Source: Nitrospira sp. (lineage in GTDB: Bacteria; Nitrospirota; Nitrospiria; Nitrospirales; Nitrospiraceae). From it: a stretch of 64,000 nucleotides of DNA. Shown one piece after another: positions 1 to 64,000 of this stretch. Made by a program: the position numbers and the translations under genes. The notes below the pieces were generated by a model. That model ran no database searches. It was not told the origin of the DNA and saw nothing but the letters and a program-made list of their open reading frames with translations. Each line of letters starts with the position of its first letter. Within the stretch, counting starts at the first letter, position 1. The stretch covers positions 1 through 64,000 of the forward strand of contig JANDJE010000004.1 of NCBI GenBank assembly GCA_024331095.1. Reading direction: 5' to 3'.

Positions 1-423
1 GAAGCTCAGCAAAACGTTGAGGCGATAGGCGAAGGCATCATAACGCGATCGCCTGGGAAATCGCCATGCACCGCCTCCGGAACCACCGAGCCGATGGCCT
101 GTGGCCGCGGCTCGAACGACACGACGAGTCGATCGTAACAATCATACTCCGTGCGACACATCGCAGGCCGGTGCTCAGAGAGAATCAGTGAGAAGATATG
201 GGAAACGCGGCCAGACTGGCACGACCACTCGGGCAGACTGACTGCCAACCGACGGACCTATGGCGAGTGGCTGACGAGCGACGGCCTTCATACCGTCGTC
301 CCCTCCACATCAAAAACATCGCCGGCGTCTCCGGTTTCGCAGGAGCGACCACACTATTCTCCGAGACCGACATGCTGGCACGGGGTGACCTGTCTGGCCC
401 ATACCGCACAACCTTCTCCTTCA

Positions 424-963
424 TCACATCGTTCTCAGCACCCGAGTGACTCTTGCAAGTAAACCTTTCAAACCTGGCGTCGGGCATCCAGGACAATGTC
501 CGAATGCCCCCGGGATCCGCCTCGGCCAGACACCACCCCAACTCGTGCAGGTACCGCCGACTACGCTAGTCGCGAGATTCGGATGATGCTGCTGGCGAAG
601 AGGCGCGCTACATGAGAGGATCGTAGGCGTACTCACGCACCATGCTATTCTTCTGCTGCCCAACGCAATCGCGATAACCAGCGGCAGCGGAGCGCCGCCG
701 GGTTCATCGCTATGTGAGGCGCTTCGCCGTCGAGCCACCGCCCGACGTTGTTGTCGAAGAACCGGTGCCAGAGCCCGGAGCGCCTCGTTCGCAGACGCGC
801 CGTTCGGAAACACGTCCAGAATGTCCGGATCGATGACGACCACGTTCGCACCCTGTCCATACCGCGCGGCTGTGGCCCCACGCACGGCACCAGAAAAGTC
901 GTACTCCGGGCGCATCGTATCACGGTCGTCCGTCCGCCCTTTCCGCCTACCGTTCTTCTTCAT
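424..963 (-). CDS. Putative antitoxin-like protein (MRPEYDFSGAVRG...NVVVIDPDILDVFPNGASANEALRALA); the C-terminal part is probably out of frame
   Basis: ATG at 963 overlaps the end of the BrnT-like gene; the N-terminal ~75 aa look like a small antitoxin, the remainder does not look coding. Confidence 0.45.
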   Translation of the reverse strand: MKKNGRRKGRTDDRDTMRPEYDFSGAVRGATAARYGQGANVVVIDPDILDVFPNGASANEALRALAPVLRQQRRAVARRRSASHSDEPGGAPLPLVIAIALGSRRIAWCVSTPTILSCSAPLRQQHHPNLATSVVGGTCTSWGGVWPRRIPGAFGHCPGCPTPGLKGLLARVTRVLRTM

Positions 964-1243
964 CTCGCCTCCGCTCTTGCCGAGTGGCCCGTCGTGCGGA
1001 AATGAGACGGGTCCGGGGTGGTCGCTCAGCAAACGCCACCACCAGGAGCCTCCATCGGTTTGACATACCCAGCAGCACAGACCGTTCCTCATCCAAGATC
1101 CAAGTGAGTGGTCAGGGTCCGCCATCAAGAGGTTAAGCGGATCACCACTCACCAAAGATCGTCGAGGCTTCATCAAAGGTCACGCCGTGTTTACGGACAT
1201 CCGCTTCCGCTTTCACCTGGTCCCATTCAAAGATGTACCCCAC
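947..1243 (-). pseudogene. Decayed BrnT-like toxin
   Basis: Minus strand, pieced across frames: V-GYIFEWDQVKAEADVRKHGVTFDEASTIFGE / GDPLNLLMADPDHSL / DEERSVLLGMSNRWRLLVVAFAERPPRTRLISARRATRQERRRDEEER*. This follows the BrnT family pattern but needs at least two frameshifts. Confidence 0.7.
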
Positions 1244-1283
1244 TCCCACTCCTCACGCTGTATGGCATCCCCTCGTCCGGTGC

Positions 1284-1342
1284 GCCTAACGGCGCTTGCT
1301 AACCCGCGTCAGTAACGCGTCGGGTTGAGCGGCTAGTTATGC
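1284..1342 (-). repeat. attC-like integron recombination site (attC-1)
   Basis: Minus strand: GCATAAC...CAACCCGACGCGT...CGCGGGTT...GTTAGGC. R''/R' boxes (RYYYAAC / GTTRRRY), imperfect stem with an extra base on the R'' side; contains the TAA stop of the preceding gene. Confidence 0.8.
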
Positions 1343-1597
1343 CGCGGATGTTTCGGTGAACTCCCATCCGGGAAACACCAATACAGCCGGGTGGCACTTC
1401 AACGCCCGAGCTAGCACCTTAGCTCGCTCGACGCCTAAGCTAACGCGATCGTTCTCAATGGCCGATAGCGTCGCCTGCGGGATACCGGTAAGCTTAGAAA
1501 GCTGGTTCTGGCTCAGGCCCTGCAGCTCACGGACAATGCGCACAGACTCGCCGACGGAAACGGCGATCCGCTTCTTCGCTGGTCGATACTGCCTCAT
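1337..1597 (-). CDS. XRE-family HTH antitoxin (HigA-like)
   Basis: 86 aa; VREL-QGLSQNQLSKLTGIPQATLSAIENDRVSLGVERAKVLARAL is a classic HTH_XRE; immediately follows the toxin ORF. Confidence 0.85.
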   Translation of the reverse strand: MRQYRPAKKRIAVSVGESVRIVRELQGLSQNQLSKLTGIPQATLSAIENDRVSLGVERAKVLARALKCHPAVLVFPGWEFTETSAA

Positions 1598-1879
1598 CTA
1601 GGACCTCCGATAATCGCGAGCAGTAATAGAAGCGACCTGGAATAGCTGCTCGTCTGGCACGACTCGATAAACGACCCGGTACTGTAGCCCGAGCCGTGAT
1701 GAGCGGTAGCCTTTCCACTTACCCACCAGAGCTTCGTCGTGAACCCCCTTGATGAGCCGTAGCCCGGTTGGACCGGAGATTACCGTGATATCTTTCCATT
1801 TTTCATAGCGCTTCAAGATGTCGGTCGGGATGGCATCAATCTGCTTATCGACGCGACGATGTTCCTCGATGCGCCACAT
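1598..1879 (-). CDS. RelE/ParE/HigB-like toxin
   Basis: 93 aa; MWRIEEHRRVDKQIDAIPTDILKRYEKWKDI...LQYRVVYRVVPDEQLFQVASITARDYRR; toxin-antitoxin order, stop codon abuts the antitoxin ATG. Confidence 0.8.
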   Translation of the reverse strand: MWRIEEHRRVDKQIDAIPTDILKRYEKWKDITVISGPTGLRLIKGVHDEALVGKWKGYRSSRLGLQYRVVYRVVPDEQLFQVASITARDYRRS

Positions 1880-1933
1880 CTTACATTGTGGCTATACCAT
1901 AAATGGTATGTCAAGGGGTAGTCCAGGCCTGCG

Positions 1934-1996
1934 GCATAACGTTCTTGGTCAGCCGCGCGCAGCTTCATGCGTGTCGGCTGCACCAAGGGGTTAGGC
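1934..1996 (-). repeat. attC-like integron recombination site (attC-2)
   Basis: Minus strand: GCCTAACCCCTTGGTGCAGCCG-ACACGCATGAAGCTGCGCG-CGGCTGACCAAGAACGTTATGC. Stem CTTGGT(G)CAGCCG / CGGCTGACCAAG with one extrahelical base on the R'' side, plus consensus R''/R' boxes. Confidence 0.9.
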
Positions 1997-2003
1997 GGCA
2001 TGC

Positions 2004-3032
2004 TTAACCACCCTTGCTTCCACCTGCCACGCGAATAACTTCCACGATCTGGCTTCCCGGATTCTGGGAACTCTCGCCCTTCACAAAGCCGCTGTCCTGA
2101 GGGGAGAAAATTGATTGCGTCGCCTGAAGAAGCACCGCGTCCTTCGTATTGGCATCGCCAGTTCCCTTGACGAAGGTCTCAAAGGAGCTAAGGGCATTCT
2201 GGCGATGACGATTTACGACAAAGTTGTGCTGGCTAGCAGCAAAGTTGCGCGCGCACCAGACCAACCCAAACGTGAGAACGAAGATTACTACGAGCCTTGG
2301 AACGATCAGTTGAAATGCGCGTGGAAGCGTTGTGGCGCTGAGATCATTCAGCTGCGGCCCCAGGCTCCAGAGGGCGTAGACGATGGTGGCAACAGCAAAA
2401 GCGGCCGCTCCGAGAAGCCAATATGCTGATTGCCTCTTATGGAATTCTGCTTCGTCTTTGAAGTGAATGGCGTGTTGGGCAACTCAGGCCTCTGCCGCCG
2501 CCTGGCGTACGCGCTCAAGTGCGCCTTGCATCTCTGCCAAGATTTTGTCTTTCTCGGTTTTGAATTCTCCGGCTAGCTGCTTTTGGAGCGCGAGCGTCCC
2601 GCGTGCCTCCCTCTCAAGCGCATCGAAATCTGTACCCCTACGAATGGCGTATGAGATGTGGGGGGTGACACCGGAGTAGTACGTGTGCCACTGATCACGT
2701 AACTGCTGAATGAGTGAGTCGCGCGCCTGAACCGGGTTTTGAGGGTATTGCTGAATCGAGAAACCTTGTATCTGCTTGAAGTAACTCAACACCTGATTCG
2801 CCTGACTATGCAACTGATTGAGGGTTTCGTAGGGGAAGCTGTCGAGATTGCATTCCGAAAGGTCCTTGAAAAGTCCCAGCGTTCGGCGAAATACGGGCAA
2901 ACCAGTCTCAAAGCTAAGGTCTTTGCCTAGGACATCGGCGCGAACGAGTGATTCAGGCTGAATCGCGTTGAGCTCTCCTAGCACCTTTCGAAGCTCGTCG
3001 TGCTGCTGCTTCTCCTGCTCGAATGTGGCCAT
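2004..3032 (-). pseudogene. Coiled-coil / two-TM membrane protein interrupted by a single in-frame TGA (2484-2486)
   Basis: ORF 2484-3032 continues in the same frame after TGA as VAQHAIHFKDEAEFHKRQSAYWLLGAAAFAVATIVYALWSLGPQ...FVLTFGLVWCARNFAASQHNFVVNRHRQNALSSFETFVKG... to the stop at 2004; no other stop in between. Confidence 0.75.
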
Positions 3033-3057
3033 CGTGTCTCCCTGCTAGTTCCTTGCC

Positions 3058-3120
3058 GCCCAAGGTCCCGGTTGAGCGGCGGGCCGCGCTGCGGACCGTC
3101 CGCTGCAACCGGTTGTTCGC
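3058..3120 (-). repeat. Degenerate attC-like site (attC-3)
   Basis: Minus strand: GCGAACAACCGGTTGCAGCGGACGG...CCGCTCAACCGGGACCTTGGGC. Stem CCGGTTG(C)AGCGG / CCGCTCAACCGG with one extra base on the R'' side; terminal boxes deviate from consensus (C|TTGGGC). Confidence 0.65.
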
Positions 3121-3126
3121 TGCTCT

Positions 3127-3687
3127 TTATTCATCCACATGGAACTTCCGCTTCAGAAAGTCGAATATCTCCTCCTGCTCCGCCCTGGGGAGCTTCCTGA
3201 TTCTCGCGAGGAGATTCAGTGCCGTGTCCGAAGGAGGCTGTACGTTCGCTCGGCCTTGATTGCACGCCGAACACAGAACGCGGAGATTTTCCTTGTCGTC
3301 CGTTCCCCCCTGGCTGATCGGCTTGATGTGATCGACATGGAGACGAACTTTGCGGTTGGGATTGAACGGGTCAGGATCCCCGGCCCCAGCGCCGCACAAT
3401 TGACAGGTGAAGCCGTTACGCTCCAGAATCTCGTTTCGCAGTTGCGGCGAAATCGCTCGAGCAATGACCGGCTTTCGTTCCAAGGTTTCCAGGATATACT
3501 GTCCGGGCTTGAGATCGGCGCGGTCCACATGGCTCTTGATCTGGTACCCCTCTTCGTCCCGGAGTTCGCGTATGCGTCGGGCATATTCGCTGATGCCGCC
3601 GACGCTCCGAATCTTTTGCGTTGTCACGACCTTCCCCACGTTGGCGATGAAGAAGTCCCGTATTCTGTCTCTGGCTCCCATAGTCAC
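3127..3687 (-). CDS. HNH endonuclease, likely restriction partner of the adjacent methyltransferase
   Basis: 186 aa; RNGFTCQLCGAGAGDPDPFNPNRKVRLHVDHIKPISQGGTDDKENLRVLCSACNQGR is an HNH motif; overlaps vsr by 4 nt. Confidence 0.85.
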   Translation of the reverse strand: MTMGARDRIRDFFIANVGKVVTTQKIRSVGGISEYARRIRELRDEEGYQIKSHVDRADLKPGQYILETLERKPVIARAISPQLRNEILERNGFTCQLCGAGAGDPDPFNPNRKVRLHVDHIKPISQGGTDDKENLRVLCSACNQGRANVQPPSDTALNLLARIRKLPRAEQEEIFDFLKRKFHVDE

Positions 3688-4094
3688 CTCGCAATGAAGC
3701 GCGCAATTCGCCGTTTCAGTCGTTCCTCATCTTTTGTTTGGCACTGCCAAATGACAAGGACGGTCCACCCGGTCTTGCGCAATTTGCGCAGGCTACGGGC
3801 GTCGCGCTTCATGTTTCCTTCGATTTTTCGACTCCAAAACTCTTTGTTCGTTTCGGGTCTGGCTGCCCGTGCACAGCCCTTGTGACCGTGCCAGAAACAC
3901 CCATGCACGAAGATCAACTTCTTTCGTCCGACCAGCGCAAAGTCGGGGGTTCCCGGAATCCTCTCAACATTACTTCGGTAATGACATTTTAGGCGCCGCA
4001 GGCATCTCTTCACCAGTCGTTCAAGTGATGTATTCCGCCCTTTGACGCTTGCCATTATCCGACTTCGTTTCTCGGGCGAAAACCTGTCCGTCAT
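3684..4094 (-). CDS. vsr: Very short patch repair endonuclease (Vsr)
   Basis: MTDRFSPEKRSRIMASVKGRNTSLERLVKRCLRRL...PGTPDFALVGRKKLIFVHGCFWHGHKGC...NKEFWSRKIEGNMKRD matches the Vsr pattern. Confidence 0.93.
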   Translation of the reverse strand: MTDRFSPEKRSRIMASVKGRNTSLERLVKRCLRRLKCHYRSNVERIPGTPDFALVGRKKLIFVHGCFWHGHKGCARAARPETNKEFWSRKIEGNMKRDARSLRKLRKTGWTVLVIWQCQTKDEERLKRRIARFIAR

Positions 4095-5307
4095 GGTTTT
4101 CCTCTTTCGATGCCAGCATGGCGAGAACACAGTCCGCGATCCGCGCGGCCAGCACGGGCGGCACGGCATTGCCGATTTGTTTGGCAATCTCGATCTTCGA
4201 GCCGGTGAATCTGAACGAATCCGGAAACGACTGAAGACGAGCAGCTTCCCGGTGTGTGATAGGGCGATGCTGGCATGGATGCAGATAGCGGCCCTTCTCG
4301 GGCTTGAAGAATTCGGTTCGGATTGTGAAGGCCGGGCGGTCCCACCATAAGCGCCCGAACAAATCCGTCCCGCCTTCCGTTTTCCTAATCCAACACGCAG
4401 GCGTCAGCTTCGGCGCTCTCCTTTGCAAGTCGAAGCGGTTCATTCCTTCGTCCGGAATCGCACGGTACCGCTGCATGCTCATAGGGGTCGGGGTTCGCCC
4501 GAAATGAAGGTCAAGAGGCGGTGGTTCGTTCCTGACTTCCGTTCCCTTCGGAGGCGGAAGGTCTCCGATGGCGTCCCGAACTGTTCGCCACGGTCTTGGC
4601 CGTGCCACGTACATGTCGAATTCTTCAGAGAAAAGCATGCCTGTTTCGACATCGCCGGGACGGCGATGAGTCTTCTTCGGGGGGAAGAAGGCGCTCGGAT
4701 GCGTGAATTTGCATCCGACGATGAAAGCACGCCAGCGGGTCTGAGGTACGCCGTAGTCGGCAGCGCAGAGCTTGGCAAAAGCCATCTTGAAACCCAGCGA
4801 GTGCGCGACTTCGGCGATTTCTTCGTGTTCGGCCGATCCGAGGAGTTGCGGAACGTTTTCCATCACAAAGATTTCTGCCCCGCAATGCTCCACTATTTGG
4901 AGGTACGGTCTCCAGAGTTGCTTCCGGGGATCGCCGTTGCGTTGCTTGTTCAGCAGGCTGAATCCTTGGCACGGCGGCCCGCCGATCACGACATCCGCCC
5001 TCGGTATCTCGTCGATTCGGTCCTTCACCAGTTCCAAAATGTCGTCGGTCGTGCAATGCTCTCCAAAATTTGTGTTGTAGGTTTTGGCGGCGTAAGCGTT
5101 GAAGTCATTGGCCCAGACAGGGACGAACACATGACCGAGAGATTCCGTGAAGCCGAGCGTCATGCCCCCTGCACCGGCAAAAAGGTCGATAAGGTCATAG
5201 GTGCTACTGCTCTCTCGTACCAGAAGACCTTTCTGCCGCGCACGGTAGACCGATTCATCGTCGCACAGCATGTCGTATCGAAGCGGGATTCTATACTTCT
5301 TGTTCAT
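4021..5307 (-). CDS. dcm: DNA (cytosine-5-)-methyltransferase
   Basis: DLFAGAGGMTLGF, GGPPCQGFSLLNKQR, VMENVPQLL and C-terminal QIGNAVPP motifs of C5 methyltransferases. Confidence 0.93.
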   Translation of the reverse strand: MNKKYRIPLRYDMLCDDESVYRARQKGLLVRESSSTYDLIDLFAGAGGMTLGFTESLGHVFVPVWANDFNAYAAKTYNTNFGEHCTTDDILELVKDRIDEIPRADVVIGGPPCQGFSLLNKQRNGDPRKQLWRPYLQIVEHCGAEIFVMENVPQLLGSAEHEEIAEVAHSLGFKMAFAKLCAADYGVPQTRWRAFIVGCKFTHPSAFFPPKKTHRRPGDVETGMLFSEEFDMYVARPRPWRTVRDAIGDLPPPKGTEVRNEPPPLDLHFGRTPTPMSMQRYRAIPDEGMNRFDLQRRAPKLTPACWIRKTEGGTDLFGRLWWDRPAFTIRTEFFKPEKGRYLHPCQHRPITHREAARLQSFPDSFRFTGSKIEIAKQIGNAVPPVLAARIADCVLAMLASKEENHDGQVFARETKSDNGKRQRAEYIT

Positions 5308-5380
5308 GGATCTGTCATCCCAGATACTAGTGCCCCAGTGAAGTCGGTGTGTTTGCTTTCTTCATACAGCAATGAGTACA

Positions 5381-5511
5381 TTGGTCAGCCTATCCCGTCC
5401 AACTGACTTCTTAATTCTGGCCAATCGTAATAAGCTTTTTCCATACTCAGCAAGACTGTTCCCACCCCTCTGGAGCCTGACAAACACTGCATGCTTGGTC
5501 AGCCTATCCCG
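5381..5511. repeat. 17-bp direct repeat pair TTGGTCAGCCTATCCCG (5381-5397 and 5495-5511)
   Basis: Exact repeat, 114-bp offset, in the non-coding gap between dcm and the integrase remnant. Confidence 0.9.
5397..5403 (-). other. Candidate attI-type simple site (G|TTGGAC)
   Basis: GTTRRRY core on the minus strand, between the integrase remnant and the first cassette gene, adjoining one copy of a 17-bp direct repeat. Confidence 0.4.
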
Positions 5512-5562
5512 GCGCACCTTCACAGCTCTCTACTCTATCTGCCAGGGTGTTGGCAGGTCCTA

Positions 5563-5863
5563 TCACAGGCAGTCAGCCGGGCTGTGGACTCCTCGGCCGC
5601 CACGGTTTAGGACATGTGCGTAGATCATCGTCGTGCTCACATCCCTGTGGCCCAGCAGCTCTTGGACCGTCCGAATATCATACCCGTCCTCCAGCAGGTG
5701 GGTGGCCAAGGAATGGCGCAACGTACGGCAGCTTGCCGGCTTGGAAATCCGGGCTTTTAGTCTGGCTGTCTTGAAAGCGCTGGAGGACGGATTCGTGCAC
5801 GTGGTGCCTGCGCCGTTCACCGGTGATGCGATCGGTGTAATGGCTGGCGGCGGAGAAGGTCCA
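5563..5863 (-). pseudogene. Integron integrase (IntI-type tyrosine recombinase) C-terminal remnant, frameshifted
   Basis: [28 protein letters not shown] (one frame) then [71 protein letters not shown] (next frame); typical IntI C-terminus with catalytic HxLR, LGH and Y. Confidence 0.88.
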
Positions 5864-5909
5864 TGTTCACAGGTCGGGAGGCTCCACTGAGAGCGGAGCC
5901 CTTTCTCCC

Positions 5910-8900
5910 TTACGAGCAGCCGCTCGTGGCGCCGCAAGTGACGCACTTCAGGCACGTGCCGTTGCGGACCATCGTGAACTGTTTGCACTCGGGGCAGGGG
6001 TCTCCCTCGTATCCCTTCACCTTGGCGCTCTGCACTTCCGTCAGGGTCAGGGTTTCTCGCTTAATTTCGACCTGCCTGGCCACGCTGTGACCATTGTCAT
6101 GACTTCTGCCTCTCCCTCCGTTCCGACGAGCGGGCAGATGTTCCGTGAGGACCGCGGAGGTGGCCAAGGTCTTGAGATCCGCTTCCTCTTCCACGCACTC
6201 GGGATCCATGTCGTCCTTTTTCATGGAATCCATCCGCAGATCTTCTTCCTTGACCTGCGCCAGGTCGTAGCGGTCCAAATACGTGATCGCCAGCTCCCGG
6301 AAAATGTAGTCGATGATCGAGGTCGACATTTTGATGCGGTCGTTCAGCTTGACCGGCCCGTTGGGTTCGAACCTGGTGAAGACGAACGCTTCGACGAACT
6401 CTTCGAGCGGGACGCCGTGTTGCAAGCCGAGAGAAATGGCGATGGCGAAACAATTCATGAGGCTGCGGAACGCCGCCCCTTCCTTGTGCATGTCGAGGAA
6501 AATTTCGCCGACGGTTCCGTCCTCGTATTCGCCGGTTCGAAGATACAATTTATGCCCGCCGATGATCGCCTTCTGCGTATAGCCGTTCCGCCGGCTCGGC
6601 AAGGGCCGCCGCTTGGCCAGGTATCGGACCAGCACGCGCTCGGTCACTTTCTCAGCGGCCGCCTCCACTGCGCCCGCGGCCTCCGTCGTTTTTCCGTTAT
6701 CGGTCGAGGCGCTCAACGGCTGGCTCAGTTTCGAGCCGTCCCGATAAATCGCCACCGCCTTGACCATGCTTTCCCAGGCCAGCCGATAGGCGTTCTTGAC
6801 GTCTTCGACCGTGGCGTCGTGCGGCATGTTGATCGTTTTGCTGATCGCGCCGCTGATGAACGGCTGCGCCGCGGCCATCATGCGGATGTGGGCGTCGACG
6901 GCGATGGCGCGACGGCCGATCCGACCGCAGCGATTGGCGCAGTCGAAGACCGGCAGGTGCTCGGCCTTCAAGTGCGGCGCCCCCTCCACCGTCATCGTCC
7001 CGCAACAATAATCATTCGCGGCGGCGATTTCTTCCTGCGTGAAGCCGAGCGCCTTGAGCATGTTGAAGGAGGGGCTGTTCAATTGGCTTTCGCTGAACCC
7101 CAATTTCTCCGTGCAAAAGGATTCTCCCAACATGAATTTGTTAAAGGCGAACTGGATGTCAAACGCCTGAGCCAGGCCGTTTTCGACACGGGTCAGCGCC
7201 TCGTCGTCGAATCCCTTCGACCGCAACGATTCATGGTTGATGAACGGCGCCTGCTTGAGGGTTTGCGCGCCGACGCAGTAGCGCACGATGTCCTGGACTT
7301 GTCCCTCCGTGTACCCCAGCGTCGACAACGCGAGCGGCAAACTCTGATTGATGATCTTAAAGTACCCGCCGCCGGCCAATTTCTTGAATTTCACCAGGGC
7401 AAAGTCCGGCTCGATTCCGGTGGTGTCGCAATCCATCACCAATCCGATCGTGCCGGTCGGAGCGATGACCGTCACTTGCGCGTTGCGATACCCGTAGGCC
7501 GTCCCCAGCTCGAGCGCCCGGTCCCACGCCCGCCTGGCGGCAAGCAGGAGATCGGGCGGACAATTCTCCGGTTGAATCCCCGTCGGTTTGATCGTCAGTC
7601 CCTCATATTCCTCACGCGAGGCGTTGTAGGCCGCCCGGCGGTGATTGCGGATCACCCGCAGCATATGATCGCGGTTCTTCGCGTAGCCCGGGAACGGTCC
7701 CAATTCGGCGGCCATTTCCGCCGACGTGCCGTAGGCCTCGCCGGTCATGATGGCGCTGATGGCACCGCAAATCGCACGGGCCTTGGGCGAATCATAGGGA
7801 ATCCCTTGGCGCATCAGCACCGTGCCCAAATTGGCATACCCCAAGCCGAGCGTTCTGAACCGATAGCTCTTCTCCGCGATCGACCGACTGGGAAACGACG
7901 CCATCAACACGCTGATTTCCAATACGATCGTCCACAGCCGCACGGCGTGCCGGAAGTTTTCCAGCTCGAACCGCCCGTCAAGGGTATAAAACGCCGCCAG
8001 ATTGAGCGAGGCCAAGTTGCAGGCCGTATCGTCCAAAAACATGTATTCCGAACAGGGATTCGATGCATTGATTCGCCCGTCTTCCGGACAGGTATGCCAT
8101 TCGTTGATCGTCGTATCGTACTGGGTCCCAGGATCCGCACAGACCCACGCGGCCCAGGCGATCCGATCCCACAGATCGCGGGCCTTGAGGGTTTTGCAGA
8201 CCTTGCCGTCGATCCGGCGCGTGAGATGCCAATCGCCGTCGGCGTCAAGGGCGGCGAAAAACTCGTTGGGTATTCTCACGCTGTTGTTTGAATTCTGCCC
8301 CGACACGGTTTGATAGGCCTTGCCGTCCCAGTTGGTGTCGTATTCGTGAAAGACGAAATGCGTGAATCCCTGCTGCGCGTAAGAAAACATTCGCTGGATA
8401 TAGGCCTCCGGCACCATGTCTCTTCGCGCCTGCGCCAAGGCTTCCCGCAAGATCGGATTCGTCTTGGGATCGAGGTCCAGTTTCAAGGCCCCTTGGCCGT
8501 CGACGACGTGACACGCCTTCAGCACGCCGTTCAGGCGTTGCGCGCAAATTTTCGACCCGGTCACCATCGCCGCGACTTTCTGTTCTTCGATCACTTTCCA
8601 CTCGATAAATTCTTCGATGTCGGGGTGGTCCAGGTCCAGACAGACCATCTTGGCGGCGCGCCTGGTCGTTCCGCCCGATTTAATCGCGCCGGCGGCCCGA
8701 TCACCGATCTTGAGAAAAGACATCAGGCCCGACGACTTGCCTCCGCCGGACAGTCCTTCCCCCTCGCCCCGCAGTTTGGAGAAGTTGGTGCCGGTCCCGG
8801 AGCCGTACTTGAACAATCTGGCCTCGCGAACCCAGAGATCCATGATGCCGTTTTCGTTGACCAGATCGTCCTCGATCGACTGGATGAAACAGGCATGGGG

Positions 8901-9437
8901 CTGAGGATGTTCGAACGCGTTCGTCGCCCTGACGACTTCGCGGGTGGCGGGATCGACGTAATAGTGCCCCTGCGCCGGGCCCGATAACCCATACGCATAA
9001 TGGAGGCCCGTGTTGAACCACTGCGGGGAATTCGGGGCGGCCATCTGCCGCGCCAGCATGTAACACATTTCGTCATGGAAAGCCTCGGCGTCCTCCGGTG
9101 TTGTGAAGTAGCCGTACGACTTTCCCCAGTGCGTCCAGCATCCGGCCATTCGCTCGAAGACTTGGCGCGCATCGCGTTCCCCGCCCAACAGGGGTTTCCC
9201 ATCCGGTCCCGTCAGCATTTGTCCCTGCGGATCACACTGCGGCACTCCCGCTTTTCGGAAATATTTCTGAGCCAAAATATCGACGGCCAATTGAGACCAT
9301 TGCTCCGGCACATCGATGTTGTCGAGTTTGAATACAACGGACCCGTCCGGATTGCGAATTTCGGACGACCGCTTGACGAACGTGATCCCGTCGTAGGGAC
9401 TCCGACCGCGATGGGTGAATCTTCGTTCAATCCTCAC
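5910..9437 (-). CDS. nrdJ: Vitamin B12-dependent (class II) ribonucleotide reductase
   Basis: Start set at GTG 9437 with AAGGAGG upstream; [38 protein letters not shown]-terminal [22 protein letters not shown]. Confidence 0.95.
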
Positions 9438-9470
9438 GGGATTCCTCCTTGGTAGAAACAACACCGCCTA

Positions 9471-9490
9471 TTCTTGCGAGTTCTTGCGAG
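9471..9490. repeat. Tandem decamer (TTCTTGCGAG)x2
   Basis: Two perfect adjacent copies in the nrdJ 5' region. Confidence 0.9.
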
Positions 9491-9590
9491 CCGACCAGCA
9501 GAATGTATCTTGTGTGAGTTTGCCCACGAGAATGTGAAAGGTTCTTCGCCCCACTCATACCGCTCGCCTGCATAGCCATCAACAGTGGAG

Positions 9591-9638
9591 AGACTACATA
9601 TAGCTATCGACTTTTTTTGTCAACACTAAATATAGTGG
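9591..9638 (-). promoter_or_regulatory. Putative paired NrdR boxes upstream of nrdJ
   Basis: AGACTACATATAGCTA (9591-9606) and ACACTAAATATAGTGG (9623-9638); the second matches 14/16 of ACACWATATATWGTGT; starts are 32 bp apart (about three helical turns). Confidence 0.75.
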
Positions 9639-9664
9639 GGTGCCTGTGAAATTTGGGGGGAAGC

Positions 9665-9739
9665 TGTGGATAGTCGGCTCTATCGTTTTTAGGGCCGATT
9701 TTATTCTGAGTTTTACCTGATTGGAGGCAGTTATCCACA
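9665..9739. promoter_or_regulatory. Two DnaA-box-like sites
   Basis: TTATCCACA at 9731-9739 (perfect) and TGTGGATAG at 9665-9673 (one mismatch on the reverse strand), upstream of nrdJ. Confidence 0.5.
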
Positions 9740-9763
9740 AGAGCACCGGGTTGGCGGGGCATA

Positions 9764-10144
9764 TCAGGACCTTTCCTCGAGCAGCCGTTCGATTGTTTTC
9801 ACCACTTCTTCCGTTCCGCTGATCGGGACGAACCGGCCTCCGATCCCCAGCACGACCACTTTGGCCCCGGCCACGCGGGTTTCATACCAACTGAAAAATC
9901 CCCAATTCTTTCGAATCGTGGCCGGTCGAACGACGCCGTCCATGAGTTGCTTGTTCTGAGCGCGAATGACCTCATGAATGAGCCGTTGATCCCGCGCGGA
10001 GGTCCGCTCATCCAGTCGATCGAGCGCCCGGTGCAACTCCGACTCGACGAACCGGACATAGTCGTCCGTCGTCGGATTCGACCATGCAGCCCAGACCGCT
10101 CCGGCAAGGATCACCACCAGGAAGGCTAAGCGGGCAAGGCTCAT
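9764..10144 (-). CDS. Small exported/membrane protein, DUF4359-like (tentative)
   Basis: N-terminal hydrophobic segment MSLARLAFLVVILAGAVWAAWSNPTTDDYVRFVESEL...FFSWYETRVAGAKVVVLGIGGRFVPI. Confidence 0.6.
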   Translation of the reverse strand: MSLARLAFLVVILAGAVWAAWSNPTTDDYVRFVESELHRALDRLDERTSARDQRLIHEVIRAQNKQLMDGVVRPATIRKNWGFFSWYETRVAGAKVVVLGIGGRFVPISGTEEVVKTIERLLEERS

Positions 10145-10223
10145 TTCGCGCTCCGAGATACTCCGACACTTTGATGTCTTCGCAATCCGGCCAAGGCAAA
10201 CATCCGCCCGATCGGATTTGCAC

Positions 10224-11486
10224 TCATACGGCGTGAGACAGCCCCGGAGCGTCGTTCCTTTCTTCCGGCTCGATGTGACGTCTGAGAGACCAAACCGCCA
10301 AGAGGCCCGGCAATGCGACCACAAAGGTTAGGACAAAGAACTCCGCCCATCCGACGGCCTCCACGATACCGGCGGACGGACGCCCCGCGAAAACCCGCCC
10401 CAACGCCTCAAGAGACGACAACAGCGCGAACTGGGTCGCCGTGTAGCGAGGGTCACACAGCGACATCACCAATGCCACAAAGGCGGCCGTCCCCATTCCA
10501 CCCGTCACGCTTTCGACCACGACCGCCGCCGTCAGGACGGCGGCGCTTTTTCCCATCAGGGCTACGACGGCAAATCCCAAATTCGACACCGCTTGCAACA
10601 GGCCGAAGAGCAAGAGGGCGGAAACGAGGCTCATCCTCGTCATCATCGCTCCTCCGAGCAAAGCGCCGGCGAGCGTGGCGAAGATCCCGACCCCCTTCAC
10701 CGTGCCGACTTCCACGGACGAGAAACCGACTCCTCCGATGAGAAACGCGGTCTGGAGCGAGGACGCGAAGGCATCGCCGAGTTTGTACAACACGACCACG
10801 GCCAAGAATCCCACCGCGTGGGGCCTGGAGAAAAATTCTCTCACGGGGGCGCCCACGGCTTCGGCCAGACTCCGGGGAGGATCGGCGAGCCGAATCGGTT
10901 CCGGGCTCACCACGATCGCGGCAAGCCCCGCCGCCATGACGGCCGCCATGACCAGATACGTCGTTTGCCAGCCGACTACGTCGGCCAACATCAAGGCGCC
11001 GGCGCCGGCGACCAACAGCGCCATTCGGTACCCGTTGACCCAGACCGCCGCGCCCAGCCCCCGTTCATGGGGATGAAGCGTTTCCGTGCGGTAGGCGTCG
11101 AAGACGATGTCCAACGAGGCAGAGAAAAACGCCACCAAAAGCGCCAGGATCGCCAACGTTTCGGGATGATCGCGCGGACCGATCGCCGCCATCAAGGCCA
11201 ACCCGGCCGCGACGCAGGATTGCGTCAACACCATCCATCCGCGACGCCTCCCAAACCAGGGAGGCACGACCCGATCCATAAGGGGGGCCCAGAGAAATTT
11301 CAGCGTATAGGGAAGACCGACCAACGTAAACACGCCGATCGTTTTAAGATCGACGCCTTCCACCGTCAGCCAGGCTTGCAAGGTGCCGGCGGTCAGGGCA
11401 AGCGGGAGACCCGAAAGGAAGCCCAACGGCAACATCACGGCGAGACGCCGACTGATGAACCGAGACTGGAAAGCGGAGTCGGTCAC
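10224..11486 (-). CDS. MFS transporter, AmpG-like muropeptide permease
   Basis: 12-TM-like; LPLGFLSGLPLALTAGTLQAWLTVEGVDLKTIGVFTLVGLPYTLKFLWAPLMDR is the AmpG signature. Confidence 0.88.
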   Translation of the reverse strand: MTDSAFQSRFISRRLAVMLPLGFLSGLPLALTAGTLQAWLTVEGVDLKTIGVFTLVGLPYTLKFLWAPLMDRVVPPWFGRRRGWMVLTQSCVAAGLALMAAIGPRDHPETLAILALLVAFFSASLDIVFDAYRTETLHPHERGLGAAVWVNGYRMALLVAGAGALMLADVVGWQTTYLVMAAVMAAGLAAIVVSPEPIRLADPPRSLAEAVGAPVREFFSRPHAVGFLAVVVLYKLGDAFASSLQTAFLIGGVGFSSVEVGTVKGVGIFATLAGALLGGAMMTRMSLVSALLLFGLLQAVSNLGFAVVALMGKSAAVLTAAVVVESVTGGMGTAAFVALVMSLCDPRYTATQFALLSSLEALGRVFAGRPSAGIVEAVGWAEFFVLTFVVALPGLLAVWSLRRHIEPEERNDAPGLSHAV

Positions 11487-11605
11487 GAAGCAACGCTCAT
11501 GTCAAACGAGCCTATTCATACGGAAGGAGCATATCATCGCCGCCTCGGTTCTTCAGCAGAATCTCGAAATGTGTAAGGGGAAAGACGTCCGGAAACGGCT
11601 ACCCA

Positions 11606-12106
11606 TCAACAGGGTTGCCTGTTGAACGAACAGGGCTTGTAGCGGGAAATGTCAAAATCCGTGTTCTCTTGATAGACCCGCTCGTTGCCGTTGACTCCGT
11701 CCTGCTCGGGATCGTTCCACATCGTGTGGTTCCACCAATAAAAGATCGGCTGAGCCTCCGTCTGATAGACGGGATTTCCATAAACGCTTCGGGCATATTC
11801 CCGCACCACTCGGGCCGTCACATAATCAATCCGGCCGTCTCCGGCCAGAGAATAGAGCGCAATAAAGAGCCGGGCTTCATGGTCATAGAGCTCATCCAGG
11901 CGGGTGCCGACATCCGGCTCGACGGGAAGCTGATCTGCAGCCAGGGCCGGCAATCCCAATCCACTCTCCATGCCGGAAAGCAAAACGCCCCACAGAGCAA
12001 GTGCGACAACCAATCGAAACACTGTTTTCAGCAGCCTTTCTTTTATCAAAACAAAGCTTCTTTCCGGAACAAGCAGCCGATGAAATTTCAAACGGCTGCC
12101 CATTTT
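11606..12106 (-). CDS. Hypothetical exported protein
   Basis: Hydrophobic N-terminus then RLDELYDHEARLFIALYSLAGDGRIDYVTARVVREYARSVYGNPVY; start codon uncertain (ORF opens at 12274). Confidence 0.55.
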   Translation of the reverse strand, partial: KMGSRLKFHRLLVPERSFVLIKERLLKTVFRLVVALALWGVLLSGMESGLGLPALAADQLPVEPDVGTRLDELYDHEARLFIALYSLAGDGRIDYVTARVVREYARSVYGNPVYQTEAQPIFYWWNHTMWNDPEQDGVNGNERVYQENTDFDISRYKPCSFNRQPC

Positions 12107-12507
12107 ACCATGTTTACCATGCCCGCCCCTCACCCTTCCTCCCTTTGAAGAGTTTGACTTCCTAACGATAAGGGGGCTATAAGATCGGCCGGTTTGTCGG
12201 GCCGAACCAGGCCGGGCCGGCGGGATCAAACTGGGGCCATGGCTAGAAGGAGGGGATGAGTTCGGCTCAGACACAGGCCATCATGATCACCAGCCTGCCT
12301 TCATCATCCGCCTACTACCTAAAAAGGGCGGACCATGAGCGGAGAGGTTTGGAGCGGATGTGACGGAAGCGGAAATGAGCTGCACGGAGAAGCGTCGAGG
12401 GAGTCGGATCGGCCGCGAGGCGTAACGCCTGGGCGCACCATTTCTCCACAATGAGCACCAAAGCAAATTGAATTTATTGTCCCTTTAACCAAGTTGAAAG
12501 GGAATTT

Positions 12508-13506
12508 ATGATGAATAGCAGCTCAATGTTTCTTCAGAAACACAACTCCGTCCGGCTGTCGGCAGCCGTGCTCATGTTGTGCGGGGCGCTGGTACCGAAT
12601 CCGGCCTCGGCCAGTCTGTTCGTGTCGGTTTCCACGAATGAAGCATCGGACGCCTTATTACTCGATGCTCCGGGCGCATTGATCCTGCACGGAGACGCAG
12701 TTGGCGGAACAGCCCATGTAAGGCCGGGAGGCCATCCCTGTCTTCCCGGCATCGGTCCCAACTGTTTGACCGGGGCGATCTTACCGTTTGGATTCGCCCA
12801 GGCGGAAATGGACGCCGGGGCGGGACATTTTCAGTTGTATGCAGGCGAAAGCGGCGGCGGGAGCGGCAGTGTCGGCATGATGATGACGGACTCGATCAGT
12901 CGCGGAGGACCCTTAGGAGTCGGCACAGTGACGTTCGATGTCCGTATCGATGATTTGTCGTTGTCTGCCAATCTCAACAACCTCGCGGGTGCAGCCGCCT
13001 ATTCCGACTTCAATTACTCGATTCTTACCCGGAGCTGCGACGGCAATATCTGCGATTATAATCAAGTGCTGTTCAGTTTTGATGCCACGCGTCAGTCCAC
13101 GCGCGATGGCGAGAACAACATCACCAATTACTCCAGTTATGGTTGGTCGGACATCACGGGCGGCGGCGACTCGGGTTCCGCCATCCCCGGCGTGTTCGAA
13201 ACTTCTTTTTCGATCCCCATCATTTTCGGCAGCGGGGCGCAACCGTTCGACTTCGCCATCTCGATCAGTGGCGGCGGTGGCTGCGATTTCGGCAGCAACT
13301 GCGGCAGCGCCTACGTTTCGTCCGTGAACTCGGCCTATCTCGGCATCCGCGTCGATGGCGGCTACGACTACGCCTCGGCGAACGGTTACGCCTATCCTGG
13401 ATTTATGCCGGCTGTGCCCGTGCCCGCCGCGGTCTGGCTGTTCGGGTCAGGACTGGTCGGAATGATCGGCATAGCACGACGGAAACGGAACCCGGCTAAC
13501 GCGTAA
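12508..13506 (+). CDS. VPxPA-CTERM sorting-domain exported protein
   Basis: Signal peptide plus C-terminal VPVPAAVWLFGSGLVGMIGIARRKRNPA. Confidence 0.9.
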   Translation: MMNSSSMFLQKHNSVRLSAAVLMLCGALVPNPASASLFVSVSTNEASDALLLDAPGALILHGDAVGGTAHVRPGGHPCLPGIGPNCLTGAILPFGFAQAEMDAGAGHFQLYAGESGGGSGSVGMMMTDSISRGGPLGVGTVTFDVRIDDLSLSANLNNLAGAAAYSDFNYSILTRSCDGNICDYNQVLFSFDATRQSTRDGENNITNYSSYGWSDITGGGDSGSAIPGVFETSFSIPIIFGSGAQPFDFAISISGGGGCDFGSNCGSAYVSSVNSAYLGIRVDGGYDYASANGYAYPGFMPAVPVPAAVWLFGSGLVGMIGIARRKRNPANA

Positions 13507-14042
13507 CCCGAGCGCAATTTGTTCCCCTCACCCACGCGTAATGGCGCTGCATCACGATCTCAAACTCGTGATGACTCCCATGTCATCGCGACTTTAGATG
13601 ACGTGCAGCGTCACCAGTGCCAAGATGCTGTAGAGCATCTTGCTCTTGTCGAGCATGGGATAGGTCTGGGCCGGACGCTTGACCGCGTTGACCACGGACT
13701 TACCCTTTGGGAACGGGGGATTACGAGAGACTCCGGTATCTTGACCGGTTCGGGGGCAGGCGCAGGGCACGTCGTCGGCAATGGCAGCGAAACGCCGGCG
13801 CGGCTGTGCAGAAATTGCGCGAAGTCGAAAAGCCCTGTTCCCAATCAACTCAACCTGATTCACGCCAGTGAACTGCGGGACCGAACTGCCGATCTGACCT
13901 TATCCGGATGAGTTACAATAATCCCGGTCTGCAACGAAGGATTACAGGCTCGCCCGATGGATTGCAGGTTCGGTAGCAGCTCATTCCGATCGGCGGACCT
14001 GTCAGTTGCGGTTAACGCCGGTCGAAAAGGTCGCTGATTGCA

Positions 14043-14382
14043 GATCCTCGGTTTTCCATTGATGGGGCCGTGGTTGTGGGGGAGAGCACCTCCGGCAATG
14101 GGGCTGAGGCCTTTTTATGGGATCAGACCCACGGCATGAGGTCTCTCTTCGACGTCTTCACCACCGATTATGGCTTGGACTCTTCCCTCACCGGCTGGCA
14201 CCCGACACGCCCACGGCCATTTCTCCCGATGAGCAAGCAATTGTGGCATCTGGCTCTGATCCCCAGAACCAGCCGGAGGTCTGGCTTGTGGGCTTCAGCC
14301 GGTGCCTCTTCCTGCGGCCAAGTATCTGTTCGGCGCCGCTCTGGTGGGGCTTGCCGCCTTTGCCCGACGGAGCCGAGGCTGA
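14043..14382 (+). pseudogene. Decayed HAF-repeat / VPLPA-CTERM exported protein
   Basis: Three-frame relic: FSIDGAVVVGESTSGNGAEAFLWDQTHGMRSLFDVFTTDYGLD / TAISPDEQAIVASGSDPQNQPEVWLVGFS / PVPLPAAKYLFGAALVGLAAFARRSRG*. Confidence 0.8.
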
Positions 14383-14453
14383 CACACACGCCAAGCCCCA
14401 TCGCTTCCAGGAGCTTGCCCGAAAGGGAGCGCCGTCTCTATAATGCCCGTCCT

Positions 14454-15791
14454 ATGACAAGTCGCCGGGCATCGCTCCATACGTTGGGGTGCCGATTGAA
14501 CCTCGCGGAGTCGGCAGTGCTGGGGGAAGGACTTCGCCGGAAGGGATTTGAGTTGGTCGAATTCGGCCGGCCGACCGACCTGCTCGTGCTCAACACCTGC
14601 GCGGTGACGGAGGACGCCGAACGCACATCGCGGTATCTGATCCGAAAAACCCTCAAACATTCCCCCCATGCGTTCATCGCCGTGACCGGCTGTTACGCTC
14701 AAATAGGCTTGGAGCGGCTCACCCGCGAGGCCGGCATCGACCTGGTCGTCGGCAACCAATTCAAGCTGGATCTGCCGTCGTATCTGCCGCCGGCCGATGT
14801 GTTGGAGAAACGCCGTTCGCCTGAAATTCTCCATACGAAGACGCTATCGCGCCAAGACTTCGATCTCCCTTACTTCGGCGAGCCGGATTCGACCAGAGCG
14901 CCCCTCAAGATCCAGGACGGCTGTAACGCCATGTGCAGCTTTTGCATCATTCCGTTTTCGCGAGGGCACGAGCGGAGCAGAAGACTCGAGGACATCCTGG
15001 AAGAGGCAACCGGCCTGGCCGCACGCGGCTATCGAGAGATCGTGCTGACCGGCGTGAACATCGGACGGTACGTTCACGACGGCCGCGATTTTTGCTCGTT
15101 GCTGCGGTGTCTCGACCAAGTCGACGGCATTGACCGTATCCGAATTTCGTCGATCGAACCCACGACCGTCGGCGACGAATTGCTGGATCTCCTGGCCGGC
15201 TCTTCGAAACTGTGTCCCTCGCTCCATATCCCTTTGCAGAGCGGAGACGACGGCATCCTGAACGCCATGAACCGCCGCCATACAGTCAAGGCTTATGTCG
15301 ATTTGATCGAGCGGGCCTTTTCCAAGATCCCTCGACTCGGACTGGGGACCGACCTGATGGCCGGGTTTCCGGGAGAAACCGAAGCGGCGTTTCGCAATAC
15401 CGTCTCGGTCGCGACGGATCTGCCCTTTTCCTATCTCCATGTGTTCCCCTATTCGCCAAGGCCGGGAACCGCCGCAGCCCGCATGAAGCGAGTCGTGTCG
15501 CCTTCGATCATCCGCAAGCGCGTCGACGTCCTCCGCGACATCGGACGCGTCAAGCAGCTCGCGTTCCATCACCGGCAGATCGGAACGACGGTCCCCGTTC
15601 TCTTTGAAACGGGCGTTCAGGATGGTCTTCGTCACGGCACCACGCCGAACTTCACGAAAGTAGCCGTCGCCGACACCGATGACTTGCACAATCAGATCAA
15701 GCCGGTCACCATCACGGCCGCAACCGACCGTTGGGTCATGGGACAGGTCGCCGCTCCTCAACGGACCTCAACCCTTGTGATGCAACCATGA
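14454..15791 (+). CDS. mtaB: tRNA (t6A37-C2)-methylthiotransferase, MtaB-like
   Basis: LHTLGCRLNLAESAVL, radical-SAM CNAMCSFCIIPFSRG, MtaB family features. Confidence 0.92.
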   Translation: MTSRRASLHTLGCRLNLAESAVLGEGLRRKGFELVEFGRPTDLLVLNTCAVTEDAERTSRYLIRKTLKHSPHAFIAVTGCYAQIGLERLTREAGIDLVVGNQFKLDLPSYLPPADVLEKRRSPEILHTKTLSRQDFDLPYFGEPDSTRAPLKIQDGCNAMCSFCIIPFSRGHERSRRLEDILEEATGLAARGYREIVLTGVNIGRYVHDGRDFCSLLRCLDQVDGIDRIRISSIEPTTVGDELLDLLAGSSKLCPSLHIPLQSGDDGILNAMNRRHTVKAYVDLIERAFSKIPRLGLGTDLMAGFPGETEAAFRNTVSVATDLPFSYLHVFPYSPRPGTAAARMKRVVSPSIIRKRVDVLRDIGRVKQLAFHHRQIGTTVPVLFETGVQDGLRHGTTPNFTKVAVADTDDLHNQIKPVTITAATDRWVMGQVAAPQRTSTLVMQP

Positions 15792-17122
15792 CGGCGATGC
15801 CCTTGCCCCGCCTGGTCCACATCGAGACCTTCGGCTGCCAGATGAACGAGTCGGACAGCGAGCTGGTCCGCGCCTTGCTGAAGCGCGAGGGGTTCTCGTT
15901 TACGCCCGACCGTGAACGGGCCGACGTGCTTCTGGTCAATACCTGCGCTATCCGCGAGAACGCCCACAACAAGATTTACGCGCACCTGACGGAGCTCAAG
16001 GAGATCAAGAAACGACGTCCTCTGGTGATCGGCGTTTTGGGCTGTATGGCGCAGAATCTGAAGAGCGAATTGGCCAGGCAGGAACCGCTCATCGACGTCT
16101 TGGCCGGACCGGACGCCTATCGACAGCTCCCCCTGTTGCTTTCAAACGCTCTGGCCGCTCAGGAGCAGGGATTTGCTCAACGGGGCTTTGCGCTTGATCT
16201 CTCGGAGTACGAAACCTATGAAGGGATCCTCCCGGATCGAAACGACGGCGTCAACGCCTGGATTACCGTCATGCGGGGCTGCGACAACTTTTGTTCGTTC
16301 TGTGTCGTCCCCTATACGAGGGGACGAGAGCGATCGCGCGATCCGGAATCCATCTTAACCGAGGCACGCGACGCGGCGGCCCGCGGCTTCACCCAGATCA
16401 CCCTGCTGGGACAAAACGTCAATTCCTATCGGCACGGAAACTGGGATTTTGCCAGACTGATCGGCGCAGTGGCGGATACTCCCGGCATCCGCCGCGTTCG
16501 TTTCACCTCGCCCCATCCCAAGGACTTTCCCCCAGCGTTGCTTGAAGCCATCGCCACCCATCCGAAGATTTGCAAACACATTCACCTCCCGCTTCAATCA
16601 GGGAGCGACCGTATCCTGGAACTGATGGGCCGAACATACTCGGCCGGAGAGTATCTGGCGCTCGTGGAGCAAATCAGGGACACCATCCCCGACGTCACCC
16701 TCACGACGGACATCATTTGCGGATTTTGTTCGGAATCGGACGACGATTTTCGAGAGACCCAAGGGGTGGTGGAGCGGGTTCGATTCGAGTCCGCCTACAT
16801 CTTCAAGTATTCCGAACGCAAACACACCATTGCGGCCAGAAAATACCAGGATGATGTTCCTGATCAGGTCAAAGGGGCCCGCGTGGCGGCGTTGGTGGAC
16901 ATCCAGCGGCGGATCAGCCTTGAGCGCAACCGTCGATATATTGGAAAACAAGTCGAAGTACTGGTGGAGCGAGATGCCACCAAATCTCCCACCCAAGGAA
17001 TGGGGAGAACGGATGGCAACATCACCGTCGTATGGGAGAAGGGAACCGACCCTTTTGAGCCCGGCACGTTGATCACCAAAGACATCTTCGACGCTTCCGC
17101 GGCCACGCTCTATGGAAAGTAA
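15788..17122 (+). CDS. miaB: tRNA-2-methylthio-N6-dimethylallyladenosine synthase
   Basis: HIETFGCQMNESDSELV, GCDNFCSFCVVPYTRGRERSR, TRAM-like C-terminus; 4-nt overlap with mtaB. Confidence 0.96.
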   Translation: MTAMPLPRLVHIETFGCQMNESDSELVRALLKREGFSFTPDRERADVLLVNTCAIRENAHNKIYAHLTELKEIKKRRPLVIGVLGCMAQNLKSELARQEPLIDVLAGPDAYRQLPLLLSNALAAQEQGFAQRGFALDLSEYETYEGILPDRNDGVNAWITVMRGCDNFCSFCVVPYTRGRERSRDPESILTEARDAAARGFTQITLLGQNVNSYRHGNWDFARLIGAVADTPGIRRVRFTSPHPKDFPPALLEAIATHPKICKHIHLPLQSGSDRILELMGRTYSAGEYLALVEQIRDTIPDVTLTTDIICGFCSESDDDFRETQGVVERVRFESAYIFKYSERKHTIAARKYQDDVPDQVKGARVAALVDIQRRISLERNRRYIGKQVEVLVERDATKSPTQGMGRTDGNITVVWEKGTDPFEPGTLITKDIFDASAATLYGK

Positions 17123-17448
17123 CTCACTTCCCTTTTATCCCGATCGGTTCAGGACATTCCGCCCTCACCGATTATGATCCGGCCTTAACGATCATTTCTG
17201 TATCGATCACCCTTCGCTCGTGGACAACTTTGTCCTTCTGGTACCGCCCATTCTGTTCTCTTTATCGCTCTCCCCTTTTCATACAGCTCTATCTTTTGAT
17301 CGTCACGTTATTGACGATTTCATGCTCCCTTAATCAGGAAGATTGACGCGCACTTTTTTATCATCTCCCTCTCGTCGTCCCCATGCCTCGACAGGTAACC
17401 GGGCGAAACGGCCCCTCCCATCGATACGCTTATCTGAGCAAGGCTTTT

Positions 17449-17494
17449 AGAGCACCAGCTCTAGCCGGCGGCATTACCGACAACCGCGTCGGTA
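17449..17494. other. Two perfect hairpins in tandem: AGAGC-ACCA-GCTCT and TACCGAC-AACCGC-GTCGGTA
   Basis: Perfect inverted repeats at 17449-17462 and 17475-17494 in a long intergenic region. Confidence 0.7.
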
Positions 17495-17625
17495 TAACAT
17501 TTGCTAGGCTTCCTACATCATCCACACTTCTTGGGGGGCTCAAGAGATGCCCGATTTTTTCCGTAATGACGGGGGATGCTCAAAAAGCGGATCTCTTTTT
17601 TATTCTTCGCAAGGAGCTTGTTGGA

Positions 17626-17709
17626 ATGTCGGTCGAATCGATCATTTCACTAGGTGTGTTGGGGTGGCTTGCGCTCGGTATGATTCTTATGGGTTTAGGC
17701 ATTTGGTAA
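17626..17709 (+). CDS. Putative 27-aa membrane microprotein
   Basis: MSVESIISLGVLGWLALGMILMGLGIW with AAGGAG ~10 nt upstream. Confidence 0.45.
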   Translation: MSVESIISLGVLGWLALGMILMGLGIW

Positions 17710-17710
17710 G

Positions 17711-18373
17711 TTGCTTGTGACGCTCATGCCTGCTTGGCCGAACATTCGCGCGTGCTCCGTTGCCGGATTGTCACTGGTTTTCGGCCTTCTGACGACCGGG
17801 TGCTCAGCTCTCTTCGTCGGCTACGGAGAACCTGTCACCCACAAGAGCACCAAGGGAACGGTCTATCTCAAGCCGATCATCGACCGATCGTTTATTGTCG
17901 ATCATCCGGCAACCATCGATCGGGCGACGCTTTTGACCGTTATCCAAGGCCTCATGGCCGAGGACATGACCGATTCATCCGCAGATATGCCCGTAGACGG
18001 CGGCAAGCCGATGAGAGTATTCAGCGATGAGGACGCCGAGTTTCTAGCTCCCCTGCTGGCCGACGGTTTATCGCAAGCGAAACCGAATCAACTGGTCGGT
18101 TTCACGGTGTCCCCATCGGCAGGGTCAGGCGCTGAACCCGCTGCGGGCATCATCTATTGGTACGATGGTTCCCTCCACATCACCGTTTCAACCACGGGCG
18201 GAAGGAGATTATTGGGATTCCGGCCGCGCATGGCGGCCCGAGTTGAAAGGGCGCCGGCCTACACGACGAATTGGACGCCCGGAACCCAGACAGCGGTGAT
18301 CAATCTCCGGCGTCTCGTCGGCAACACCCGATACGGGACGTCAGGTCACCTCCAACAACTCGGGCTGCAGTAA
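17711..18373 (+). CDS. Hypothetical lipoprotein-like exported protein
   Basis: LSLVFGLLTTGCSALFVGYGEP lipobox-like signal; start codon uncertain. Confidence 0.6.
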   Translation: MLVTLMPAWPNIRACSVAGLSLVFGLLTTGCSALFVGYGEPVTHKSTKGTVYLKPIIDRSFIVDHPATIDRATLLTVIQGLMAEDMTDSSADMPVDGGKPMRVFSDEDAEFLAPLLADGLSQAKPNQLVGFTVSPSAGSGAEPAAGIIYWYDGSLHITVSTTGGRRLLGFRPRMAARVERAPAYTTNWTPGTQTAVINLRRLVGNTRYGTSGHLQQLGLQ

Positions 18374-19057
18374 CACCACCTCCCGAGACAGGGGCTGCTT
18401 GAAATTCATGCGGCAATAGCAGGCGTAGGTCACGTAGGTATCCTGCAAACAATACCGGGCGAGCTCCAGCCCTTGACCCTTTTCCCACATCTCGGCCACC
18501 TGCTCTCCGCTTCCCGACTTGGTTTCGACCTGTAAGGCGCGGGCCAGCACGTCCAATTTGATCCAGCTCCTCGTATCCCAATTGCTCCATATCGCCATGG
18601 TGTCATAGATCGGTTCCGTCCGGAATTTGGCCAAATTGATCTCCATGCTCGGCTTGACTTGATGGATGATCGACCGTTTCTTGAGAAAAGGAAAATCGAA
18701 TCCCAGGCCGTTGTGTGTGATAAACAACGAGGGCCGAATCTGAGCGAGACGCGCCCAAAACCGGTGGAGCAACTCCCGTTCGTTGTGACCGTACCAAGCG
18801 ACGGCGCCCCTGGCCTCCATCTGATCGGAGAACTCCAACAATCCGATGCACACCACCCGGCTGAAGGTGCCGTCGAACGCCGACTTGGCGTACAGTTCGT
18901 CCTCCGCCCTTCGTCGCTCCTCGGCGGCCCCCGCCGTAAAAAGATCGCCGCTCGGTTCAAACCCAAAGTCCTCCTGGCTTTGCTGAGGCTTTCCTATGAT
19001 GCGAGCCCATTCCTCGCGAGGGGCCTGAACGGTTTCAATGTCGAGCACGATCTTCAT
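18341..19057 (-). CDS. 3'-5' exonuclease, PolB-like/DEDD fold
   Basis: MKIVLDIETVQAPREEWARI...LFITHNGLGFDFPFLKKRSI...GSGEQVAEMWEKGQGLELARYCLQDTYVTYACY. Confidence 0.82.
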   Translation of the reverse strand: MKIVLDIETVQAPREEWARIIGKPQQSQEDFGFEPSGDLFTAGAAEERRRAEDELYAKSAFDGTFSRVVCIGLLEFSDQMEARGAVAWYGHNERELLHRFWARLAQIRPSLFITHNGLGFDFPFLKKRSIIHQVKPSMEINLAKFRTEPIYDTMAIWSNWDTRSWIKLDVLARALQVETKSGSGEQVAEMWEKGQGLELARYCLQDTYVTYACYCRMNFKQPLSREVVLLQPELLEVT

Positions 19058-19464
19058 CGCCCACCCCTTCCTTCCTCGTCGTCGCGCTGCAGGGCCTTGA
19101 CGATCGGGCGGTCGGCCGGGGGGAACTCAAACGCAGCCAATTCGTCGGGTCTCACCCATCGAATCTCTTCGCACTCTCTGGCCGTCGGCTCTCCCTCTTC
19201 GATGGCGCAGCGGAAAAAATGCAGTTCCACGATCCTTTCAGGATAGTCGTGCCTGATGATTTGATAGGGGATCGGCACGTCGATTTGGATCCCCAATTCT
19301 TCAAACAGTTCCCGTTGCAGACATTCCGTCAACGATTCGCCCGCCTCTCGCTTGCCGCCCGGAAATTCCCAAAACCCGGCCAGATGGGTGCCGGACTTCC
19401 GCCGGGCAATCAAATATCGCCCGTTTCGGCGAATGAGCCCGGCAGCGACCTCGATCATCTTCAT
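19054..19464 (-). CDS. mutT: NUDIX hydrolase, MutT-like (8-oxo-dGTP diphosphatase)
   Basis: GFWEFPGGKREAGESLTECLQRELFEELGI Nudix box. Confidence 0.88.
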   Translation of the reverse strand: MKMIEVAAGLIRRNGRYLIARRKSGTHLAGFWEFPGGKREAGESLTECLQRELFEELGIQIDVPIPYQIIRHDYPERIVELHFFRCAIEEGEPTARECEEIRWVRPDELAAFEFPPADRPIVKALQRDDEEGRGGR

Positions 19465-19473
19465 GGTCGATTC

Positions 19474-20202
19474 TCAATCTCCGGAAGTCCCGGAACCGAA
19501 CGGATACGTCTTACAGAACGACTTCATCGGGCAAAGCAGGCAATAGGGATCGCGGGCCGTGCAGACCATCGCCCCGAAATCCATGATGGCCTGGTTGAAA
19601 TCATAGCCCTTGCCCCGGGGAATCAGGGCTTCGGACAACTCCCACAATTTCGACTTTTGCGCCTTTGGATTACCCTCGGCCACAAACACCCGATGAAGCA
19701 CCCGACTGACGTTCGTGTCCAGGATCGGCGCGTCCTCGTTGAACGCGAACGAACGGATCGCGCCGGCGGTATACCGCCCGATGCCCTTGAAAGACAGCAG
19801 AGCCTCCGCGTCGGAAGGCAACTTTCCTCCATACTTTTCAACCGTTTCACACGCGATACTATGCAGCCGCTCCGGCCGAACATTGTACCCCAGCGGGTAC
19901 CATGTCTTTTTCACGTCTGACACCGGCGCTTCCGCCAGATCTTCCAGACTCGGATAACGCTCCAAAAATTCATGATATTTGGGGATGACGCGATCCACCT
20001 GCGTTTGCTGCAACATCACTTCGGACACGAGGATGTGGTAGGGGTTCGACGTTTTTCGCCACGGCAGATCGCGACCATGTTCCCGATACCATTTTAGGAG
20101 ACGCTGCTGAAACCGGCGCTTGGTTGACGAGTCGAGCGTCGTCCCATAGCCGCGGTTTCTCTTTTTCGATCGTTTTTTCGGAGTTCCCCGTCGAGTTCTC
20201 AC
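19474..20202 (-). CDS. mutY: A/G-specific adenine glycosylase, short form
   Basis: PWRKTSNPYHILVSEVMLQQTQVDRVIPKY, HhH LLSFKGIGRYTAGAI, 4Fe-4S CTARDPYCLLCPMKSFC; no C-terminal NUDIX-like domain. Confidence 0.9.
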   Translation of the reverse strand: MRTRRGTPKKRSKKRNRGYGTTLDSSTKRRFQQRLLKWYREHGRDLPWRKTSNPYHILVSEVMLQQTQVDRVIPKYHEFLERYPSLEDLAEAPVSDVKKTWYPLGYNVRPERLHSIACETVEKYGGKLPSDAEALLSFKGIGRYTAGAIRSFAFNEDAPILDTNVSRVLHRVFVAEGNPKAQKSKLWELSEALIPRGKGYDFNQAIMDFGAMVCTARDPYCLLCPMKSFCKTYPFGSGTSGD

Positions 20203-20337
20203 CTCATCACCTCTCCAGACAAGGCGGCATTGTAGGAGTCAGGGTCTTCAAAATCAAACCATCGACCTGTTCAACGGCCCTTTCTCGTGGTATGGTGTAA
20301 TAGGACATACCAATTGAAGGTCGAGCCCCTCAACCTT

Positions 20338-20799
20338 ATGAGAAAGAACCCGCAGACGGCACTGACAATCGGCTGGATCACGATACTTTTGTTGATACCG
20401 GGCCGACCTTCCTCCGCCGAGTCCCTCTCGGTGCCGTGGGAATGTTCCTCCTACACGGGGATTGCCCAGACCAGATGTATCAACACGTTGAGTGAGCTTC
20501 AGCGCGAAAAGATCGCGCAGCTTGAAGATCAACTGCGCGCGCAACAAACCACCGTAAACCGGCTCAAGGCGCAAATAGATCGGCAGGAGGCCGCCACGGA
20601 AGCCTTGCAGCGACAGGTTGCCGGTCGTCCCGCCGTCCAATTTGCTCCCATTCTCTATCCGCCCCTTCCGGTTGTGACCTTCCAGCCCCATGCGGGATTC
20701 TGGCTCTCTCTCGGCCATTCATGGGCCTTTGGTTCGCCCTATCCCTACAGGCCCTGGTGGGGCCCTCGATACTATCGCTCGTGGTACTGGCTCCGCTAA
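20338..20799 (+). CDS. Hypothetical exported protein with coiled coil
   Basis: Signal peptide, QREKIAQLEDQLRAQQTTVNRLKAQIDRQ coiled coil, aromatic/Pro-rich tail. Confidence 0.6.
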   Translation: MRKNPQTALTIGWITILLLIPGRPSSAESLSVPWECSSYTGIAQTRCINTLSELQREKIAQLEDQLRAQQTTVNRLKAQIDRQEAATEALQRQVAGRPAVQFAPILYPPLPVVTFQPHAGFWLSLGHSWAFGSPYPYRPWWGPRYYRSWYWLR

Positions 20800-21000
20800 C
20801 TAACCAGCCTCTCCCCTCACAGTCTCACCTCGTCGGCAAGCGCACCACCTACTCAATTTCCATCCTCCGACGCCGGCTGAGATCTCCGTTTTGATTGACA
20901 GGATCGTAAAGAGCCCATAGCCTGCCTCAAGAAAGTCTGCACCGGCGGCAACGTGACTCTTCTCTTCCATGCCGTCTGAAAAAAGTGTCGAGCGCATCAG

Positions 21001-21342
21001 ATGATGGTCCGTAGGCATCAACGGTTTCCCGTCGCGATTCCCGTCATTCTCGTGCATGTCCAGCGTGAGAGACTCCGCTACACCGGAACGGTCAAAGATC
21101 TGTCTCGGCAGGGATGCCGGATCGAAAGCGTCATCCGCCCATTTACCGGCATGCAGGTGGAGCTGCACCTCCAGTCGCCCGGCGAGTCCGAGCCGATCAT
21201 GATCGGAAACGCAGCGGTTCGATGGACGGGAAGTTGCGGGATCGGATTGGAGTTTCTCACCGTGGCGCCACCCCAACAAGAACGGCTGAACCGACTTCTT
21301 GAACGACTCTCAAACCACCGGAGAGACCTTCCGCTCGGTTGA
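21001..21342 (+). CDS. PilZ domain protein
   Basis: RRHQRFPVAIPVILVHVQRERLRYTGTVKDLSRQGCRIES...GIGLEFL fits PilZ. Confidence 0.85.
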   Translation: MMVRRHQRFPVAIPVILVHVQRERLRYTGTVKDLSRQGCRIESVIRPFTGMQVELHLQSPGESEPIMIGNAAVRWTGSCGIGLEFLTVAPPQQERLNRLLERLSNHRRDLPLG

Positions 21343-21356
21343 CGCCGTTCGTGTTC

Positions 21357-21899
21357 TTACTGAGGAAGGCGGTCTTGAAGGCTGGCAAGATGTAATTGAA
21401 ATCGCCCGCTCGCCGCGTCCTCGACGTAGCGCCGAAGAGTTTCGCGCACCACCGGGAAGGCCATCTGCTCCCACGGAATCTCGGCCAAAGGGAAAAGCCG
21501 CACGTCCAAACTCTCCGCCCCCGGCTCGCAAGAAGGCGTCAACATGCGCCCGCGAAAGACCAGATAGACCTGCCCGATGTGGGGAAGGCTGAGTACCGCG
21601 TACAGTCCGGTGATCTTGACGTCCGCCTGCGCCTCTTCCTTGGTCTCTCGAACCGCGGCCTCCTCGGTGCTTTCCCCCAACTCCATGAAGCCGGCCGGAA
21701 ACGTCCACAACCCAAGCCGAGGCTCGATGGCGCGACGGCACAAGAGGATTCGGTCTCCCCATTCGGGAATGCACCCGGCCACGATTTTAGGGTTGTGGTA
21801 ATGAATCTGCTCGCACTGGTTGCACACGTGCCGGGGCAGGTTGTCTCCCGGAGGAATCTTTTGAACGACCGGAGCCCCGCAGTGACTACAATAGTTCAT
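21357..21899 (-). CDS. NUDIX hydrolase with N-terminal zinc ribbon
   Basis: MNYCSHCGAPV...RHVCNQCEQIHYHNPKIVAGCI...FPAGFMELGESTEEAAVRETKEEA. Confidence 0.9.
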   Translation of the reverse strand: MNYCSHCGAPVVQKIPPGDNLPRHVCNQCEQIHYHNPKIVAGCIPEWGDRILLCRRAIEPRLGLWTFPAGFMELGESTEEAAVRETKEEAQADVKITGLYAVLSLPHIGQVYLVFRGRMLTPSCEPGAESLDVRLFPLAEIPWEQMAFPVVRETLRRYVEDAASGRFQLHLASLQDRLPQ

Positions 21900-22218
21900 A
21901 AGTTTGTAGACAGAAACGAGCCGCGTCCCATGAGAGCGACCGGCCGTAGGTGAGGCGAACTGATCAGCCCGACCCGGCTGACGAACGATCCTGCCGCAAA
22001 CAGAAAACTTTCCAACCGCCCCCGGACGATGGATAGCATAAATTCCACACGCTTTGCACTAACGCGCGTACCCTCTCACCCCTTCCTCCTCCCCCCGCCT
22101 TATTTCCGGTTACTTGTCAGACGCTGCGTCTCTTGACTTCCCACCCAATGAACCTATCACTGTTGATAGAATAATCATATGGACAGGCCAAAGCGGCCTC
22201 TCGGTACGCGATAAAAGG

Positions 22219-24627
22219 ATGAATCCCGTGGAAAACAACGTCTTTACGATTCTGCCTGTACTCCCTATCAAACGGACGGTCCTCTTTCCCGGCGTCATGA
22301 TGCCGCTGACCGTCGGACGCGAACGTTCGGTCGCGGCGGTTCACGCAGCGATGAAGACCGAGGACAAAACCATCGTGATCGTCGCCCAGCGTCATCCCCA
22401 GACTGAAGAGCCCGGCGTGGCCGATCTCTATACCATCGGCACGAAAGCGATCATCAAACAGATCGGTCAATCTTCAGAGGGCGCCCTTCATGTCTTGGTG
22501 CAAGGATTGGATCGCGTCGTCCTGATCAAAGAAGAGCACAAGACGCCGTACCTCAAGGTGCGGGCGCGGTTGCTCGATCCTCCGTCCGACTCGACGGCAA
22601 CCGAGGCACAGGCCCTCCATCGCGCCATTAAGGAACTGTTGTCCGAACTCTCGCGATCGATTCAATCTCCGGGCATCCAAGAGATCAGCGCCGTCTTGGT
22701 CGACGAAGCCGATCCGGTCACCTTGGCCTATCGCATCACCTCGCTGGTCAATTTGACGGTGGCGGAAGAGCAAACGCTGCTGGAGTGTTCCTCCGCGGTC
22801 GACTTGCTCCGCGGTCTTTACGCCGCGCTCTCAAAGGAGATCCAAATTCTCCAACTCCGCGACAAAATCGCCAATGACGCCCAGAAGAAAATATCCAAGA
22901 GTCAACGGGAGTATATCCTGCGCGAACAGCTCAAGGCGATCCAGCAGGAACTCGGCGAAAGCGAGGGCGAAGACGGCGAGATCTCCGCCCTCAAAAAGCG
23001 GGTGTCGGAAGCCGATCTCCCCGATCACGTGCGCAAGGAAGTCGAGCGCGAGTTGAATCGCTTGGCCAAGGTCCCGCCCTCCTCGCCGGATCATCAAGTC
23101 CTGCGGGCTTATTTGGAACTTGTACTCGAACTGCCGTGGACGAAGGCGTCCGATGAACGTTTCGACCTCTCACGGGTCAGAGCGGTATTAGAAGAAGACC
23201 ATTACGGCATCAAGGAAGTCAAAGACCGCATCGTCGAACATCTGGCCGTCCTCAAGCTGAACCCCTCGGCGAAAGCTCCTATCCTCTGTTTGGTCGGCCC
23301 TCCGGGCGTCGGAAAAACCAGTTTGGGCCAGTCGATCGCACGGGCCATGGGACGGGCCTTCGAGCGATTCAGCTTGGGCGGCGTCCATGATGAAGCGGAG
23401 CTGCGAGGCCATCGCCGCACCTACGTCGGAGCCCTGCCGGGCCGCATCATCCAAGCCGTCCGCCGAGCCGGCGTCAACAACCCCGTGTTGATGCTCGACG
23501 AGGTGGACAAACTCGGGCGCGATTTCCGCGGCGATCCCGCGTCCGCTCTGCTGGAAATTCTGGACCCGGCGCAGAACCATACGTTCCGCGACCACTATCT
23601 GGATCTCCCCTTCGATTTATCGAAGGTCTTTTTCATTACGACGGCCAATACGCTCGACACGATCAGTCAACCGCTGCTGGACCGCATGGAAGTCATCCGC
23701 CTGCAGGGCTACAGCGAGCGTGAAAAGGCGGAAATCGCCCGGCGGTATCTGTGGCCTCGCCGGCTGAAGGAAGCCGGTATCGAGCCGCACCAGGCCGTCC
23801 TATCGGACGAAGTGCTCAATCTGATCATCACCCGGTACACGAGAGAAGCGGGCGTGCGTCAGCTTGAACAGATGTTGGGCCGGCTGACGAGAAAAATCGC
23901 ATTGGCCTTCGCCGAACTGCCGGAAGGTCGGGAGCGAACGCCCGTCGTCATCCAAGCCGACGCGCTGGGGGATTGGCTCGGCGCCGAACGGTTCATCCCC
24001 GAAGAAGCGCGAAAAAATTTGCCCCCCGGCGTGGCGACGGGGTTGGCCTGGACCCCCACGGGCGGCGACGTCCTCTACGTCGAATCAACGCTCTTGCCGG
24101 GCAACCATGATCTGACCCTGACCGGCCAACTGGGCGACGTCATGCAGGAGTCGGCTCGAGCGGCACGGAGCTACCTCTGGTCGCACGCGGAAAGCATGGG
24201 ACTCGACATCTCCCGCTTCAAGCGCAACGGCATCCACATCCATGTGCCGTCCGGGTCCATTCCCAAAGACGGACCGTCGGCCGGTGTGACGATGGTCACG
24301 GCCCTGGCCTCGGCCTACGTCGGGAAAGCCGTCCGGAGCGACACGGCCATGACGGGCGAAATCAGCTTGAGCGGTTTGGTCCTGCCGGTCGGCGGCATCA
24401 AAGAAAAGATGTTGGCGGCGCACCGCGCCGGCATCAGGCGCGTCATTCTGCCGAAGGCGAACGAGAAGGATTTGAAGGAAGTCCCGGCGGAGGTCCGTGA
24501 TGAGCTGACCTTCATCCCGGTCGAACGGATCGAAGAGGTTCTTCGCGCGGCGTTCGATCAAGAATCGCCCCCGTCCGCGCACGAAGACGCCGAGGAGCCG
24601 GCCGCCTCGGCGATCGCCTCACGGTAA
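22219..24627 (+). CDS. lon: ATP-dependent endopeptidase Lon
   Basis: CLVGPPGVGKTSLGQSIARAM Walker A, KDGPSAGVTMVTALAS catalytic Ser, Lon substrate-binding domain. Confidence 0.97.
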   Translation: MNPVENNVFTILPVLPIKRTVLFPGVMMPLTVGRERSVAAVHAAMKTEDKTIVIVAQRHPQTEEPGVADLYTIGTKAIIKQIGQSSEGALHVLVQGLDRVVLIKEEHKTPYLKVRARLLDPPSDSTATEAQALHRAIKELLSELSRSIQSPGIQEISAVLVDEADPVTLAYRITSLVNLTVAEEQTLLECSSAVDLLRGLYAALSKEIQILQLRDKIANDAQKKISKSQREYILREQLKAIQQELGESEGEDGEISALKKRVSEADLPDHVRKEVERELNRLAKVPPSSPDHQVLRAYLELVLELPWTKASDERFDLSRVRAVLEEDHYGIKEVKDRIVEHLAVLKLNPSAKAPILCLVGPPGVGKTSLGQSIARAMGRAFERFSLGGVHDEAELRGHRRTYVGALPGRIIQAVRRAGVNNPVLMLDEVDKLGRDFRGDPASALLEILDPAQNHTFRDHYLDLPFDLSKVFFITTANTLDTISQPLLDRMEVIRLQGYSEREKAEIARRYLWPRRLKEAGIEPHQAVLSDEVLNLIITRYTREAGVRQLEQMLGRLTRKIALAFAELPEGRERTPVVIQADALGDWLGAERFIPEEARKNLPPGVATGLAWTPTGGDVLYVESTLLPGNHDLTLTGQLGDVMQESARAARSYLWSHAESMGLDISRFKRNGIHIHVPSGSIPKDGPSAGVTMVTALASAYVGKAVRSDTAMTGEISLSGLVLPVGGIKEKMLAAHRAGIRRVILPKANEKDLKEVPAEVRDELTFIPVERIEEVLRAAFDQESPPSAHEDAEEPAASAIASR

Positions 24628-24685
24628 GCTCGGAAAGAACGGCGGGCCAAGTATGTTCCGAACGGCTCACCGGCCGCTGCGCGCC

Positions 24686-25936
24686 TCACTTCTGTTCTTC
24701 GCGACCGGCGCGCGGTGGATTCTCCGACGGCGCCGGTGACGGCATGCCTCCGACGATCTCCCGATAATACGATTCGAGCGCATGGGCATGGGCCGGATCG
24801 AATACGACCAATTGTCGCTGATCGAAGGTGTTGGCGCAGTAAAGATAGGCAAGCCCGTTCGCGATGCCCAGCTCCACGTGTAGCTCCCGACCATCCGGCT
24901 CCCGGCAGGTCGCCTCTTTAGTGACGATACGGTCGATCAGCCGTTCCCACGCCGCTTGCGCCGACGGCCGGTGGTTTTCGTACAGGGGAGCCTCGATGTC
25001 GCGCGACGACTTGTCGGCGCAGACGGGATCGAAAGGCAGACCGTCATCGGGCTCCGGCGACTCGTCCCATTCGAGCGAAGGCTTGCTTCCTTTACCCACA
25101 TGATAGAGGGGACCGTCATCCGTCACATCTTCAAAAATCCTGTAGCGGATCGGTTCCGGCTTCTCGATTAAATGCAATCCCCTGGCCGCCATGGCCCGTT
25201 GAAACGGCACCCGCCTGGCGAGCTGTCTGGTCTTTTCGAGCGCGATCATCCGCCCTTGTCGAGTCAAGACTAAAGCGAGCCGGTCAAGCCTGGCTCCCAT
25301 GCCGGTACGACGTTCGAACGCCGCCTGTTGACCGGCGTCCCGCGCCCTTTCAAACGTCCGCCAGCTCGCGCTCGGAAGACCGGAGTCCCGCTCGTGTTGA
25401 ACCAACGCGTGGGTGGACAGGATCAGATCATAGGCTTCGGACGGCCCATTGCGATCGGTGCCGACGTCCAGACACTCAAACCGGACGTTGTTCAAACCCA
25501 ACTCGTCGGCCTTCCGTCGCGCGGCCGCGATCGAAGCATGCGAACGATCGATTCCGACGAAATAACGATCGGAAAAGAGACGGGCGTAGAACGTCGTGAG
25601 AATCCCCGCTCCGCAGCCGAAATCGAGGATGCGGGCGGCTTCTCCGATACGGGAGGCCACGGACAATCCCGCGGATTCATAATAGTCGTACCGTTGGCTG
25701 TGAAGGACGGAAAGGAGTCCCGGCTGAGCCGAGAGATCGTAAAAAGCGACGTCGGCATGCGCCTCGCCATCTCGTCTTCGCTCGGCTTGTTCGGCGAATC
25801 GTTCAAGAGTTTCGGGGGCTACCAGTCGTTGCTGCCAGGCAAGGTACTCGCGGGCCGTCGCCCATCGTTTGAGCCCCCACTGCGCAAGGTGGTCGTGAAG
25901 CGCCTTCCGTATCTCGTCGTTTTTCTCATCCGTCAC
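24686..25936 (-). CDS. Class I SAM-dependent methyltransferase domain protein
   Basis: ASRIGEAARILDFGCGAGILTTFYARLFSDRYFVGIDRSHASI motif I. Confidence 0.75.
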   Translation of the reverse strand: MTDEKNDEIRKALHDHLAQWGLKRWATAREYLAWQQRLVAPETLERFAEQAERRRDGEAHADVAFYDLSAQPGLLSVLHSQRYDYYESAGLSVASRIGEAARILDFGCGAGILTTFYARLFSDRYFVGIDRSHASIAAARRKADELGLNNVRFECLDVGTDRNGPSEAYDLILSTHALVQHERDSGLPSASWRTFERARDAGQQAAFERRTGMGARLDRLALVLTRQGRMIALEKTRQLARRVPFQRAMAARGLHLIEKPEPIRYRIFEDVTDDGPLYHVGKGSKPSLEWDESPEPDDGLPFDPVCADKSSRDIEAPLYENHRPSAQAAWERLIDRIVTKEATCREPDGRELHVELGIANGLAYLYCANTFDQRQLVVFDPAHAHALESYYREIVGGMPSPAPSENPPRAGREEQK

Positions 25937-25981
25937 GAATTTGCCTCGACGGACGGCGATGCGATGGACGCCCGACGGGCG

Positions 25982-27346
25982 TCACGCCCGTTTCAACATA
26001 ATGGCGTCGAAGTAGGTGTCCGGAACCGGATGGGGCGCTCGCAATTGGCCGGTTCCGAAGGCGACGTATTTCTCGCAAGTCAACTGCTCCAACCCGACCG
26101 GACCCTTGGCGTGCAGGCGTCCGACTCCGAGGCCGATGTCGATACCAAAACCGAACCCGTCTCCCGCGTTCAGCCGCGAGGACGCGTTGACCAATACGGC
26201 CCCTGCGTCGACCTCTCGCGTGAACCGCATCGCCGACTCATAGCGATCCGTCGCGATCACCGCCGTGAGGCAAGGGCCGTGGCCGGCAATGTGGGCGATC
26301 GCTTCATCCAGTCCCTCCACCATCTTCACGGCCAAGATCGGCCCGAGAAACTGCGTCCGCCAATCGGCCTCCGTCGCCGGCACGATCGCCGTGTGACCCG
26401 TCATCGCCATCTGCCCTATCAGGGCGATGGTTTTGGGACACCCCCGCACCTCGACCTTGAATTGTTCGAGCAACCGGTTGATCAGCGGAGGCAAGAATTG
26501 CCGCCCGACGATCTGTTCGACCAACAACGTATCGAGCGAATTGGCGGCGGCGGCCCGTTGGACCTTGGAATTAATGACCACGTTTTGGGCCAGCGGAAGA
26601 TCGACTTCCCCGTCGACGTAGAGATGCGTCAATCCTCCGTCATGGCACAACACCGGCACCTTGGCCTGTTCCATCACGACCTTGCGAAGGCCCATCCCTC
26701 CTCGCACAATCAAGGCATCGAGGTTTTTGCCGGACCGTATCAGTTCGAGGGCCATCTCCTTGTCCGGGCGGTCGATGACAATCCACGAGCCGGCGGCGAG
26801 CCCACTTTGTTCCGCCGCGCGGCGCAACGCCGTTTCCAGGGCCCGATGCGTTTCCTTCCACTCGGGAGCGCCCCGAAAAACACAGAGGTTGCCGGATTTG
26901 AGGCACAGCGCGATCGATTCGACCGTTACCAGCGGATTCATCTCCGAGATGACGCCGATCACCCCGATCGGAACGCGAACCCGCTCGACCTGCAGTCCAT
27001 CCGGCCTTTCCCACCTGCCGGTGACGGCGCCCACGGGATCGGGCAAATCGGCGACGACGCGAAGCCGATCGGCCATCTCCTTGACGGATTCGGCCGTCAG
27101 ACGCACGCGCGCGACCAATTCTTTCATTCGGTCCTTGCCGACGTCGCCCTCGTACGACGCACCGAGGGCGTCGACATCCCGCTCATTGGCGGCGAGAATC
27201 GCCTGTTCCTCGGCTTCCAGCTCATCGGCCATCGCTCGCAGCGCCGAATCCTTGACGGCAGCCGACACCAAGGCCAATCGCCTTGCGTGACTCCGGCTCT
27301 CCTTCAGCAATTTCTCGACGTACAATTTGGCAGGAACTTCCGGCAT
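25982..27346 (-). CDS. proA: Glutamate-5-semialdehyde dehydrogenase
   Basis: ProA signature (VPIGVIGVISEMNPLVTVESIALCLKSGNLCVFRGAPEWKETH; VDGEVDLPLAQNVVINSKVQR). Confidence 0.93.
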   Translation of the reverse strand: MPEVPAKLYVEKLLKESRSHARRLALVSAAVKDSALRAMADELEAEEQAILAANERDVDALGASYEGDVGKDRMKELVARVRLTAESVKEMADRLRVVADLPDPVGAVTGRWERPDGLQVERVRVPIGVIGVISEMNPLVTVESIALCLKSGNLCVFRGAPEWKETHRALETALRRAAEQSGLAAGSWIVIDRPDKEMALELIRSGKNLDALIVRGGMGLRKVVMEQAKVPVLCHDGGLTHLYVDGEVDLPLAQNVVINSKVQRAAAANSLDTLLVEQIVGRQFLPPLINRLLEQFKVEVRGCPKTIALIGQMAMTGHTAIVPATEADWRTQFLGPILAVKMVEGLDEAIAHIAGHGPCLTAVIATDRYESAMRFTREVDAGAVLVNASSRLNAGDGFGFGIDIGLGVGRLHAKGPVGLEQLTCEKYVAFGTGQLRAPHPVPDTYFDAIMLKRA

Positions 27347-27537
27347 TGAAACTCCTCTCGACCTCCGTGATGGTGGCGGGTTGATACTTGCTCGCCGCGT
27401 AAACGGCGGCAGACTATACCATGTGATTTTTTTGTCGGTAAAGCCGACGGAGCCGGATCGTGCCCCCGTCACACGTCCGGTTTTTCATGCCGGTTCAAAG
27501 GAGATGAGAGTCCGCCGCGGCGCCCATGATTCGCCCT

Positions 27538-28299
27538 CTATCCCTTCGAGGCCTGGTCGGCGGTTGTTTGGGTCAGCAGGGCACGGGCTTGGGATTCAAG
27601 GAAATGGGCCCGACGGCGCAACGCCGTGGCGCAGTTGAGCATGACCTGCGCCGTTTGCGGGTGCCGTTCTCCCAATGTTTGACTCAGGACCGCGAACGCG
27701 CGCTCGAAGGCCGTTTGGGCTTCTTCCAATCGATCGGCGTCGAGCAGCAGCCCGCCGAGATTGTTATGAACCACGGCGACCTGGGCATGTGCGGGCCCAA
27801 GCGTCTTTTCCAGCAAATCCAACGCCCGTCGATAGAGCGGCTCGGCCTGCTCACGCTTTCCCATAGCCCGATGAAGCTCGGCCAGATTGTTCAGCATCGG
27901 GGCGAGTTGAATCGTCGGACCGCCCTCCGACCGTTCCAGAATTGCAATGGCCTGCTCGAACGACGCGGCAGCCCGTTCGGTCTTTCCCTGGGTGCGATAC
28001 AGCTCGCCGAGATTGTTTAAAATCGTGGCGCGCAAAGGAGCGGCGGCCGGATCCTCGTGAGAGCAGACGGCAAGAGCGTCGGCGAAGTACTTCGCCGCAA
28101 GGGCGTACTTTTTCTGAGCGTGAAACAGTCCCGCCAAGTTGTTGCGCAGGGCCACGGCCGTGCCCGGCGCGCCATGTTTCGCCAATCGCAGGGCCGCGCG
28201 CCAGCACTTCTCGGCTTCACCGTAGCGCCCGGCTTCATAGGCGAACTTTCCCTCTTGACTCAACCGTTTGAGCCGCGCCGAGGGGGATTCTTTGCTCAT
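27538..28299 (-). CDS. Tetratricopeptide-repeat protein
   Basis: Multiple TPR units (LNNLAELHRAMGKREQAEPLYRRALDLLEKTLGPAH...VHNNLGGLLLDADRLEEAQTAFERAF). Confidence 0.85.
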   Translation of the reverse strand: MSKESPSARLKRLSQEGKFAYEAGRYGEAEKCWRAALRLAKHGAPGTAVALRNNLAGLFHAQKKYALAAKYFADALAVCSHEDPAAAPLRATILNNLGELYRTQGKTERAAASFEQAIAILERSEGGPTIQLAPMLNNLAELHRAMGKREQAEPLYRRALDLLEKTLGPAHAQVAVVHNNLGGLLLDADRLEEAQTAFERAFAVLSQTLGERHPQTAQVMLNCATALRRRAHFLESQARALLTQTTADQASKG

Positions 28300-28886
28300 C
28301 CGCGTTTGACCGGACGATCGGCGTCCGACGCTTCGGCGACATTCGTGCCGCGCAGGTTGAACTTCAGTTCATGGAGCGACGCCGGATCGACCGCGCCCGG
28401 CTCCGGCAACAAGAGGACGGTCTGGTTGCCCAACTTGCCCGTGGCGACCTTCAAGGTGAGATTGACATCGCGCAGTTCGAGAGTGCGAGACAGTCTCATG
28501 CCGCCGATGAACTTATCGAACAGCGCCGCCGCCTCCTCGGGCGACAGCGGATTGAGCGGTGACCGCTCCACCTGGCGTGTCAGACGCGCGATCTCGGCGG
28601 TCATTTTTTTGTTGGAAGCCGTCAGTTCCTCTATTTTGTTTTGAAGTTCCGTCGCGGTTCTTTTTGCGACTTCCGCCTCTTTCAACGCCTTGTCGCGAGC
28701 GGCGATCGACTGGGCGTTGGTCTTTTCGAGCGCCGCCGCCAGTTTTTGGACTTCCTGCAACTCTTCTCCGAGCTTCCGATTTTCAGCGATCAACGCTTGG
28801 AGTCGGTCATCGGTCGTCGACCCGGACGGTGAGCCGGCCGAGGCGGGGCTGTTCTTGGAGGTCTTGAAGGTTTTGGAGGAACTCAT
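28296..28886 (-). CDS. Coiled-coil protein of unknown function
   Basis: Long heptad region LQALIAENRKLGEELQEVQKLAAALEKTNAQS...IARLTRQVE then a predicted beta-rich C-terminus; overlaps both neighbours by 4 nt. Confidence 0.7.
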   Translation of the reverse strand: MSSSKTFKTSKNSPASAGSPSGSTTDDRLQALIAENRKLGEELQEVQKLAAALEKTNAQSIAARDKALKEAEVAKRTATELQNKIEELTASNKKMTAEIARLTRQVERSPLNPLSPEEAAALFDKFIGGMRLSRTLELRDVNLTLKVATGKLGNQTVLLLPEPGAVDPASLHELKFNLRGTNVAEASDADRPVKRG

Positions 28887-29368
28887 TGGGACTTCCCGTC
28901 TTCCACCTGAATGCGTCGCAGCACGGAGCCGGACGGCTCCACCACGTCCACCAACCAGCGGGCCGCCTCCGGCACGAACGTGGTCGTGACCTGGAGATCA
29001 CCGAAGATCTTGGCAAGACGCGCGATGTCCGGACGCTTGATGATCTCCTCGCGCACGTCCGAGGGAGTCCGTTGCGGCGGACGGACGTCCTCATCGGCCA
29101 CCGCCACGATCTTCGCGCGGAGCGTGGAAAAGGCGGCGGACGGCGTATCGGCGGAAGCCCGGCCGACCGGCCTCACCAGGGCGCTTCCCTGTTTTTCCTC
29201 AAACAGAATCTTGACTTCGAGATCGGTCTCGCTGATGGAAAGAGTGGTGGGCAATCCCGCCGATCCCGGAGGTCGTTCCTGGCTCTGCTTGTTGAGACGC
29301 ATCTGCGCCGTATGGATCGCCTGTCCCAACTCACCGAGCAGATCTTCGACTTTCATCTCACCCGCCAT
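28883..29368 (-). CDS. Unknown-function protein, possible distant relative of the two upstream paralogs
   Basis: LLGELGQAIHTAQMRLNKQSQE...LSISETDLEVKILFEE pattern (N-terminal helix then beta-rich). Confidence 0.7.
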   Translation of the reverse strand: MAGEMKVEDLLGELGQAIHTAQMRLNKQSQERPPGSAGLPTTLSISETDLEVKILFEEKQGSALVRPVGRASADTPSAAFSTLRAKIVAVADEDVRPPQRTPSDVREEIIKRPDIARLAKIFGDLQVTTTFVPEAARWLVDVVEPSGSVLRRIQVEDGKSQ

Positions 29369-29392
29369 CGGCCTCCTCCATTCTCTCGATCT

Positions 29393-29923
29393 CTAGGCGC
29401 CTCCCCCTTCGCGCCGGTCTTCGACGTCGCGCGCCGGGCCGAGCAGCGGCGGCGCCGGCACGGGAACCAATTTGGCGGACATCTTCGAGGAGATTTTCAC
29501 GTCACGATTCAGCTTGCGCTCGGTCCGCAACGACCTGGTGCTGGCAAACAGCATCTTGGCCGGCGCGCGGCCGCTTCCCGTCGTGGTGGTTTCCTCGACG
29601 ACTTTGAGATCCATGGTGACTTCCACGGTGGCTTCCGAGAATGAATAGAACGTCGGCTGAAGGCCCAGATCGAGCAGGCTGACCTCCATCGGCTCGGCCT
29701 GCTCGAATCGCATGGAGCCGTCTTTTTCAATGATCTGCCGAATAGCCGGAATGAATTGCACCTTCGTCTTCGCCAGCTCGGCTGCGACCTGCGCCGACGA
29801 CAGGTCCAATTTCGCCTGTCCCTCGGCGACGGCTTCCGCCAGTTGCGTGATGAGGTCGGCCAGCGACGCCCCCGCCAGCTCTTGCCCTCCGTTCGCGTCG
29901 CGCGGGGTCAGACGAATCGACAT
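29393..29923 (-). CDS. Unknown-function protein, paralog of the 29923-30450 product (DUF2589-like, tentative)
   Basis: GQELAGASLADLITQLAEAVAEGQAKLD...MEVSLLDLGLQPTFYSFSEATVEVTMDLKV parallels the neighbouring protein. Confidence 0.75.
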   Translation of the reverse strand: MSIRLTPRDANGGQELAGASLADLITQLAEAVAEGQAKLDLSSAQVAAELAKTKVQFIPAIRQIIEKDGSMRFEQAEPMEVSLLDLGLQPTFYSFSEATVEVTMDLKVVEETTTTGSGRAPAKMLFASTRSLRTERKLNRDVKISSKMSAKLVPVPAPPLLGPARDVEDRREGGGA

Positions 29924-30450
29924 TACACGCCTCCGCCCTGACGGTTATCGACCACGGTCACTTCCGGCGCAATACGCGGGGGAGGCGGCACCGGAGCCAG
30001 TCTCGTGAACAGTCGGGCCGTGCCCCTGACTTCTTTGCCGTATTTGCGGTTATGCGCCACATCCACCTTTACGGAAGCGCTCCAGACGGCGAAGCCCACC
30101 TTGGCCTGCGCCGCGATCTTCACGTTGGTTTCACGGCTCGTGGTGGTCTTAATATCCATGGTGACTTCGATCGTCGCCTCGGTGAACTGATAGAACGTCG
30201 GGAGCAGACCGATCTGCAGCAACGAGACGTCCACGGGGGGCGACTGTGAGAAACTGACGGTCCCGTCGGCGGCGATGGTCTGTGTGACGTTCAGCACGAT
30301 CGGCACGGTCGTCTCGGCTAACAGCTTCGCCGTCGCCACCGATGCTTCGTCCAACGCCGTTTGCCCCGCGGCGATGCCGAGGGCCAATTTGGTGACCATT
30401 TCCGGAAACGGGGTATCCAGCAACTCCTGACCTACACTGGGCATAGGCAC
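29923..30450 (-). CDS. Unknown-function protein, paralog of the 29393-29923 product (DUF2589-like, tentative)
   Basis: GQELLDTPFPEMVTKLALGIAAGQTALD...VDVSLLQIGLLPTFYQFTEATIEVTMDIKT; stop/start overlap with next gene. Confidence 0.75.
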   Translation of the reverse strand: MPMPSVGQELLDTPFPEMVTKLALGIAAGQTALDEASVATAKLLAETTVPIVLNVTQTIAADGTVSFSQSPPVDVSLLQIGLLPTFYQFTEATIEVTMDIKTTTSRETNVKIAAQAKVGFAVWSASVKVDVAHNRKYGKEVRGTARLFTRLAPVPPPPRIAPEVTVVDNRQGGGV

Positions 30451-30468
30451 CTCCTTCTTTCGGTCGGT

Positions 30469-30786
30469 TTATCCGCGATCGGATTTGGCTCCCTCGACCG
30501 CACGCCGAAACAGCTCCAGCCGGCGTTGGTCAATCGACACTCCCCTGACGAAATGAAATCCCGGCGTCTTTTGAAGGCTCATGGCCGGCGAAAAGGGCAG
30601 TTCCGCCAACATCCAACCGGACGCACTCAAAACGATTTTCCCCCCCATGGCTTTCACCCGGCCCGGGATCGTCTGATTGGATGGGTCGTATTTCACAAGG
30701 AAAAGCTGTCGATCCGAACTGTCTGCTCGCTTCAACGTGATGCTGGCGCCGAACTGTCGCGCCACGTGAGAGTCTCGGGTCATCAT
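30469..30786 (-). CDS. Small protein, possibly subtilisin-propeptide/I9-like fold (tentative)
   Basis: LFLVKYDPSNQTIPGRVKAMGGKIVLSASGWMLAELPFSPAMSLQKTPGFHFVRGVSIDQRR resembles the I9 propeptide pattern; start codon uncertain. Confidence 0.5.
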   Translation of the reverse strand: MMTRDSHVARQFGASITLKRADSSDRQLFLVKYDPSNQTIPGRVKAMGGKIVLSASGWMLAELPFSPAMSLQKTPGFHFVRGVSIDQRRLELFRRAVEGAKSDRG

Positions 30787-31025
30787 CCTGCCGTTTCTTC
30801 GACGAGAGGACTCCGTCTTAACACGTATACAGAGACGAAGCAATAGGAGTTTTGGCGCTCTTGCTGCTTCGACGAATGGACCTGACCTCCATCCTCGCTT
30901 GACGGACAACCTGTACGGCTGGGATAGTGAGCTGGCTTCGCTTCAGGTACGGAACGGTGACGAATGGCGCAGTCCGAGATCTTGTCACCTCACCGGTGTC
31001 CCATCGTCAACAAGAAGGAGGCCTT

Positions 31026-31592
31026 ATGGATTCGGATCTGATTAAACAGCTCGGGCCGCTGGCGCCGCTGGCCGGCATGTGGGAGGGAGACAAGGGCGCG
31101 GACGTGGCGCCGGGGGACGATCGCGGGACGGAACGGAATGTTTTTCGTGAACGGATCACCTTTGAGCCGATAGGACCGATACGCAATCACGAACAAGTTT
31201 TGTACGGCTTACGCTACGCCACGGTGGCGCGGCGGATCGGGGAAACCGATCCCTTCCATGAAGAAGTCGGCTACTGGCTCTGGGACCCAGGGGGACGACA
31301 GGTGTTGCGCTGTTTCATCGTGCCGCGCGGGGTGGCGCTGATCGCCGGCGGCACGGCCGAGCCCACGGCCACGACCTTTACCCTGCAGGCCGAGGCCGGA
31401 TCGGACACTTATGGCATTTGCTCGAACCGGTTTCTCGCCAAGGAGTTCAAGACCGTGCGGTACGAGTTGACCGTGACAATCTTGGACCGGAATCACTTTC
31501 ACTATCGGGAGGACACACAGCTTCTCATGCCCGGCCGCCCGGATTTGTTTCATCATACGGATGAAAACACGCTTGCGAGGGTGGAGGGGTAA
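31026..31592 (+). CDS. Heme-binding beta-barrel (nitrobindin/THAP4-like) protein
   Basis: LAPLAGMWEGDKGADVAPGDDRGTERNVFRERITFEPIGPIRNHEQVLYGLRYATVARR...GYWLWDPGGRQVLRCFIVPRGVALIAGG. Confidence 0.8.
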   Translation: MDSDLIKQLGPLAPLAGMWEGDKGADVAPGDDRGTERNVFRERITFEPIGPIRNHEQVLYGLRYATVARRIGETDPFHEEVGYWLWDPGGRQVLRCFIVPRGVALIAGGTAEPTATTFTLQAEAGSDTYGICSNRFLAKEFKTVRYELTVTILDRNHFHYREDTQLLMPGRPDLFHHTDENTLARVEG

Positions 31593-31744
31593 CTTTGGCC
31601 ACATTATTGTCTACATTGCCGCCAGCCGATTCTGTGAACGGACATTCCCGACAAACGACATGGCATGATCTGGCATCTTCGCTTTCTTAGCTTTTAGAGT
31701 CATAGACTTGCGCTGCACATTACGGATGTTTCACTTTCGGGATT

Positions 31745-32614
31745 ATGCGAAAGTTATTCTCGAAAAAAATTTGCTGGGCTGTCTTAGGGATTCTAATACC
31801 CACGGGCCTGGCCGGCGTCATGAGTGGATGGTTTGGAACCGCGTACACGATAGTTCTGGTCGGTGGCGCATGGTGGATTGGGTGTATCTGGCTTTCCGAA
31901 ACATTTCAGGCCAGATCAAAAGGACTGAATAAATTAAAGCGCAAGGCTCTTCAACCAGATGCTTCTCCGAAAGCCCTGACAAGATACGACCAAGCTCGAC
32001 ATCAATATTGGTTACACCTCATAGGGCAGACCCTATTGGCACTCATTGTAACCGGGGTGTTTTTGTTTTGGGTGCGCAGTGAGCAGACGGCTTATGAGCT
32101 TCAGCAACTTGAAGGCTGGCTCAAACCTCTCGATCTCCCAACACCTCCGAACCCATGCGATGGGTACGCTCCATCCGAAGCGGTCAAGATTCTCGTAGGG
32201 TCAATGGCTTCCTTTATAACAGAGTTTCCCTCTACTATCCTGATGATCAAGGAAGAGCCCATTTTAGTTCTCGATCGGAACAAGAACGGTGAAATCGCTG
32301 TCACCATGGACATTTATGATGAGCAGGACAATATCGTGGTGGCGATCAATAAGAACAAGTTTACTTTGAACAATGACATCTTTGATCATCCACGAGAAAA
32401 CCATGGGTCATTGACGGTCGTGCTCAAAAAAAGAAAGGAAAAGGTCCTGAATATCCGCTATCTCAATAAAAGAGCCATTCAGATTGAAGGAGTATTTCGT
32501 CATCCAGGGAGCCCCGCACTCAAAGTGGACGGGAAACAAACCTTGTATGGTCCACTTGTGTTGGCAGGTGGATGCGTTGGAAACGCTCGCCAAGCCCAGT
32601 TTGCTTTTGACTAG
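31745..32614 (+). CDS. Hypothetical membrane protein in an AT-richer patch
   Basis: N-terminal TM segments, a third TM (LALIVTGVFLFWV), then a soluble domain. Confidence 0.6.
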   Translation: MRKLFSKKICWAVLGILIPTGLAGVMSGWFGTAYTIVLVGGAWWIGCIWLSETFQARSKGLNKLKRKALQPDASPKALTRYDQARHQYWLHLIGQTLLALIVTGVFLFWVRSEQTAYELQQLEGWLKPLDLPTPPNPCDGYAPSEAVKILVGSMASFITEFPSTILMIKEEPILVLDRNKNGEIAVTMDIYDEQDNIVVAINKNKFTLNNDIFDHPRENHGSLTVVLKKRKEKVLNIRYLNKRAIQIEGVFRHPGSPALKVDGKQTLYGPLVLAGGCVGNARQAQFAFD

Positions 32615-32752
32615 CAAGGTCCTATATCTTGCCCGCCATAATGCCGCAGGGGGCTTTATACGCTCGTCATCAGTTTCGACGCGATTCCTTTGAGCTATTA
32701 TAGGAAATAGGACACCGCCAAAGCGTCTGCCTCTACTTGCGAACAGGCATTT

Positions 32753-33108
32753 TTAACGGAAGTGACTGTTGATTCGCACCCGACCGGGACTCATGACCAC
32801 AAAGCTGCCCATTAAGTTGTCTTCAACTCTCGACACGAGAGCCACCACCGCTTCAGCAAGCGTTTTGCGGACACCTGCAGGATAGCGGATAAGAATGACG
32901 CCGGTGGATTGTTGCGAATGCGCATAGACCAACTGGCCGAAATCTTTGTCCTCTGTCAGGAGGATCCGCCTCTCACGGAAGGCCAGATCCACGACGACCA
33001 TATCGTCGGAACCAGATAGAAGCTCCGTCACCGCAACTACATCATGCCCCGAACACGGAGTGCTCGAACGACCGAAAAATCGCAACTTTCATCAGCAAGG
33101 AACCGCAC
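32753..33108 (-). pseudogene. DUF5615 (PIN-like) toxin, frameshifted near its N-terminus
   Basis: GTG at 33108: VRFLADESCDFSVVRALR (frame 1) then GHDVVAVTELLSGSDDMVVVDLAFRERRILLTEDKDFGQLVY (frame 2). Confidence 0.75.
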
Positions 33109-33112
33109 GGAG

Positions 33113-33364
33113 TCAGTGTTTGCGGCGCTTACGGGAAGGAACTCCGACCAGCACCGTCTCCTCGTGGGCCACGGTGTCGGCCGCATAGCGAATGGCGGCG
33201 TGAATATCGGCCTTGGTCAGCCTGGGATAGGCATCGAGCAGATCCTCCTCGGTGGCCCCCTCGCCGAGCTTTCGGAGAATCAACTCAACGGGAATACGTG
33301 TGCCACGAATGACGGGTTTTCCCATCATCACTGTGGGATTCATCTCGATTCGACTCGTCGCCAT
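33113..33364 (-). CDS. DUF433 antitoxin
   Basis: IEMNPTVMMGKPVIRGTRIPVELILRKLGEGATEEDLLDAYPRLTKADIHAAIRYAAD. Confidence 0.9.
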   Translation of the reverse strand: MATSRIEMNPTVMMGKPVIRGTRIPVELILRKLGEGATEEDLLDAYPRLTKADIHAAIRYAADTVAHEETVLVGVPSRKRRKH

Positions 33365-33443
33365 GCTGAGCTCCTCATCGGAATGGGTTTGAGTATAACA
33401 AACGGCCTTGGCAAATCCCAACCAAGGATGCCGGCCCCTCCAT

Positions 33444-34724
33444 CTACATCTTCTCCTTGCGCCTGGCCAACGTCAGCGCAAGCCACACCCAGAGGACCAT
33501 CAACGGCACCAGGGCCCAGGCGATGTGGGTCGTCGTGGCCCCCAGCGATTTCAAGCCGGTCACCAGCCAGGCGGTGGAGGCATCACCGCCCCGAGAGATG
33601 GCCGTGTCGATGAAGTTCTTGGCCTTGTATTTTTCTTCGCGGCTGAGCACGGTAAACAACACTTCGCGCGACGGTTTGGAGAGGGCATATTCGCTCACCC
33701 TTCGCAGAACCGAAAAGACGACATAGACGGCCAGCGTCGGCCAGAGGGCAATCCCCAGAAATCCCGCGACGCTGATCGCCGGCAGACAGACGAGGCCCGC
33801 GACCAGGCCGAATCGCCCGATCAGCCGGTTGGTGATGAAAAGCTGGGTCGTCCATGTCAACAGATTGGTCGTGAAATCGATCGCGGAAAAGAGTCTGGTC
33901 CTGGCTTCCGGCTGATCCAGATAGTCCGCCACGAGTCTGGTCTGCTCAAAGTAGAGAAACGTGGCCGTCATGGTCAGCAGCCCGATGTAGCCGCAAATAC
34001 CCAGGAGATAGGGCGACGACAGTGCGAGGCGCACGCCCGCCAACACGCCCCCCCTGAGCGGGTCGCCTGGATGAGGCGGATGACGGGCCGTGCGCGCAGC
34101 CCCCCACCGTTCAAGCCGGTTGATACAAACCAGACACAATCCCAGAAAGCCGGCCGAGATCAGCATCAACACTGGAACCGAAATAAAAAAGGTCAAGCCC
34201 GTCGTAAGGAGGGGACCGAGCAACGCGCCGCTGCTCCCGCCGGCGGCGATGACGCCGAACAGCCTCGTTCCCTGCTCCGGCGTAAACAAATCGTCCATGA
34301 AACTCCAAAACACCGAGACGACGAACAGATTGAACACCGACAGCCAGATGAAAAACCCACGAGCCACCCATTCCGTCTGCCAATGGCTCGACATCACGAT
34401 GTAAAAGACCGCCAGATTAGCCATGAAGAACGTATAGATCGTCAGGAGCAATCGAGAGCGCGAACAGCGGGCGGACAGCCAACCGAACAGCGGCGTCGCG
34501 AGCACCATCGTGATGAACGTCACACTCATCAGCCAGGGAAGATGTTTGATCCCCCCTTCGATGGCCATTTCGTCACGGACGGGACGGAGAATGGAATAGC
34601 CACACAGCAGGCAGAAAAAATAGGCGAACGCCCAGGCTAGCGGCACCACTTCTTCCGGTCGAGCGCCGAGCAAGAACGTTCCTCGATTCAGGAGCAGATG
34701 ATCCGTTTTCATCCCCCTTGCCAT
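33444..34724 (-). CDS. ATP/ADP-translocase-like MFS transporter
   Basis: 12-TM-like; [23 protein letters not shown] and [33 protein letters not shown] are typical of this bacterial family. Confidence 0.8.
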
Positions 34725-34822
34725 GGACGAGCCAGTCTAGCAGGTCCGGCTTGGCCCGCAAGGAGAAGATTCTGCTAGAATGGGCGCGTTTTGATGGCCG
34801 GCCGGAGGAAAGAGGAGCGTCC

Positions 34823-35854
<1,032 letters not shown>

Positions 35855-35949
35855 CCGTCCCTCGCGCTCCCGCGCCGCTCCCACGCATTGACACTCGTTC
35901 TCACCCTCCATAGAATGCCGACACGGATCATCAACGCAATTTCACGGAA

Positions 35950-36783
35950 TTGACCGTATACAACGTACACAACATGAAATCGTCTGCTGATCCAGTGACG
36001 GATTCAAGCAAAGCTCCCGACGTACCGACTCGCGAAGAGCTCAACGCCGAGTTGTTGGACATTCCGGAACAGCCGGAACAACCGGCCCCGCCCAAGACTC
36101 CCGATTTCGACGACGGAGTCAACGCCGCCCTGCGCCATGTCAAGGGCTGGCGCGGCGGTGATTTGGTCGGCGTTCTGCTTGTCGGATCGGGAGCGCGTCG
36201 AGCCGTCACTCCCCACAGCGACATCGACTTGATCGCTTTGGTCAAAGGCCGGGCCGACAGTCATGAAATTCTTCGCGTCGGAGACCGTCTGGCCGACATC
36301 CGATACCGTGGACACAAAGAGATCGAGGAGGAGATCGCCCATTCCCTCCGATTGCCTTCACTGTTTAGAAAGGTCCGCATCTTGTTCGACTACAATGGAA
36401 TCTGCGCGCAGTTGATTCAGAAGGCCCACCACCGGTTCCGTCAGGGCCCGCCTCCGGCTACGATCAATGAACGAATTCGCCTGAAAGCCGAGTGTTATCA
36501 CTGGTTGGGGAAAGCGGAAGACCTCTCCGACAAACCGGCCGCAGCGCAATATCTGCTGAGCCTGTTTTATGAAGACTGTGTCCTGGCTTTTTTTCGTCTC
36601 AGGGGCTATTGGTTGGTCGCTCCGGCTGATGTCCACCGATTCATGGTCTCGCGCGACCCGGCCCTGGCCGATCTGGCCGGCCGCTTTCTTTCCGCAACGA
36701 ATGTGGCCGACCGGCTCAACTTTGGGAGGCAATTTGCCGATCTCCTCTTCAAGGAGGTCCCGAACCCCGCCCGTATCGACTGA
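35950..36783 (+). CDS. Nucleotidyltransferase-domain protein
   Basis: VLLVGSGARRAVTPHSDIDLIAL (GSxxR...SDIDL NTase motif). Confidence 0.75.
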   Translation: MTVYNVHNMKSSADPVTDSSKAPDVPTREELNAELLDIPEQPEQPAPPKTPDFDDGVNAALRHVKGWRGGDLVGVLLVGSGARRAVTPHSDIDLIALVKGRADSHEILRVGDRLADIRYRGHKEIEEEIAHSLRLPSLFRKVRILFDYNGICAQLIQKAHHRFRQGPPPATINERIRLKAECYHWLGKAEDLSDKPAAAQYLLSLFYEDCVLAFFRLRGYWLVAPADVHRFMVSRDPALADLAGRFLSATNVADRLNFGRQFADLLFKEVPNPARID

Positions 36784-36911
36784 CCGGCGGATCGGCACCG
36801 GTGATCGCCCCGCGGTTTCGCCTATGGCGATCAACGAAGACGCCGCCGGTTCGGAGCGCGCGGACGCCTCCAAATCTTGTCGTCGAGAACAACGTACACC
36901 AAGGAGCGGTT

Positions 36912-37805
36912 ATGGAGTTGGGATTCATCGGCCTCGGCAAAATGGGCATGAACATGGTGACTCGCCTGCGGCGCGACGACCATCGCATCGTCGTGTTCGA
37001 TCGTTCGCCCGACCCCGTCAGGCAGGCAGAGGGCGTGGGGTGCATCGGCTCCTCCTCCATCGCCGATTTGGTGAGCCAATTGAGTGTCCCGCGCACGGTC
37101 TGGATCATGGTGCCGTCCGGTGCCCCGACGGAAGAAACCGTTCACACGGTCGCTTCACTGCTGCAAGCGGGCGACACGATCATCGACGGGGGTAATACCC
37201 GTTTCCATGACGACGTGCGGCGGGCCGCCGAGCTCAAGAAACGGGGCATTCACTACGTGGACGTCGGTACGAGCGGAGGCATCTGGGGCTTGAAGGTCGG
37301 CTATTGCCTGATGATCGGAGGCGAACAAGCAGCCGTGAGCCGGCTGGCTCCGATCTTCACCACCCTCGCGCCTGAACAGGGGTGGGCCCACGTCGGTGCC
37401 GTGGGTGCCGGTCATTACGTCAAGATGGTCCACAACGGCATCGAATACAGCCTGATGCAGGGATACGCGGAAGGGTTCGAGCTGATGTCCAAGAGCGAGT
37501 ACAAGCTGGACCTGGCCCGTATCGCGGATCTCTGGATGCACGGGAGCGTCGTTCGTTCCTGGCTGCTCGAATTGGCGGCGGGCGCGCTCAAAGAAGATCA
37601 AAAACTGGAAAAATTAAAAGGATACGTGCAGGATTCCGGCGAAGGCCGCTGGATGATCGCCGACGCGATCGACAAAGACGTGCCGGTACCCACGCTCACG
37701 GCGGCTCTCTTTACTCGGTTTCGATCGCGACAAGACGACTCGTTTGCGGAAAAACTGTTGGCCGCGCTGCGGAACGCCTTCGGCGGCCACGCCGTCAAGC
37801 AATAG
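36912..37805 (+). CDS. gnd: 6-phosphogluconate dehydrogenase (decarboxylating), short form
   Basis: MELGFIGLGKMGMNMVTRL, VGAVGAGHYVKMVHNGIEYSLMQGYAEGFEL. Confidence 0.93.
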   Translation: MELGFIGLGKMGMNMVTRLRRDDHRIVVFDRSPDPVRQAEGVGCIGSSSIADLVSQLSVPRTVWIMVPSGAPTEETVHTVASLLQAGDTIIDGGNTRFHDDVRRAAELKKRGIHYVDVGTSGGIWGLKVGYCLMIGGEQAAVSRLAPIFTTLAPEQGWAHVGAVGAGHYVKMVHNGIEYSLMQGYAEGFELMSKSEYKLDLARIADLWMHGSVVRSWLLELAAGALKEDQKLEKLKGYVQDSGEGRWMIADAIDKDVPVPTLTAALFTRFRSRQDDSFAEKLLAALRNAFGGHAVKQ

Positions 37806-37819
37806 TCCTCTCTGGAATC

Positions 37820-39376
37820 ATGCAGGTCTCTATGGAAACCCAAGCGCATCGCCTCGACAACGGTCCGCCGACGGAAACCATTACTCCCGTTGACTCCTGC
37901 GCCATCGTCATTTTCGGCGGCTCCGGCGACTTGGCCCGACGTCGGCTGGTCCCGGCCCTGTACAATCTGCTGCTGGACGGACTGCTGCCGTCCAACTACC
38001 TTGTGCTGGGATTGGGCCGCACGCCGATGAGCGACGAGGAGTTCCGGTCCGTCATGCGAGACGGCGTCATCAACCATTCCCGTCGGGCCTTGATCGAAGA
38101 TTCATGGAGGGCCTTTTCGCAACGTCTGTTCTATCTGGCCGGCGAAAACGACAACCCCCAGACGTATACCGAGCTGAAGGCCCGCATCGAAGAACTTGAA
38201 CGATCGTTTGAATTGCCGGGAAACCGCATTTTTTATCTGAGCATTCCTCCCAGTTCGTTCACGCCCGTGTGCGAAGGACTGGCCGCCAGCGGCCTCGCCG
38301 GAACTCCCGGCGCCCGCTCCCCCTATGCCAGAATCATCGTTGAGAAACCGGTGGGGCGGGACTTGGCGTCGGCACGGGCGATCAACGCCGCCACCGGCCG
38401 GGTCTTCGATGAATCGCAAATTTTCCGTATCGATCATTATTTGGGCAAAGAGACGGTTCAGAACCTGATGGTCGTGCGTTTCGCCAACAGTATTTTCGAG
38501 CCGATTTGGAACCGCAAGTACATCGACCACGTCCAAATCACCGTCAGCGAGGCGGAGGGAGTCGGCACCAGGGCCGCCTACTACGAGGAAGCGGGCGCCC
38601 TGCGGGACATGGTGCAGAATCACCTGCTCCAATTGCTGTGCCTGGTCGCGATGGAACCGCCTTATTCTCTGGACCCGGACGTGGTCCGAAACGCCAAGAT
38701 GGAAGTCCTCCGTTGCTTGAAACCCATCACCTCTCAAGACGTGGACAAGGTCACGGTGCGAGCGCAATACACGGAAGGAACGGTGCACGGGAAACCGGTG
38801 CCCGGTTACCGACGCGAAAAGGGCGTCAAACCCGATTCCGTCACCGAAACCTACGTGGCCGTCAAGTGTTTCGTCGAAAACTGGCGGTGGTCCGGCGTGC
38901 CCTTTTATTTGCGGACGGGCAAGGCCCTGCCGCTCCGCGCCAGCGAGGTGGCCGTGTACTTCAAAGAAATCCCGCAAATTTTGTTCAACGCGGACCCTCG
39001 GAAACCACAGGCGCCGAACGTGCTGACTTTGAGAATTCAGCCGGAAGAAGGACTCTCGCTCCGCATCGTCTCCCGCGTGCCCGGCACCAGGGCGCAAACC
39101 CATCCGGTGGAGATGAACTTCAAATACACGGAGGTCTTCGGGCGTCCTTCGCCGGAGGCCTATGAGCGGCTCCTGCTCGACGTGATGGCGGGAGACGCCT
39201 CCCGTTTCATGCGACGCGACGCGGTCGAAGCCTCCTGGGCGTGGATCACTCAGATTCTCGACGCCTGGGAAAAACAAGGGCTCCGCTGGTTACCCGAATA
39301 CCAGGCCGGCACCTGGGGACCGGTGGAAGCCGACCGTCTCATCCAAAACGACGGCCGCACCTGGCGGATCCTCTAA
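37820..39376 (+). CDS. zwf: Glucose-6-phosphate 1-dehydrogenase
   Basis: IFGGSGDLARRRLVPALYNL, RIDHYLGKETVQNLMVVRFAN. Confidence 0.96.
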   Translation: MQVSMETQAHRLDNGPPTETITPVDSCAIVIFGGSGDLARRRLVPALYNLLLDGLLPSNYLVLGLGRTPMSDEEFRSVMRDGVINHSRRALIEDSWRAFSQRLFYLAGENDNPQTYTELKARIEELERSFELPGNRIFYLSIPPSSFTPVCEGLAASGLAGTPGARSPYARIIVEKPVGRDLASARAINAATGRVFDESQIFRIDHYLGKETVQNLMVVRFANSIFEPIWNRKYIDHVQITVSEAEGVGTRAAYYEEAGALRDMVQNHLLQLLCLVAMEPPYSLDPDVVRNAKMEVLRCLKPITSQDVDKVTVRAQYTEGTVHGKPVPGYRREKGVKPDSVTETYVAVKCFVENWRWSGVPFYLRTGKALPLRASEVAVYFKEIPQILFNADPRKPQAPNVLTLRIQPEEGLSLRIVSRVPGTRAQTHPVEMNFKYTEVFGRPSPEAYERLLLDVMAGDASRFMRRDAVEASWAWITQILDAWEKQGLRWLPEYQAGTWGPVEADRLIQNDGRTWRIL

Positions 39377-39415
39377 TTCCGTTGATCGAGCGATTCACGG
39401 CGTCCTTTCGCGACA

Positions 39416-39595
39416 TCAGTCCCGATCGGTGGATCGGCCTCCCCAAACGGACAATCCGATCGCAACGGCTAAATAGATCACGGCCGCAACGACCACCCCC
39501 GCGTTGAATTCTTCCCACAGATACAAATACAGCCATTCATCCAGGATGACGGCGAGCGTCAACATCCCCCATCCAACAAAATTGAACCAGCGCAT
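39416..39595 (-). CDS. Small membrane protein (2 TM)
   Basis: MRWFNFVGWGMLTLAVILDEWLYLYLWEEFNAGVVVAAVIYLAVAIGLSVWGG. Confidence 0.45.
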   Translation of the reverse strand: MRWFNFVGWGMLTLAVILDEWLYLYLWEEFNAGVVVAAVIYLAVAIGLSVWGGRSTDRD

Positions 39596-39726
39596 GGGTG
39601 CGGCTCCTTGTTGCATTCGGTTTCTGTTCGCCCGCCGGGATGCCGGGAAAATTTTTATGGGATCGTCAGCGTCCAAACACGAGAGGAACCGGCGCTCCTT
39701 CCTCTCACATAACACCTCCTTCAGGA

Positions 39727-40359
39727 TCAGGTCGTTCGCTGTAATCTCGGGACCAGAATGTGAGCCGCCAACTCGGCAAACCGCATGTAGCCTGCCGTCG
39801 TCAAATGAAGACCGTCGTTCGAATAACGAGCGGCCAATTGGCCGCTCGCGGGGTCCACGGTGGCGGAAAACAAGTCGACCAATGCAAGGGAGCGGGACGC
39901 GGCATAATCCCGGATCAACTTATTGAGGACGTTTCGACGGGCCAGGTGCCCCGCCACCCATTCTTCCGCTTCCCGATCGCCCAGGCTTCCTTCCACACGG
40001 ATCGAAGGCACGGTCACCGGAATCGGAACGCCGCCGACGTTCAACGCCAGTTCATACAACGTCGTCAAATTGGCCATGATTTCACCGGGCGACAGTCCGC
40101 AGCCCAAATCGTTGGTTCCGCCCAAAATCGGAACGTAGTCGGGTTTCCGGTCCGACACGCTGCGCTTGAACCGGCTCACCATTTCCCCGGTCAGTTCGCC
40201 GCAGACTCCGCTGATCCGAACGAGCGCCGCCTTTCCCAGACGATCCTGTAGGAACCGGCCGTAAGGAGTCTCCGTCCCCGTCGGATTCTCGGGTGTCGGA
40301 GATTGAAACCCCGCCGTCAGACTGTCTCCAAAACAGACGACCAGAACCGATCGACTCAT
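39727..40359 (-). CDS. SGNH/GDSL-family hydrolase
   Basis: VCFGDSLTAGF (GDSL), GGTNDLG, YSNDGLHLTTAGY. Confidence 0.9.
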   Translation of the reverse strand: MSRSVLVVCFGDSLTAGFQSPTPENPTGTETPYGRFLQDRLGKAALVRISGVCGELTGEMVSRFKRSVSDRKPDYVPILGGTNDLGCGLSPGEIMANLTTLYELALNVGGVPIPVTVPSIRVEGSLGDREAEEWVAGHLARRNVLNKLIRDYAASRSLALVDLFSATVDPASGQLAARYSNDGLHLTTAGYMRFAELAAHILVPRLQRTT

Positions 40360-40524
40360 GACCCGGCGCGCTCCCCGTATCACACGAGAACTCGACGGGA
40401 GATTCTAGCGGTTCCTGTTCTTTCCAAACAAGACGATTTGGAATCCTGCGCGATGTTCCTCCGCCGTGCGATGAACCGCGATTTTCTTGACGAATCCCAC
40501 GCCGCCCGGTAGGTGATAAGAGGT

Positions 40525-42327
40525 ATGGCCGACCTTAAAACGGCGCAAGAGACGCCGGCCGCGACGGCGGTCAGGAACGCGGAAGACCCGGAAACGGCTT
40601 CCATCAAACGCATCCTCAAGTTGCTGGACAAAACGGCCAAGTCGAACCGCACCTACGGCTCGACGAACCCCGTGGCGCAAAAGTTCGCCCGACAACTTTT
40701 CGAAGAATTGACGGGTCATCTGGCCGCCTATTCAAAACTCACCTTCCTTGTTCATCGTTCCGAGTTGCGGTTCAACGATTCCGTCGTCTACCAAACGGAC
40801 CTCAACGAAGGCGGCGAGAGCTTCGCGTTCAAACTCTACGCGGACGGCATTCGGGAGCTTTCAATCTACGAAGGTCTCTCTCAGGAAGATCTGACGTACT
40901 TCCTCGATTCGATCTGGGGAAGCACGGAGTCCGGCCAAGAAGACGATGACCTCGTCACTCGCCTGTGGTCTCGGGATCTCTCGACGATCGCGATCGTCAC
41001 GGCGGAAGAAGTGGCCCACTCGTCGTCCCACGATCATACAACGGACCGGGCCGGCGCGACCATGAGTTCGTCCGACTCCTCGCTGCGGGACTTATTGGAC
41101 CGCGAGCGAGCCCGCCGGACGAATGAAACGACCGCTTCCGAAGCGGAATCGACGAACCGGGGCGACCGCTTGCACAACGGTCTGGTCGGATTCGACGTCA
41201 CAGACGAAGAGTCGGCGGCTCTCGCGCGGGACATTGAGGCGGAGCGGAATCAGGACGATCTTTTGCACATCATGGAGATGTTGACCGCCGTTCTCGCATC
41301 AGAACAGTCGTCGGCGCTGCTGACGAAACTGTTCGACGTATGGGGGGACATTATCGATCTCCTCCTCCGCGAGGGGAAATGGACGACCTTGGAGCATGTG
41401 GTCAGTCTGCTTCATGAAGCCGACGCGGTCAGGCCGGATCTCCGCGAAGAACACAAACAACAGGTCCGCGCTCTTCTCGACGGATTCGGCCGCCCGGACC
41501 GGATAAAAGCCGTCGAAACCTATCTGAATCAACATCCGGACGGCTCGACGGCCGGTCTCTCGACGATTCTGTTGCTGATGAAGCCGGACGCCGTCCCCAG
41601 ACTCTGTTCACTGTTGGCCAACCTGGCGTCGCCGGCTCATCAAGCCATCGTCGCCGAAGCGCTTGCGATCCTGGCGAAAGATAACGCCGAACCGCTCATC
41701 AAAGGGCTGCGGGACCGAAGGCCGGCTTACGTGTGCCACCTCCTCGCGATTCTCACCAAGTTAAAGAACCCGGCGTTCGCCGAATCCGTCGAAAGACTCG
41801 TCCGACACCCGGATGCACAGGTCCGTAAAGCCGTCGTACACGCGATCGGCGCGTTGCGTCCGAGCGGCGACGGCCTGAAACTTCTTTCCTTCATGGACGA
41901 TAAAGAGGAAAGCATCCGCATCGCGGTCTTAAAACTGCTGATCTCGGGGCAGTACTCGGTTTCATTGTCCCACTGGCTTCCCATTCTGTCGGCCGATACG
42001 TTCGGGAACCGCCCGATCAGCGAGCGCCGGGCGATGTTTCACGCCGTCGGAGCGACGTGCGGGGACGAAGCGGTCCCGTATTGGGAAGGTCTCTTGACCG
42101 CATGGTCGTGGCTCGGCCGAAAGAAAAAAGAAGAACTGGCCGTATTGGCCGCGGAAGCTCTCGGCAAACTCGGCACTCCCGCGGCCGTGGCCGCGCTCGT
42201 AAACGGGAGCAAGAAAGGCGGCGCCACGGTTCGGCAAGCCTGCACCCACGGTTTGTCGCGCGCTCAACAACGGACTCGGCACAACGCACCGGCCTCCCCC
42301 TCGGCCGACAAGGAACCGCAATCATGA
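40525..42327 (+). CDS. HEAT-repeat protein
   Basis: Repeated HEAT-like helices (LLANLASPAHQAIVAEALAILAKDNAEPLIKGL...); 4-nt overlap with the HD-GYP gene. Confidence 0.8.
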   Translation: MADLKTAQETPAATAVRNAEDPETASIKRILKLLDKTAKSNRTYGSTNPVAQKFARQLFEELTGHLAAYSKLTFLVHRSELRFNDSVVYQTDLNEGGESFAFKLYADGIRELSIYEGLSQEDLTYFLDSIWGSTESGQEDDDLVTRLWSRDLSTIAIVTAEEVAHSSSHDHTTDRAGATMSSSDSSLRDLLDRERARRTNETTASEAESTNRGDRLHNGLVGFDVTDEESAALARDIEAERNQDDLLHIMEMLTAVLASEQSSALLTKLFDVWGDIIDLLLREGKWTTLEHVVSLLHEADAVRPDLREEHKQQVRALLDGFGRPDRIKAVETYLNQHPDGSTAGLSTILLLMKPDAVPRLCSLLANLASPAHQAIVAEALAILAKDNAEPLIKGLRDRRPAYVCHLLAILTKLKNPAFAESVERLVRHPDAQVRKAVVHAIGALRPSGDGLKLLSFMDDKEESIRIAVLKLLISGQYSVSLSHWLPILSADTFGNRPISERRAMFHAVGATCGDEAVPYWEGLLTAWSWLGRKKKEELAVLAAEALGKLGTPAAVAALVNGSKKGGATVRQACTHGLSRAQQRTRHNAPASPSADKEPQS

Positions 42328-43853
42328 ACGAATCGTTGTCTCCTCCCTCGATCGGCGCTCCGCCGATTCTCGCGCACGAACAATCGCTTGCCAGAAAGGT
42401 GGGACAGGGCTCGGAGGCCGGCGACATCTACGATCAACAGATGGCGATGTTGGGGTTCCAACTGCTGACCCAACTGAACGCTTTGATCAAAACGTCCCGC
42501 ATTCACGGTCGCAACAACGCCGCCCTCGACAAGCCGGTCGAGTCCATGTTGACGCTCATCCACACCATGGCGCACGAGCATCCGGTCACGCTCCGCGTGC
42601 AGAACGATTTCTTCTTCCTGGGCGAGAACCATCTGAAGGTCAGCCAGCAACAGATGCTGGTCCTATCCAACGTGATCGACGCCCTGAACACCTGGAAAAT
42701 GGGCGGACTCACCTTTTCCCGCTCACTATCTTCCGACGACCTCCGTCAGTTCGCTTCTTTGTTCGTCAGCCTCGATCCCGCCACGCAGTCGATCGACGAC
42801 TTTCGGCGAGCGCTCGCCGCGCTCAACGTCACGGGCATCACGATCGAAAGCCCCCGTGCGTTGGCGCCGGCGGTCTCATCCGACGACGATTCCCCGAAGC
42901 TTCGCCGGAAAGCGCAGATGAAAACTGCCTATGAAAAAGTCTCCGACGCCGTCGGCCGCCTCACTCAATCCGCCCGCGATGGGGGCACCCTGAGCTTCAA
43001 ACAAGCCAAACGGGCCATTCAAAACATCGTCGATCTGATGATGCAGGACGAGCCGGCGATGTTGGGCTTCACGACGTTGCGCTGTCACGACCAATACACC
43101 CAAGAACATTCCGTCAACGTGGCGTTGCTTTCCATGGCGCTCGGCAATCGGGCTGGATACGCCAAAGTCGAGCTGGCCGATCTCGGTTTGGCGGCGCTCT
43201 TCCATGACGTGGGAAAATGCGCGATCTCGCTGGACATCCTCAACAAGCCCGGCGAGTTCAGCCCCGAGGAGTGGGAAATCATGCAAACCCACCCCAAAGA
43301 AGGAGTGTTCACGCTCATCAAATTGCGCGGCTTCGGAAACGTTCCGGCGCGAATGGCCTCCGCGTCCTTTGAGCACCACATGAATTACGACTTTTCGGGC
43401 TATCCCAAACTGGCCGTCCCCTGGACACAAAGCATCTCGAGCCGCATCGTGTCGATCGCCGACTGTTACGACGCGATGACGTCGTCCCGCGTCTACCGCC
43501 GCGAGGCAATGGCTCCCTCCAAGGTCCTGCGCCTGATGCTTGAGAAGGCGGGAACGAGCTTCGACCCGACGCTCATGAAGCTGTTCGTGACCTGTGTGGG
43601 CATCATCCCGATCGGCAGTCTCGTGGAACTCACGAACGGCGCGTTTGCGGTCGTGCTCAAACCGGCCGCCAGCCTCTCGGACAGCGAACGCCCGCTCGTC
43701 AAAGTGATCGCCGATCCGGAGGGCAATCCTCTCGACCACGGACCGGAGCTGGACTTGACCGAAAAGGACGAGACCGGCGGCTACGCTCACAGCATCGCTC
43801 GTCTCATCGACCACACCCAACACAAATTCGACACCAGCCGCTATTTCGCGTAG
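42324..43853 (+). CDS. HD-GYP domain phosphodiesterase-like protein
   Basis: HDQYTQEHSVNVALLSMALG, LGLAALFHDVGKCAI, HPKEGVFTL, EHHMNYDFSGYP. Confidence 0.93.
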   Translation: MNESLSPPSIGAPPILAHEQSLARKVGQGSEAGDIYDQQMAMLGFQLLTQLNALIKTSRIHGRNNAALDKPVESMLTLIHTMAHEHPVTLRVQNDFFFLGENHLKVSQQQMLVLSNVIDALNTWKMGGLTFSRSLSSDDLRQFASLFVSLDPATQSIDDFRRALAALNVTGITIESPRALAPAVSSDDDSPKLRRKAQMKTAYEKVSDAVGRLTQSARDGGTLSFKQAKRAIQNIVDLMMQDEPAMLGFTTLRCHDQYTQEHSVNVALLSMALGNRAGYAKVELADLGLAALFHDVGKCAISLDILNKPGEFSPEEWEIMQTHPKEGVFTLIKLRGFGNVPARMASASFEHHMNYDFSGYPKLAVPWTQSISSRIVSIADCYDAMTSSRVYRREAMAPSKVLRLMLEKAGTSFDPTLMKLFVTCVGIIPIGSLVELTNGAFAVVLKPAASLSDSERPLVKVIADPEGNPLDHGPELDLTEKDETGGYAHSIARLIDHTQHKFDTSRYFA

Positions 43854-43918
43854 CCGTCCGCACTCCCGCAATCCGTCCCGCGCTTGACAGCCTCAAATCA
43901 CCTCGCCGACAATGCGGC

Positions 43919-44830
43919 ATGCCGGAGTCCATCGTGATCGAGCGGTTGGAATTCCGCGGCCGCTGCGGCGTGACGGCCGAGGAACGGGCCCGTCCGCAAC
44001 CGCTCGCGATCGACGTGGAACTGCGCCACTCCTCCGAACAGCCGGATCTCGGCGACCGGCTCGAACTCACCATCGACTATGCCGCCGTCGCCCGACGCCT
44101 CGTGGAAGTCGGAACGTCGCAAGACTGCCGTTTGTTGGAAACCATGGCCGAGCGACTTCTCAGAATGTTGTTCGAGGAATTTCCGATCGAGCACGCCAAG
44201 CTGTGGCTTCGAAAACTCCATCCGCCGATCGATTTCGTCACCGGTTCCGTCGGAGTCTCCGTTGAACGGACCAGAGAGGCCCATCAAACCCGCTACGACG
44301 ATGACGCCCCGGCTCGACTGCTCGTCGAACAACTGCACCGACTTCCCGCCGGCGTCGCGCTCGACGTGGCGGCCGGCAACGGTCGCCACTCGCTGTTTCT
44401 CGCGTCACACGGCTATCAAGTCCACGCCGTCGATCGGGATGCCGCCGCCCTGGAGCGGCTCACCACTTCCGCCCGCTCACGTTCGTGCGACAAAATCACG
44501 ATACAAGTCGTCGACCTTGAACAGCCTCCCCCCCATGAACCCCGTCTCGGCAAGGAACGATACGACGTGATCGTCGTGTTTTTTTATCTGTATCGTCCCT
44601 TATTCCCCCTCCTTCTCGAAGCGCTGAAGCCGGGGGGCGCGCTGGTCTATGAAACGTTCACGATCGACAACCACGTTCACTACCGTCATCCAAAGAGGCG
44701 GGAGTTTTGTCTCGGCCCCAACGAGCTGCTGAACCTTGCATCCGGCCTCCATATCTTGCATTATGACGAGGGACGCCGGACGGATCGCCCGGCGTACACG
44801 GCCCGACTCGTCGCACGAAAACCATCTTGA
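43919..44830 (+). CDS. Fusion: dihydroneopterin aldolase (FolB) + SAM methyltransferase
   Basis: N-term IVIERLEFRGRCGVTAEERARPQPLAIDVELRHSS (FolB); C-term GVALDVAAGNGRHSLFLASHGYQVHAVDRDAAAL (TehB-like methyltransferase), one uninterrupted ORF. Confidence 0.88.
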   Translation: MPESIVIERLEFRGRCGVTAEERARPQPLAIDVELRHSSEQPDLGDRLELTIDYAAVARRLVEVGTSQDCRLLETMAERLLRMLFEEFPIEHAKLWLRKLHPPIDFVTGSVGVSVERTREAHQTRYDDDAPARLLVEQLHRLPAGVALDVAAGNGRHSLFLASHGYQVHAVDRDAAALERLTTSARSRSCDKITIQVVDLEQPPPHEPRLGKERYDVIVVFFYLYRPLFPLLLEALKPGGALVYETFTIDNHVHYRHPKRREFCLGPNELLNLASGLHILHYDEGRRTDRPAYTARLVARKPS

Positions 44831-44835
44831 GAGGC

Positions 44836-45693
44836 ATGACCGACATGAGCCGTGTGGATCTTCACCTGCACACCACCCATTCCGACGGAAGCTTCACTCC
44901 TGCCGAAGTCATCGCCCTCGCGCACGAGGCCGGCGTGACGGCGGCCGCCATTACCGATCACGACATCACATCGGGCATACCCGAAGCCACACGGACCGGC
45001 CGAGAACGCGGCATCGACGTCATCCCTGGAGTCGAGATCAGTTCCCTCTTCGGCGACGCGGAATTGCACGTGCTGGGCTACTTTCTCGACTGGCAAGACG
45101 AGACGCTGAATCGACGGCTGGCCGCCCTCCGTGAGAGCCGTCACCGGCGAAATCCCAAAATCATCGAACGGTTGCAGGCCGCGGGGATCGATATTACCTA
45201 CGACGAGGTTCGCGCGATCGCCGGAACCGATTCGGTCGGACGGCCGCATATCGCGCGAGTGCTGATTGACAAGCGCGTCGTCGCATCGGCGCAAGAAGCG
45301 TTCGACCTGTGGCTGGCGGAGGGACGCCCGGCCTATGTCCCGCGCGAACTCCCCGCTCCCGCGGAAGCCATCCGATGGATCAAAGACGCAAAGGGACTTG
45401 CGGTCCTCGCCCACCCCACCTGGATCAAGGCGCCGGAAAGCGCGTTGCCGGATCTGGCCCGCCGGCTCAAAGCCGACGGGCTCGCCGGCGTCGAAGTCTA
45501 TTACAGCACGCACACCCCCCGGCAAACGCGCGAGTATTTGGCGTTGGCCAAACAATTGGACCTGCTGGTCACGGGCGGAAGCGACTTCCACGGGGTGACC
45601 AAACCGGATATTCGCGTCGGCGTCGGCAGAGGAACATTGCGCGTTCCCTCCTCCCTTATCGATGCCATGAAGCGTGCGCACTCCAAGTTATAG
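44836..45693 (+). CDS. PHP-domain phosphoesterase (TrpH/RNase AM-like)
   Basis: VDLHLHTTHSDGSFTPAEVIALAHEAGVTAAAITDHD...VIPGVEIS...GGSDFHG. Confidence 0.9.
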   Translation: MTDMSRVDLHLHTTHSDGSFTPAEVIALAHEAGVTAAAITDHDITSGIPEATRTGRERGIDVIPGVEISSLFGDAELHVLGYFLDWQDETLNRRLAALRESRHRRNPKIIERLQAAGIDITYDEVRAIAGTDSVGRPHIARVLIDKRVVASAQEAFDLWLAEGRPAYVPRELPAPAEAIRWIKDAKGLAVLAHPTWIKAPESALPDLARRLKADGLAGVEVYYSTHTPRQTREYLALAKQLDLLVTGGSDFHGVTKPDIRVGVGRGTLRVPSSLIDAMKRAHSKL

Positions 45694-45815
45694 CTTGCTC
45701 GCCCGTCAGAGCGTGGATTTCCCGCCGGATTGAAACGCGCTGCGCCTTTTTCGGGATTCATTGACTCGCCTTGATGATCCGTTAGACTGTGACGAGTTTG
45801 ACGGCGCATGCACCC

Positions 45816-47213
45816 ATGACGAACGCGCTCGGCTGGACCTGTTCGTATTTTCTCGTTCTTCTCACGGCCCTCTTCGGAGGGCCTTTGCTCAGCAAGCTTC
45901 CTTTCTTGCAGACGGCTCCCCTTGCGTTTCATGCTCTGAACGGCTCCCAAACGATCCGCGTGCTCATGGAGGGAACCGGCCTGGTCGCGCTGAGTCTGAT
46001 CACGATCCAAGCGTATCGGCGGATGCCGGACAATGGAAGCGGCTTTTCGTTTTTGCGCAAACTTGTTGTCCCCTTGGCCGTTCTCGTTCTGTTGATCGTC
46101 GTGGACAGAACGATTCGAGCCGCCGAGTTCCCGCTCGTTGACTCCATCGGGAGTCGGTATTATCGGCTCACCTACGCCTCCGGTCTGACGTTGGCGGGAC
46201 TGTGGGTCACAGCCGGGTGGCTTTCAAAGCTTGATTCTCTTCGTCGCTTTTTTTCCACGTCGGATGAGCGGGGCAATCCGGAGCCATCATCATCGGCCGA
46301 CGAAAGCACGGACGAGATAGCTTCGCAGGATTTCTCTGACGAAGGCGATTCCGAAACCGTCTCTCCTCCGGCCTACAGAAATTCACCGGGCATGCTCGGC
46401 CGATACAAAATTTTAAAAGAATTGGGACGCGGCGCGATGGGGGTCGTCTATCTGGGGAAAGACCCCACGATTCAGCGGTTTGTCGCCATCAAAACGATGC
46501 GGTTGGACGGCGTTGACGATCACGAGAAGTACCAAGCGGCCAAAGCCCGCTTCTTTCGGGAAGCCGAATCGGCTGGTCATCTGTCTCATCCGAATATCGT
46601 GACCATCTTCGACGCCGGAGAGGAAGATGATCTGGGCTATATCGCGATGGAATTACTCCACGGCACCACGCTCAAGAAGTGGTCGCGCGCGCCTCATCTC
46701 TTGCCGCTCGACAAACTGCTTCCCATCCTCGCCACCGTCGCCGACGCCTTGGATTACGCCCATCGACGGGGCATCGTTCATCGCGACGTCAAACCCGCCA
46801 ATATCATGCTGACGGACGATCAGGTGGTCAAAGTGATGGATTTCGGCATCGCCCATATGACGTCATCGGCAAGGACCACGACGCATACCGTCATGGGAAC
46901 TCCCACCTATATGTCGCCGGAACAGATCGCCGGGAAAAAAGTGGACGGCCGATCCGACATCTTTTCCCTAGGTGTCGTGACGTTCGAACTTCTGACCGGC
47001 TGTCCCCCCTTTACGGGCGATAACGTGCCGGCCGTCCTGTTTGCCATCGCCAACACCCCGCATCCCAAGCTATCGGAGCTGAGAACCGATCTTCCCCCCG
47101 CTTTGCAAGACGTTCTGGATCGTGCCCTTCAAAAAAACCCGATCCGCCGTTATCGCCACGCGGGCGAGTTTGCGCGAGACCTCCGCTCCTGCCTGAAAAC
47201 GCTCGTCGCCTAG
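45816..47213 (+). CDS. Membrane-anchored Ser/Thr protein kinase
   Basis: N-terminal TM helices; YKILKELGRGAMGVVYLGKDP, IVHRDVKPANIML, MDFGIAH, GTPTYMSPEQI. Confidence 0.93.
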   Translation: MTNALGWTCSYFLVLLTALFGGPLLSKLPFLQTAPLAFHALNGSQTIRVLMEGTGLVALSLITIQAYRRMPDNGSGFSFLRKLVVPLAVLVLLIVVDRTIRAAEFPLVDSIGSRYYRLTYASGLTLAGLWVTAGWLSKLDSLRRFFSTSDERGNPEPSSSADESTDEIASQDFSDEGDSETVSPPAYRNSPGMLGRYKILKELGRGAMGVVYLGKDPTIQRFVAIKTMRLDGVDDHEKYQAAKARFFREAESAGHLSHPNIVTIFDAGEEDDLGYIAMELLHGTTLKKWSRAPHLLPLDKLLPILATVADALDYAHRRGIVHRDVKPANIMLTDDQVVKVMDFGIAHMTSSARTTTHTVMGTPTYMSPEQIAGKKVDGRSDIFSLGVVTFELLTGCPPFTGDNVPAVLFAIANTPHPKLSELRTDLPPALQDVLDRALQKNPIRRYRHAGEFARDLRSCLKTLVA

Positions 47214-47218
47214 CCGGA

Positions 47219-47632
47219 TTACTTTCCTTGCACCGGCTGTTCTTCAGACGTCCGGCAGGGAGTCGATGCCCGTTTCAGATTCAGCGCCTCGCACCGGAAA
47301 CGCTCTTCGTTCGGCAGCGAGGCGGGGCAGACTTGCTGCACCTCTTCGGCACACTTTGACTCCGCAACACGATGGAACCGGCGTGCCCGCCGATCGGCGT
47401 TCCTACCGAGCCGATCAGGCTCTCCGGCAGAGTGAGGAGCGGCGACCCCCGGAATCGTCAGGTCCAGCTCGGGTACGACGGCCGGAGAGTGAACGACCGG
47501 CTGTTCCGACAACAATTCTTCCCAGGAGGGCAGATTGGCCCAGACCACACTCCAGACCAAGGCCAATCCTATAACCGACGCCAAGTTTGCCATCGCTCGT
47601 CCGGATGAATCCGGCTGCGTTCTTCCTTTCAT
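47219..47632 (-). CDS. Hypothetical membrane-anchored protein
   Basis: Single TM ASVIGLALVWSVVWANL, Cys-containing tail. Confidence 0.45.
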   Translation of the reverse strand: MKGRTQPDSSGRAMANLASVIGLALVWSVVWANLPSWEELLSEQPVVHSPAVVPELDLTIPGVAAPHSAGEPDRLGRNADRRARRFHRVAESKCAEEVQQVCPASLPNEERFRCEALNLKRASTPCRTSEEQPVQGK

Positions 47633-47746
47633 GTTGTGAAGAATAAAACGGGCCGGCGAGAAAATCACCGAATCGCGCATTTTGCGCAGCGGCGATTGAG
47701 AGAGAAAGAAGGTCTGCGGTGATCGGGCCGGAGAACGGAAGCTCGG

Positions 47747-48757
47747 TCAGTTTTCCGGGGTTTCGACGATGTGATTCTCGAACCGGGTGCACCCTTCGGC
47801 CAGTAGCCGGTTGGTCAGCATCTCGCCCGGCCACTCGATGGGCAAATCGGCCGTGAAGACCCATACATCGGACGACGTCCACACCGGGCCATGTTCTTCC
47901 GGCAGTTCAGGGTCGAATAAATCCGTCCACACCGGCATATAGACACCGTTGCCGCATTGCGTATGCAGATGCACGATCGTGCGGGACCGGACGAGCGGGT
48001 CCAATTCGCGCCAGACCGCCGCCGTTTCATCGGCCAAGTGATGCAACCGAACCGCGTTCTGGGCGTCGAACATCGCATAGGCGGCATAGACCGGTGCTTC
48101 GATCGTATCGGGAGCTTCGGCCAGCTCCGGACACTGTTCCATAAGCCCCTCCAAGACGGCGCGCCGATGGTGATGCTCCCACGCGTCCGGCAAACCGGGG
48201 TCCGGAGCCCCGATCATCTCGAACAAAAGAAACGCCGTATTCTCGACCGGCGGAAGCAATCGAGCCGCCACCGTTTGCGCGCGACGAGACTCGGCGACCG
48301 TCGCGAGATGTTCATGGAGGGACTGTAAGTTGAGAAGTTCCAACGTGGCGTCGGTCAACAACCGAGGTTCCACGCGGACGACCGTTCCGGCCGGAATCCG
48401 CAGATACCGGTGCAGCAGATCCGCCGTCTTGATCGGATCGATTTTCAACTTGAGCGGAGACGTCAGATTGGCCTGGAGCGGCAATCCCAGAGCCGCCATG
48501 ACGGCGTAGGAGGGTTTGTCGTCCGGCCCGTCGAGCACCAACGTGCAACTGGCCTCGGCGACAAGATCGAACAGCCATTCCGCCATTTCTTCATCGAGCG
48601 CGGCAAGCACCGTCAACAAATCGTGCTCGCGCCCCTGCTCGAGAAACGCCTGCAACGTATCGATGGCGTCGTCGTTGTCGCCGTGATCGTGGCGTCGGGC
48701 GTTGATGAGATGAATGAGGTCACGCGTCAGCGGATCGGGACGGGGCCAGGCCAACAT
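47747..48757 (-). CDS. Hypothetical protein (336 aa; possibly DUF6178-like)
   Basis: Long ORF with coding-like composition; family assignment is from memory only. Confidence 0.6.
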   Translation of the reverse strand: MLAWPRPDPLTRDLIHLINARRHDHGDNDDAIDTLQAFLEQGREHDLLTVLAALDEEMAEWLFDLVAEASCTLVLDGPDDKPSYAVMAALGLPLQANLTSPLKLKIDPIKTADLLHRYLRIPAGTVVRVEPRLLTDATLELLNLQSLHEHLATVAESRRAQTVAARLLPPVENTAFLLFEMIGAPDPGLPDAWEHHHRRAVLEGLMEQCPELAEAPDTIEAPVYAAYAMFDAQNAVRLHHLADETAAVWRELDPLVRSRTIVHLHTQCGNGVYMPVWTDLFDPELPEEHGPVWTSSDVWVFTADLPIEWPGEMLTNRLLAEGCTRFENHIVETPEN

Positions 48758-48910
48758 GGGCGGTTCCTCTATTGGGCAACTGCGGTGAACGGATTGTCGC
48801 GACGCACACGATCCATGTTGCCAAACTTTCCCGCCCGGCGCAAGCGAGGAATGGGTTCCGATGCGATCGGGGAAAATTCGGCCGTGCGGAGCCGGCCCGA
48901 CAAACGAACG

Positions 48911-49324
48911 CTATTCGCCGATGATCTTCACCAGCACTCGTTTTCTTCGACGGCCGTCAAACTCTCCGTAAAAAATTTGCTCCCACGGACCGAAGTCCAG
49001 CTTGCCGTCCGTGACGGCCACCACCACCTCTCGCCCCATGATTTGACGTTTCACATGAGCGTCGCCGTTGTCTTCGCCGGTGTCGTTGTGCCGGTAGCGC
49101 GCGTCGTGTGGAGCGAGCCGTTCGAGAAACTCGTCGTAGTCGCGCAAGAGGCCGGGCTCGTCGTCATTGATGTAGACGCTGGCGGTGATGTGCATGGCGT
49201 TCACCAATACCAAGCCCTCCCGCACTCCGCTTCTTTTGACCGCCGCTTCAACCTGCGGGGTAATGTTGAGATAGGCCCGTCTCGTCTTGGTTTCGAACCA
49301 GAGTTCTTCGCGGTAGGATTTCAT
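48911..49324 (-). CDS. YjbQ-family protein (secondary thiamine-phosphate synthase)
   Basis: [35 protein letters not shown]...[45 protein letters not shown]. Confidence 0.93.
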
Positions 49325-49433
49325 GGCCTGAACGGCCGTCATTGTGCCTGTCGGTCCCACAAGTTTCAAGAGGAAGGCCGAACGGCGGAGGCCCTTATCA
49401 CTGACCGCTCCCACAGTATGAGATAATGCTCGC

Positions 49434-51182
49434 ATGGTCGCACCACGTCGGCTGCCGGAACCGAAATTTTCGCGGAACGCGCACATCGTGCTGCGGCAGC
49501 GGTATCTGGCCAAAGGCCCAGGCGGAGCCGTCACAGAATCTCCACGTACCATGTTGTGGCGCGTCGCCCGCGATATCGCGTCAGCGGAACGGCATTCCTC
49601 CTCGGCGGCGCGCCTCCACGCGCTGGCCCGTCAATTTTACGAGCTGATGGCCTCTCTGGTTTTTCTCCCGAACTCGCCGACGCTCATGAACGCGGGCCGC
49701 CCTCTCCGGCAACTTTCGGCCTGTTTCGTGCTGCCGGTGGAGGACTCGTTGGAATCCATTTTCGAATCGCTCAAGCAGCAGGCGCTCATCCATCAATCAG
49801 GCGGGGGCACGGGATTCTCGTTCAGTCGCCTTCGCTCTCAAGGCGATCGCGTCGCCAGCACCGGCGGACCGGCGTCGGGCCCGGTTTCTTTCATGCGCCT
49901 CTTCAATCTGGCGACGGACGTCATCAAACAGGGGGGAATGAGGCGCGGCGCCAACATGGGAATTCTGCGCGTCGATCATCCAGACATTCTGGAGTTCATC
50001 GATCTGAAACGACGGCCCGGCGAGATGAACAATTTCAACCTCTCCGTCGGCCTGACCGACCGATTCATTCAGGCGGTCGCGCGGCGACGCACCTATGCGC
50101 TGGTCAATCCGCGCACCGGTCGGCCGGTTCGCCGTCTGCCGGCCGCATCGGTCTTCGACCGCCTGGTTCAGGCCGCTTGGCATTCGGGAGAACCGGGTGT
50201 CGTGTTTCTCGACACGATCAATCGAGCCAATCCGACTCCCCACCTGGGCTTCATCGAAGCCACCAATCCATGCGGCGAACAACCATTGCTTCCATACGAA
50301 TCCTGCACGCTCGGCTCCATCAACGCCGCCAAATTCGTCGTGCAACGAAACGGCTCACCGGCCATCGATTACGATCGACTCGCCGTCGTCATTCCGCTCG
50401 CCGTCCGATTTCTCGACAACGTCATCGATCGCACCAAATTCCCGGTGCCGCTTATTGAAACGCACACCAAGTTGACGAGAAAAATAGGACTGGGGATCAT
50501 GGGCTTTGCCGATCTGTTGATCCGACTCGGCGTTCCCTACGACAGCGACGAGGCGCTGCGGATCGCGGAAGAGCTGATGGGGTTCATACAATCCCAGGCT
50601 CACGAGGCTTCCCGGCGACTGGCCGTGGAACGGGGAACATTTCCCGCCTATGCGGGCAGTCGTTTGCAAACCGAGGGGCGGGAACGGAGGCATGCGACCG
50701 TCACGACCATCGCTCCCACCGGCACGATCAGTATCCTGGCGGACTGTTCGGCCGGCATCGAACCCCTTTACGGAATCAACGTCGTCCACTCCGTCATGGA
50801 GAATGTTCACTTAGAACGGCTTCATCCGGAATTTCTCAAGCAAGCCCGCGCGAGAAAGCTCCCCCTTGAAACCCTTCGCCGCGAGGTCGATCGACAAGAA
50901 TCCATCCGACACGTGACTTCGATTCCGGAGGATCTCCGCAATCTGTTCGTCACCGCGCATGATATCAGCCCGGCCCTGCACGTTCGCATGCAGGCGGCCT
51001 TCCAAAAATACAGCGACAGCGGCGTCTCGAAGACGATCAACCTCCCCGCGTCGGCCACGCCCCAGGACGTGGCCGACGCGTTCTTGCTCGCCCACACACT
51101 CAAATGCAAGGGTCTGACCGTCTATCGATCCGGAAGCCGACAGCACCAGGTGTTGACCTGCTCCCGGGTCTCATCGTGTTGA
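49434..51182 (+). CDS. Adenosylcobalamin-dependent ribonucleoside reductase, short class II
   Basis: [48 protein letters not shown]-terminal TCSRVSSC. Confidence 0.92.
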
Positions 51183-51300
51183 CGTCAACGATTTGCTTTT
51201 CCACTCCGCTCAAATTCCGCGTAAAATTGACACCCCGACAGCTTGGTGATAAGTACACCCTCATATTCTTCATCGCTGAGTATTCCGCCAGAGGAGGTCT

Positions 51301-52098
51301 ATGATGTTTGCGACCGACGGCCCATCCATACCTGCCATACCCGGCAACCTGCCGACCTGGAGCCTCTTTTTCGCGCGTCAGCCGGAACCGGACTTGGAGT
51401 TTACGGAAGAAGAGTTGGAGCAAACATCGAACATTCGCTCGCCCTCGCCATTGAAAACTCCGCCCCAAAAACCAAAGAAAAGTCCCCTGATTTGGGTTCT
51501 CCTGCTGGTCTTGATCGGCGGCGGCGCCTACGTTGCGATGGAACCGGACCTTGTCATGGACGTCGTCGGACCGTTTCTCAACGATACGCCGGAACCCGCG
51601 CCGCCGATTGCGAGGAAACCGGCTTCACCAGCCGCCGGTCAAAGCGCCACACCTATTCAATCGACTCAATCGACCTCGCCGAGGGAAGCGACCGTCCCAT
51701 CGGCGAACGACCGGCCGGCTGAGACGGCCGACTCAGCCTCGTCATCGCCGACTTCCCCCGAGACGAATCTCCCGCCGGTGCTTGCCCCGACTACTCAACC
51801 CAAGGAGGCGACCGCACCGTCGGCCGCCGAATCCGTGCCGTCGGCCACGGATTCCGCCCCTCCTCTCTTCGAAGAGGGCCAACGGGTCGCGCTGTTGCCG
51901 AATCCCGGTGCTCCGCGTGAAAAGGTCGCACTGACGCGCGACGCAGCGGGAACAACGCGAGGTCCGGCCGTTCCTCCCGGAACCGTCTTCACGATCCTCG
52001 ACGGGGAATTGCATGACGGCGGCTGGGTGTACTACGTTCGAAGCGACTACGGCACGACCGGCTGGCTCCAAGAAAAACAGCTTCGGGCCAAACCCTGA
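51301..52098 (+). CDS. TM protein with Pro/Ser-rich linker and C-terminal SH3-like domain
   Basis: TM PLIWVLLLVLIGGGAYVAM, low-complexity linker, SH3-like GTVFTILDGELHDGGWVYYVRSDYGTTGWLQEKQLR. Confidence 0.75.
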   Translation: MMFATDGPSIPAIPGNLPTWSLFFARQPEPDLEFTEEELEQTSNIRSPSPLKTPPQKPKKSPLIWVLLLVLIGGGAYVAMEPDLVMDVVGPFLNDTPEPAPPIARKPASPAAGQSATPIQSTQSTSPREATVPSANDRPAETADSASSSPTSPETNLPPVLAPTTQPKEATAPSAAESVPSATDSAPPLFEEGQRVALLPNPGAPREKVALTRDAAGTTRGPAVPPGTVFTILDGELHDGGWVYYVRSDYGTTGWLQEKQLRAKP

Positions 52099-52237
52099 TC
52101 CATCTATTCGGGGACCGGGAGTTCATATTCCGACGACGCGGAGGAGAACGGCACGGCCTCCGTGCCGCCGGCTTCCGTTGTGTTATAATGCCGCGCGCTT
52201 GACATCCCTTCTCACAGCCTGGAACAGCGAACAGCCC

Positions 52238-52921
52238 ATGCGCGCCGTGATTTTTGATTTCGACGGAGTCATTGCCGACACCGAACCTCTTCACTTCGAG
52301 GCGCTGCGACGCACGCTCGCGACGGTCGGTGTAACGTTGACCGAACCGGATTACTATGCCAACTACCTCGGCTTCGACGATCGCGGCTGCATTGTGGAAG
52401 CGCTGCGCGCGAACCGAATACCGGTTACGGAGCCGCTCGCGCACAACTTGATGCGGGAAAAAGCCCGGTCTTATCTGGCCTCCATCCGCGACCATCTCGT
52501 CATTTTTCCCGGCGTCAGAGAGTTCGTCGAAGAAGCCGCGTTGACCTATCCCGTAGCGATCGCCTCCGGCGCGTTGCGGGCGGAAATAGAACTGGTGTTG
52601 GAACAGGCCGGCATCCGGAAAGCTTTTTGTCATATCACCAGCGCGGAGGACGTCGCGAACAGCAAGCCGGATCCCGAGCCGTTTCTGCGTGCGCTGGCCG
52701 GATTGAATCAAGAACGGCCCGACGCCCGGCTGACGGCCGACGCCTGTCTGGTCATCGAAGACTCTCTGCCCGGAATCAGGGCGGCCAAATCCGCGGGAAT
52801 GAAAGTCTTGGCCGTGACCAATACCCACACCGTTCAAGACCTAGGGGAAGCCGACGCCGTCACCCCCAGCTTGCACGGGATCAAATTGGCGGAGATGAAA
52901 ACCCGTCTATGGCCGGCATGA
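52238..52921 (+). CDS. HAD-family hydrolase (beta-phosphoglucomutase-like)
   Basis: MRAVIFDFDGVIADTEPLH, SKPDPEPFLRAL, VIEDSLPGIRAAKSAGM. Confidence 0.92.
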   Translation: MRAVIFDFDGVIADTEPLHFEALRRTLATVGVTLTEPDYYANYLGFDDRGCIVEALRANRIPVTEPLAHNLMREKARSYLASIRDHLVIFPGVREFVEEAALTYPVAIASGALRAEIELVLEQAGIRKAFCHITSAEDVANSKPDPEPFLRALAGLNQERPDARLTADACLVIEDSLPGIRAAKSAGMKVLAVTNTHTVQDLGEADAVTPSLHGIKLAEMKTRLWPA

Positions 52922-53781
52922 CCGTCGACGAAGCGCAGGCATACTGCGCCGCCTATACCAAGAAAAGCGGCAGTAACTTTTATTACTCGTTTCTTTTCCT
53001 GCCCAAGGCCTCGCGCAACGCCATGTATACCGTCTACGCGTTCTGCAAAGCGGTGGACAGCGCGGTCGATGAACCGCCGTCAGGGAGCGACCCCAAGGAA
53101 GCGCTGCGACAATGGCGAGCCGAACTCGACGCCGTCTACGGCGGCACTCCCGTTTCGCCGATCGGCGTCAGCCTCGCGCGCCATATTAAGACCTTTTCGA
53201 TCCCCAAAGTTTATTTTGAAGAACTGATCAAGGGCGTCGAAATGGATCTCTTGAACAACCGGTACGCCACGTTCGACGAACTGTCTCTTTATTGCTATCG
53301 GGTGGCGTCCGTCGTGGGGCTCATTTGCCTTCACATCTTCGGCGTCACGTCGCCCCGGGCGCAGGATTATGCCGTCGCCCTCGGCATGGCCTTTCAACTG
53401 ACCAATATCCTGCGCGACATCGGCGTTGACGCGGACGACAATCGCATCTATCTTCCTCTCGACGACCTCCAGGCCTGCAACTGTCCGGAACGGACCGTCT
53501 TGAAAAAAACCCACACTCCGGAATTCAAGACTCTCATGAAAAAAGAAGCGGCCCGAGCCCGCCATTATTATGAAAAAGCCCGTTCCGCCTTCACGGCGCT
53601 GACCCCGTCCGAACGCCGCGCTCTCGTCGTGGCGGAGATCATGCGCGCCATTTACAGCCGCATTCTCGGCAAGATCGAGCGGACCGATTACCAAGTATTC
53701 GGACCTCGCGTCACCCTGTCCACTCCTCACCGGCTTGCGGTGGCGTTCGGCGTGTGGGCTCGCGGCTCCCGATTTTCGTGA
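52909..53781 (+). CDS. hpnD: Squalene/phytoene synthase family (HpnD-like)
   Basis: VYAFCKAVDSAVDE, YRVASVVGLICLHIFG, LTNILRDIGVDADDNRIYLP. Confidence 0.88.
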   Translation: MAGMTVDEAQAYCAAYTKKSGSNFYYSFLFLPKASRNAMYTVYAFCKAVDSAVDEPPSGSDPKEALRQWRAELDAVYGGTPVSPIGVSLARHIKTFSIPKVYFEELIKGVEMDLLNNRYATFDELSLYCYRVASVVGLICLHIFGVTSPRAQDYAVALGMAFQLTNILRDIGVDADDNRIYLPLDDLQACNCPERTVLKKTHTPEFKTLMKKEAARARHYYEKARSAFTALTPSERRALVVAEIMRAIYSRILGKIERTDYQVFGPRVTLSTPHRLAVAFGVWARGSRFS

Positions 53782-55100
53782 TCGCCGGAGCTTCACAAAC
53801 CGTCCTCATTTTAGGCGCAGGCCTGACCGGATCGGCGGCGGCCTCCTTCCTGACCGAAGAAAGTCACCAAGTCACTCTGCTGGACTTTCTGAACTGGGAA
53901 GACGGCTACAAGACCGACAAAACCGACGCCATGCCGATTGCATTCGGAAGGCACGGGGAAACATCTCGGGCGATTCGTTCGCTCAAAGACGACACCGCCT
54001 TGCGGGCCGACAGAGCCATTCCCCTCGAATTTCGCCTGCCCGACGGGCGAACCGCCGCCTATTCTCCCGCTCGCCTTCCCGGAATTTTACAGTGGATCGT
54101 CGGCCTGTCTCGTTTTGAGGGCCTCGCCCGGCGTGACCGTCGGCGATTGCTCGCCTATCTGGAACGAATCTGGGAGGGAGCGGAATCGCTGCCGGCTGAT
54201 TTGGACAATCGAACCGCGGACGAATGGCTGGCGTTGATCGGACAGAGTTTAGAAAGCCGAGAATACATCTGGAGCCCGCTCAGTCTGTGGTTGACCGGCA
54301 ACGGCCTTGAACGTCTCTCCGGCTCCGTTTTCACTCGACAATTGTCGGTTCTGTTTCTCGGAACGGCCCGGGACGCTTCCCTCACATATCGCGATGGATC
54401 CATCGGCGATCGTTTGCTAAGTCCGATGCGGCACGCCTTGGAACGACAGGGAGTCCGAGTCCTGGCCCAAACAGCCCCCCCACTGCTTCGAATCGGACCG
54501 AACGGCATCGAAGAAGTCCGACTCCACGACGGCGGCTCTCTTCGCGCCCGGTGGTACATCGCCGCTCTTCCTCATCGAAAACTGCTCGCCTTATTGCCGG
54601 AACAACTTCTTACGCGCTACGCCTATTTCGCGCAGCTCGCAGAACTGGAACCGTTGCCCGAAGTCATGGTGGAGCTTCGACGACCATCGACCGCTCCGTC
54701 CCCCCGATTGGTTTTGCTGGGCGGAGAGCCGTTTCATTATCTGGTCGTTGCGCCGTCGGGACCGAATGAAACGGCGTATCGATTTTCAATGATCGGTCAT
54801 TCGCCCTTGACGGAATCCACCGACGACAGCCTGCTTCGCCTCGGCCAGCAGGAACTCCGACGGATTTTCTTCGACAGCGCGCCGCATCATGATCGATCCG
54901 GCATCGTCCATCGCAACAACCAAGCCGCGCTGTCGCTGCGACCCGGTGCGACGTTACGAAGGCCGCTTCAGCAAAGTCCCCTGCCCAATCTTCTCCTCGC
55001 CGGCCCATGGACGGACACCGGATGGCCGGCCAATGTCGAAAGCGCGATCACCAGCGCGCGACGTTGTGCGGACATCATTCGTGACCGAATCGCAGGCTGA
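53754..55100 (+). CDS. hpnE: FAD-dependent squalene-associated oxidoreductase (HpnE-like)
   Basis: VLILGAGLTGSAAASFLTEESHQVTLLD (Rossmann), C-term LLLAGPWTDTGWPANVESAITSARRCAD; follows hpnD. Confidence 0.8.
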   Translation: MGSRLPIFVIAGASQTVLILGAGLTGSAAASFLTEESHQVTLLDFLNWEDGYKTDKTDAMPIAFGRHGETSRAIRSLKDDTALRADRAIPLEFRLPDGRTAAYSPARLPGILQWIVGLSRFEGLARRDRRRLLAYLERIWEGAESLPADLDNRTADEWLALIGQSLESREYIWSPLSLWLTGNGLERLSGSVFTRQLSVLFLGTARDASLTYRDGSIGDRLLSPMRHALERQGVRVLAQTAPPLLRIGPNGIEEVRLHDGGSLRARWYIAALPHRKLLALLPEQLLTRYAYFAQLAELEPLPEVMVELRRPSTAPSPRLVLLGGEPFHYLVVAPSGPNETAYRFSMIGHSPLTESTDDSLLRLGQQELRRIFFDSAPHHDRSGIVHRNNQAALSLRPGATLRRPLQQSPLPNLLLAGPWTDTGWPANVESAITSARRCADIIRDRIAG

Positions 55101-55189
55101 ACGACCAGAGTTTTTCATCCGGTCATGAGCCGCGATTGACATTGCCGGCAGGCCTTTCTAAGATGGCCCATCTTTTTTGCACCCATCGC

Positions 55190-55843
55190 ATGATGACGAC
55201 ACCGCTCCAGGAGCTTGCACAATCCCTCGTCAACTGCCAACGATGCAAACTGGCCAAGCTGGGCCGCACGCAAGTCGTCTTCGGCGTGGGCAACCCGCAG
55301 GCCAGCATTATGTTCGTGGGCGAAGCGCCGGGCTTCCATGAAGATCGGCAGGGCGAGCCGTTTGTCGGCGCGGCAGGAAAACTGTTGAACGACTTGCTCG
55401 CCTCGGCCGGATTGTCACGCGATCAGATCTACATCGCCAACGTCATCAAATGCCGCCCGCCAAACAACCGAGACCCGGAGACGGACGAAGTGGACACGTG
55501 CAAACCGTTCCTGCTCCGACAAATTCAACTCATCCGTCCGCAACTGGTCTGCTCGCTCGGCAACTGGGCTACTCAAACCTTGCTGGGACGCAAGGTCGGC
55601 ATTACCAAGGTCAAAGCGCAGGCCTTTTACCTGAAAGACTTCGTATTGTTTCCTCTCTTGCACCCGGCCGCAGCCCTGCACCAAGGCAACCTGCTGGCGC
55701 CCCTCAAGGAGGATTTCAAAAAACTGAAGGAATTCCTCGACAAACACACCAAAGCGACAAACCAAACACCCGGCGTTCCCACGACCGTGCCAGCCCTCCA
55801 GATCGAATCACCCAAACCGGCACAAATGGATCTGTTCGGTTGA
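55190..55843 (+). CDS. Uracil-DNA glycosylase, family 4
   Basis: CQRCKLAKLGRTQVVFGVGN, VGEAPGFHEDRQGEPFVGAAGKLL, LLHPAAAL. Confidence 0.94.
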   Translation: MMTTPLQELAQSLVNCQRCKLAKLGRTQVVFGVGNPQASIMFVGEAPGFHEDRQGEPFVGAAGKLLNDLLASAGLSRDQIYIANVIKCRPPNNRDPETDEVDTCKPFLLRQIQLIRPQLVCSLGNWATQTLLGRKVGITKVKAQAFYLKDFVLFPLLHPAAALHQGNLLAPLKEDFKKLKEFLDKHTKATNQTPGVPTTVPALQIESPKPAQMDLFG

Positions 55844-55878
55844 CGTTTTCCTCTAAACCGATCGCTCGATCGTCTTAC

Positions 55879-56325
55879 TTAGGTCGCCGCTGGAGGAATC
55901 TTTTCTCCCGAACTAGACGTCGGTTCATCACCCGGTTTCTCTTCTTCCGGTACGTCGAACCACTGGACGAGCATGTCGTCCCACCAGGCTTCGGTGACTT
56001 CCTCGCCCGGGTCAGTTCCGAGAAACGCCACATCGTCCTTCTGGATCGAGGGATCGACGAGATGGGGCTGGAATTTCGCGCGGTCGATGACTTCTTTCGT
56101 CGCGTAGCCTCCGAGGATCCAGGAGTCGGGATCAGCCCGGCGGGATTTGTACGCTTTCAGCCCGAGTTTCAAGTACAGGAAGATGCGCCGCTGAACGGGA
56201 TCGGCCATGCCGGACGGAGGAAGACTCAGAGTTTTTTCGATCCGTTTCCTCCAGCGTCGGTCGTCGTATCGCGAGGTAATCAGTTGAAGGGCTTTTTTGC
56301 CCAGGGCCGCATCCAATGGCATCAT
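55879..56325 (-). CDS. Hypothetical protein
   Basis: 148-aa ORF with coding-like composition. Confidence 0.5.
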   Translation of the reverse strand: MMPLDAALGKKALQLITSRYDDRRWRKRIEKTLSLPPSGMADPVQRRIFLYLKLGLKAYKSRRADPDSWILGGYATKEVIDRAKFQPHLVDPSIQKDDVAFLGTDPGEEVTEAWWDDMLVQWFDVPEEEKPGDEPTSSSGEKIPPAAT

Positions 56326-56457
56326 TCACCTTTGCTCAACGCCTCGGACAATGGAGCGGACGGGACAGAAATTTCGGCCGAGGGATGCTTCTGCCCACAG
56401 ACGCGCCCGACTCGTCGCAAAAACGATCGTCACGCCCAAACCCGCACAACACCGGCA

Positions 56458-57162
56458 TCAGCCCAGGTGCCGCTTGAAAAACGCTTTCGTCCTTGCCCAG
56501 GCGTCTTTCGCCGCTTCCGGCCGATACACGGAGGGATCGTTATCTCGGAAAAAGGCGTGCGGCGCTCCGGGATAGGTCTTGATCTCGCCCGACTTATTGT
56601 ATTTCTTCAAAGCCGCCGCCAACCGTTGCACGTCCGCCTTGGTAATCCAGCCGTCGTCTTCGCCGTAAAAATACAAGACCGGCGCCGACAGGTTTTGGAG
56701 CGGCGTATCGGGATTCGGGACTTGGCCGTAAAACGGCGCCGCCGCTTTGACGTCCGGATTGACGCAGGGCAGCATGAGCGCATAGGACCCCCCCATGCAA
56801 AAGCCGGTCACGCCGATTCGCGCGCCGTCGACTTCGGGAACGGACTTGAGATACGTCACGGTGGCGTTCAAGTCTTTGAGCCCGTCCTCTTGCTTCAAAC
56901 TGTTCATCAGTTTGCCGGCTTCTCCGGGATCGGTCGTCAGCGCGTGTCCCAAACGCGAGTACAGATCCGGCGCGATCGCCACGTATCCTTCCGCGGCGTA
57001 TCGTCTGGCGATATCCTTGATATGATCGGTGAGTCCCCACCATTCCTGAATCACGATGATGGCCGGCCGCCTTTCTTTCGCGGTGGGCGCGGCGACAAAC
57101 GCCTTCACCGTGACGTTGCCGCTCGGATACTGCACCATGGTTTCTCTGATCGATTCGGCCAT
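56458..57162 (-). CDS. Dienelactone hydrolase family protein
   Basis: PAIIVIQEWWGLTDHIKDIARRYAAEGYVAIAPDLY, GFCMGGSYA. Confidence 0.93.
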   Translation of the reverse strand: MAESIRETMVQYPSGNVTVKAFVAAPTAKERRPAIIVIQEWWGLTDHIKDIARRYAAEGYVAIAPDLYSRLGHALTTDPGEAGKLMNSLKQEDGLKDLNATVTYLKSVPEVDGARIGVTGFCMGGSYALMLPCVNPDVKAAAPFYGQVPNPDTPLQNLSAPVLYFYGEDDGWITKADVQRLAAALKKYNKSGEIKTYPGAPHAFFRDNDPSVYRPEAAKDAWARTKAFFKRHLG

Positions 57163-57235
57163 TGTTCACCTCCCTCGCCCATGGGTATCAGGCGTTGGTT
57201 TTTTACGGAGACGCTGACGGATGAGACGTCCGGGG

Positions 57236-58654
57236 TTAATTGCCCGCCACCATCATCTCGGCGATCTTGATCGTCGGGCTGGCGACTCGCCCGCGAAAGA
57301 CGAGATCGTTGCCGACCATCTCGATGTCCTTGAGCATCTGTTTCAGATTGCCGGCGATGGTAATTTCTTCGACCGGGAAGGCCAATTCCCCGTTCTCAAT
57401 CCAAAACCCGCTGGCGCCTCGTGAATAGTCCCCTGTCACCATATTGATACCGAAACCGATCAGCTCGGTGAGGTAGAGTCCCTCCTTCACCGATCCAATG
57501 ATCTGCTCCGGCGTCTTGGTGTCCGGCACGAGATAAAAATTGGTCGGCCCGACCGAAGGGCTTTCGCCGACGCTCCGGGAAGCATTGCCCGTCGAAGGCA
57601 ACCCCATCTTCTTTCCCGAATAGGTGTCCAACAGATAACTGGTCAGCACGCCCCGCTCGACGATCGTGTTTTTCCTGGTCGCCACTCCCTCTCCGTCGAA
57701 GGGTCGGGACCCGAGGCCGCCGATCATACGACCGTCGTCGTACACCGTGATCAGGTCGGACGCGATCGTCCGGCCGAGTTGATCCAAGAGAAACGACGCC
57801 CGTTTGTACAACCCGTAGCCGGAGACGGCGCTGCACAGATTCGCCAACAGACTGCCGGCCGTTTCTTGATCGAATACAACCGGCACGCGTTTGGTCGAGA
57901 CCCGCCGCGCACCCAATCGCCGAACCGCCCGCCTAGCCGCTTCCCGCCCGATCGACTCGGCGGAAGCCAGCCGCGCGAACTTTCGTTGCACTTCATACCA
58001 TACGCCGCGCTGCATGGAGCCCGTCCGCGCGTCACTGGCGATCGGTGACACGGACAAGGAAAAACTGGAACCGTTGTACGATCCGATAAATCCGTGGCTG
58101 TTCGCCAATACCACTCGCCCCGACGACGATTCGAATTCCGCCCCTTCCGAGTTCGTCACGCGCTCGTCGGCGGCAAAGGCGGCCGCCTCGCCTCGTTTGG
58201 CCCACTCGATCTGGTTCTCCGTGCTCAGAATCGTGCCGTCGTAGAGATCGAGATCCGGCCGGTCCGTCGCCATTTGGTTGGCTTCCGGCAAACCCGACGT
58301 CGGGTCTTCGACGACCGTTTTCGCGAGCGTACAGGTTTCAGAGACGAGCCGTTGGAGCGATTCTTTTGAAAAATCAGAGGTCGAGCTCGTCGCCGATCGC
58401 TTGCCGACGAACACCCGCAACCCCAACCGCTTTTCCCTGGCCTTGGTCAGCCGGTCAACGACGCCCACCCGCACCTGCACCGACAACGTCTGGCCGTCGG
58501 CCACGACGACGTCGGCCTCCGTGGCTCCGCCGGCCTTCGCGCGACTTAGGATATCCGCCGCAAGCTGGGCGTAATCGCTGTCGCTCGCGGCCACCGACCG
58601 CCTCGATTGCCATTCAGGATGCAATTCCATCGTTCGTTCTGAGGTATCGCCCAT
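57236..58654 (-). CDS. pmbA: TldE/PmbA-family protein
   Basis: PmbA-type features (VFVGKRSATSSTSDFS; YGLYKRASFLLDQLG), no HExxxH, next to tldD. Confidence 0.88.
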   Translation of the reverse strand: MGDTSERTMELHPEWQSRRSVAASDSDYAQLAADILSRAKAGGATEADVVVADGQTLSVQVRVGVVDRLTKAREKRLGLRVFVGKRSATSSTSDFSKESLQRLVSETCTLAKTVVEDPTSGLPEANQMATDRPDLDLYDGTILSTENQIEWAKRGEAAAFAADERVTNSEGAEFESSSGRVVLANSHGFIGSYNGSSFSLSVSPIASDARTGSMQRGVWYEVQRKFARLASAESIGREAARRAVRRLGARRVSTKRVPVVFDQETAGSLLANLCSAVSGYGLYKRASFLLDQLGRTIASDLITVYDDGRMIGGLGSRPFDGEGVATRKNTIVERGVLTSYLLDTYSGKKMGLPSTGNASRSVGESPSVGPTNFYLVPDTKTPEQIIGSVKEGLYLTELIGFGINMVTGDYSRGASGFWIENGELAFPVEEITIAGNLKQMLKDIEMVGNDLVFRGRVASPTIKIAEMMVAGN

Positions 58655-58713
58655 TGGTGAGATTCAGACGGTTTTTCTCTGTTCATGAGCGATCATGACC
58701 GCCATGCGTTCTT

Positions 58714-60144
58714 TCACCGCTGCGTGCCGCCGACCGTGATCTCGTCAACCTTGATGGTCGGAAGGCCGACCCCGACCGGCACCGACTGGCCGTCCTTTCC
58801 GCAGGTGCCGATGCCGTTGTCCAGCTTCAAGTCGTGCCCAACCATCGACACTTTTTTGAGGATCTCGGGGCCGTTTCCGATCAACGTCGCCCCCTTGACC
58901 GGCCGAGTCACCTTTCCGTCTTCGATCAAATAGGCTTCGCTGGCTGAGAACACAAATTTGCCGTTCGTGATATCCACCTGCCCCCCGCCGAACGACACCG
59001 CATAGAGTCCCCGTTTCACGGACCGGATGATATCCTGCGGATCGGATTCGCCCGCCAACATAAAGGTGTTCGTCATGCGGGGCAGCACCACGCTCTGATA
59101 ACTTTCTCGCCGCCCGTTGCCCGTCAAACCGATCCCCATCAACCGGGCGTTGAGTTTGTCGGTCAGATAGCCCCGAAGAATGCCCTTTTCGATCAGGATC
59201 GTGCGGCCGGTCGGCGTTCCCTCGTCATCCATGTTCAACGATCCTCGCCGAAACGGCAGGGTGCCGTCGTCCACGATGGTGCAGACTTCGGAAGCCACCC
59301 GCTTGCCGATCAAGTTGGAAAACGCCGACGTCTTCTTGCGGTTGAAATCCGCCTCGAGACCGTGGCCGATCGCCTCGTGCAATAAAATGCCAGGCCACCC
59401 GCCGGCCAAGACGACGGGCATCACGCCGGCCGGCGCCTCGACGGCGGAAAGATTGACGATCGCCTCGCGCGCGGCTTCCCGCGCGTATTCCAGATGACGG
59501 TTCCGATCCCGATAAAACTCGAATCCCACGCGCCCGCCTCCGCCGAAACTCCCGATCTGGCGATTACCGTCTTCCTCAGCGATACAACTGATTTGCAGAC
59601 GCGACAGCGGCTGAACATCCGCGACCAAGACGCCGTCCGACGTCGCCACCACCACCACCTTATATTCCGTGTTAAACGACGCCATGACATTTTTGATTCG
59701 AGGATCGTATCGTTTGGCCTCCTCGTCGATCTCATTCAGCAGGGCGATTCGCTCGGGCGTCGCCACTTCGGCCTTCGCCCGGTCGACCGGATACAAATCA
59801 TGCGCCGGCCGCCGATGGATGGGAACCGGCACCATCCGAGTTCCCTTGGGAGAATCGGCGATGTATCTGGCAGTATCCGCCGCGAGTTCCAAATCCTTCT
59901 TCGTCAAATCGTCGGAGTAGGCAAACCCCGTTTTCTCACCGGCGGTGGCCCTGACGCCGACTCCCTGCGAGATACTCTTCGCGGCGCGTTTGACGATGCC
60001 TTCTTCCATCGAGACCGACTCCGCGACTCTCGACTCAAAGTAGAGATCGGCATAGTCGACGTCCCGCGTACTGAGTCGATCCAGCACGTGCCGGGCGTCC
60101 GCTTCCGTCACGCCGAACGTCGCTAATTGAACCGGCTCCGTCAT
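58714..60144 (-). CDS. tldD: Metallopeptidase TldD
   Basis: HEAIGH metal motif (HExxxH) in GILLHEAIGHGLEADFNRKKTSAFS. Confidence 0.93.
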   Translation of the reverse strand: MTEPVQLATFGVTEADARHVLDRLSTRDVDYADLYFESRVAESVSMEEGIVKRAAKSISQGVGVRATAGEKTGFAYSDDLTKKDLELAADTARYIADSPKGTRMVPVPIHRRPAHDLYPVDRAKAEVATPERIALLNEIDEEAKRYDPRIKNVMASFNTEYKVVVVATSDGVLVADVQPLSRLQISCIAEEDGNRQIGSFGGGGRVGFEFYRDRNRHLEYAREAAREAIVNLSAVEAPAGVMPVVLAGGWPGILLHEAIGHGLEADFNRKKTSAFSNLIGKRVASEVCTIVDDGTLPFRRGSLNMDDEGTPTGRTILIEKGILRGYLTDKLNARLMGIGLTGNGRRESYQSVVLPRMTNTFMLAGESDPQDIIRSVKRGLYAVSFGGGQVDITNGKFVFSASEAYLIEDGKVTRPVKGATLIGNGPEILKKVSMVGHDLKLDNGIGTCGKDGQSVPVGVGLPTIKVDEITVGGTQR

Positions 60145-60438
60145 CGATGGACCGCCTTCCCCTGGTCGCCTTTTACGTTTGCGTTGACTTAGGTTTTACG
60201 CGCAATCCGCAGGGCAATCTGCGCGAGATGGACGCGCGGGAGTATAGCTCATTCGTTTCCGCGGTCGCAATGAGACGGATGGCGATTTATAGGATTACTA
60301 CCTACGATTCCGAGTTATTGTTTGACATTCCGGCCCCTCGCCAGTAGACTTCGGCTACCCTCCCGACGCAGAGTTGTAGCCGAGACATCATACAACCACA
60401 ATTCATCTGGAGGAGCGCCGGCAAGGTTTAAGGTTTTC

Positions 60439-61224
60439 ATGAGACACCAGCCTGTAGTCAGCCTTGATCAGCTCTCGGAGAGCGAGTTGGCCGCCAAATT
60501 GGATCCCGAGCTGCTGCCCAAACACGTCGCCGTCATCATGGACGGCAACGGACGGTGGGCCGAACTGCGCGGTCTTCCCCGCATCGAAGGACATCGCGAA
60601 GGCATCAACTCTGTCAGAGAAATGATCTCGCTCTGCTTGGAGCTCGGCATCCAAGCCCTGACGATCTACGCCTTTTCCCAGGAAAATTGGAACAGACCCA
60701 GCCAGGAAATCAACGCGCTCATGGGCCTTCTCGAACATTATCTCTCGACGGAACGAACGGGCCTGATCGATCAACGGGTTCGATTCCGGGCCATCGGACG
60801 CCTTGGGCTCCTCCCGCCGTCGGCTCGGCATTGGGTTCGCAGAACCGAAGAAGAAACCGCCCATCTGGACAAAATGACCCTGACGGTGGCCTTGAGTTAC
60901 GGAGGTCGTTCGGAAATCGTCGATGCCGTCAGAGGGTTGCTGGCCGATGTGCAGGCCGGTGCCATCGACGGCGAGCAGATCGATGAAACCTTGTTCCAAC
61001 AGTACTTGTACACGCACCCGCTTCCCGATCCCGATCTCCTGATCCGGACGAGCGGGGAAACGCGAATCAGCAACTTTCTGCTCTGGCAGTTGGCCTATAC
61101 GGAGCTGTGCTTCACCCCCACGTTGTGGCCGGATTTTCGCCGGCGCGAATTTTTGTTGGCGCTGTTGGAATACCAAAAACGGGAGCGCCGCTTCGGGCGA
61201 ATCTTGAGCGCGATCTCCTCATAG
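60439..61224 (+). CDS. uppS: Isoprenyl transferase (undecaprenyl diphosphate synthase)
   Basis: HVAVIMDGNGRWAELRGLPRIEGHREG, TIYAFSQENWNRP, DLLIRTSGETRISNFLLWQLAYTE. Confidence 0.97.
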   Translation: MRHQPVVSLDQLSESELAAKLDPELLPKHVAVIMDGNGRWAELRGLPRIEGHREGINSVREMISLCLELGIQALTIYAFSQENWNRPSQEINALMGLLEHYLSTERTGLIDQRVRFRAIGRLGLLPPSARHWVRRTEEETAHLDKMTLTVALSYGGRSEIVDAVRGLLADVQAGAIDGEQIDETLFQQYLYTHPLPDPDLLIRTSGETRISNFLLWQLAYTELCFTPTLWPDFRRREFLLALLEYQKRERRFGRILSAISS

Positions 61225-61233
61225 TTCGAGTGG

Positions 61234-62118
61234 ATGCCGACCCAACCGTTCACGGATACGCGTGAGTCCGCGCTTGTGATCACTCCATCGATAGGCCCTC
61301 GACGGTTCGACCTCCGGCGTCTTTATACCGCGGCCGCGCTGATCCCGCTCGTTTACGTTATCATCTCGTACTTCCCCCCCTGGGCCTTGACCCTGTTGTT
61401 GATGACGGGCGGTTGTCTGGCGCTGATCGAGCTGTACCGCATCACGCTCCCGTCGCCCCCCAACCACTGGCTGATCGCCGTCGGACTCTCTCTCTCCGCC
61501 CTCGTGTTGGCCAAACATCAATTGTCCTTGTTTGTGACGGACCTCCTGACGATCGGGACGTTGGCCGTTCCCGTCACGATGTTGCTGTCCTCAGGGTCCT
61601 TCCACCGTCGGCTGAAAGAGACGACTCTCGTCGTTTTCGGAATCCTGTACGTGGGGTTCACCCTGAGCACCGTGGCATCGACGCGCTTGTTGCCCGACGG
61701 CGAGCGGCTTGTGATCTTCCTCGCCTTGATCACCTGGGCCGGCGACACCGGCGCCTACTACGCCGGCACGCTCTTCGGCAAGCATCCGCTCGCGCCGTCG
61801 ATCAGCCCGAAAAAAACCGTTGAGGGCGCGATCGGCGGTCTGGCATTGGCCGAAAGCGCGGCCGTTCTCGCCCATGCGTGGTTTATGCCGGAATTGTCGC
61901 TCTCCGACGCCTTGGTGCTCGGCGTGCTCTTGACGGCCGCGGGCTTGTCCGGCGATCTTTGGGAATCATTCATCAAGCGTCGCGCCGGAGTGAAAGACTC
62001 GGGCAACATTCTGCCCGGTCATGGAGGCATGTTGGATCGGCTCGATAGTCTCTTGTTCACCGCCCCCGCCTTCTACTACTATGTCACCTATTTTCGAGAC
62101 CTGTTACCATCCCCATGA
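61234..62118 (+). CDS. cdsA: Phosphatidate cytidylyltransferase
   Basis: Multi-TM; GKHPLAPSISPKKTVEGAIGG and SGDLWESFIKRRAGVKDSGNILPGHGGMLDRLDSLLF. Confidence 0.95.
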   Translation: MPTQPFTDTRESALVITPSIGPRRFDLRRLYTAAALIPLVYVIISYFPPWALTLLLMTGGCLALIELYRITLPSPPNHWLIAVGLSLSALVLAKHQLSLFVTDLLTIGTLAVPVTMLLSSGSFHRRLKETTLVVFGILYVGFTLSTVASTRLLPDGERLVIFLALITWAGDTGAYYAGTLFGKHPLAPSISPKKTVEGAIGGLALAESAAVLAHAWFMPELSLSDALVLGVLLTAAGLSGDLWESFIKRRAGVKDSGNILPGHGGMLDRLDSLLFTAPAFYYYVTYFRDLLPSP

Positions 62119-62131
62119 CCGAGGAGCAACC

Positions 62132-63292
62132 ATGAAGTCGATCATTATCCTGGGGTCAACCGGATCGATCGGGACCAACACGCTCGATATCGTGCAACGA
62201 TTCCCCGATGACTTTCGCGTCGTCGGACTTACGGCGGGCGGTAATATTGAGAAACTGGAAGCGCAAATCCGCGCCTTCAAGCCACAAGCCGTGGCGGTAT
62301 CCTCGGAAACGTCCGCCGCGCTCCTCCGGACGAGATGCGCGGATCTTCCGGTGGATATCCTGGTCGGTGAAGAGGGAATCGCCCAGGTCGCCGCCATGCC
62401 GGGGGCCGAACTGGTGATCTCGGCCATCGTCGGCGCCGCCGGTCTTGTTCCCACCTTGGCGGCCATTCACAGCGGCAAGCACATCGCGTTGGCCAATAAA
62501 GAACCGATGGTGATGGCGGGCAAATTGATGCAGACCGAGGCCCGCAAGCACGGCGTCAGGATTTTTCCGGTCGACAGCGAGCACAGCGCGATTTTCCAGT
62601 CGCTCGAGGGGCACCGACTCCAAGACGTCCGCCGCCTCATCTTGACGGCCTCCGGAGGCGCCCTTTGGCCCTTGACGAAGGAGCAGTTATCGGATGTCAC
62701 GCCCGAGCGCGCGCTGCAACATCCGAATTGGAAGATGGGCTCGAAAATCACGATCGACTCCGCGACGTTGATGAACAAAGGGCTCGAAGTCGTCGAGGCT
62801 CGCTGGCTGTTCGACATCCCCGAATCCCGCATCGACGTCTTGATCCATCGGGAAAGCATCATCCACTCCCTGGTCGAATATGAGGACCGATCCGTGATCG
62901 CTCAGTTGGGGCTCCCGGACATGCGGACTCCCATTTCCTACGCAATGCGATATCCCGAACGCATGCCGCTCGACCTGCCCTCCCTGGACTTGACGGAAAT
63001 CGGCAAATTGACGTTTTGCAAACCGGACCACGACCGGTTTCCCTGCCTGTCCCTCGGTTACGAATCGCTGCGGATCGGCGGGACGATGCCGGCCGCCATG
63101 AACGCCGCCAATGAAGTGGCGGTCGAGGCGTTTCTCAACGGCGGCATCCGCTTTATCGAAATTCCCGAAGTGATCCGACATACGATGGACGCCCACAACC
63201 ATCGGGATCTCGTCGATCTTGAAGACGCCTTGGAAGCGGACCGCTGGGCGCGGGAAAAGGCCGGATCGCTGGTCCACGCCATGACACGCTGA
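62132..63292 (+). CDS. dxr: 1-deoxy-D-xylulose 5-phosphate reductoisomerase
   Basis: IIILGSTGSIGTNTLDIV, LANKEPMVMAG, FPVDSEHSAIFQ, NKGLEVVEARWLF. Confidence 0.97.
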   Translation: MKSIIILGSTGSIGTNTLDIVQRFPDDFRVVGLTAGGNIEKLEAQIRAFKPQAVAVSSETSAALLRTRCADLPVDILVGEEGIAQVAAMPGAELVISAIVGAAGLVPTLAAIHSGKHIALANKEPMVMAGKLMQTEARKHGVRIFPVDSEHSAIFQSLEGHRLQDVRRLILTASGGALWPLTKEQLSDVTPERALQHPNWKMGSKITIDSATLMNKGLEVVEARWLFDIPESRIDVLIHRESIIHSLVEYEDRSVIAQLGLPDMRTPISYAMRYPERMPLDLPSLDLTEIGKLTFCKPDHDRFPCLSLGYESLRIGGTMPAAMNAANEVAVEAFLNGGIRFIEIPEVIRHTMDAHNHRDLVDLEDALEADRWAREKAGSLVHAMTR

Positions 63293-63372
63293 CGATGACT
63301 ATTTTGAAATCGGCTCGATCGATGGTAGAGTAATCCCAACGCGGCACTTCCGACGGCTCGAACGCTGGATTG

Positions 63373-64000
63373 ATGACGATGATCTCCGCCATAACGTGGT
63401 CCCCCGACACCCTCTGGCTGCTGCTGCAAAAAGCGTGGTGGTTTCTTGTCGTTCTGGGCGTCCTGGTGGCGTTTCATGAGCTCGGCCACTTCCTCGCGGC
63501 CCGGTGGGTCGGTGTGAAGGTGCTCAAATTCTCGCTCGGCTTCGGCCCCAAATTATTCGGCCGCCAAGTCGGCGAGACGGAATATCTGCTGTCCGCCATT
63601 CCGCTGGGCGGCTACGTCAAATTGTTCGGAGAAGAAGAGACGGAAGCGACCACCGCCGAAGACCGCCGACGATCATTCGCCCACCAAAGCCTCGGGGGGA
63701 AGATCCTCATCGTAGCGGCCGGCCCCGGCTTCAATTTCATCCTGGCCTATTTGATCTTTGCCGGCTGGCTGGCAACGGGATCGCCTTTGTTCGTCCCCAC
63801 GTTTCGGGACCTGAGCGCCGACATCGAGGCTCTCGTTCCCACGTCGCCGGCCGCAAAGGCGGGAATGGAGGTGGGCGACCGCGTCGTCAAGGTCAACGGG
63901 AAAGATATTTCGACTAAGAGCGAATTGCTGGACGCCGTCGCGAAAAGCAACGGCGAATCCCTCACGCTTGAAATCAGTCGAGACGGCCGGATGAAAACCC
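63373..64000 (+). CDS. rseP: RIP metalloprotease RseP, truncated by the window end
   Basis: VLVAFHELGHFLAAR (HExxH), FSLGFGPKLFG, IPLGGYVKLFGE, PDZ domain start. Confidence 0.94.
   Translation, partial: MTMISAITWSPDTLWLLLQKAWWFLVVLGVLVAFHELGHFLAARWVGVKVLKFSLGFGPKLFGRQVGETEYLLSAIPLGGYVKLFGEEETEATTAEDRRRSFAHQSLGGKILIVAAGPGFNFILAYLIFAGWLATGSPLFVPTFRDLSADIEALVPTSPAAKAGMEVGDRVVKVNGKDISTKSELLDAVAKSNGESLTLEISRDGRMKT

Follow-up and report, generated by a model that had tools for sequence, protein, structure and literature searches.

The stretch of DNA analysed here, hereafter the window, comprised 64,000 nucleotides (bases 1-64000 of contig C57) of a 2.64-Mb Nitrospira MAG (G000; 115 contigs, 80% complete), and its base 1 was the end of the contig. 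To the left of nrdJ, 5.9 kb of sequence carried on the minus strand, in order, a remnant of an integron integrase (IntI), an attI remnant, a Dcm-Vsr-HNH module, attC site 3, two ORFs, attC site 2, an Xre/RelE pair, attC site 1 and a terminal segment. The distal side of the array was supplied by another contig of the same MAG, C64. A search of the window against Rfam gave no match. The features were as follows:

1-1283, minus strand: distal array end up to the chromosomal flank, 95.9% identical to C64 474-1764, with a possible decayed attC at 658-720 (E = 0.06)
1284-1342, minus strand: attC site 1 (covariance E = 4.3e-8; geometric score 30), its R' core GTTAGGC being the exact junction with the different attC of C64
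1337-1597, minus strand: Xre-type HTH antitoxin candidate (PF01381, 1.7e-14), in the same cassette as the RelE-like candidate
1598-1879, minus strand: RelE-like toxin candidate of a toxin-antitoxin cassette (TIGR02385, 6.5e-6, just below its cut-off)
1934-1996, minus strand: attC site 2 (covariance E = 8.7e-10; geometric score 33)
2004-2264, minus strand: cassette ORF of unknown function, 86 aa, with a 37% relative at L059 9767-10009, adjoining another intI stub
2484-3032, minus strand: cassette ORF, 182 aa, with a 31% relative at L059 9026-9388, adjoining another intI stub
3058-3118, minus strand: attC site 3, with a degenerate core (R' CTTGGGC), homologous to the attCs of sister genome G145 (covariance E = 6.6e-5)
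3127-3687, minus strand: HNH endonuclease, likely the type II restriction enzyme of the Dcm-Vsr module (PF01844, 1.6e-12; PADLOC REase_II, 3.5e-13)
3684-4187, minus strand: Vsr mismatch/nicking endonuclease (TIGR00632, 9.5e-37)
4021-5307, minus strand: C5-cytosine DNA methyltransferase (Dcm-like), the first gene after attI (TIGR00675, 1.3e-51; Pfam PF00145, 2e-56)
5373-5562, minus strand: spacer between intI and attI, then the left half of attI, with conservation reaching as far as TACTCA (95% identical to L047 5079-5268, where the alignment stops at the attI point)
5455-5483, minus strand: sigma-70-like promoter candidate TTGTCA-17-AACAGT, a possible cassette promoter (weak alone, z = 1.4)
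5563-5863, minus strand: remnant of IntI (codons ~216-315), its frame shifted near 5777 by a 2-nt deletion and its stop at 5563-5565; groups with the IntIs of sister genomes G145 and G149
5854-5891, no strand: deletion scar, 38 unrelated nt replacing ~1.44 kb of G145 (IntI codons 1 to ~215 and the region upstream of intI; blastn breakpoints)
5910-9464, minus strand: nrdJ, vitamin B12-dependent ribonucleotide reductase (NCBIfam NF005736, 1974 bits), a fixed integron neighbour, which in G145 and G149 adjoins the intact integron

An earlier note, made from the sequence alone, had read 5563-5863 as an intI truncated beside the nrdJ stop and frameshifted, lying on the minus strand with its 3' end toward the array; identity, damage and orientation were all confirmed, the last in agreement with the attC polarity. 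The remnant was split over two frames, with codons 216-244 at 5777-5863 and codons 245-315 at 5566-5778, and its longer part was 93% identical to the IntI of G145. In NCBIfam it matched the integron integrase model (TIGR02249, 2e-31) ahead of XerD (1.2e-19), and in a 63-row tree rooted on the two Xer proteins of the MAG itself it was placed with the IntIs of G145 and G149 (support 99/93), with IntI and not with Xer; a grouping with XerC or phage integrases was what the note had named as fatal to its reading. By both TIGR02249 and phylogeny the remnant is an integron integrase, present in the window only as a pseudogene and intact in the sister genomes.

Three attC-like sites of one polarity had also been proposed, and all three were recovered, the third with a damaged core. 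A geometric scan for R'', L'' with an extra base, L' and R' retained only sites 1 and 2 in the 64 kb (scores 30 and 33), two minus-strand sites whose bulge is on L'', and the best score in a 640-kb shuffled control was 29, below both. The 26 attCs behind a covariance model all came from other genomes, with a class 1 integron control among them and no window site; their alignment had 15 pairs, with 93.8% of cells paired and a covariation of 0.425 versus 0.142 shuffled. The three best matches of the model in the 64 kb were the same three sites, all on the minus strand and far above the background level that the note had set as counting against them; the next match had an E-value of 0.063. Site 3 was 88.7% identical over 62 nt to the attCs of G145 and kept the stem but not the GTT core, its R' being CTTGGGC instead of GTTRRRY. 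The R''/L''/L'/R' structure with the L'' bulge was present in the window attCs, with the core damaged in site 3. Other attCs of the MAG were located on C41, C30 and C64. Every ORF with a family match between the attC sites was on the minus strand, as had been claimed for all cassette ORFs; the 182-aa ORF had no match in Pfam, NCBIfam or PADLOC.

The intact form of the locus was found in two sister genomes. In G145 (C176, L047), nrdJ (98.8% amino acid identity over 992 residues) was accompanied by an undamaged intI, the same attI block and attCs, with order and orientation matching the window, and G149 (C266, L194) had the same arrangement with an intact IntI (90% identical). Relative to L047, the window was 95% identical at 5373-5853 and 95.6% identical from 5892 onward, with blastn breakpoints at 5853/5892 against 5561/7002 in L047, the missing stretch being L047 5562-7001; the coding part of the remnant had the 2-nt deletion as well. 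Since the intact state is common to both close relatives, the state of the window is, by this sequence comparison, the derived one, marked by the loss of ~1.4 kb, a frame shifted by 2 nt and damage to the attI core. The 2-nt deletion and the attI core damage could in principle be assembly errors, but the 1.4-kb deletion not easily.

The distal flank followed nrdJ at 670 bp in G163, which has no integron, and at 2.97 kb in G164, so that the integron occupies the interval between nrdJ and this flank. Window positions 1-1290 corresponded to positions 1764-474 of C64 (L184) at 95.9% identity, the match starting precisely with GTTAGGC, the R' core of the attC; on the upstream side of this core, C64 carried a different attC than C57. 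From position 1753 onward, C64 consisted of the chromosomal flank found beside nrdJ in integron-less relatives, including what we take, from its sequence in the ORF list, to be a DNA ligase gene. In the corresponding interval of G139, the attI block was present but no intI was detectable; this block (L196 2164-2333, G139:C4) was located 5.6 kb from nrdJ. From these sequences, the nrdJ locus appears to exist among relatives in intact, 5'-deleted, integrase-less and unoccupied states, and junctions among relatives and contigs differed exactly at the attI and attC cores. The presence in one MAG of two array-end versions (C57 and C64) differing exactly from an attC R' core onward suggests strain-level cassette exchange or mixed strains; as C64 is 4% divergent from C57, it may derive from another strain.

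On the 3' side of the intI stop, close relatives shared GGATAGGCTGACCAATCTACTCAATA^GTT with small variations and then diverged completely, directly after the GTT, as expected for an insertion point. The window reads TACTCATTGCTG at this place, without a GTT core, so the ATA^GTT core of the relatives is missing and damage to attI has to be added to the losses listed by the earlier note. The intI-attI spacer may also carry a cassette promoter: in 26 such spacers the sigma-70-like signal had a mean z of +1.41 on the cassette strand versus -0.41 antisense, which is suggestive only because the 26 rows are not independent. G075 has two attI copies that match at 99.4% over 495 bp, as far as the core, beyond which their cassettes differ. 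This 495-bp piece (L072 7448-7941 and L041 13120-12626; IntI codons 220-315 plus attI) had different upstream DNA in the two places, and its duplication is due either to variation between strains or to the copying of an attI platform.

Layout, defined by attC side and strand relative to intI, was scored for 80 named loci from many phyla, 2 plasmid loci and 13 Nitrospiraceae loci. Twenty-one loci were inverted and 25 classic (among them the class 1 integron control, a plasmid locus), none were conflicting, and 49 had no scorable attC. The co-directional arrangement noted at first in the window alone is real, and it proved to be the rule in Nitrospiraceae and in a large IntI clade, not a local oddity: every intact Nitrospiraceae intI with detectable attCs was co-directional with them, as in the window. 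On C41 of the same MAG, an IntI stub (30542-30697) and an attC at 26322, 4.2 kb downstream on the same strand, again formed an inverted layout.

Layout and IntI phylogeny agreed in 46/46 scorable loci. In a 96-row IntI tree, 20 inverted rows fell inside a 40-row clade devoid of classic rows, and a single clade of all 21 inverted rows was not rejected (AU p = 0.7). In the 63-row Xer-rooted tree, one layout change sufficed in 200/200 bootstrap trees, with weak branch support (83/29); both trees were built without Treponema or Rhodopirellula IntIs. The inverted branch spanned Acidobacteriota, Planctomycetota, Gemmatimonadota, Omnitrophota, Myxococcota, Fibrobacterota and several separate Nitrospiraceae lineages, a distribution that points to repeated horizontal transfer. 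An inverted acidobacterial locus with three near-perfect attCs (L112, MAG contig DAHUXD010000021.1; score 35) had an IntI whose placement varied: the 96-row tree put it outside the main inverted clade, the Xer-rooted tree inside.

Taken together, the locus is best read as a sedentary chromosomal integron with the inverted layout, whose insertion point in a Nitrospira-type bacterium lies between nrdJ and the DNA-ligase-gene flank and which has since decayed (probability about 0.92). In its intact ancestor, intI shared one strand with the cassettes and was transcribed toward attI and on toward them. By analogy with the biochemistry of IntI and attC in other species, attI (AATA^GTT), ~130-210 nt past the intI stop, would be the point where IntI inserts folded cassettes, and a promoter in the intI-attI spacer, for which the evidence is weak, would, as in known integrons, transcribe the first cassettes. 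In the window, the ~1.4-kb deletion took the first two thirds of intI, the 2-nt deletion shifted the rest, and the attI core and one attC core have suffered damage. The array left behind is small and probably fixed, with the Dcm-Vsr-HNH restriction-modification module, two ORFs of unknown function and the Xre/RelE toxin-antitoxin pair. Being addictive, modules of these two kinds would help to retain the array, which may be the reason why it is kept.

The earlier note had considered the array frozen unless a second intI existed. Across the MAG (80% complete), no second intact or full-length intI was detected, the only other IntI piece being the 52-codon stub on C41. With no full-length IntI, the attI core gone and one attC core gone, integration is probably dead and the array frozen in this MAG, as far as its sequence tells; this is likely but not proven, because the assembly is only 80% complete and an intact intI may lie in the missing 20%. 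An integrase encoded elsewhere in the cell could then shuffle the array in trans, a reading that would account for the difference between C57 and C64 at the array end, which begins precisely at an attC core, and that fits relatives often carrying an intact integron together with stubs in one genome. It is nevertheless unlikely given the 52-codon stub as the only other IntI piece and the damage to both the attI core and an attC core; moreover, the two contigs are 4% apart, and the change may predate the loss of intI or lie between strains.

A far less probable explanation is that a classical integron had its intI inverted locally, or that an unrelated IntI fragment came to lie beside an attC cluster, the co-directional layout being accidental. 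Truncated intI genes beside attC clusters are common, and many IntI stubs occur elsewhere in Nitrospiraceae, but in the sisters the same layout goes with an intI of full length, which a conserved attI separates from the cassettes, and every intact Nitrospiraceae intI with scorable attCs is inverted; the intact sister loci refute this explanation. Chance palindromes next to a XerC/D or phage integrase fragment, for which one could invoke solely the fact that inverted repeats are generally common in GC-rich DNA, are refuted by the covariance E-values (1e-4 to 1e-9), by sites 1 and 2 being unequalled in 640 kb of shuffled sequence and by the placement of the remnant with the IntIs of G145 and G149 at 99/93.

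Decayed integrases were widespread beyond the sedentary integron of the window. In 147 Nitrospiraceae genomes, ~40 C-terminal IntI stubs (the C-terminal 50-150 codons) were counted versus 3 N-terminal ones. As C-terminal stubs also prevailed in 40 genomes from the classical side (~7 versus 4) and the C-terminus is the easiest part to detect, the excess in Nitrospiraceae is partly a detection effect, and the idea that 5'-side loss of intI is peculiar to the inverted layout was not substantiated. The possibility that stubs move as cassettes via secondary sites inside intI was rejected: their 5' ends were scattered (codons 110-273), and neither an attC nor a shared GTT core preceded them.

L054 (G015:C48) contained at 3529-8600 three tandem copies, in direct repeat and about 99% identical, of a 1.83-kb unit that combines a C-terminal stub of IntI with an attI-like block, a single cassette-like ORF and, in antisense, an HTH/RelE-like pair. 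IntIs lacking the middle (codons ~125-268 or ~181-268) with both ends kept were found on G209:C136, G209:C317 and G186:C93, and G209 (the Nitrospinota genome of L148) had 21 matches to the integron integrase model. A broader scenario can be put forward only tentatively, and is itself rather doubtful: inverted integrons would have had a single origin and then spread over many phyla, with attI and the cassette promoter downstream of intI, so that the array could stay expressed while the integrase was lost from its 5' side, and 3' stubs with attI would persist in many Nitrospiraceae as working expression platforms.

Clusters of two or more attCs with no integrase gene nearby are termed CALINs, and a tool requiring a full-length IntI would label the present locus as one, although the remnant shows it to be a decayed complete integron. 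With IntegronFinder 2.0, the phylum Nitrospira was credited with two CALINs only, in the single genome of Candidatus Nitrospira inopinata (PMC9024848). The window resembles these in holding attCs without a usable integrase in a Nitrospira genome, but here integrase and attI remnants were identified and complete integrons occur in sister genomes; no description of complete Nitrospira integrons was found in the open-access literature.

Inverted chromosomal integrons have been published for Treponema denticola and relatives (PMC3607928), and reverse-oriented Spirochaetota IntIs are mentioned in PMC9668308. The Treponema integrons likewise have attI between the 3' end of intI and the array, but belong to another phylum and host gene context, and in the window two thirds of intI are deleted and attI is damaged. 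In PMC10500605, an 'inverted integrase group' of IntI is named after Domingues 2012; as in that group, integrase phylogeny fits layout here, the relatives of the remnant being all inverted where scorable, and, as a possible difference from it, the present inverted clade takes in Nitrospirota, Acidobacteriota, Gemmatimonadota, Omnitrophota, Myxococcota and Fibrobacterota. The sedentary integrons of Xanthomonas, with a truncated intI beside a retained array (PMC12444791), offer a parallel in their conserved insertion by a housekeeping gene, ancestral platform, later intI truncation and kept array, but their layout is the classical divergent one (Xanthomonas locus L141 was scored classic).

The inverted layout itself is known; what is new is a decayed case in Nitrospira, a host group in which complete integrons have hardly been described, and the useful additions are the mapped attI and the single-origin test. 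With complete inverted integrons, an attI that is clearly mapped and a decay series at one locus, the layout becomes experimentally testable in a new group, and the fit of layout to IntI phylogeny with a single change turns an anecdotal arrangement into a heritable trait.
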